NCBI GenBank assembly: GCA_024277595.1
Contig: JAJRUV010000033.1
Coordinates: 1 to 34,174, forward strand
Reading direction: 5' to 3'
Source: Gammaproteobacteria bacterium
Lineage (GTDB): Bacteria > Pseudomonadota > Gammaproteobacteria > Thiohalospirales > Thiohalospiraceae
Length of the DNA stretch: 34,174 bases
The stretch's first letter is position 1. The number at the start of each line of letters is the position of its first letter. The notes below the pieces were generated by a model. It ran no database searches. It was not told where the DNA came from and worked only from the letters and a program-made list of their open reading frames with translations. The translations under genes were made by a program, and so were the position numbers. This document shows positions 1 to 34,174 of this stretch, in pieces.

Positions 1-1293
1 AAGAGGTGCGACAGGTGAGAGCGCCTTATCGCCACTAAACCCAAATCCGCCCAGAAAATTTTTCAATGATTGCTCTGTTGCCAAACGATCCAGTTGTTGA
101 AGGTGTTCGATGGGCGAGTTCTGGCCATTGAGTTGCTCCAGCTGATGTTGCGCAAAGTAACCAATCTTTAACTGCCGGGCCGTTTCATAGCATCCTGCTG
201 CGGGCTTTAACTCACCGGCCAGCAGTTTAACCAGTGTGGATTTTCCTGCTCCATTGGGGCCAAGCAGGCCGAAGCGGTCACCCGGAACAAGAGAGAAGTC
301 AGCCTGTTCGAAAATGATTTTGTTGTCATAACCTGCCGCCGCTTTGTGAAGCTGAAGCAGAGGGGTTGGTACCTGCTCTGGCCTGGCAAAGGAGAAATGA
401 AAAGGGGAATTGACATGAGCGGGAGAGATTTCTTCCATGCGCTCCAGTGCTTTCAGGCGGCTTTGTGCCTGGCGTGCCTTGGTGGCTTGAGCGCGAAAGC
501 GATCTACATAACTTTTGATATGAGCAATTTCCCGTTGTTGCTTGATGTGGGCAGTTTGCTGCTGGGCCAGCTTTTCAGCACGATGTTGTTCAAAGCGTGA
601 ATAGTTGCCCCGATAGAGTGAGATCTTCTGATATTCGATATGGGCTACGTGATTAATACAGCGATCCAGAAAATCACGATCATGCGAGACCAGCAGCATT
701 GTACCGGGGTAGTTTTTGAGCCACTCCTCAAGCCACAGCACCGCATCGAGGTCCAGGTGGTTGGTGGGTTCATCAAGCAGTAACAGATCCGAACGGCACA
801 TCAGCGCTTGCGCCAGGTTCAAACGCATGCGCCACCCGCCGGAGAAAGCGGAAATCGGAGCATCTTCCTGGATTGTTGTAAAGCCCAACCCGCTCATCAG
901 CCGGGCAGCGCGGGTTCGAGCGGTATAGCCATGAATCGCTTCCAGCTGACCATGCAACGATGCCAGCCGGGTACCGTCATTCTCTTGCTCTGCCTGGGCC
1001 AGTTCGCTCTGGATGCGGCGCAGCTCCCGGTCGCCGTCGATTACATACTCAATCGCCGTGATATCGACCGGGGGTGTTTCCTGGGCGACATGAGAGATTA
1101 CCCAGCTGGGGGGCAGACTGAAATCTCCGGAATCAACGCTCAGCTTGCCCAGAATTAGTGCAAAGAGACTGGATTTTCCGCTACCATTTGCACCGGTTAT
1201 GCCAACCTTGTCACCAGCATGTATACGCAAAGAGGTGTGCTTAAACAACGGGATACCGCTGCGGCGCAAGGTGACTTCATTGAAAGCAAGCAT
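1..1293 (-). CDS. ABC-F family ATP-binding protein, YheS-like (partial, C-terminus outside window)
   Basis: Reading the minus strand from the ATG at 1291-1293 gives an open frame of 431 codons that runs off the left edge, so the C-terminal part is missing. The first ABC domain has Walker A GANGSGKS (about residues 34-41), signature SGGW and Walker B LLLLDEPTNHLD. A charged Gln/Lys/Arg-rich linker follows (region AEKLAQQQTAHIKQQ), then the second Walker A GPNGAGKST. Two ABC domains with no membrane segment and the linker identify the ABC-F class. These act on ribosomes as translation factors or in antibiotic protection, and are not transporters. The N-terminus MLAFNEVTLRR and the linker resemble E. 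coli YheS rather than Uup or EttA. The second signature and Walker B lie outside the window, so their integrity cannot be judged. Confidence 0.9.
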   Translation of the reverse strand, partial: MLAFNEVTLRRSGIPLFKHTSLRIHAGDKVGITGANGSGKSSLFALILGKLSVDSGDFSLPPSWVISHVAQETPPVDITAIEYVIDGDRELRRIQSELAQAEQENDGTRLASLHGQLEAIHGYTARTRAARLMSGLGFTTIQEDAPISAFSGGWRMRLNLAQALMCRSDLLLLDEPTNHLDLDAVLWLEEWLKNYPGTMLLVSHDRDFLDRCINHVAHIEYQKISLYRGNYSRFEQHRAEKLAQQQTAHIKQQREIAHIKSYVDRFRAQATKARQAQSRLKALERMEEISPAHVNSPFHFSFARPEQVPTPLLQLHKAAAGYDNKIIFEQADFSLVPGDRFGLLGPNGAGKSTLVKLLAGELKPAAGCYETARQLKIGYFAQHQLEQLNGQNSPIEHLQQLDRLATEQSLKNFLGGFGFSGDKALSPVAPL

Positions 1294-1420
1294 ACAAAAA
1301 CAATGTTGGGTTGCTGATATTGCTATTACTGACTTCGGCTCGTCTATTCATCTGCCAGGCAGGTTACACTTCACGTCGCCCACCTGCTCGTTTTAGGTTT
1401 AACCTGGCGTTGGCAGAAAA

Positions 1421-2638
1421 TTATTTCTGCTGCAGACGGCCGGCGATGCGCAGGCGCAGGGCATTGAGTTTGATGAAGCCCTCAGCATCCTGTTGGTTGT
1501 AGGCGCCTGCGTCATCCTCGAAGGTGGCGATGCTGGCGTCGAACAAGCTATTACTCTCTGAAGTGCGTCCCACTACGGTGACGTTTCCCTTGTAGAGCTT
1601 GAGGCGAACCTTGCCGTTTACTGTGGCCTGAGAGCTGTCGATCATCTGCTGCAGCATCTGCCGTTCAGGTGACCACCAGTAGCCATTGTAGATCAAGGTG
1701 GCATAGCGTGGCATCAGTTCGTCCTTGAGGTGGGTTACTTCGCGATCCAGGGTGATGGATTCCATGGCGCGGTGGGCCTTCAGCATGATAGTGCCCGCCG
1801 GGGTTTCGTAGCAGCCACGGGATTTCATGCCTACATAGCGGTTCTCTACAATGTCATCACGGCCAATGCCGTTGGTACCGCCCAACTGGTTGAGGTTAAT
1901 CATGATCTGCGCGGGAGTTTGCTGTTCGCCATTGATAGCGGTGATATCGCCGTTGCGGTAGCTTAGTTCGATATAAGTAGCTTTATCTGGCGCCAGCTCG
2001 GGAGTAACTGTCCAGCGCCACATATCTTCCTCAGGTTCGGCCCAGGGTTCTTCCAGAATACCCCCTTCGTAGGAGATATGCAGCAGGTTGGCGTCCATGG
2101 AATAGGGTGATTTTTTCCCTCTTTTTTGTTCGATCGGGATGCCGTGTTGTTCGGCATAGCCAAGCAGTTTCTCGCGGGAGTTCAGATCCCACTCCCGCCA
2201 CGGGGCGATGACGTGAATATCCGGTTTGAGGGCATAGGCTCCCAGCTCAAAACGTACCTGGTCGTTGCCTTTGCCGGTTGCACCGTGGGAGATGGCATCG
2301 GCGTTAGTCATGTTGGCAATGTCTATCAGGCGTTTGGCGATCAGCGGGCGGGCGATGGAAGTGCCGAGCAGGTACTCTCCTTCGTAAACGGCATTGGCGC
2401 GGAACATGGGGAAGACATAGTCGCGGGTGAACTCTTCACGCAGATCTTCGATGAAAATCTGTTTTACTCCCAGCGCCTCTGCCTTGGCACGGGCCGGCTC
2501 TACCTCCTCTCCCTGGCCGATATCGGCGGTGAAGGTGATCACTTCGCAACCATACTCATCCTGCAGCCATTTGAGGATGATGGAGGTGTCGAGCCCTCCC
2601 GAGTAAGCCAGTACCACTTTGTCGATCTGTTTTGACAT
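1421..2638 (-). CDS. argG: Argininosuccinate synthase
   Basis: A 405-residue protein, the normal length for type I ArgG. It joins citrulline and aspartate using ATP to give argininosuccinate, the penultimate step of arginine synthesis in the cytoplasm. The PP-loop AYSGGLDTS is at residues 10-18. Further family motifs are [15 protein letters not shown] and [17 protein letters not shown] (citrulline/aspartate sites). The ATG at 2636-2638 has GGAG about 9 nt upstream. The gene stands alone on the minus strand. Its upstream region is unusual: a 152-bp MITE ends (in gene orientation) 41 bp before the start codon. Any older promoter has therefore been displaced, or the present one lies in the 41 bp (TAGAAT is seen there) or partly in the element. 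Confidence 0.97.
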
Positions 2639-2679
2639 ATCTGCATTGCTCCGAATAGACGTGTAATTCTAACAGGAGG

Positions 2680-2831
2680 GTAACTATTCAGCATAGTTGA
2701 AAATGAGTATGTAACTGTTCAGATTGCCCCTGAAATTTGTCAGTTCAAGGCGAAAAATGTAAGTTTACACGGGTAAATGATCATTTTTTAACGCAGAAAT
2801 GGCGGATTTCAGGGGTGAGCTGAATAGTTAC
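2680..2831. mobile_element. 152-bp MITE (copy 1), GTAA-ended, with 8-bp target duplication
   Basis: The ends are a perfect 13-bp inverted repeat, GTAACTATTCAGC on the left and its complement on the right. The element is flanked by identical 8-bp sequences, acaggagg at 2672-2679 and 2832-2839, which is a target-site duplication. Inside, GTAACTGTTCAG at 2711 repeats the left end, and CCCCTGAAAT (near 2727) is inverted as ATTTCAGGGG near 2808, so the sequence can fold on itself. There is no coding frame. An 8-bp duplication and GTAA termini are features of IS66-family elements, so it is probably mobilised by an IS66-type transposase. That assignment is inference. A second copy with one mismatch in 141 nt lies at the right edge of the window. 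Confidence 0.9.
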
Positions 2832-2858
2832 ACAGGAGGAACGGTTCTGCGGGAGGGG

Positions 2859-3712
2859 TTACTGTTGTTTCTCCAACTGGATATGGACACTTGTTTTTTT
2901 TGTCCGGCCGCCTTTTTTTCTGGCGCCGTGGTTGATGGCTATGATGCGTTCTGCCGGAATATTTTTGTCCAGCAGATATTCCTGTACTGCATCCAGCCGC
3001 ATATGAGACAGTTCTTGGTTATAGATTTCATTGCCGGTTTTGTCGGTATATCCATTGAGAATGATGCGGGAGACTGCCGGATCCACCTCTAGATAGGAAG
3101 CGATACGATTCAAGACTGCTTTGCCTTTCCGGTCAGTTGATAACTATCACCGGGAAAATAGATATCCCCATTCCGCAGGTCATTAAAGCTGTCAGGATGC
3201 AATGCATCGGTACATTCCTGAAATATGCGCAGGGCAGGGCGCAGGTTAACCGGGGAGATGGATGCAGTAATTTGATCGCGGGCATCTGCCCAGTCCTTGA
3301 AGGTTAGCAAGGGAGACATCCCTTTTTCCAGTTCATAAAGGGTACGAAGGGCGGTATTGCGGCTAAAAACCACGGGTGTTTTTCCGGTACTGAGGGTGAC
3401 TCTGGCAATTTCTACGGGATCGATCCTGGGTTTCCAGGGTGGTGTGATGGCACGCAGATGCGCCGTGCGCCGTTTCCCCCCCGGCTCCCTTGTCAACCGG
3501 AATGAGAGCGTTAGATCACCACCTGCCCGGCTGGTGAACAGTGCCTGGCCAAAATAGGGAATATTCTGTGACAGGCGGCATGCCAGCCGATTGCCGCTAC
3601 TGGACCATACTGACTCATCAGCCGCGACGTCAAAACGCAGCTCACCTGCCTGGAGCGCCAGTGATGGTAACGAAGTAATAACGAATAGAGCAACCAGCCG
3701 GCGCAAAAGCAT
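2859..3712 (-). pseudogene. motY: Sodium-type flagellar stator protein MotY, interrupted by a frameshift
   Basis: The first frame (3712 to 3110) has a signal peptide (MLLRRLVALFVITSLPSLAL) and the MotY N-terminal domain, with QNIPYFGQALFTSRA, PPWKP and YELEKGMSP. It stops at a TGA just after the residues LTGKAKQS. The C-terminal OmpA/Pal-like peptidoglycan-binding domain (GYTDKTGN, NQELSHMRLDAVQEYLL) continues in another frame down to 2859. Joined, the two make about 284 residues, the normal MotY length. The break is near 3118-3130 and one missing G in the AAGGC run would explain it. In Vibrio and relatives MotY forms the periplasmic T-ring that anchors PomAB around the polar flagellar motor. 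It could be a true pseudogene, a sequencing error, or less likely a -1 recoding site. No other flagellar gene is in the window. Confidence 0.85.
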
Positions 3713-3772
3713 TTACAGGATCCATTGAAAGCCTATGGGTACTACATCGACTGGGATCAGGGTTGCCTTTAG

Positions 3773-3864
3773 CAGCAACTGTGTTTTCAATAAGCCCTAT
3801 TCGTCCTGGAGGATCCTACCGGGTCCTCCAGGACGAATAGGGCTTATTGAAAACACAGTTGCTG
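3773..3864. mobile_element. 92-bp near-perfect palindromic (fold-back) element with TTAG duplication
   Basis: Positions 3773-3813 and 3824-3864 are a perfect 41-bp inverted repeat around a 10-nt loop (tcctaccggg). The outer ends read CAGCAACTGTG and CACAGTTGCTG. TTAG occurs immediately outside on both sides (3769-3772 and 3865-3868), consistent with a 4-bp target duplication. The right-hand TTAG contains the TAA stop codon of the upstream histidine kinase (minus strand), so the insertion landed exactly on the stop and preserved it. There is no reading frame and no U-run, so it is not a classic terminator, although the transcript would form an extremely stable hairpin. It could also be a REP-like repeat. 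The family is unknown. Confidence 0.75.
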
Positions 3865-4665
3865 TTAGGGCGCCCAGGGGGCAACAGGCAATTCAACGTA
3901 AAAAGTTGTACCGGTGCCGGGTGAGGTGTTAAATCCTATATTTCCCTTGAGCTGCTCGACAATGGTTTTACAGATGCTCAAGCCGAGACCGGTACCTCCA
4001 GATTTCCGATCATTGGCGACATCTGCCTGGACAAATTTGTCGAAGATCAGAGGCTGAAGTGATTCGGCAATTCCGGGACCTTGATCTGTAATGGAAAAGC
4101 GGCCCATGGCATCATGGTTGTCGATTGCTATGGTTATCCTGGATGAGGAGGGGGTAAATTTGATGGCATTGGACAGCAGATTGCTTATCACTTGCATTAG
4201 CCGGTCGGAATCCGCTTCGACGCGAACATTTTTGTCTTTCTCATGGAGCACCAGTTCAATCTGTCTGCGTGCGGCAAAAAATTTCAAGTTGGTTACCGCC
4301 TGGTTTAGCAGTGGCTGGAGTTCCACTGGTTCTATCTGAAGTTTTACCTCACCGCTCTCCAGCATTTGCAGGTCGAGAAAATAGTTGATTAAATCTCGTA
4401 GACGGGCGCTGTTTTCTGTAGCGATATCGACCATGTTTCTAGCTTTCTCCGGCAGTGGGCCGGGCACCTCCCTGGCTAAAAGGGCGAGACTGCCCTGAAT
4501 AGCAGTCAAGGGCGTTCTCAGTTCGTGTCCGATGATTGAAAAAAACTCGGATTTTACATGCTCCAGGGATTTCTGCTGTGAGGAGACGATCTCCATGATG
4601 ATATCGAAGCTTTCTTCATCCTTGCTGCAAGCACGAATTTGTAACTGCTGTTTTTTTGTAATCAT
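3865..4665 (-). CDS. Soluble sensor histidine kinase (HisKA + HATPase only)
   Basis: 266 residues with no membrane segment and no recognisable sensor domain. A short N-terminal helix leads into the H box FFSIIGHELRTPLTA, with phospho-acceptor His47. The catalytic domain follows: N box NLLSNAIKFTP near residue 162, G1 DQGPGI, F box FDKFVQ, and G2 GGTGLGLSI. All boxes are intact, so autokinase activity is expected. There is no receiver domain and no response regulator gene next to it, so it is an orphan kinase whose partner is elsewhere. The input may be another protein bound to the N-terminal 35 residues, or the gene may be a truncated larger kinase. The stop codon lies inside the target duplication of the palindromic element. 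Confidence 0.9.
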   Translation of the reverse strand: MITKKQQLQIRACSKDEESFDIIMEIVSSQQKSLEHVKSEFFSIIGHELRTPLTAIQGSLALLAREVPGPLPEKARNMVDIATENSARLRDLINYFLDLQMLESGEVKLQIEPVELQPLLNQAVTNLKFFAARRQIELVLHEKDKNVRVEADSDRLMQVISNLLSNAIKFTPSSSRITIAIDNHDAMGRFSITDQGPGIAESLQPLIFDKFVQADVANDRKSGGTGLGLSICKTIVEQLKGNIGFNTSPGTGTTFYVELPVAPWAP

Positions 4666-4776
4666 GTTGAATGGTGTTAATAAGTTAGAGCGACATTTAT
4701 AATCATGGCCTATCCCGGTTTTATGAAGACCGGGGCTGAGAGGCTGATGAATTTTTTTGCAAGTTCCCGCTGCACG

Positions 4777-5520
4777 TCAGTATTGTTCTACGGGTGGATT
4801 AGTTGCGTATTTCCGACTAAATTTCTTGCTTCGTTGTTTTGTTGCCGACAATTGCCGCGTACTCATTTGCTTCCCCACCATGTCGCGAGCAGCTATTATC
4901 TGTTGCCGCTGCTTCTCGTCCGGCATATTAAGGGCGGCGACATGAAGCCAAAGAAAAGCCCGTGAGAGATTGGTTCGAATACCACGTCCATCCCTGAACA
5001 TCAGGCCAACCCGGTATTGAGCCATTGCATCGCCATTTTCAGCACTTGCCATCATCCATCGCCAGGCCTGTTTCAGGTTTGGGCGATGCATGCCAATGCC
5101 GCGGTAGTACATGTCGGCAACGGCCACCTGTGCTGCTGCATCGCCGTTTTCTGCCGCTTTGAGGAACCACTTAAGTGCATGTGCCGGGGCTTTGCGCACG
5201 CCGATTCCGCTGTAATACATTGTTGCCAGGGTGCGTTGGGAAATACTATGTCCGTTGCGGGCTGCCTTGTTAAACCAGAAGGCTGCTTTTTTAGCATTTT
5301 TTTCTGCTCCGTTCCCGGTAAGGTAGCTGCGTCCAAGCTGGTATTGGGCTCCCTTGTCTCCCAGGTTTGCCAGCACCTCCTGTCTGGCCAGATATTGCCG
5401 GGAACTCTGGATTGGCGTTGTTGCTTGCTTTTTCTCCGGGGAAGGGGGATGCACGGGCATCTCCTGTGCGCAGAGCAAGGAAGGAAGGATCAGGTAGTAC
5501 AGTAGCGCCGCAAGCCGCAT
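4777..5520 (-). CDS. Secreted Sel1-like repeat (SLR) protein
   Basis: 247 residues starting with a signal peptide (MRLAALLYYLILPSLLCA). A linker is followed by about four Sel1 repeats of roughly 36 residues between residues 55 and 200. Typical signatures are AQYQLGRSYLTGNG, MYYSGIGVRK, ADMYYRGIGMHRP and QYRVGLMFRDGRGI, each followed by A-W-F/A-E-N-G helices. The C-terminus is basic. Sel1 repeats are alpha-helical solenoids that mediate protein-protein contacts, and here the protein is probably periplasmic. The partner cannot be named. It is a single gene on the minus strand; the terminator at 5616-5644 insulates it from the EF-hand gene upstream. Confidence 0.88.
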   Translation of the reverse strand: MRLAALLYYLILPSLLCAQEMPVHPPSPEKKQATTPIQSSRQYLARQEVLANLGDKGAQYQLGRSYLTGNGAEKNAKKAAFWFNKAARNGHSISQRTLATMYYSGIGVRKAPAHALKWFLKAAENGDAAAQVAVADMYYRGIGMHRPNLKQAWRWMMASAENGDAMAQYRVGLMFRDGRGIRTNLSRAFLWLHVAALNMPDEKQRQQIIAARDMVGKQMSTRQLSATKQRSKKFSRKYATNPPVEQY

Positions 5521-5615
5521 TGTCAGGAAATCCCAGGAAGATTTTATACTGCAGTTATCGGTTCAGCCGATGTTTTTCATGAGTTTATTGTGTGGTTTGG
5601 TGATCAGACATAAAG

Positions 5616-5644
5616 AAAGAGCCCGGTATTAAACCGGGCTCTTT
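5616..5644 (-). terminator. Rho-independent terminator of the EF-hand gene
   Basis: A 12-bp perfect stem (aaagagcccggt / accgggctcttt) with a 5-nt loop, read on the minus strand after the EF-hand gene stop and followed by TTTCTTTA. The AT-rich ends mean it could also work in the other direction. Confidence 0.85.
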
Positions 5645-5719
5645 GTTACTCGATGCTCATCCCTGAGCTTTGCAGTTACTCCGAAATTCAGGTGTTGGAC
5701 ACCTGCTTTACAACTCTTG

Positions 5720-5989
5720 CTACTCTGCCGGGGCAGGAGCTGCTTCTTCTGGAGCAGCTTCTTCTGAAGGCTGCACCAGAGCTGCGAACTCATCCTTGTC
5801 CAGGCCACCGTCGGCATTGCGATCTGCATCAGTGAACAGAGGTGCCAGAGTCGAGGAACCTGCAGCTTCGTCCTTGCTGATGGTGCCGTCGCCATTGGCG
5901 TCCAGATCAGAGAAAGAAACGCCTCCCGCCAGTGCGGCGGCAGAGAAGAACAGACCAACTGTGGCAAGTGCTAATACACGTTTTTGCAT
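5720..5989 (-). CDS. Small secreted EF-hand calcium-binding protein
   Basis: 89 residues with a clear signal peptide (MQKRVLALATVGLFFSAAALA). The mature part has two canonical EF-hand loops: DANGDGTISKDE (ligands D30, N32, D34, E41) and DRNADGGLDKDE (D56, N58, D60, E67). An Ala/Glu/Pro-rich acidic tail follows, ending PAPAE. It should bind two Ca2+ in the periplasm or outside the cell. The role is unknown; a buffer or calcium-dependent adaptor is possible, and calcium is also used by the neighbouring PilY1, though no link is shown. The ATG has GGAG 9 nt upstream and AT-rich sequence containing TATAAT (6010-6015, minus strand) just beyond. Confidence 0.9.
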   Translation of the reverse strand: MQKRVLALATVGLFFSAAALAGGVSFSDLDANGDGTISKDEAAGSSTLAPLFTDADRNADGGLDKDEFAALVQPSEEAAPEEAAPAPAE

Positions 5990-6395
5990 GTTAAAACTCC
6001 ATTTAGTAAATTATAATATATAAAAATACACAAACTACACTGCTGTGCGCTTAGGGTAATGCACAAGCGGTGCCATGTTGAGCATGTTTCTTTTTAATTC
6101 AGTCGGTTATATTGTTTTTTCTGTTTTTTTGGTGGAAAGAAAACAGCAGATAGTGTCGTGATATAGGGACAAAGTTTCTGTATTTGTGGTTAACGTATTA
6201 ATAATTAAGTAAAAATTTTTGTCGTTAAATTGTAACGTTTATGTGAAACGATTATGTTTCCCGTTTTGAACGTGTCCAGATTTTTACCGAACGCCGCATT
6301 TCAGCGCCGGTAGCGAGTCTTTATGTCTGTTCAGCTATTTTGTCCTTTATGTGGCAAGAAAAATCATGAACAGGCTCCGTAGAGGGTGCTGCCAA
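5990..6395. other. Intergenic stretch between pilE and the EF-hand gene, no confident gene
   Basis: This is an AT-rich 406 bp. Its left end should hold the promoter of the EF-hand gene (a TATAAT-like box at 6010-6015, minus strand). A 19-codon plus-strand frame at 6323-6382 encodes a peptide with CPLCGKK, reminiscent of a zinc-ribbon half, but it has no good ribosome binding site and is not called. Nothing else is recognised. Confidence 0.6.
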
Positions 6396-6788
6396 TCAAG
6401 GCCAAGGACCAATTTTGTGTCCCAGTGATGTGAGTCCGAGAGCGGTTTGCCCATAAATGCTGCTGTTGGGGGTAGCAATGGCCTTGTATGCATTCAGGGT
6501 TGCGTCACACTTAACGGTGATCTTGTAATTGCCTTCTTCCGAAGGAGCATTTGTTGTACCACAGGGAGTACAACCAGAATAGGTGCCAGTATCCAGCAGA
6601 CAACGTTCCAATCGGGTCTGGATGGTTGTCAGCGTAATGACTGCATCACTAACCTGCTGCCTGGCCATCTGCTTTTTAAACATCGGCCAGGCTATTCCCG
6701 CCAGGGCGCCGATGACCGCCACGGCAATCATGACCTCAATCAGGGTAAGGCCTTTATTGTTGGCGCGATGGTTTAACGGGTGGGGCAT
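6396..6788 (-). CDS. pilE: Type IV pilus minor pilin, PilE-like
   Basis: 130 residues from the ATG at 6786-6788, chosen over an upstream in-frame ATG at 6836 because AAAGGTG lies just before it and it gives a normal short prepilin leader. The leader ends NKG before LTLIEVMIAVAVIGALAG, a textbook class III (PilD) cleavage and N-methylation site with Glu at +5. The first helix continues through KKQMARQQVSDAVITL. The globular part has Cys residues in CLLDTGTYSGCTPCG and VKC, likely forming disulfides. As last gene of the pilV-W-X-Y1-E run it should be the minor pilin PilE, part of the priming tip complex of the type IVa pilus. It is not the major pilin by context. Confidence 0.9.
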   Translation of the reverse strand: MPHPLNHRANNKGLTLIEVMIAVAVIGALAGIAWPMFKKQMARQQVSDAVITLTTIQTRLERCLLDTGTYSGCTPCGTTNAPSEEGNYKITVKCDATLNAYKAIATPNSSIYGQTALGLTSLGHKIGPWP

Positions 6789-6889
6789 ATTTGTCACCTT
6801 TCTCTGTTTGTTTCCAGCCCCGTGTTTGCATCGCAAGCAGTGGGGTTATTTTTCCGCACTTTGCGGGGTTCGTGGTGAAAGGACATGTA

Positions 6890-9800
6890 TCAACGCACCT
6901 GCCGCCATGACTTACGCCCCGTTGCTTCGCCGGGATTGAGCTTGTATGGTTCATTGGCCGGATTGCCAGTCAGGTAGACATAGTCCATGTCATTGGTGGT
7001 AGCGAATCCGGGTGTATTGGTGATCTGTTCAATTTTCAGGCCACTCGCCGCTTTTCCATTGACCTGGTCGGTGTTATCAAAGCCACCATCCTTGTCCAGA
7101 TCAAAAGGAGTGGTTTGCAGGCGGCTGCCATGAAAGGCGTCCAGCACCATCAGCCAGCTTTCGCCGCCGGATTTGCAGGTGTTTCCTGACGGTCTCATGG
7201 TGGTGAAAATGATCTGTCTGTCGCGCAGTACCGGGTTGCTGATCTGTCGTTCGCCATTTACCGGGAGATTGAGATACCAGCCGAGATCCGATGGTGCCAT
7301 GTTGTTGTTACTGGTTATTCGTATTTGCTGGCCGCTGCCACCAAAGCCGGTTTCATTTTCAATGGTTTGCTCCTGCAGTCGATGTAGTGTCACAGGAGTA
7401 TTATTGTCCAGAACTCCGTAAAAGGTCTGTTTCCCGGTGCTGGTTATATCGCTGTTTTCAATAAATTTTCCGGTTCCAAAATAGACCATGATTCCGCTAC
7501 CAAACGGGGTGCGGCCGACTTCGGGACGGACGGTAACAGGTTGCCGGTTGCCGGAACCATCTATCTGAGTCTGGAATAGAGGAGTGGGACCAGCTCCACC
7601 GAGACTTGCCACTGACCAGTTTGAAGAGTTGGAGCTGTTGACATCGAATTTCCACAAATTACCGAGCAGATCACCGGCATAGATGTAATCAACCTTGTTA
7701 TCTCCATCAACATCAACCGGCGTGGCGCTGGCCAGGCCGTTGGGAGTGGAGCTGTTTCCGGCTCCGGTGTCGAGCTTGATGAAATCACTGCCTGACCAGC
7801 CGTCCAGTCCTTCCTCGATGAAGGCGATGTAGAGAACAGCGTTGCCACTGCCACTGTTGTTGTAGCCGTTGCCGAAGATCACTGCCCACTTGTCGTTCTG
7901 CATCCTTGTGATGGTGGGTTGGCTGTAGGTAAAGCCGAGATCGGGGTCATCCATGGCGGTGAACTCCCACAAGACATTTCCGGTTGCGCTGTTTTCGTTG
8001 CTGAAACTGCTCGGATCAGTAACATCCAGCAAATAGATTCCCCTGCCGCCTTTTCTTAACCCGCCTGCCAGCAGGGTGTGCCAGTTACCGCTATAGTAGG
8101 CGTCTCCTGCTACTGGAGTGGCATCCACAAAAAACCGGTGGATGTAACCGGGTTCGGAGAGGCTGGCGAGCTGGTCATAGACGCTGCCCGGTACATAGGC
8201 GAATTTTTCAACCCCGGTTGTTGCATCAAATGCGTGCAACATGCCGTCATTGGCTCCGATATAGAGCATCTGGGGACGGTTTTTGTTGTACTCGCGGAAA
8301 CTGGCGTAGCCAGACATGCGGTCATAGCGAAATGCTGGAGGCCCAACAAACAGTGGAGATGAGTTTACGATATCGCCCAGCTTGCTGCTACGGTTGCGCA
8401 GGGTGCCACCGTTTTTCTGCTCCAGGGAGTCATCACCGCGTAAATAGTTGAGGATGTTTGCAGATGTCAGGGCGGTTTGCTGGCTGCCACTCAGACTATC
8501 CCAGCGGAAGGGTTTTCCGCTGTCGCTGTTACGGTCGTAGGTGAGTATGGTTCGGCTGGCGGCGGGAGGCAGTTTGTCTGCTGCATCCCATTCGGATCCT
8601 TCGGGACCGGTACCGGAGGTGTCGAGTTTTCCAAAGTTGGCCGGATCGGTCAGCAGCGGGTAGGAGAGAAGCTGCCCTGTCCACTGCCCATTGTCGAATC
8701 GAGCCTGGTAGACTTTGCTGTTGGTGCTTATGTAACCAGTGCTGAGGGCGACTGTTGCGGCTGATGCATTGCTGCGGCCGGTGATTTGCTCCATTGTTTT
8801 GTTCAGGCCGGCGAGCAGGCTGTCAGGTGCTGCGGCAGAGAAAAAGGCCCCCTTGCCATTAAAGGTGGCATGCCACAGATCATCCAGTTTTGCCGGTTGA
8901 TCGTTGGGTTCGCCATCGTTGTCCAGGATACTCCACGGATTGCCCCAGTTATCGTTCTCTGCCAGCACCGGATTGGGCCAGCCATCGCCATCCGTATCAA
9001 CCAGGTTACCGTACAGACCAAAAGAGATTCCAAAAGTAACCATATGCTGGTGAGTTGCGCTATCGAAGTCGTCAGCGGCAACGATGTTGGGTAGCAGGCT
9101 TAAATCCTTGTCATAGTAGTATTTTGCAACATCCGCCAGTGTTGGTGATACCCCGTCACTATCTTCATCGCCTACCGAGGGGCTGCCTTTATTCCAGTAT
9201 CCATCGGTAACCAGAACGGCAAAATGTTTTTGACAACTTCCCCCCTTGTTTTCCGGCAGAATGGGATCTGCTTTTCCGCTGAGATTTCCGGCGTAATAGT
9301 TGCCAACTCGCTCCAGGCCTTTCCGAAGCGGGGTTCCGGCGTATGGCCAGTCAAAACGGAACAGCTCATTCAGCAAGTTTCTGTTGTGAGTTGCGTGGTT
9401 TGTTGCTGCGGAAGGAAATTCTATAAACAAATTATTATAGTTGTTGATAACACTGATGCCGTAACGGAAATTCGGGTACTTGTTGATTACCTTTGCGATA
9501 GTGAATTTGGCAGCAAATGCACGCCGCCGCTGATACTGGTACCAATTGGCAATGTTCTGCTTGATTGCATTCACTTTTACGGGATCGGTAATGGCTGGCA
9601 GGGGCGTCTCCTGTTTGCCCAGCCCGCTGGTATTGGGGGTGTAGGTTATATATGTTACCTCTATCCGGTTGCTGTCGAGCACATGGTAACGAGTATGGGA
9701 GTCCCACAGATCTACTTCGCCATTGGGATTGCTGTGTCCATTGTAGTTGCTGCCACGTCCTGGGCGGGCACCACTGTAACCCTTGTCGTCCTCCCATACT

Positions 9801-10471
9801 TCATATACGAATCCGCCATTATTTCCCAGATTGAGTATCAACGAATAACCCTCGCTTCCCTGGCGTGGATCGCTCCGTACGCTAGTAAATGATGCATTTT
9901 GGCAGGGGTTTCCGTTGTCATAACAGGGTCCCTCCCAGGGGGCATATTTCTGATCCGGATCGTAGTATACGATGTTGAAATCAGCCGACAGAATTCGCCA
10001 GTCATTCTGGTAGGGCATGCTGTCGGGCAACCGGTTCTGCGTATTGCACATTAACATTGTTTTAAAGAATTTATTGATGCAGCCCCTGTACTTGGAATTA
10101 TCGTAGTAGGTGTTGTCCCCGTTAGGGAAAATATAGACAAATGCCCCATCGGCGGTATTTTGACCGTCCCATGCGTAATATTTGCCGTCAGAGGTTCTGT
10201 TCTGGCCACACTCCCAGCTGCCTGCTCCTCCGGGGGCATTGTTGTCGTATTCACAGAAATTCCAGTGATTGACGGTCAGAATTTCCCAGTCCATCGAGCC
10301 GGAGTCATCGAGCTGCAGAAAAACATTGGGAGCTACACTGGTGCTCAGGAACAGAGGTGAGTCGGGCAAGTCAAGTGAAGAGCCGAGTGTCCCTGTTGTT
10401 CCAGTCAACAAAATCAACAGAAAAAACAGTTGATTGATCTTGCTGATGGCTGTTTTGTTATCTGTGTTCAT
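6890..10471 (-). CDS. pilY1: Type IV pilus tip adhesin/assembly protein PilY1
   Basis: 1193 residues with an N-terminal signal peptide (QLFFLLILLTGTTGTLG). A von Willebrand A-like domain contains the metal-ion site DDSGSM at residues 55-60 (D55, S57, S59) and later VTDGYWN. The C-terminal half is the PilY1 beta-propeller: YIGANDGMLHAFDATTG, VYDQL, GGRGIYLLDVTDPSSF and the calcium site DVDGDNKVDYIYAGD. Further Asp-rich segments (DTDGDGWPN, DLDKDGGFDNTD) may bind calcium. PilY1 sits at the pilus tip with the minor pilins, promotes extension, and serves in adhesion and surface sensing. It lies between pilX and pilE, with only 21 bp to the pilX stop. It is similar in size to Pseudomonas PilY1 and appears intact. 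Confidence 0.96.
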   Translation of the reverse strand: MNTDNKTAISKINQLFFLLILLTGTTGTLGSSLDLPDSPLFLSTSVAPNVFLQLDDSGSMDWEILTVNHWNFCEYDNNAPGGAGSWECGQNRTSDGKYYAWDGQNTADGAFVYIFPNGDNTYYDNSKYRGCINKFFKTMLMCNTQNRLPDSMPYQNDWRILSADFNIVYYDPDQKYAPWEGPCYDNGNPCQNASFTSVRSDPRQGSEGYSLILNLGNNGGFVYEVWEDDKGYSGARPGRGSNYNGHSNPNGEVDLWDSHTRYHVLDSNRIEVTYITYTPNTSGLGKQETPLPAITDPVKVNAIKQNIANWYQYQRRRAFAAKFTIAKVINKYPNFRYGISVINNYNNLFIEFPSAATNHATHNRNLLNELFRFDWPYAGTPLRKGLERVGNYYAGNLSGKADPILPENKGGSCQKHFAVLVTDGYWNKGSPSVGDEDSDGVSPTLADVAKYYYDKDLSLLPNIVAADDFDSATHQHMVTFGISFGLYGNLVDTDGDGWPNPVLAENDNWGNPWSILDNDGEPNDQPAKLDDLWHATFNGKGAFFSAAAPDSLLAGLNKTMEQITGRSNASAATVALSTGYISTNSKVYQARFDNGQWTGQLLSYPLLTDPANFGKLDTSGTGPEGSEWDAADKLPPAASRTILTYDRNSDSGKPFRWDSLSGSQQTALTSANILNYLRGDDSLEQKNGGTLRNRSSKLGDIVNSSPLFVGPPAFRYDRMSGYASFREYNKNRPQMLYIGANDGMLHAFDATTGVEKFAYVPGSVYDQLASLSEPGYIHRFFVDATPVAGDAYYSGNWHTLLAGGLRKGGRGIYLLDVTDPSSFSNENSATGNVLWEFTAMDDPDLGFTYSQPTITRMQNDKWAVIFGNGYNNSGSGNAVLYIAFIEEGLDGWSGSDFIKLDTGAGNSSTPNGLASATPVDVDGDNKVDYIYAGDLLGNLWKFDVNSSNSSNWSVASLGGAGPTPLFQTQIDGSGNRQPVTVRPEVGRTPFGSGIMVYFGTGKFIENSDITSTGKQTFYGVLDNNTPVTLHRLQEQTIENETGFGGSGQQIRITSNNNMAPSDLGWYLNLPVNGERQISNPVLRDRQIIFTTMRPSGNTCKSGGESWLMVLDAFHGSRLQTTPFDLDKDGGFDNTDQVNGKAASGLKIEQITNTPGFATTNDMDYVYLTGNPANEPYKLNPGEATGRKSWRQVR

Positions 10472-10492
10472 TTTTTCTTTCTCGCTGTGATA

Positions 10493-11050
10493 TCAGTTGA
10501 ACCGCTTCATGAAGTGGCTTTGCAGAACCACTTGTGCGCCAGAACCGTTTCTGGCTCCCATAGCGGTGATGGTGTAGTAGTTCAGGCCGCTGCCGACAAC
10601 GTTTGCCTGGGCGTTGTTCTGCACGAAGGATCTTTCTTCGATGAGGAACTGGGCTGTTAAGTCTGGATCAGCCGATGCGTTGCTGGCACCTCTGTCACGC
10701 CACCACTGCGCAGACTGAGACTCCCACCACAATTGTGCCGGGTTACCCGACTCCGTTTGCAGAGCATTCCGGCTCCATACGGCGCAGCTGCCAGCGCTGC
10801 ATACCACAGGTTCTGCCGTGAGCCCCTCCAGAACCTGCTCACCGGCGCGCAGCGCTGTCTCCGCGGCCTGGAATGCAAGGGCGCGCTCCTGGAAGTTTCG
10901 GGCCAACTTTCCTTCCAGACTGGCGGTGTTGATTGCTGTTACGCCGAGCACGGTAACGACCAGCATGATCATTAGCACTGCTGCCAGTATTGCCCCTTGC
11001 TGGTGGTGTATGTTTGCTGGAAGTCGCCGATGCATCATTTCATTACTCAT
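10493..11050 (-). CDS. pilX: Type IV pilus minor pilin/assembly protein PilX
   Basis: About 185 residues from ATG 11048-11050, which overlaps the end of pilW by 8 nt. The open frame extends further upstream but that part is antisense-like Pro/Arg/Cys sequence inside pilW. An ATG at 11036-11038 is an alternative start. The prepilin leader ends HHQQG before AILAAVLMIMLVVTVLGVTAINT; Ala at +1 and no Glu at +5 are typical of PilX/GspK-type pilins. The motif ARNFQERALAFQAAETALR is diagnostic of PilX (PilX_N family). PilX is part of the minor-pilin complex at the pilus tip with PilV, PilW and PilY1. Confidence 0.93.
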   Translation of the reverse strand: MSNEMMHRRLPANIHHQQGAILAAVLMIMLVVTVLGVTAINTASLEGKLARNFQERALAFQAAETALRAGEQVLEGLTAEPVVCSAGSCAVWSRNALQTESGNPAQLWWESQSAQWWRDRGASNASADPDLTAQFLIEERSFVQNNAQANVVGSGLNYYTITAMGARNGSGAQVVLQSHFMKRFN

Positions 11051-12170
11051 TGGGATTGCGCAGCTGTATCGTAGTGGTGAAGATGCGTCGGTGATGACGG
11101 TCGCTCGGGGTGGTGGCAGTGGCGGACAACATCGACAGGGTCTGCGCACGAGGTACACGGCTGGTCGGTTGGCGAATCGTCCTCAGCATCAGGGAGATGC
11201 GCACACTGACCACATTGGCAAAGTTTGTTATATTGTCCGCAGTCTGGTACTGGTCAGGAACGCCGTCACTGCTGGTGTCCTCTCCGTAGACAACCTGCAT
11301 GTTCTCCACGCCTTCTACCAGCTCCTGGGCATCGGCAGAGCTGCCAATTTTCCGATAGAGAGAAGGAATACCTGCGGTATTGTTTCTGACAAAGAACGCC
11401 ACCGTGCGCCCCTCGAACAGGGCGCTGTCAGCTACGGTAAACGGGACACTGCTGTTGCCTGCCCCGACCCAGCTGCCGCCCGAGTAGTCGGGGATGGTCA
11501 GTACACTACTGGCGCCGAGCGCCAGTGTGCCGATAGTGAAGCTGCGTGCTCGTTCACAGTCGGAGATAATTGCCAGATCGCTGGCGCACAGGCCGCTGTA
11601 TCCGGTTGCACCGCCGCTGCAGGTATCTGTGGAAATGTTGTTGACCAGCACCTCACTGTTGTTTTGCTTGTCCTGGGAGAGGGCAAGCCCGGAGCCGTGG
11701 GCGTAGCGAATAATGATGATATCGGAGCCCGGTATGAATGGCTGTCCATTCAGCGGCGTGGCAGCCAGCGTTGATTCGGTTCCGTTGCCACCACTCCAGC
11801 TGTTGGCGACAGCATCCAGGGAAAATGAGTTGCCTGGTGCGGTTCCATCTGCTTCATAGCCTTCCACTGCGATGGCAAAATTATCAACATAGCTTCCGCC
11901 AGTGTCCATATAGGCGGGAACAATGCTGCTGGCGTGCCTGCACCCCAGATAACCGGCGTTGCGGATCTCCTCGTTGAGCAGCTGTATTGCATAGCGGCTG
12001 CCCTCCTGCATGCGGGCCAGCTCATCCTGCAGCACAGAAGCGCGTTTGGTTTTGATAAAAACCTGGCTGATGCCGGCGAGTACGATCAAGCCGACCACGA
12101 GTGCCACCATCATCTCCACCATGGTAAAGCCGTTTTGTCTTGACACTGTTTTCCGGCTGCTGATTGTCAT
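11043..12170 (-). CDS. pilW: Type IV pilus minor pilin PilW
   Basis: 375 residues from ATG 12168-12170, which overlaps the pilV TGA (ATGA), indicating translational coupling. Upstream in-frame starts would lie inside pilV. The leader ends RQNG before FTMVEMMVALVVGLIVLAG, a standard prepilin peptidase site with Glu at +5. The body contains EEIRNAGYLGCRH, typical of PilW, then a large Ser/Gly-rich globular domain with several Cys. It ends with a region resembling VSVRISLMLRT. PilW is the largest of the PilVWX minor pilins needed to initiate pilus assembly. Confidence 0.94.
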   Translation of the reverse strand: MTISSRKTVSRQNGFTMVEMMVALVVGLIVLAGISQVFIKTKRASVLQDELARMQEGSRYAIQLLNEEIRNAGYLGCRHASSIVPAYMDTGGSYVDNFAIAVEGYEADGTAPGNSFSLDAVANSWSGGNGTESTLAATPLNGQPFIPGSDIIIIRYAHGSGLALSQDKQNNSEVLVNNISTDTCSGGATGYSGLCASDLAIISDCERARSFTIGTLALGASSVLTIPDYSGGSWVGAGNSSVPFTVADSALFEGRTVAFFVRNNTAGIPSLYRKIGSSADAQELVEGVENMQVVYGEDTSSDGVPDQYQTADNITNFANVVSVRISLMLRTIRQPTSRVPRAQTLSMLSATATTPSDRHHRRIFTTTIQLRNPNE

Positions 12171-12625
12171 GGTTGCACCGTGAATGTCAGACATTTCAGA
12201 TCGCTGCAGCTGGTTCCGGTTGTGCCGGTGCGTTCCTGATCCCACTTCACTGTAATAGTGAACTGGTTACCACTGGCCACAACGACTCCGGTTCCCGAGG
12301 GGAGGGTGTTTTGCAGCGCAGCAAACCACTGGTAGGCGTCCATTTGAGCGATATCGGCGGATCCGCAGGTTGCGCTGTAGCAGTTTGGCTCACTGCCAGG
12401 TTGTGCCGAGATAGCGTTATAGAAGCCATTGCTTACCCCCAGAGGATTGGCCCGAATTCGTTCCGCCATGTCTGTAGCCAGCTGGATGGCGATGGTGTGC
12501 TGATTTGCAACCTGGTTGTCCCGCAGCGCTGAAGCCTGCAGCCCGGCCAGGCCAAGCATGCTGATAGAGAAGATTACCAGTGCTACCATTACCTCGACGA
12601 GGGTAAAGCCGTGCTGGTCAGTCAT
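12167..12625 (-). CDS. pilV: Type IV pilus minor pilin PilV
   Basis: 152 residues and first gene of the operon in this window. The short leader MTDQHG is followed by FTLVEVMVALVIFSISMLGLAG, a class III prepilin site with Glu at +5. GLQASALRDNQVANQ is the usual PilV continuation. Two Cys pairs are present (NCYSATC and CSDLKC). The ribosome binding site before the ATG is weak. No fimT/fimU gene is seen upstream: the next gene, thiO, is divergent, so that part of the usual cluster is elsewhere or absent. Confidence 0.93.
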   Translation of the reverse strand: MTDQHGFTLVEVMVALVIFSISMLGLAGLQASALRDNQVANQHTIAIQLATDMAERIRANPLGVSNGFYNAISAQPGSEPNCYSATCGSADIAQMDAYQWFAALQNTLPSGTGVVVASGNQFTITVKWDQERTGTTGTSCSDLKCLTFTVQP

Positions 12626-12889
12626 GTTGTTTGCTGCTGCATTGGTTGTAAAAGTTATGTGTCAGGTTTACCCGGTTGAACCAAACTGTGTTTTTTTGCC
12701 GATTAGGCCTGTATTCCGGTTTTGACAGAGTGGTTTCAGTGTGGTGCATTGTTGATGTTTTTCAATTATAGTTAACTGTTTTAAATGAATTTTTGCAGGA
12801 ATTATTCCTCGCTTTCTGAATTGTCACTCGATTTTCCAGAGCACCATGATTAACATCGGCTGTGTTGTGATATGACTTTAGGGGTGTGA
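12626..12889. promoter_or_regulatory. Divergent intergenic region pilV / thiO
   Basis: 264 bp between two divergent genes must carry both promoters. TTGACA at about 12722 and TATAGT at about 12768 occur on the plus strand but not at standard spacing to each other, so no exact promoter is called. No sigma-54 type box was found. Confidence 0.4.
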
Positions 12890-13963
12890 ATGGACTGTCT
12901 GATAGTGGGTGGGGGCTTGATCGGTATGCTTTGTGCGCACGGGTTGGCGCGTGAAGGGGCTATGGTTCGTCTGGTTGACAAGGGTCCGCTTGGCCGTGAG
13001 GCTTCCTGGGCAGGTGGCGGCATTCTTTCGCCACTTTACCCCTGGCGCTACGATTCTGCCGTGACAGCTCTGGCTTGCTGGAGTCAGCAGCACTATGCGG
13101 ATTTTTCCCGGCAACTGCTGGATAAAACTGGAGTAGATCCGGAATGGGAACGCAGCGGTTTGCTGATTCTGGACGGGGACGAGTCGGCAGAGGCGCTGCA
13201 ATGGGCCAGGAAAAGCAATGTAGTAATGGAGAAGCTGATCGCAGATGCCGTGCTGACTTGCGAACCGGCCTTGGGGTCGCGGTGGTTGAGCGCATTGTGG
13301 ATGCCCGGGGTGGCCCAGTTGCGTAATCCCCGACTGTTGCGGGCACTCAAGCAGAGCCTGTTGCAGCATGAGGTAGATATTATCGAGCATACTCCCGTAA
13401 AGCGGTTGATGGTGACAGGAAACAGGGTAACCGGGGTCGAGACAGCCACTGGCCGACTGATGGCCGACAGGGTTGTGCTGGCGGCTGGAGCTTGGAGCGG
13501 TACACTTTTTCCCGCGTTGCAACAACGGATAGAGCCAGTGCAGGGGCAGATGATTGCATTCAGGGTTCCACCTGGTTTATTGTCGCGTGTCGTATTGAAT
13601 AACGGTAATTATGTGATACCACGGCGCGATGGATTGGTGCTGGTGGGAAGTACCGTGGAGTATCGCGGTTTTGACAAGGAGACAACCGCCGAGGCTCGTG
13701 AGCAGTTGCAGGTTGAGGCATGGCGGATGATTCCTGCCCTTGCTGCTTGCAGCGTTGAATATCACTGGGCCGGGTTGCGTCCGGGTTCTTCGGCCGGGGT
13801 GCCTTATATCGGTGAACATCCGCAGATTCGCGGTCTGTTTGTCAACACCGGCCATTTTCGAAACGGTGTGGTAACCGGTCTGGCCTCTGCCCAACTGTTG
13901 AATGATATGCTGCTCGGTAGAAAACCAATTGTAATTCCCGAGCCTTATGCTATATTAGAATAG
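12890..13963 (+). CDS. thiO: Glycine oxidase ThiO (FAD-dependent amine oxidase)
   Basis: 357 residues. The N-terminus is the FAD-binding dinucleotide fold, LIVGGGLIGMLCAHGLAREG, followed by the DAO-family segment EASWAGGGILSPLYPW. The C-terminal part has YVIPRRDGLVLVGSTVE, WAGLRPGSSAGVPYIGEH and NTGHFRNGVVTG, all characteristic of ThiO. It oxidises glycine to iminoacetate (dehydroglycine) plus H2O2, supplying the nitrogen and C2 unit for the thiazole of thiamine under aerobic conditions. No other thi gene is adjacent. AGGGG lies upstream of the ATG. Function as a different DAO-type oxidase is possible but less likely. Confidence 0.9.
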   Translation: MDCLIVGGGLIGMLCAHGLAREGAMVRLVDKGPLGREASWAGGGILSPLYPWRYDSAVTALACWSQQHYADFSRQLLDKTGVDPEWERSGLLILDGDESAEALQWARKSNVVMEKLIADAVLTCEPALGSRWLSALWMPGVAQLRNPRLLRALKQSLLQHEVDIIEHTPVKRLMVTGNRVTGVETATGRLMADRVVLAAGAWSGTLFPALQQRIEPVQGQMIAFRVPPGLLSRVVLNNGNYVIPRRDGLVLVGSTVEYRGFDKETTAEAREQLQVEAWRMIPALAACSVEYHWAGLRPGSSAGVPYIGEHPQIRGLFVNTGHFRNGVVTGLASAQLLNDMLLGRKPIVIPEPYAILE

Positions 13964-14066
13964 ATATTATTTCTTAAATAGAGTTTATTTTTGTGTGTGT
14001 ATATACTTGATATGCCAAGAGGCATCCTGTCTGAAGGCAGCTATTTACCGGGGGGTAAAAAATCAA

Positions 14067-14489
14067 ATGAATCAACAGCTAACAACAAGTGAAGTTATTC
14101 ACCGTCTGCGGGAGCATGGCGTCAACCCTACCCGGCAACGTATTGATATTGCCAAGGTGTTGTTTGTCCGGCCGCAACACTTGTCCGCAGATGATGTAAT
14201 GCGTTCTACATACGAAGAGGGTGCAAATATCTCCAAGGCTACTATCTATAACACGTTGTCTCTGTTCTCCAGCAAAGGGCTGGTGCGGGAGATCATTGTG
14301 GATCCCAGCCGGGTATTTTACGATACCAATCCAACCGTGCATCACCACTTCTATAATATTGATACTGGTGAACTGCAGGATTTTGATGCCAGTCTGCTGC
14401 AACTGACCAATATGCCCCATCTGCCATCGGGAACGGTTGCTGACGGTGTGGATGTGATTATCAGGATTCGTAACGCATCCTATCAGTAA
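14067..14489 (+). CDS. Fur-family transcriptional regulator, Irr-like
   Basis: 140 residues from ATG 14067, chosen because GGGGGGT lies about 9 nt before it and the family N-terminus fits. An upstream in-frame ATG at 13995 would add 24 unrelated residues. The winged-helix part has NPTRQRIDIAKVLF, HLSADDV and SKATIYNTLSLFSSKGLV. The dimer/metal part has VHHHFYNIDTGELQDF in place of the Fur HxHxxCxxC pattern, and there is no CxxC at all, so the structural zinc site is lost. This pattern is like Irr and related regulators that respond to haem or iron. It lies 103 bp after thiO and converges on mutM. Its target genes are unknown; nearby hemB is a reasonable guess only. Confidence 0.85.
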   Translation: MNQQLTTSEVIHRLREHGVNPTRQRIDIAKVLFVRPQHLSADDVMRSTYEEGANISKATIYNTLSLFSSKGLVREIIVDPSRVFYDTNPTVHHHFYNIDTGELQDFDASLLQLTNMPHLPSGTVADGVDVIIRIRNASYQ

Positions 14490-14503
14490 CAACCTGCAAG
14501 CTT

Positions 14504-15319
14504 TCAAGTCTGGCAGTGGCTGCAATAAAACGTTGATCGCTGCGTCTGGCGGATTTTCCGGATCGGGTTGTCACACTGCGGGCAGGGTGTGTCAGTGCGT
14601 CCATACACGCTGAGTTTCTGCTGAAAATAACCGGGTTGTCCGCTGCTGTCATGAAAATCCCGCAGGGTGGTGCCGCCGCAGGTTATTGCCTGTTGTAGTG
14701 TCTGTTTGATTGCCGTGGCGAGAAGACGGTAGCGTGCCAGTGAGATCTGTCCGGCGGGGCGAACGGGGTGGATGCCCGCCAGGTGGAGTGACTCACAGGC
14801 GTAGATATTGCCCACTCCGACCACGATTCCACCATTCATGATGAACTGCTTGATTGCGACTCTTCGCCCCCGGGCGCGCTGGTGCAGGTAGTTGCCACTG
14901 AATTTTCTCCCCAGTGGTTCAGGTCCCAGTTTGCCAAGCAATGGGTGAGTTTCGGGTTCTGTTTCTGTCCACAGTACGGCACCAAACCGGCGTGGATCAC
15001 GCAGACGCAGACGGCTGGTGTTGTCGAATACAAAGTCCACATGATCGTGGCGTTCTGCCGGTTGGTTTTGCGTCAGAATACGGAGACTGCCCGACATGCC
15101 GAGGTGCAGGATTATTGTGCCGGTGGTGGTTTTTAATAACAGATATTTGCCACGGCGCGTCACTGATTCGATAATCTGTCCGCCAGCCTTCTGTTCCAGA
15201 TTCCCGGGGATCGGCCAGCGCAACTGGCGCTGTCGTATAATGACCGCGCTAATCCGGCGGCCGGTGATGAGGGGCGCAATCCCGAGGCGAGTGGTTTCTA
15301 CTTCAGGGAGTTCCGGCAT
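14504..15319 (-). CDS. mutM: Formamidopyrimidine-DNA glycosylase
   Basis: 271 residues. The catalytic N-terminus is PELPEVE (Pro2 nucleophile, Glu3), Lys57 lies in RRGKYLL, and the H2TH region reads GGIVVGVGNIYACESLHLAGIHP. A C-terminal zinc finger has CPQC and CSHC. It excises 8-oxoguanine and other oxidised purines and nicks the DNA by beta/delta elimination. The start overlaps the end of the DUF4340 gene by 17 nt, so it is the last gene of the trhP-hemB-aroE-DUF4340-mutM run. The stop is 14 bp from the convergent Fur-family gene. Confidence 0.97.
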   Translation of the reverse strand: MPELPEVETTRLGIAPLITGRRISAVIIRQRQLRWPIPGNLEQKAGGQIIESVTRRGKYLLLKTTTGTIILHLGMSGSLRILTQNQPAERHDHVDFVFDNTSRLRLRDPRRFGAVLWTETEPETHPLLGKLGPEPLGRKFSGNYLHQRARGRRVAIKQFIMNGGIVVGVGNIYACESLHLAGIHPVRPAGQISLARYRLLATAIKQTLQQAITCGGTTLRDFHDSSGQPGYFQQKLSVYGRTDTPCPQCDNPIRKIRQTQRSTFYCSHCQT

Positions 15320-16175
15320 CTGATTTTGATACAGGCAGTTCTGTTAACCTGGCTGCGCTGTCTGGCGGCAATATATACAGCAATTTCAGATCCGGACGTG
15401 CCAGTTTCAGTTCGGGTTGGCGCTGAATAATGACAAAGTATATCGCATTGTCTTGTCCGGCCAGTCGCAAGGAGACTGTTTCACCCTCTGGTTTTTTGTT
15501 GCCCAGTGGCTCGATACTCATGGCTTCGCTGTGCTGCCATTCATTGACAAGCGCTTCAATCGCTTCGGTTGTAATCTGTTCAGACGCGGGTTTTGCGTGC
15601 CAGCGATCTCTCTCATGCCACAGATACAAACCGGGAAGGGTAAGTCCCTCGATGTCGCTGTTGGCCGGTAGCAGCGCATGATCAGCAAATGCTGCGGGCC
15701 TGGCAATCACAGAGTAGTATGCGCTGTCATTGACCAGATGAATTTTATCGGTTACGGCGACATAGCGGTGTCCACTTAATGGTTCGGTATTGCCGAATCT
15801 CAATGTCAGTTGATTGAATGTCAGTACTACCTTCGGTGGATTTAGCCCAAAAATGCTGAGGTTGCGGTCTTGAATATTGAAACTGCCCAGACTGGGCGTA
15901 TCAGCCAGCTGTAATAGAGAGTCAACACGATACTGACTGGCGGGGAGAGGGAGAGGTGTTGTCATCTGCCAGAGACCATTGCCCTGTTTTTGCAGCGTGA
16001 TCTCCGGGTTGCTGTCTTGCTTGACGTGAATACGGGTTATCTCACCACGGCTGAGCGGGGTAAGGGGGGACGGGGAAGCGGGATCGTCAGTTCCTCCTGG
16101 TTCGTATATAACCAGTGCGGCCAGCAGGGCGGCGCTCACAAGCAAAAGAAAATTGACCAGAGTGCGTCGTTTCAT
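15303..16175 (-). CDS. DUF4340-type membrane-anchored protein
   Basis: 290 residues with one N-terminal membrane segment (LVNFLLLVSAALLAALVIYEP) and a long periplasmic part. Repeated units such as ITRIHVKQ, WQMTTPLPLPASQYRVDSLLQLADT and LNPPKVVLTF match the DUF4340 pattern, often found next to gliding/ABC-2 transport components, though none are here. The function is unknown. The 17-nt overlap with mutM and the position after aroE make it part of the same transcript. The call rests on motif style and lacks a profile search. Confidence 0.7.
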   Translation of the reverse strand: MKRRTLVNFLLLVSAALLAALVIYEPGGTDDPASPSPLTPLSRGEITRIHVKQDSNPEITLQKQGNGLWQMTTPLPLPASQYRVDSLLQLADTPSLGSFNIQDRNLSIFGLNPPKVVLTFNQLTLRFGNTEPLSGHRYVAVTDKIHLVNDSAYYSVIARPAAFADHALLPANSDIEGLTLPGLYLWHERDRWHAKPASEQITTEAIEALVNEWQHSEAMSIEPLGNKKPEGETVSLRLAGQDNAIYFVIIQRQPELKLARPDLKLLYILPPDSAARLTELPVSKSDAGTP

Positions 16176-16236
16176 TCCGGGCGGTACCTTATCATCCTGA
16201 AAAAATACTGTTAACCCGATACATATTGTTGCCGGG

Positions 16237-19479
<3,243 letters not shown>

Positions 19480-19542
19480 TGCTGGGGCGAGATTCTGGCT
19501 CTATGCTATATGGAATGACATTTTACCAAAGTTGAGGCGATA

Positions 19543-20193
19543 ATGATGTTATCGCTGCGCATCATAATTTACGGTTGGTTCGGGTTGACTGCTCTGTGGT
19601 TGTTGCCGCAGATGGCAGCAGCGGAACAGTCACCCGAGGTGATGCTGGAACAGGCTGCTGAACAGATGCTGGCTGCACTGCGCGAGCACGACTCCGAGCT
19701 GCGCAGCAATCCGGAACAACTGCATGCTCTGGTGGAGGAGGTGCTGGTTCCCCATGTGGATCTGGAGGTGGTATCACGTTGGGTACTGGGAAAATACTGG
19801 CGCAGCGCCACTCCCGAACAGCGCGCCCGTTTTGCCCGGGAGTTCAAGAGCATGCTGATTCGGTTCTACTCTTCGGCCTTGCTGGAGTACGCCGACTTCA
19901 AGTTCCGGTTTTTCGCTCCCAAAATGAAAAAAAAAGCTCGCCGGATGGTGGTGCGCTCAGAGGTTATGCGTAGTGCTGGAGCACCACATTCGGTGAACTA
20001 CAGCTTGATACGACGCGATGGCCAGTGGAAGATTTATGACATAAAAATCAATGGAGTGAGTGTGGTGACAACCTATCGTTCCAGTTTTGCGGATGAGATC
20101 CGGCGTGGCGGGCTGGACCATCTGCTGAAAAGAATGGCCAACTGGAACCGGCGGGATATCTTCTTGCCGGATGAAAAAAAAGCAGGTGGATAA
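19543..20193 (+). CDS. MlaC-family periplasmic phospholipid-binding protein
   Basis: 216 residues with a signal peptide (IIIYGWFGLTALWLLPQMAAA). Family features are the helical N-terminus, LVEEVLVPHVDLEVVSRWVLGKYWRSATPEQRARF, and the later VRSEVMRSAGAPHSVNYSLIRRDGQWKIYDIKINGVSVV split over the beta sheet. MlaC ferries phospholipids between the OmlA-MlaA outer membrane complex and the MlaFEDB inner membrane transporter. None of those genes is adjacent, so this is a stand-alone paralogue, possibly serving another MCE system. GAGG lies upstream of two consecutive ATGs. The last codons (KKAGG, stop) form the left arm of its own terminator. Confidence 0.9.
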   Translation: MMLSLRIIIYGWFGLTALWLLPQMAAAEQSPEVMLEQAAEQMLAALREHDSELRSNPEQLHALVEEVLVPHVDLEVVSRWVLGKYWRSATPEQRARFAREFKSMLIRFYSSALLEYADFKFRFFAPKMKKKARRMVVRSEVMRSAGAPHSVNYSLIRRDGQWKIYDIKINGVSVVTTYRSSFADEIRRGGLDHLLKRMANWNRRDIFLPDEKKAGG

Positions 20194-20207
20194 CCACCTG
20201 CTTTTTT
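20176..20207 (+). terminator. Rho-independent terminator overlapping the mlaC-like stop codon
   Basis: A perfect 14-bp stem (aaaaaagcaggtgg / ccacctgctttttt) with a 4-nt loop ataa that contains part of the stop codon. The T-run directly follows. The A-run on the left makes it functional in both directions in principle. Confidence 0.92.
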
Positions 20208-20234
20208 AGTGTCTCGGTCGGGGATGGTGGAAAC

Positions 20235-20268
20235 CCCTCGATTTCAATCGATTCGATATGGTCGAGGG
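20235..20268 (-). terminator. Possible terminator of the ppiC transcript
   Basis: A 7-bp stem CCCTCGA / TCGAGGG with a 20-nt loop lies downstream of the ppiC stop on the minus strand, followed only by GTTT. It is weak; the bidirectional terminator at 20176-20207 may serve instead. Confidence 0.35.
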
Positions 20269-20296
20269 TTGTTCAGTTCACCTGAGCGCGGGTCAG

Positions 20297-21334
20297 TTAA
20301 CTCGATGTACTGGCCTTTTTATCCGGGCTGCCCTCTTTTTTCAGAAGAATCTCGATTTTTGCCTTTTCACGGAGTTCCCGGGTGTGAGTGACTACATTTG
20401 CTCTTACCGCTTCCGATTCCAGATAACTGAGCAGAAAATCCCTCACTTTTTCGTAGGGAGTGAAGCTGCCAAGCTTATTGCCAGCGATCATCAGAACATG
20501 GTAACCAAATTTTGATTCAATTACATCGCTGATTTTCCAGGGCATGATTGAAAAGGCAACATCATCAACCTCTTGGGGCAGCACTCCTTTCTTGATGTAG
20601 CCGCGCTCCCCACCAGCGATTTCCAGGCCCGTCTTCTCGGACAACTCACTGGCGACTTCAGCAAAACTTTTTCCCTCAACCAATAATCTTTTTGCTTCCT
20701 GTGCTGTTTTTTCTATTTTTTCCTTCTCATCAGGAGAAGCACTATTTTCAATCTTTATAAAAACCTGGTTTAGTTTTACCTGCTCGGGGATTCTGAAGCT
20801 TTTCTTCTGTTGTTCATAAAGCGCCTTGATATCATTTTCTGGAATATTCGGTTTGGTCAGTCCTTTTTGGTCAAAGTAGGCTTGAACAAGAAAAGACTTT
20901 CTGAAATAAGTACGTTTTTTCTCCAGCGAGGTGTCTTTCGTGCTCAAAAATTCATCATATTTCTTTTCACTGCCAAAGGTGCTTGCCAGAGAGAGCAATT
21001 TTTGATTAACCTGTTCTTCGACATCAGGAGGATCCTCCATCGCCATGGCGGCCTGATATATAACCGCTGAGTCAATCAGCTCATCAAGAATCTGCATCTG
21101 TACGGCATACGCCACATCAGACTGGAGGTTGCCTGCCTTCATTCCGTATTTTTTACGTTTGTTAAAGCGCAACGCCAATGACTCGCCCAACTCCTTTTCA
21201 TAGATGGGAATATCGTTGACTTTTGCAACAATTTCACCTTGCGGCTTCTCCTCTTGCTGTTGTGGTGTGCCGTAAGCGGTAGAGGTTATCAATAGCAGAA
21301 CAGTGACAAGAAGTATGGAATGTATTATACGCAT
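20297..21334 (-). CDS. Secreted PpiC-type (parvulin) peptidyl-prolyl isomerase
   Basis: 345 residues with a signal peptide (MRIIHSILLVTVLLLITSTAYG) and a SurA/PrsA-like layout. The N-terminal helical chaperone region includes ILDELIDSAVIYQAAMAM. A parvulin domain spans about residues 185-290 (EQVKLNQVFIKIE, GKSFAEVASELSEKTG, GGERGYIKKGVLPQEVDDVAF, ESKFGYHVLMI). The end is Lys/Ser rich. It catalyses prolyl isomerisation of exported proteins in the periplasm. The ATG is 10 nt after the subtilase stop, so the two are translated together. As last gene of the cytochrome/protease set it is probably a dedicated foldase for the Pro-rich exported partners. It is too short and divergent to be the housekeeping SurA. 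Confidence 0.92.
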   Translation of the reverse strand: MRIIHSILLVTVLLLITSTAYGTPQQQEEKPQGEIVAKVNDIPIYEKELGESLALRFNKRKKYGMKAGNLQSDVAYAVQMQILDELIDSAVIYQAAMAMEDPPDVEEQVNQKLLSLASTFGSEKKYDEFLSTKDTSLEKKRTYFRKSFLVQAYFDQKGLTKPNIPENDIKALYEQQKKSFRIPEQVKLNQVFIKIENSASPDEKEKIEKTAQEAKRLLVEGKSFAEVASELSEKTGLEIAGGERGYIKKGVLPQEVDDVAFSIMPWKISDVIESKFGYHVLMIAGNKLGSFTPYEKVRDFLLSYLESEAVRANVVTHTRELREKAKIEILLKKEGSPDKKASTSS

Positions 21335-21344
21335 CTGTTTTTTC

Positions 21345-22847
21345 CTAGTTGATGGTTATATCTGCGAAAGAGCCAATTTCCCCAAAGGGTATGAAAATAA
21401 CCTTGAGCGTTTTGCCGGTTGCATCGAGCTCAAAATCGATCTGCTGCGGCAGTTGTTGCCGGTAACCTTTGAAAATGTGTACAGCGGAAAGATCCCGGCG
21501 AAAGGTGCCGTTTTCGGACACCCAGCTGATGATGCCATAGAGAGAGTTGTTTTGTATGGATATGCGATACTGCCTATTGTCCAAAATGGCTGTCTGCCAT
21601 CCGGCCAGCCACTGCTCCGTTCTTTCCAGGTGTATCGGAAAAACCTTCCTCAGGTTGACCAGTCCATAACCAAATAGTTCATCTCTGCCTGCATCTCCCA
21701 GATCATCAACAGATCGCTGCAGCATCAGCCGCAGATCCTTGTTGTTGGTCTCACCGTCCCCGTTGAGGTCTTCCAGCTTGCCGGATGACAGTATCAGGGC
21801 AGCCATGCCGGTTACATGAGGGGCTGCTTGCGAGGTGCCGTCCAAGCTGCCGTAGCCGCCGCCCGATGTGGTTCGTGCTGTTGAGTATATGGATACACCC
21901 GGGGCGGAAAGTTCCACTTCGGGGCTGATTGGTGCATGGCTGGCCAGGTTGTTCTCTTTGTCGGTGCTGGTCGCGGCAACAACAGAGCTGTAGGAGGCGA
22001 GGGGGCTGGCTGGTCCTCCCTTTGTATTGCCGGCAGCAGCGACAATCAACAGACCGGCTTCGTATGCCGCGTCACAGACTGTCTTGAGCGCCTCACTGCC
22101 CTCTCCTTCAATACTGATGTTGATAATGTCCATTTTGTTGTCAACGGCCCACTGTATGGCCGCAACTATGTTTTCCATCAGGCCGTCACCACGTTGGTTC
22201 AGCACCTTTAGTGCGTAAAGTGAGGCTTCGGGGGCGACTCCAACAACCCCGATGCCATTTTTCTCGGCAGCGATAACTCCCGCAATATTGGTGCCGTGGC
22301 TGTTCCAACTGTCATCCATGGGGTCGTCGTCATCAAAAACAAAATCATATCCGCCGAGGTAGTTGTTATCCAGATCTTCATGATTGTAATCGATACCACT
22401 GTCAATTATGGCGACTTTTATCCCTTTTCCGGTGACGCCCTGGGCGTGTGCCGCCTTGCTTCCGATGCGTTGTATTCCCCATGAGCGCTGATATTCATCT
22501 TCTGTGCTGGCGGAAAAAAAACCGGATGTGGCGGACTGCGGGGGCAGATAGGGGGAAACCATTGTCTTGATTTCAGTGTTTTCTTCAACATAGGCTACAA
22601 GCGGATGGTTGCGGAGGATGGTGAGGTTGGTTGATGGTATTTTTGCCACTACAGCCGGAATCAGGGTGTACTCACGGGAGATCTGCCCACCAAGATCGTT
22701 GATCAGTTTCCGGTGAGTAGAGCCGGGTTGTTCATGAAACCCGATAATAACCCCATGATCTGCCGCCATGCCGGTTTGTGGGGAAACAATTCCCGTGACA
22801 AGGAGCATTAAGGAAATAAGGGAATGTCTGAGCTTTAGATCGGGCAT
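21345..22847 (-). CDS. Secreted subtilisin-like serine protease (S8), paralogue 1
   Basis: 500 residues: a signal peptide (ISLMLLVTGIVSPQTGMAA), then an inhibitor I9-like propeptide (GVIIGFHEQPGSTHRKLIN, VVAKIP, HPLVAYVEEN), then the S8 catalytic domain. The triad is intact: Asp149 in IIDSGID, His184 in NSHGTNIAG, Ser339 in GTSQAAPHVTG, with oxyanion Asn274 in AAAGN. An EF-hand or dockerin-like loop, DLNGDGETNNKD (D360-D371), follows the catalytic Ser. The last 95 residues form an unassigned beta-rich domain. It lacks the four-Cys/Trp-rich tail of its neighbour. The two proteases are colinear and probably arose by duplication. GGAG precedes the ATG. Likely a processing enzyme for an exported partner. 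Confidence 0.94.
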   Translation of the reverse strand: MPDLKLRHSLISLMLLVTGIVSPQTGMAADHGVIIGFHEQPGSTHRKLINDLGGQISREYTLIPAVVAKIPSTNLTILRNHPLVAYVEENTEIKTMVSPYLPPQSATSGFFSASTEDEYQRSWGIQRIGSKAAHAQGVTGKGIKVAIIDSGIDYNHEDLDNNYLGGYDFVFDDDDPMDDSWNSHGTNIAGVIAAEKNGIGVVGVAPEASLYALKVLNQRGDGLMENIVAAIQWAVDNKMDIINISIEGEGSEALKTVCDAAYEAGLLIVAAAGNTKGGPASPLASYSSVVAATSTDKENNLASHAPISPEVELSAPGVSIYSTARTTSGGGYGSLDGTSQAAPHVTGMAALILSSGKLEDLNGDGETNNKDLRLMLQRSVDDLGDAGRDELFGYGLVNLRKVFPIHLERTEQWLAGWQTAILDNRQYRISIQNNSLYGIISWVSENGTFRRDLSAVHIFKGYRQQLPQQIDFELDATGKTLKVIFIPFGEIGSFADITIN

Positions 22848-22980
22848 ACGGTTTCTCCGCCTTGTTACGCGTGCATTTTATGTATTTGTTGGCGAACCGG
22901 AATAACTGTTCCGGATACCTACTGGCTGGTTGTTCAGAACGCCCTCTTTCCTGTTTGTTGCCTGCGAGAGGAAGGAGTAT

Positions 22981-23001
22981 TCCCCTCCCGAAGAGAGGGG
23001 A
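22981..23001 (-). other. Hairpin between the two subtilase genes
   Basis: A 7-bp stem TCCCCTC / GAGGGGA with a 7-nt loop lies in the 196-nt gap between the subtilase genes. No T-run follows, so it is more likely an mRNA processing or attenuation hairpin than a full terminator. Confidence 0.5.
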
Positions 23002-23043
23002 GTCAAATGGTTTATAAAGTGGGCTGATACCTGGAGTTTTTAT

Positions 23044-24531
23044 TTAGTGCCAGGAAGACCACCAGCTCTCTATTAACCACCATTTTGGACGTGCTGGAGT
23101 GGAGGGGGAACTGATGCAAGCACTCTCTGCGCTGCCAAATACGCTGGTAACTTTAACAGAACCCGATGCGTCCAGACCACAATCAGCGATGATTTTGGAT
23201 GTTGTCCAGTTTTCAATACCACATTTTTCCGCAGTGCCGGTGTCAGTAAGTGCCACAGGAAGGTTTTCATTTTTCAGATAACGGCCAAAGCCCTTGCCTT
23301 CGACTGTAACAGTATTGCCGGTGCAAGTAACCTTGTCGATAATTGTAGCGGGCAGTTCCGCACTTACAAGACCATAGCCGTAAATATCGTCTTTTCCCGT
23401 CAGCCCGAGTTCCCGGGTCGATAATTGCAGTTTTGTCCTTGTGTCTTCATTTATGTCCAGGCCGGAAATGGCTGGGTAATGTGCCGCTTCCGACATTATC
23501 AGGGCGGCGGTTCCTGCTGCATGGGGGGCGGCCTGCGAGGTGCCGCTCAGGGTTCCGTATGCGCCGTCTATTGCGGTAGAGGGGACGAGTACTCCGGGTG
23601 CGCTCAACTCTATTTCCGTATCGATGGGTGCAAAATCACCGCGCTGATCATATGCGTCGGTTCCGGTTACAGAAACTACTGAACTGTAGGTGGCCGGGTA
23701 GCTCGTTCTTGCGCCGTAAGTGTTTCCGGCAGCAGCGATGATTAGCAAGCCAGACTCATGGGCTGCTTTGCAGGCTGCTTCGAATGCTTCCGTGTGTCCA
23801 CCCTGAATACTGATATTGGCGATATCCATATCATTATCGATACTCCACTGCAGCGCTGCAATAACACTGTCTACCGAACCGCTGCCTCGTTCATCCAGAA
23901 CCTTGAGGGAGTATAGGGATGCCTCCGGAGCTACGCCAACAACGCCGGTACCGTTTTTCTCGGCGGCAATGATCCCTGCTACGTTGGTGCCGTGGCTGTT
24001 GTAGCTGTCATCCAGTGGGGGGGTGCTTTCATCAATGAAGTTATAACCGCCGCGGTAATTGTCATCCAGCTCCTCGTGATGAAAATCGATGCCGGTGTCA
24101 ATCACTGCTATTTTTACCCCTTTCCCGGTAATACCCTGCTGGTGAGCTGCTTTGGCTCCGATGTGCTTTACTCCCCACGAGCGGTCGTACTCATTTTGAG
24201 ATGTGTCGGCGGTAAAGACTCCCGGAGAGTAGATAATCGCGGAACCCGCGGGCGGTTCTATAATGGTGATTGTCGCGTTTTCTTCAATATAGGCTATCAG
24301 TGGATGGGTGCCCAGTTCAGATAGAGCGGATTCGGGCAGCGTGGCTACTATGGCAGGTATTAAATCATATTCACGCTGGATAACGCCGCCATGATTGTTA
24401 ATCAGCTCTCGGTGTGGTGAAGCAATTTTTTCGTGGAATCCAATAATCATTTTCTGTTCCGCAGCTATCGCCGTGGTGGAGAGAAAAAAAACAGTAATGA
24501 GAAGATGGTTGTGTTTAGTAAAATAAAACAT
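23044..24531 (-). CDS. Secreted subtilisin-like serine protease (S8), paralogue 2, with four-Cys IPT-like module and Trp-rich C-terminal tail
   Basis: 495 residues from ATG 24529-24531, chosen for AAGGAAAG upstream. Signal peptide LLITVFFLSTTAIAA; I9-like propeptide (MIIGFHEKIASPHRELINN); S8 domain with Asp145 (VIDTGID), His180 (NSHGTNVAG), Asn270 and Ser332 (GTSQAAPHAAG), all intact. The EF-hand loop present in paralogue 1 is degenerate here (GLDINEDTRTK). Residues about 397-475 are an IPT/TIG-like beta domain (TVTVEGKGFGRYL, IIADCG, VFGSAES) with cysteines 403, 437, 451 and 472. The protein ends RPKWWLIESWWSSWH. The same Cys spacing and tail occur in the octaheme cytochrome encoded just upstream, which strongly suggests a shared location or a shared processing system. 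Confidence 0.94.
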   Translation of the reverse strand: MFYFTKHNHLLITVFFLSTTAIAAEQKMIIGFHEKIASPHRELINNHGGVIQREYDLIPAIVATLPESALSELGTHPLIAYIEENATITIIEPPAGSAIIYSPGVFTADTSQNEYDRSWGVKHIGAKAAHQQGITGKGVKIAVIDTGIDFHHEELDDNYRGGYNFIDESTPPLDDSYNSHGTNVAGIIAAEKNGTGVVGVAPEASLYSLKVLDERGSGSVDSVIAALQWSIDNDMDIANISIQGGHTEAFEAACKAAHESGLLIIAAAGNTYGARTSYPATYSSVVSVTGTDAYDQRGDFAPIDTEIELSAPGVLVPSTAIDGAYGTLSGTSQAAPHAAGTAALIMSEAAHYPAISGLDINEDTRTKLQLSTRELGLTGKDDIYGYGLVSAELPATIIDKVTCTGNTVTVEGKGFGRYLKNENLPVALTDTGTAEKCGIENWTTSKIIADCGLDASGSVKVTSVFGSAESACISSPSTPARPKWWLIESWWSSWH

Positions 24532-24878
24532 AAAACTTTCCTTGTGTGTTCCTGCCAATCCATTTCAAGCTGTTTGAACAGGTGTTTACTTGCGTGTATA
24601 CCAGAATCCATATCTGATAAACAGCGATACGATACCGCTAGATTTGTTGTTATTTGGTTGTTCTGGTACGGTTGTTGGCGAGCATTGGCTGTTTTTCCGG
24701 TATAGGTAGATGCTCACGAACTTCAGAGAAATCCGCACTGCTCGGTCTATTGCCCGCCTGCTCAATATAACAAATATGGCTGGCAAGCTAAATAAGGGTG
24801 CTTAAAAAAACCTGCTATAATTTTGCGCCCGGAATGCAAATTTCTCGTTTCCTGAAGAAAATCCAAAAAACAGTTATT
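24532..24878. other. Intergenic/leader region upstream of subtilase 2, no confident gene
   Basis: About 350 bp with no credible coding frame. On the plus strand a TATAAT at about 24823 is followed by a GC-rich discriminator (TTTGCGCCCGG), resembling a stable-RNA promoter, but there is no tRNA or gene behind it. The promoter for the subtilase genes, if separate from the cytochrome promoter, should be here on the minus strand, but none could be fixed. Confidence 0.5.
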
Positions 24879-24989
24879 CTAGGAGTCTGTCGGGTTTGGG
24901 TAATCGTAGCGAGCTGGTGGGAGATCGAGTCAAATTGGCCGCTCTCCCCTCAGCGCAGTAGATTATTCCCAAACCTGACAGACTCCTAG
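24879..24989. mobile_element. 111-bp inverted-repeat element (MITE/REP-like) after the octaheme gene
   Basis: The 22-bp ends 24879-24900 (CTAGGAGTCTGTCGGGTTTGGG) and 24968-24989 are inverted repeats with one mismatch, and a TAATC / GATTA match extends them. The inner part (gtgggag / ctctccc) can fold as a second stem. The outer CTAG on both sides may be part of the ends or a 4-bp palindromic target duplication. It begins 10 bp after the octaheme stop codon, so its transcript hairpin would separate cytochrome from protease expression. Transposase family unknown. A plain attenuator or terminator is the alternative, but there is no T-run. Confidence 0.7.
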
Positions 24990-24999
24990 AGCATCGATA

Positions 25000-26706
25000 T
25001 CACCTCCGTGACCACGTCCAGGAGGACCACCAGCTCCAGACATCCCACCATTTTGGCCTACTGCTGCTGGTATCATCGTTAGAACCAGAGCTGCCGGTGC
25101 CTGAGTTGGTGGTTCTTTCGCATGTGGCATTGGCAATTGCACTGCCGAATACTCCGTCGACCTTTATGTTTTCCTCAATGCCAGAGCCGCAGTCGGCAAC
25201 AATGTGGGTATCACTCCAGGAATCCACTTTGCAGTTTTTCAGCGCTGTCATGTCGGAGATGCTGGTTCCCGAGTTTTTTGCGTCCAGGTAGCCGCTGAAT
25301 CCGCTGCCAGTGACAGTGATTTTGCCATCGTCGCAACTGACCTCGCCTATGGTTACGTCAGGTGTGACGACCAGGTTGGCGAGAGGGCTTTTTACCGTAC
25401 CCTTAACCAGTTGAACATCGTAACTTCCTGGTGGCAGGTCATCAGGTAATCTCACCTCAAGGGTGGTTGGCGTGACGGTGTCGGCTTTATACTCGTGGAA
25501 ATTTCCGTCCCTGTCAGTCAATATCACGCTGGCGACCAGCTCAACAGGACCATCTGGACTCTGCAGGGTACTGATAAAGCCGGAGCCGGTAAAAGTAAGC
25601 ACCCTTGGCTCCGCATCGACTGAAGCACTCCGCATTCCCCCTCTGCCACCCCGCATTCCCCGACCCCTCGTTCCCATATGGCCAAAAGTGGGAACAACGT
25701 TTGTGCCGGAAGACGGCCCGTCTCCCGTCTGAAGTATGGCCTCGACACCAGCCCCCTCAAAATTGCCGTGACAGCCCCGGCAATTGGCCGGACTGCCGAT
25801 ATGGCCCCAGAAGGGTTCTTCCTTGCCCGGCGTTATACCATCACCCTTCTGGTCAAATTCGATGTTGTGCAGGGAACTGATGCCATGACATTTCTCGCAA
25901 CCCCGGATAGTGTGGTTCGGGGGAGTAAAGTCATGGCACAGGTTGCAGCCATGCACCGAACCACTGTTCGGCTGGCCAACGCCTGTCCCGTGATGGGTGT
26001 TGAAATTGGTTGGCACAACTCTGCCGCTGACTTGATCTGTTCCGGAGTAGTGGCAGTGGGAGCAGTTGCCTTTGCGCCGACCGTTGTATGCAGCAACAGG
26101 AGGATTAAACTGGTTCGACCGGCTGCTGGTATCGTAATTGTCGCCCGGCCAAGGTGTTATCAGTGAAATGTCGTAATCCGGGATGTGGCTATCATCATTG
26201 GGATCATCAATGAGACTGCCATGACAGAGCTGGCATTTGGCCTCCTGAGCCTTTTGGGTCAGGTGGTGAACCGAGGCAACTCCTGGTGTTTGTGCATGGC
26301 AGTTGAGGCAGTTGCGAAACTCGGGTTCGGTTGGTTCCAGAACAAACTTGAAATATCCGCCATCCGGCATGGCGGGATCAGCAACCCAATCTGTCAGGTG
26401 ACAGGTCAAGCATTGGTGAGTGCCACCCGGTGATTTTTCCGGGTAGGGAGAGGCCGAATATTCACCAATGGGGGTATTAACCCGCAGGTGGTGCCGATCC
26501 GGCAGATATCCGGGATTGACGGGAGCCGGAGCATTTTCCGGATCACCGTGGCAGCCAAGGCAGGTTTCAAATGTCATGTCGTTGAATACGCCATCCGGAA
26601 TGCCGATATTCTGGTTGACCGGAGGAGGGGGAATGCTGGCAAATACTGTGGCGCTCATTGCCACTACCGGTAGTAGTATCAACCCTTGCAGCAGTTTCTT
26701 TATCAC
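25000..26706 (-). CDS. Secreted octaheme c-type cytochrome with two IPT/TIG-like domains and a Trp-rich C-terminal tail
   Basis: 568 residues from a GTG start (26704-26706) with GAGAGGT upstream. A signal peptide ends near VFA (residue 23). Eight CXXCH haem sites occur at residues 49, 99, 133, 158, 215, 254, 270 and 309, with many extra His (RHHL, VHHL, NTHHG, WGHIG) for bis-His ligation. Then comes a Gly/Arg/Met linker (RGRGMRGGRGGMR, 347-359), an IPT/TIG-like domain (about 366-449), and a second one (451-530) with cysteines 458, 492, 506 and 529. The end is a Ser/Gly/Asp linker followed by RPKWWDVWSWWSSWTWSRR. Neighbouring subtilases and a PPIase suggest proteolytic maturation as known for Geobacter OmcZ, also an octaheme protein. 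Expected role: extracellular electron transfer. Possibly surface-bound or filament-forming; this is not shown. Confidence 0.93.
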   Translation of the reverse strand: MIKKLLQGLILLPVVAMSATVFASIPPPPVNQNIGIPDGVFNDMTFETCLGCHGDPENAPAPVNPGYLPDRHHLRVNTPIGEYSASPYPEKSPGGTHQCLTCHLTDWVADPAMPDGGYFKFVLEPTEPEFRNCLNCHAQTPGVASVHHLTQKAQEAKCQLCHGSLIDDPNDDSHIPDYDISLITPWPGDNYDTSSRSNQFNPPVAAYNGRRKGNCSHCHYSGTDQVSGRVVPTNFNTHHGTGVGQPNSGSVHGCNLCHDFTPPNHTIRGCEKCHGISSLHNIEFDQKGDGITPGKEEPFWGHIGSPANCRGCHGNFEGAGVEAILQTGDGPSSGTNVVPTFGHMGTRGRGMRGGRGGMRSASVDAEPRVLTFTGSGFISTLQSPDGPVELVASVILTDRDGNFHEYKADTVTPTTLEVRLPDDLPPGSYDVQLVKGTVKSPLANLVVTPDVTIGEVSCDDGKITVTGSGFSGYLDAKNSGTSISDMTALKNCKVDSWSDTHIVADCGSGIEENIKVDGVFGSAIANATCERTTNSGTGSSGSNDDTSSSRPKWWDVWSWWSSWTWSRR

Positions 26707-26767
26707 AGCGAATACCTCTCGTTAGACCGGTTTTGTTACTGACAGAAGAAGCGAACAGAGTGAGTTG

Positions 26768-27355
26768 TCATCTGCAACTGCCACCACCGCCCATACCCCC
26801 CATACTGCTCCCTCGCATGCCACCTCTACCACCTCTACCGCCCCCCATGCCTCCTCTGCCGCCACCCGTGTAGTCATACGTGCCATCGTCATAAATTGTT
26901 ATACCGTGGCATGCATTACACGGAAGCCCCCTCATGGGGTGCCGGTTTCTCATCGGAGGGCCGGTTACAGTGCTTGCCGGATGGCAGTACAGGCAGTCCC
27001 GGAAAACATCAAACTTGTAGGAAACGGTCTCTTCATCCCAGGTAAAACGATGGCATGATGTGCAGTCATAAACGTTCCCCAGTGCTTGGCCCGGAGGTCC
27101 GGTAGTGCACTTTACCTCGGTACCCACTTTGAGATGATGTTTATCCGGGTTACGCATTCCCAGCCACTCGGCCAGAGGGCTGTCTCCTTTGTTAAAGCGC
27201 GTCTCGTGGCAAACCCGGCATTTTACTTCTGTTACTTCACCGCCAAACAGATTCATTCCCCTCATGGCGTGGCCAGGGAGGGGGAGCAGCACGCCAACCA
27301 GTAACACGGTGAGTGGCAGTAAAAACAGATATGGTTTTTTGTTGTTCAATAGCAT
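26768..27355 (-). CDS. Secreted tetraheme c-type cytochrome with Gly/Arg/Met-rich tail
   Basis: 195 residues from ATG 27353-27355; an upstream in-frame TTG at 27388 is less likely because the signal peptide (FLLPLTVLLVGVLLPLPGHA) fits this ATG. Four CXXCH sites lie at residues 46, 98, 121 and 146. NPDKHHLKVGTEV and FDVFRDCLYCH match corresponding segments of the octaheme protein (LPDRHHLRVNTPIG, PEFRNCLNCH), so the whole haem part is paralogous to its first four haems. The last 30 or so residues are almost only Gly, Arg, Met and Ser, ending GGGGSCR. The gene is the first of the cytochrome/protease series, 61 bp before the octaheme start. Probably an electron-transfer partner of the octaheme protein in the periplasm or at the surface. 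Confidence 0.92.
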   Translation of the reverse strand: MLLNNKKPYLFLLPLTVLLVGVLLPLPGHAMRGMNLFGGEVTEVKCRVCHETRFNKGDSPLAEWLGMRNPDKHHLKVGTEVKCTTGPPGQALGNVYDCTSCHRFTWDEETVSYKFDVFRDCLYCHPASTVTGPPMRNRHPMRGLPCNACHGITIYDDGTYDYTGGGRGGMGGGRGGRGGMRGSSMGGMGGGGSCR

Positions 27356-28007
27356 ATGAAATCTACCCTGCTGGTTGATAACGAACAAATTGTCCCGGGG
27401 TGGTGCTGTCTGGTTTTTTCATCAGGCATAAAACCGGTTTCCTGGTTTTTCCTGTGAAAGGGCTACATGTCTTTAAGGATATCGGTTATTGGTTATGTGA
27501 AAATTACCTGAATTAAAAAACAAAATGTAAATCCGTTGTGTTGTACTTGTTATTCTCTGGCGTTTTTGTCTGTTTTGTGATTTAGACTCAGTACAGTCTA
27601 GCCTATAAATTCAGGTTTGTCTCTTGGTGAAAGTAAAAATTACGAGCATAATTTTTCTGAGCCACACATTTTTCTGCGCTCAAAGGGCTACGGGGAAGCA
27701 GGCGGCAATTTTGTGAGTAACGATGCTTTAAAGCGAGTTGCCAGGGGAGGTAACAATCTGCTGGTCGCCAGCGAATATTCTGTTTACCCTCATTGCTGGT
27801 TCGGTGCGCTCTTTTCGCGTCGACGCGGCGGGTGGTGTTTCCAGGAGAGAGTGCAGACACACCTCGACATACCGGGTTTTAAAAACCCGTGGGTGGTTAA
27901 AGGGAAGATAATGGCGACAGTCGGAAGCTCGCCAACAATCCAGAATGCTGTCTGGCAAAATAGCCCGCAGCGACCCGGGTGCGATAAATTTTTACGTCAA
28001 ACATAAA
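27356..28007. other. 650-bp region upstream of the cytochrome cluster, no confident gene
   Basis: Should contain the promoter of the cytochrome series (minus strand), probably in the AT-rich 27400-27600 part, but no convincing -35/-10 or -24/-12 pair was found. Open frames on both strands (for example plus 27617-28006) show no domain, no ribosome binding site and odd composition, so they are not called. Two short palindromes occur: CGCGTCGACGCG near 27818 and CGGGTTTTAAAAACCCG near 27870, the latter possibly a weak terminator or operator. Confidence 0.5.
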
Positions 28008-28043
28008 ACTCCGGCACCCGCCCGTGCAAACGGGCGCCAGAGT
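28008..28043 (-). terminator. Terminator of the first PEP-CTERM gene
   Basis: Read on the minus strand after the stop: ACTCTGGCGCCCGT pairs with the matching arm across a 4-nt loop (ttgc), with one mismatch and a small bulge, and TTTTATG follows. Confidence 0.7.
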
Positions 28044-28065
28044 CAAAAAAGTCACTGATCGAAAC

Positions 28066-28644
28066 TCAATCAGCCATTTTTTCTGCTGCTTTCTTGCGTC
28101 TCAGGGCAGCCAGACCAACAAGAGCTGAACCGAAGAGCAGTGCAGCCGGCGGGATGGGAACAGGCGCGGCGTTGAGCGATGCATTATACCATCCTCCACC
28201 GGTAATACCGACACCGGTATCGCCGACACCCATAGCGGTACCCGAGACTGTAATGTTGTATACAGCATTGGTTAATGCTCCGCTAAACCCCCAGCTGTCG
28301 TTTGACCCGGTAATCTCCAGGGGTGGGTTTGGGGAACCGGAAGCACTCATGTTTTGAATGTCAAAATTCATGCCGCTGAAAGTAAGCGGGATATCGGAAA
28401 AATGAACGCGGACATTCGCTGCACCCGGTGCTTCATTTACCTCCAGTGTCCAGGTATCCGAGAACGCCTTACCGGTTCCCGACACGTTATCGTGATATAC
28501 CGATGTGCTTTGACCATCATACAGGGTGTTTAATACGGAAACCCCATCGTATGTGCCCGGCGAAATTGCCATATAGGTCGCCGCATGCACTCCTGTGCCG
28601 GCCAGCGCCAGTAGCGATGCTGCCAGCAGGTGTTGTAGTTTCAT
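28066..28644 (-). CDS. PEP-CTERM-like exosortase substrate 1
   Basis: 192 residues from ATG 28642-28644, chosen for AAGGAG nine bases upstream. Signal peptide MKLQHLLAASLLALAGTGVHA. The mature part is Ser/Thr/Gly/Asn-rich, with FSDTWTLEV near residue 61, like the FxDxF class of PEP-CTERM proteins but with Trp. The C-terminal sorting tripartite signal is VPIPP, then hydrophobic AALLFGSALVGLAAL, then the basic RRKK. Such proteins are cut by exosortase and released or attached at the surface, often as part of exopolysaccharide matrix. It is similar throughout to the next gene, so the two are paralogues. The sigma-54 promoter upstream supports the class. No exosortase gene lies in the window. Confidence 0.88.
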   Translation of the reverse strand: MKLQHLLAASLLALAGTGVHAATYMAISPGTYDGVSVLNTLYDGQSTSVYHDNVSGTGKAFSDTWTLEVNEAPGAANVRVHFSDIPLTFSGMNFDIQNMSASGSPNPPLEITGSNDSWGFSGALTNAVYNITVSGTAMGVGDTGVGITGGGWYNASLNAAPVPIPPAALLFGSALVGLAALRRKKAAEKMAD

Positions 28645-28766
28645 TATCATCTTCTCCTTGCCAATTACCAAACGGGATACGCTCTACGGCTCGAACCCGA
28701 TACCTCAGTCACACAATCGGGCTAACTGGGCACGCTGTTTTTGCTGTAATACGCACAGCAAATAGG
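28645..28766 (-). promoter_or_regulatory. Structured 5' leader of PEP-CTERM gene 1
   Basis: The predicted transcript starts near 28755, giving a leader of about 110 nt. It can form a GCTGT/ACAGC hairpin and CCCGAT / ATCGGG around a 14-nt loop (28695-28720). It does not fit a riboswitch class I know; it may affect mRNA stability or translation. Confidence 0.4.
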
Positions 28767-28781
28767 GCAATTAGCGTGCCT
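28767..28781 (-). promoter_or_regulatory. Sigma-54 (-24/-12) promoter of PEP-CTERM gene 1
   Basis: The minus strand reads AGGCACGCTAATTGC, against the consensus TGGCACG-N4-TTGC: all but the first base match and the GG-N10-GC spacing is exact. It lies 123 bp before the start codon. RpoN with the PrsK/PrsR system is the known control of PEP-CTERM genes in several proteobacteria. Confidence 0.8.
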
Positions 28782-29144
28782 GTGTCTGTAGGCAGCTGAT
28801 TGGTAACAATATTTTGACAATTGTTTTTAGACAGGGAACAAGCGGGTGTAAAATTATCTGACATGGGTGTTGTGGAGGGTTGGCTATCTTTGTTTGCGTT
28901 GGTGTTTCCAATGCCGTTGTTAACTATTTGTTGTTATATGGAATTATTCTAATAATGCTTGAAAACTTTGGATCTGCCAAGGGCGGGGGCTGACTCTGGC
29001 CTGTAAGAAAATCTGACACAGGGTGCGGTCGCCATTTTTTCTGCCGCTCCTGCTTTGGGTGGAATACAGGGGTTCCCTGTTTTGCGGGTCTGCATTGATG
29101 ACGTAGAAAGAAGTTGAGGCGGTTTTAATTGGGAGGGAGTTATA
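28782..29144. other. Intergenic region between the two PEP-CTERM genes
   Basis: No gene seen. The part next to 28782 should hold activator sites for the sigma-54 promoter (TTGACAATTG at about 28814 is one candidate). The rest, to the terminator at 29145, holds nothing recognised. Confidence 0.5.
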
Positions 29145-29195
29145 AAAACTTCGCTCTGAACCCCATTTGCTGCGGAGGGGATCAGAGCGAGTTTT
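29145..29195 (-). terminator. Terminator of the second PEP-CTERM gene
   Basis: Arms 29145-29164 and 29177-29195 (aaaacttcgctctgaacccc against its near-complement) form a stem of about 19 bp with a 12-nt loop, followed on the minus strand by TTTTTAT. A strong rho-independent terminator. Confidence 0.88.
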
Positions 29196-29219
29196 GCCGA
29201 TCGATCAGGTCACACTTTT

Positions 29220-29726
29220 TCAGCTGTTTTTACGACGTCTCAGGGCAGCCAGACCAACGAGGGCTGAGCCGAAGAGCAGTGCGGCCGGTGGAAGGGGGAC
29301 GGGCGCTGCATTGAGCGAAACCTCATAGGCTCCCCCGAAACTATAGCCATTTACCGTGTTGTCACCTGTGGCATCACCACCAATTGTGAAATTGTATGTG
29401 CCATTTTCAAGCGTACCTGTGTAAAACAAGCTGTCGCCTCCACCGGCAAAGGTTGGACTTCCGGTGACCGCCAGGTTATCAATGTTAACGGTATACCCAA
29501 GCAGGGAGCCGTGAACATCAGAAACGCTGATGTTAACATCAGCGGCACCGATTGTTTCATCCACTACCAGCGACCAGCTGTCGGAAAAAGTTCCATTCGG
29601 GTGTATTGTTATGCTGCTCTCGGTATCGGATAGTGCCGCCCCGGATCCTGTCAGCGTAGTTGCTGCTTCTGCTCCTGCACTGGCAAATGCCAGCAGTGAT
29701 ATGGCGAGTATGTGCTTTGCTTTCAT
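29220..29726 (-). CDS. PEP-CTERM-like exosortase substrate 2
   Basis: 168 residues. Signal peptide MKAKHILAISLLAFASAGAEA. The mature part has low Cys/Lys and high Ser/Thr/Gly/Asn, including FSDSWSLVV at about 47-55. The C-terminus is VPLPPAALLFGSALVGLAAL followed by RRRK, a PEP-CTERM-like sorting signal that is almost identical, also at DNA level, to that of the preceding paralogue. The rest aligns throughout with lower identity (for example ITGSND / VTGSPTF regions). Predicted to be exported by Sec, then processed by an exosortase encoded elsewhere. Its own sigma-54 promoter and terminator show it is a separate transcription unit. The exact role is unknown, possibly matrix or surface structure. 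Confidence 0.88.
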   Translation of the reverse strand: MKAKHILAISLLAFASAGAEAATTLTGSGAALSDTESSITIHPNGTFSDSWSLVVDETIGAADVNISVSDVHGSLLGYTVNIDNLAVTGSPTFAGGGDSLFYTGTLENGTYNFTIGGDATGDNTVNGYSFGGAYEVSLNAAPVPLPPAALLFGSALVGLAALRRRKNS

Positions 29727-29809
29727 CGCTAGTTCTCCATGTGTTTAGATAGTAAAGCTTTGCAGAGGGTTTAACCGTCTCCGCGCCTTTTTATGCAAAA
29801 GCAGTTTAG

Positions 29810-29825
29810 TGCAATTTTTACGCCA
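29810..29825 (-). promoter_or_regulatory. Sigma-54 (-24/-12) promoter of PEP-CTERM gene 2
   Basis: The minus strand reads TGGCGTAAAAATTGCA: TGGC and TTGCA match the consensus and GG-N10-GC spacing is exact. It is 84 bp before the start codon, and the predicted leader contains a GCTTTTGCA / TGCAAAGC hairpin. Confidence 0.75.
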
Positions 29826-29901
29826 TTGTTAATTTTTCATTGAATATGCAGTGATATTTCAATTGCTTCCACTTTCGGCGATCTGTTTCTGTAAAGCTGT
29901 T

Positions 29902-29928
29902 TGACGCTTTTTTTTGTGACGGGCGTCA
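29902..29928. promoter_or_regulatory. Candidate activator site (UAS) for the sigma-54 promoter
   Basis: The dyad TGACGGGCGTCA at 29917-29928 and a further TGACGC at 29902 form nested inverted repeats about 90 bp upstream of the -24 box, the usual distance for an enhancer-binding protein such as PrsR. The remaining sequence to the plsY stop at 30149 is AT-rich with nothing else recognised. Confidence 0.45.
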
Positions 29929-30148
29929 ATATTTGGTTTTTCATTAATATCTGGTTTTTGGCTTAACGCCCTGTTATTGCCTGTTATTTATCCTGTATGG
30001 CATTGTTTTTGTCTGGGAGGGGGTGAGAGCGAGCCTGTTTTTCATGGTAAAAAAAACTGACATATGGATTTTCTGGTTATGGTATCGGTATGCTGGCAAG
30101 CAGGTTTCACAAGGTTGGTGAACTGTTGCGGTGAGCAAAGTCGAATGG

Positions 30149-30751
30149 CTATTTTTTTGATTTATTTTTGCCAATCCGGTTTTCAGTGCCGTTGACAAGA
30201 CTGCCAATATTGCCGCGATGTCGCCAGATGAGCAGCAGGGATAATGCAACTGCCATAACCAGAAGTGATGGTGAGTCTGTAAACCAGGCGGTCCAGGCTG
30301 GCACCAGGAGCGCGGCGCACAACGCGGAAAGTGATGAGTAACGGGTCAGAGCCGCCACCGCCAGCCAGGTGGCCAGTGTGGCGAATCCGACTGCCCAGGA
30401 GGTTCCCAGCAGCACCCCCAGCCCGGTTGCCACCCCCTTGCCACCCTTGAAGCCGAAAAAGAGCGGGTAGAGATGGCCCAGAAAAACGGCCGCTCCCATT
30501 GCTGCGATTGCTATGTCACCGGCCCCCAGAAGTCGCCCCGCCAGCACAGCGATGAGTCCCTTCAGCATATCTCCCGACAGGGTGATGAAGGCCGCTTTTC
30601 TGCCACCGATACGCAGGACATTGGTGGCTCCGGGGTTGCCAGAGCCCTGGGTGCGGGGATCGGGAAGCCCCAGCAGCTTGCTGGTGATAACCGCTGTGGA
30701 CAGGGAGCCCAGCAGGTAGGCGGAAAGGATCAGGAACCCGTCGAATATCAT
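30149..30751 (-). CDS. plsY: Acyl-phosphate:glycerol-3-phosphate acyltransferase PlsY
   Basis: 200 residues from ATG 30749-30751; a farther in-frame start at 30814 adds a non-membrane stretch unlike the family. The protein is polytopic with about five membrane segments. The three PlsY motifs are present: AYLLGSLSTA with the downstream GSGNPGATNVLR, then GHLYPLFFGFKGGKGVATGLG, and a C-terminal RHRGNIGSLVNGTE. It transfers acyl groups from acyl-phosphate (made by PlsX) to glycerol-3-phosphate, the first step of phospholipid synthesis. It is divergent to folB, the common gammaproteobacterial arrangement. Confidence 0.96.
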   Translation of the reverse strand: MIFDGFLILSAYLLGSLSTAVITSKLLGLPDPRTQGSGNPGATNVLRIGGRKAAFITLSGDMLKGLIAVLAGRLLGAGDIAIAAMGAAVFLGHLYPLFFGFKGGKGVATGLGVLLGTSWAVGFATLATWLAVAALTRYSSLSALCAALLVPAWTAWFTDSPSLLVMAVALSLLLIWRHRGNIGSLVNGTENRIGKNKSKK

Positions 30752-30963
30752 TCCGGAAACCGCGGCTGGATAGTGTGAAGTGTACGCTTGCGAGGGTGCG
30801 GGACAAGCGTACAACTTGTGCCATCGCGCGCTTTACCCGGCAGGTTAATAACCAGCTTGAAATTAACAGGTTGCACATCAGCAGCTAACATGGGATGAGA
30901 GCGGTCAACTGCGGTTTCCAGGATCATCTGGACAGCGTACCGGATTGATGGGATATTTGCCAT

Positions 30964-31320
30964 ATGGACATTATCTTTTTGCGCGATCTGCGCATAGAAA
31001 CAGTAATCGGTATTTTCGACTGGGAACGCTGTATCAAACAGGTGGTCAGCCTGGATCTGGAGATGGCGGCCGATATCCGCAACGCGGCGGTTTCGGATGC
31101 TATTGACGATACACTGGACTACAAAGCTGTGGCCAAACGGCTGATTGAGTTTGTCGGTTCAAGCGAGTTCCAGCTGGTAGAGACACTGGCGGAGCGGGTG
31201 ACAGAGATTGTCCGGGATGAGTTCCAGGTGTCGTGGGTTCGTCTGTGCATCAATAAAAAAGGTGCGGTGCGTGGTGCCCGTGATGTGGGGGTGATCATTG
31301 AGCGCGGGCAGCGGGAGTGA
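30964..31320 (+). CDS. folB: Dihydroneopterin aldolase
   Basis: 118 residues, standard length. The opening MDIIFLRDLRIETVIGIFDWER is the typical start of FolB when read up to IGIFDWE. LDYKAVAKRLIEFV and FQLVETLAERV carry the substrate-binding Glu, and the Lys-containing region CINKKGAVRGARDVGV ends the protein. It converts 7,8-dihydroneopterin to 6-hydroxymethyl-dihydropterin in folate synthesis. It is followed by folK, the next enzyme in the pathway. Confidence 0.96.
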   Translation: MDIIFLRDLRIETVIGIFDWERCIKQVVSLDLEMAADIRNAAVSDAIDDTLDYKAVAKRLIEFVGSSEFQLVETLAERVTEIVRDEFQVSWVRLCINKKGAVRGARDVGVIIERGQRE

Positions 31321-31412
31321 AATGGTGAGGCCCTGTTTTTTTCTTGCTGCCTTTTCGCAGCAATGATCCAACAGCATATTTTGAACCGGTCTGTAATGGG
31401 TGGTGGTGAAAA

Positions 31413-31904
31413 ATGAAAGCCAGGGTTTATGTTGGAATGGGAAGCAACATGGATCGTTCCAGCAACATCCGCAGTGCCGTTACCGCGTTACGCAGGCAGT
31501 TTGGTGAGTTGCTGTTGTCCCGTGTCTATGACAGTGAGGCAGTGGGTTTTGACGGGGCTAACTTCTTCAATCTGGTGGTGGGCTTTGACAGCAGGCAATC
31601 TGTTCAGAAGATTGCTGCTGCACTCCAGCGCATCGAGGCGGAACATGGCCGCAAGCGGGGTGAAAAACGCTTTGCCCCCCGCCCTCTTGACCTGGATCTG
31701 CTACTGTACGATAACCTGGTTTTGAGTGAAGGCAAGATACAGATTCCGCGGGATGAAATCATGAAATATGCCTTTGTCCTGTGTCCCCTGGCCGAGATTG
31801 CGCCACAACGGGCCCATCCAGTTGCAGGCCGTCCTTTTATCGAATTGTGGCGGGAGTTTGAAAGGGTAGGGCAGCAACTCTCGCCAGTCGGGATTCGGCT
31901 GTAA
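31413..31904 (+). CDS. folK: 2-amino-4-hydroxy-6-hydroxymethyldihydropteridine pyrophosphokinase
   Basis: 163 residues, the normal size. YVGMGSNMDRSSNI is the N-terminal motif, and the signature KRFAPRPLDLDLLLYDN contains the HPPK Asp pair. IPRDEIMKYAFVLCPLAEIAP replaces the more usual IPHPRM-RAFVL, so the His-Pro pair there is changed. It pyrophosphorylates 6-hydroxymethyl-dihydropterin with ATP. It lies 92 bp after folB and is likely cotranscribed. The segment EKRFAPRPLD replaces the common RWGPRTLDLD arginine/threonine arrangement, but catalytic Asp residues remain. Confidence 0.94.
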   Translation: MKARVYVGMGSNMDRSSNIRSAVTALRRQFGELLLSRVYDSEAVGFDGANFFNLVVGFDSRQSVQKIAAALQRIEAEHGRKRGEKRFAPRPLDLDLLLYDNLVLSEGKIQIPRDEIMKYAFVLCPLAEIAPQRAHPVAGRPFIELWREFERVGQQLSPVGIRL

Positions 31905-31978
31905 CAGGAATGTAATATCTCTTTGCTGAAATGGCGGCTGGTGGAGTGCATCAGTTGTGCAGGGATAAGAATACCGTG

Positions 31979-32662
31979 ATGAAGAGAATACTGATTGTTG
32001 AAGATGAGGCGGCGATTCGGGAGATGGTCATATTTGCGTTGACGCGGGCCGGTTTTGAGGTGGATGAGGCTGCCGATGCCGCAGAGGCGCAGACCCGGGT
32101 TTTTGAGCGGCTGCCCGATCTGGTTCTGCTGGACTGGATGTTGCCCGACAGCAGCGGGATTGATCTGGCGCGGCGCTTCAAGCGTGACAAGGCTGCCCAT
32201 GAGATGCCCATCATCATGGTGACAGCCCGCGGTGAGGAGGATGATAATATCCGGGGTCTCGAGGCAGGGGCCGATGACTATGTCACCAAACCGTTTTCTC
32301 CGCGTGAGCTGGTGGCGCGTATTCGCGCCGTGTTGCGCCGCATCTCTCCGCTGGAGGATGAGGGACTGGAGGTCAACGGGTTACACCTCGATCAGGCCAG
32401 TCACCGTATTACATCTCACGGCAAGCCGGTGGATCTGGGGCCGACCGAATTCCGTCTGCTGCAGTTTTTCATGACACATCCGGAGCGGGTCTACAGCCGC
32501 AACCAGCTTATCGATCGCGTCTGGGGTGGAACGGCCTATATCGAGGAGCGTACCGTGGATGTTCATGTGCGCCGTTTGCGCAAGGCCCTCGAGTCCCATC
32601 AACATGATCGGCTGATTCAGACGGTAAGGGGAGCGGGATACCGCTTTTCCCCGCAGATGTGA
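31979..32662 (+). CDS. phoB: Phosphate regulon response regulator PhoB
   Basis: 227 residues from ATG 31979; an upstream ATG at 31931 is in frame but adds 16 atypical residues. The receiver domain has acidic pocket VEDE, phospho-acceptor Asp52 in [13 protein letters not shown], and Lys in [10 protein letters not shown]. The OmpR-type winged helix has [22 protein letters not shown] and [12 protein letters not shown], with GAGYRFS at the end. The W-M-L-P motif and [17 protein letters not shown] are PhoB hallmarks. It activates phosphate-starvation genes. phoR follows 37 bp downstream. Confidence 0.94.
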
Positions 32663-32699
32663 CGGGAGTAACAGTATCGTTACAGTAGAGTTTATCCGC

Positions 32700-33998
32700 G
32701 TGATTCTGGTTGCTTTACTGGCCCTTCTGCTGGGATGGGTGGTGGGGCATGTGTTGCTGTTTCTGTTGTTGGCAATGCTCGGTTATCTGGTCTGGCATCT
32801 CTATAATCTGTCACGTCTGCAACGCTGGCTGCGGCGGGCTGAACTCAGTAGTCTGCCGGTGTCCAGCGGTATCTGGGGAAGCGCATTCGATGGCATCTAT
32901 CGCCTTCGTGAAGGCAGTCTCAGACGCCGAAAACGGCTTAACCGGCTGCTGAAGCGCTTTTATAAACTGGCTGCTGCACTGCCTGATGCCACCGTCATGC
33001 TCGGTGAGTATGATACCATCGAGTGGTACAACAAACCGGCACAAAAACTGCTCGGGCTGCAGCCTTCAACCGATGTGGGGCAGCACATCGGCAATCTGCT
33101 GCGCCACCCTGTCTTCAGAGCCTATCTGGACAAAGGGGGTGGTGATGAACCGATTGAGATTCCTTCACCGGAAGATGAAACCGTTATTTTGTCAGTGCAT
33201 CTTGTCTCTTACGGCAAGAACCGCCGCCTGTTGACCGCCCGGGATATCACCCGTCTGCACCAGCTGGAGCAGATGCGCCGTGGTTTCGTGGCCGATGTTT
33301 CCCATGAGCTGCGTACGCCGTTGACGGTGATTTCCGGTTACCTCGAGTCTATGACGGACAGTGCTGAAGAGTTGCCCCGGGATTGGCAACGCTCCGTGGT
33401 GCTTATGGAGCAGCAGACGCAGCGGATGCAGCACATTGTGACGGATCTGCTGTTCCTTGCAAGAATGGAAAACGGAGGGCAGCCAGGTGGGGGAGAGGTA
33501 ATCGATGTGCCGACCCTGCTTGCTGTCATTCAGGAGGATGCCATTATGCTCAGTGGTGACAACGAGCAAAGGATCAGCCTGGACGCTGATCCCGCGCTGT
33601 TGATAAAAGGTGAATATGAGGAGTTGCGCAGCCTGTTTTCCAATCTGATCTTCAATGCAGTGCAGTACACTCCTGCGGGCGGGGAGATCCGGATCTGCTG
33701 GCGCCGAAGCGAGCAGGGGGCCAGATTTGAGGTAAAGGATAGTGGCCAAGGCATCGCCGCTCACCACATTCCTCGCCTGACAGAGCGATTCTATCGAATC
33801 GACGTGGGTCGTTCACGGGAGAAAGGGGGAACCGGGCTGGGACTTGCCATCGTCAAGCATGTGATGAACCGTTACCAGGGATATCTGGAGATCGGCAGCG
33901 AGGTTGGCAAGGGGAGTCTGTTCAGTTGCTACTTCCCTGCCGAAGTCCTCACATCCAGACTTTTGCCGCGAAACCCCGACTGTGCCGATGTAACTTGA
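32700..33998 (+). CDS. phoR: Phosphate regulon sensor histidine kinase PhoR
   Basis: 432 residues from a GTG start. The N-terminus has two hydrophobic stretches (LVALLALLLGWVVGHVLLF and LLAMLGYLVWHL parts), giving a membrane hairpin with no large periplasmic domain, as in E. coli PhoR. A charged linker and a PAS domain (about 90-185, LGEYDTIEWYNKPAQKLLGL) follow. The HisKA H box is FVADVSHELRTPLTV with His202, then N box NLIFNAVQYTP, DSGQGI, FYRIDVGRSREKGGTGLGLAI. All catalytic boxes are intact. PhoR senses phosphate status through PstSCAB/PhoU, none of which lie in this window, and phosphorylates PhoB. Confidence 0.94.
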   Translation: MILVALLALLLGWVVGHVLLFLLLAMLGYLVWHLYNLSRLQRWLRRAELSSLPVSSGIWGSAFDGIYRLREGSLRRRKRLNRLLKRFYKLAAALPDATVMLGEYDTIEWYNKPAQKLLGLQPSTDVGQHIGNLLRHPVFRAYLDKGGGDEPIEIPSPEDETVILSVHLVSYGKNRRLLTARDITRLHQLEQMRRGFVADVSHELRTPLTVISGYLESMTDSAEELPRDWQRSVVLMEQQTQRMQHIVTDLLFLARMENGGQPGGGEVIDVPTLLAVIQEDAIMLSGDNEQRISLDADPALLIKGEYEELRSLFSNLIFNAVQYTPAGGEIRICWRRSEQGARFEVKDSGQGIAAHHIPRLTERFYRIDVGRSREKGGTGLGLAIVKHVMNRYQGYLEIGSEVGKGSLFSCYFPAEVLTSRLLPRNPDCADVT

Positions 33999-34033
33999 AA
34001 CCTGGCTTGTTATCGGGAAGATGTATCAGGTTC

Positions 34034-34174
34034 GTAACTATTCAGCATAGTTGAAAATGAGTATGTAACTGTTCAGATTGCCCCTGAAATTCGTCAGTTC
34101 AAGGCGAAAAATGTAAGTTTACACGGGTAAATGATCATTTTTTAACGCAGAAATGGCGGATTTCAGGGGTGAGC
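34034..34174. mobile_element. MITE copy 2 (cut by the window edge)
   Basis: The 141 nt from GTAACTATTCAG at 34034 to the end of the window match 2680-2820 with a single T-to-C change. The last 11 bases of the expected 152 lie outside. The preceding 8 bp are tcaggttc, the predicted target duplication. It begins 36 bp after the phoR stop codon. Confidence 0.9.

Follow-up and report, generated by a model that had tools for sequence, protein, structure and literature searches.

A tryptophan-rich tail common to OmcZ-type cytochromes and an adjacent subtilase is a candidate C-terminal sorting signal

Why should a multihaem cytochrome and the protease encoded beside it end in the same sequence? We addressed this question in a 34,174-nucleotide stretch of a Thiohalospiraceae assembly (contig JAJRUV010000033.1, hereafter the window), where a first-pass annotation had read the shared end of some 100 residues, with four cysteines and a terminal RPKWW tryptophan-rich tail, as a new tag that brings a protease and its substrate to one place or that the protease removes. 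The likeness itself was borne out. BLASTP of the cytochrome (P0001) against the subtilase (P0002) returned a single significant local match, between residues 449–563 and 403–503 (34% identity, E = 4e-19). Cysteine spacings were exactly as described, 34/14/23 in P0001 (Cys 458, 492, 506 and 529) and 34/14/21 in P0002 (Cys 412, 446, 460 and 481), tryptophan made up seven of the last 19 residues of P0001, and the DNA was also alike over both tails, with CCACCATTTTGG at 23077 and 25045 and ACCACCAGCTC at 23058 and 25026. Beyond these two proteins, the source genome holds two more copies of the shared segment, one in each of two other octahaem paralogues, both encoded on contig C88.

P0001 (25000–26706, minus strand; 568 residues) is an OmcZ homologue with a tandem-Ig propeptide in its C-terminal half. 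This octahaem cytochrome precursor matched 8d9m (phmmer, E = 1.7e-43), and its sequence and AF2 model give, from N to C terminus, a hydrophobic N-terminus compatible with signal-peptide export, eight CxxCH motifs, a linker, two Ig/IPT domains and the Trp-rich tail RPKWWDVWSWWSSWTWSRR (25003–25059, minus strand). The octahaem filament-forming region (approximately residues 25–313; 25768–26634, minus strand) matched the mature OmcZ subunit (7lq5, E = 2.4e-32). The first propeptide Ig domain, with approximate boundaries at residues 366 and 449 (25360–25611, minus strand), was placed from strands in the AF2 model (pLDDT mostly >75) and from the alignment to the C-terminal part of 8d9m, and the second, four-cysteine Ig (IPT/TIG) domain (approximately 450–530; 25117–25359, minus strand) from a Pfam TIG match of 21.0 bits (cut-off 20.9) and the AF2 model, where pLDDT was mostly 77–84 with one block at 52. 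Residues 357–505 aligned with residues 296–441 of 8d9m, in the propeptide of Geobacter pre-OmcZ with its tandem Ig domains; Foldseek matches to Ig/IPT folds were weak. Cys 458, 492 and 506 of the second domain were invariant across 30 OmcZ sequences.

Genes for two OzpA-like subtilases and a PpiC-type isomerase lie next to omcZ. P0002 (23044–24558, minus strand; Pfam Peptidase_S8, PF00082, E = 1.6e-48) is an OzpA-like S8 subtilase encoded beside omcZ, with the catalytic triad D154, H189 and S341 intact; its length of 504 residues is counted from a TTG, and an ATG at 24531 is the likelier start. Subtilases of this type share 40–51% identity with those beside Desulfobacterota omcZ. An AF2 model of the subtilase from seven sequences reached a pLDDT of 39.7 and was left out. 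The second OzpA-like S8 subtilase, P0005 (21345–22847, minus strand), is 54% identical to P0002 across the catalytic part, with a different C-terminal domain and neither Ig domain nor tail. By synteny, the PpiC-type peptidyl-prolyl isomerase (20297–21334, minus strand; Pfam Rotamase, E = 1.7e-15), predicted to be exported, is a conserved neighbour of the OmcZ cluster, and a four-haem cytochrome with a Gly-rich end (26768–27388, minus strand; four CxxCH, ATG start likely at 27355) is the conserved gene upstream of omcZ.

The proposed 100-residue module did not survive as one tag. It consists of two separable parts, a known Ig domain and a tail of ~19 residues, since the tail is also present on an amidase, an M23 peptidase and a lyase that have no such domain. 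The four-cysteine portion is the second propeptide Ig (IPT/TIG) domain of OmcZ, which, judging from the BLASTP match to P0001 and from the phylogeny, appears to have been captured once by one subtilase (P0002 approximately 403–482; 23113–23352, minus strand): the Ig modules of S8 subtilases group in a single clade (support 100/99). Because that clade is diverged, we rejected a recent conversion of the subtilase gene by omcZ. The tail of P0002, RPKWWLIESWWSSWH (23047–23091, minus strand), is shortened and lacks the terminal WxWxxR. RPKWW alone was discarded as a marker; it has one more match in the source genome, inside a 93-codon frame on C62, so that the 5-mer says little and the full 19-residue tail is the informative unit.

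Aligned from the stop codon, the tails follow the consensus (G)RP-x-WW-S-[IL]-W-S-W-[WF]-[SA]-S-W-[SG]-W-S-[RG]-R-stop, in which a brief GRP motif is followed by ~13 Trp-dense residues and a terminal Arg. In all 41 non-subtilase tails Arg −1 and Trp −4, −6, −10 and −12 were invariant, with no gaps relative to the stop, and 26 of the 41 ended in Arg-Arg, so the earlier description of the tail as having no hydrophobic span plus basic cluster is not general. The exact Trp-codon pattern had 40 matches in ten genomes, each at a known tail. Among the matches listed from a genome-wide Trp-codon scan, nearly all were Trp-rich repeats or short frames, and one was real (L078, on a Chromatiales MAG contig). 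Codon comparisons indicate that the tail is under constraint at the protein level, with synonymous codons scrambled while the residues hold; between the amidase and OmcZ tails of one genome (G003), 17 of 19 residues were identical and nine of ten degenerate codons differed. Each genus also has its own dialect of the tail, common to unrelated passenger proteins within it. An amphipathic helix or strand was rejected, hydrophobic moments being no greater than in shuffled tails.

In ten genomes of two genera (g1 and g78), which have 3–6 tailed proteins and 3–5 OmcZ-like paralogues each, the tail was present on all OmcZ paralogues whose 3′ end is intact. Most carriers are OmcZ paralogues and passengers are few, and much of the tail's conservation could therefore reflect OmcZ ancestry. 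The expected restriction to genomes with OmcZ held among those sampled, the tail being absent from OmcZ-less genomes in three genome samples. Three unrelated families, Amidase_3, M23 peptidase and polysaccharide lyase, carry the tail without an Ig domain, and many synonymous differences disfavour recent DNA copying onto them. The tail is portable in that it keeps its distance from the stop on unrelated proteins predicted to be exported. The tailed subtilase was found in three of eight congeneric genomes, with two of the three tails truncated; the subtilase tail is sporadic and eroding. Of the idea of a C-terminal tag common to protease and presumed substrate, the tag is upheld by its fixed position and its unrelated exported carriers, whereas the protease is not a core carrier.

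These distributions bear on two other readings. The tail could be a part of the OmcZ propeptide that aids folding or solubility of pro-OmcZ and was spread by gene fusion, being elsewhere a by-product of recombination with no common sorting role. The preponderance of OmcZ among carriers would fit this, as would the single capture and present erosion of the Ig-plus-tail unit in the subtilase and the Arg or Lys at the end of most tailless Desulfobacterota OmcZ, but we consider it unlikely in view of three unrelated tail-only families, retention at the protein level and saturated synonymous sites. We give still less credence to the tail as a docking or cleavage element through which OzpA-like subtilases process all tagged proteins: subtilases adjoin OmcZ in g1, but they do so beside tailless Desulfobacterota OmcZ too, the OmcZ cluster examined in G213 has no adjacent subtilase, and one subtilase itself bears the tail.

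We instead favour, with modest confidence, a C-terminal sorting signal on exported proteins, of a kind that has no match in NCBIfam. Seven tagged proteins matched no NCBIfam CTERM model up to E = 5, and two other, PEP-CTERM-like proteins in the window did match such models. A divergent member of the PEP-CTERM/exosortase or GlyGly-CTERM/rhombosortase classes is thus very improbable, even though the tail similarly combines a short motif with a hydrophobic stretch and a basic end, the window encodes those two proteins and seven of ten tag-bearing genomes have one exosortase copy. The tail has no transmembrane span of ~20 residues, its composition and length differ from the Gly/Ser-rich motif and following transmembrane helix of GlyGly-CTERM, and exosortase was undetected in three tag-bearing genomes (G002, G006 and G007), which are 85–91% complete. 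Exosortase is not favoured as a reader, given its single copy and its non-detection in these incomplete genomes. A type I exporter was rejected as reader, an ABC exporter and TolC lying beside one g78 OmcZ and being absent beside its relatives at five other loci. The search for a co-occurring transporter or sortase, with exosortase as the only enzyme profiled, found no cognate one.

Several observations count against the sorting-signal reading: no cognate enzyme or receptor was found, the Trp stretch is shorter than a usual transmembrane helix and has no significant helical or strand moment, passengers are few and mostly OmcZ paralogues, and the subtilase tag is sporadic and partly lost. Trp/Arg-rich membrane-active peptides insert at membrane or LPS interfaces, and the Trp-dense, Arg-ended terminus might do so unaided, as a passive anchor with no dedicated reader or enzyme. 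Summed transfer energies of full tails were strongly favourable (interfacial about −11 to −12, octanol about −9 to −13 kcal/mol), and the invariant terminal Arg and the fruitless search for a sortase-type partner also agree with such an anchor. We regard it as a serious but lesser possibility, because exact Trp spacing, a fixed stop distance in 41 tails and genus dialects are stricter than an anchor requires.

As a sorting signal, the tail would retain exported proteins on the envelope or cell surface, or guide them there, its Trp-dense stretch being expected to be membrane-active. Its role may be akin to that of GlyGly-CTERM or MYXO-CTERM on type II substrates, a Trp-rich interfacial segment replacing the transmembrane helix. 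In OmcZ, where it closes the tandem-Ig propeptide, it could tether the precursor to the envelope. Cleavage behind the haem domain by an OzpA-like subtilase would then discard propeptide and tag and free the octahaem unit for polymerisation. By capturing the second Ig domain and tag, the subtilase would have become co-located with the precursor. That the tail forms a new Trp-rich class with its own reader, addressing nanowire precursors, a maturation protease and cell-wall or polysaccharide hydrolases to one envelope site, is a fuller proposal to which we give somewhat less than even weight. The 3–6 tagged proteins per genome would be a small co-sorted set, and any reader would be expected among genes common to both genera and missing from tagless relatives. 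A portable terminal peptide would offer a handle on OmcZ export and on how polymerisation is delayed until the protein is in place.

In Geobacter sulfurreducens the OmcZ propeptide is removed by OzpA (PMC9473688), and we take cleavage of pro-OmcZ by an OzpA-like subtilase to be probable here by analogy. The two systems (PDB 7LQ5, 8D9M; PMC9473688) have in common the octahaem core, tandem C-terminal Ig domains, an adjacent S8 subtilase and, presumably, propeptide removal. They differ in the Trp-rich tag that ends the propeptide here and is lacking from Desulfobacterota homologues, in the presence in some genomes of two subtilases, one bearing the second Ig domain of OmcZ together with the tag, and in the 3–5 OmcZ-like paralogues per genome. 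GlyGly-CTERM/rhombosortase substrates, among them a serine protease (PMC6219818), are also exported enzymes with a tripartite C-terminus of short motif, hydrophobic part and basic end, but theirs has a Gly/Ser-rich motif and a transmembrane helix in place of GRP and ~13 Trp-rich residues, and the tagged proteins match no such model. MYXO-CTERM/myxosortase (PMC11980579) is similar in its lineage-restricted tag, terminal arginines and exported carriers, and differs in its invariant Cys, its transmembrane helix and its dozens of carriers per genome, compared to 3–6 here. If confirmed, the tail would stand apart from the GlyGly, MYXO, PGF and LPXTG tags, as these have been described, by sorting proteins with no transmembrane segment in the tag. 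A precedent for co-addressing comes from a desulfobacterotal genome (G674), where the OmcZs and the adjacent subtilase carry one C-terminal appendage, a type I dockerin (PF00404; 52% identity between OmcZ and subtilase over 73 residues). The sequences are unrelated, and that appendage is a folded docking domain whereas ours is a terminal peptide; together they point to exchangeable C-termini as a possible means of giving OmcZ and its protease a common address.

The octahaem cytochrome precursor P0001 (25000-26706, minus strand) and the adjacent S8 subtilase P0002 (23044-24558, minus) have common C-termini, as the first-pass annotation had claimed: residues 449-563 of the cytochrome align with 403-503 of the subtilase (BLASTP, E = 4 × 10−19), and the cysteine spacings, tryptophan count and DNA words common to both tails were reproduced exactly. 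The second subtilase, P0005 (21345-22847, minus), shares 54% identity with P0002 across the catalytic region, and the C-terminal ends differ. Against the PDB, P0001 matched full-length Geobacter OmcZ (8d9m, E = 1.7 × 10−43), its residues 2-318 aligning with the octahaem portion and its residues 357-505 with the C-terminal portion. The OmcZ precursor ends in tandem Ig domains, this C-terminal part is removed by the subtilisin-like OzpA, the subunits in filaments terminate close to residue 284, and omcZ-ozpA operons are widespread (PMC9473688).

Given the OmcZ match and these published features, the window contains a nanowire-type gene cluster comprising a four-haem cytochrome, OmcZ, the tagged and untagged subtilases and a PpiC isomerase; MlaC-like and U32 genes lie further out. 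The gene order recurs in congeners, and both subtilases are 40-51% identical to subtilases adjoining omcZ homologues in Desulfobacterota. Two FxDxF-type PEP-CTERM-like proteins (28066-28671 and 29220-29726, minus) lie just upstream, and a long inverted repeat read by eye between omcZ and the tagged subtilase (~24879-24990; CTAGGAGTCTGTCAGGTTTGGG ... CCCAAACCCGACAGACTCCTAG on the minus strand) may be a terminator or small mobile element. The 2.5 Mb genome itself holds several distinct OmcZ types; two more tailed paralogues are adjacent on contig C88 (L007, 8496-12802), flanked by coaE-like and moaA-like genes.

The cytochrome and subtilase had been proposed to share a single ~100-residue tag; the sharing stands but the unity does not, since the four-cysteine "IPT-like module" is a known part of the OmcZ propeptide, its second Ig domain, and the tryptophan-rich tail is a separate feature. 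P0001 residues ~371-530 were modeled with pLDDT mostly 75-92 (one block at 52), Foldseek with this model returned weak matches to Met, plexin and other Ig/IPT folds (best E = 3 × 10−5), and the Pfam TIG match to the module was just at the cut-off. The tail also terminates an Amidase_3 protein (PF01520) in G003 (E = 8 × 10−6, just under the Pfam cut-off) and G006 (3.5 × 10−7, over it), an M23 peptidase in G086 (E = 4 × 10−12) and a polysaccharide lyase in G213 (PF14099, E = 3 × 10−20) that has a neighbouring paralogue without it. A module-plus-tail profile matched the amidases and lyase at the tail end only, and the amidases, M23 peptidase and lyase have hydrophobic N-termini, signal-peptide-like by eye.

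Ten genomes yielded 44 tails, on 35 OmcZ-like proteins (at least two CxxCH), three subtilases and six others: the two amidases, M23 peptidase and lyase, together with two frames, short or cut by a contig end, that match the OmcZ module. Counted back from the stop, R-1, W-4, W-6, W-10 and W-12 are present in all 41 non-subtilase tails, W-15 and W-16 each in 40, P-18 in 38, R-19 in 35 and G-20 in 33, while position -9 carries W in 32 tails and F in the other 9. By a rough composition estimate, the chance of such a C-terminus is about 10−14 per protein. A tryptophan-codon DNA pattern gave 40 exact matches across these genomes, each falling on a tail of the collected set, against 0-2 per strand and genome for the reversed control with one mismatch allowed. 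Three tailed OmcZ-like proteins have only three CxxCH (L053 6719-7885, L062 8607-9965, L229 1856-2977), the latter two each adjoining an octahaem OmcZ. ABC exporter and TolC genes adjoin a tailed OmcZ in G213 (L226, 2161-5600), an arrangement not kept at the related OmcZ loci examined.

The G003 amidase tail is identical to one OmcZ tail at 17 of 19 residues, but nine of ten degenerate codons for the shared residues differ, which speaks against a recent DNA copy; the tail thus appears to be held at the protein level. Its versions differ by genus, mostly SIW.WWSSWSW in g1 and SLW.WFASWGW in g78, with one mixed tail among g78 OmcZ (L052); amidase tails take the g1 form, M23 and lyase tails the g78 form. 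A lineage-specific reader would produce this pattern, to which common descent within each genus could contribute. A broken Amidase_3 orthologue in G086 (L293, C85:15147-15798) has an end still fitting the tag pattern, WWNTWGWGGR.

The tagged subtilase occurs in G000, G003 and G004 only, some congener clusters being cut by contig ends, and the S8 modules form one clade (support 100/99), consistent with a single capture. The tag is complete in G004 (...WWSSWRWFHR) and shortened in the window (...WWSSWH) and G003 (...WWSSKR). The window subtilase, part of the basis of the original observation, is therefore a copy in decay, and it is OmcZ that is the core carrier.

Tailed proteins were found at three to six per genome in 8/8 g1 and 2/2 g78 genomes, with no further match in overlapping samples (mostly MAGs) of 114 relatives, of 369 Gammaproteobacteria and of 398 genomes from the phylum. 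OmcZ homologues in the 369-genome sample were likewise limited to g1 and g78; in the genomes sampled, the tail recurs only alongside OmcZ. In the phylum to which G377 belongs (taken to be Desulfobacterota), 13 of 395 genomes matched the OmcZ profile, some over parts only, and none of these matches reached the tail. Of the complete homologues, most have Arg or Lys as the final residue, as do most tailless precursors at L296-L305, L309 and L314 (…PTRR, …KIRKR, …KKTR); the basic end of the propeptide may thus be the older trait. In G674 (L301, L310, L315), the OmcZ homologues and the subtilase next to them end instead in double dockerin type I repeats (52% identity between P0006 and P0007). A common appendage on OmcZ and its protease is therefore seen twice, with unrelated sequences, the dockerins being an independent case.

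Judged from sequence, the tail most likely retains or guides exported proteins at the envelope; on OmcZ, it would be lost together with the propeptide. Exosortase was the sole reader candidate whose distribution was profiled, and three genomes that bear the tag but are incomplete gave no match to it; the window's own genome encodes one (C86:12057-12815). A Tandem-95 repeat protein of G213 (L225, 15182-16009, minus) ends in GGSGALSLWGLLALLGFRVYKNND, GlyGly-CTERM-like by eye though matched by no CTERM model; a rhombosortase may exist in that genus. No NCBIfam CTERM model matches the tail, whose estimated summed transfer energies over the tryptophan stretch strongly favor membrane partitioning. 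Through the tripartite tags of the GlyGly-CTERM and MYXO-CTERM classes, type II substrates are retained on the surface (PMC6219818, PMC11980579), and the tail's GRP motif, tryptophan-dense stretch and terminal Arg resemble their layout; unlike theirs, the stretch spans only ~13 residues and so forms no conventional transmembrane helix.
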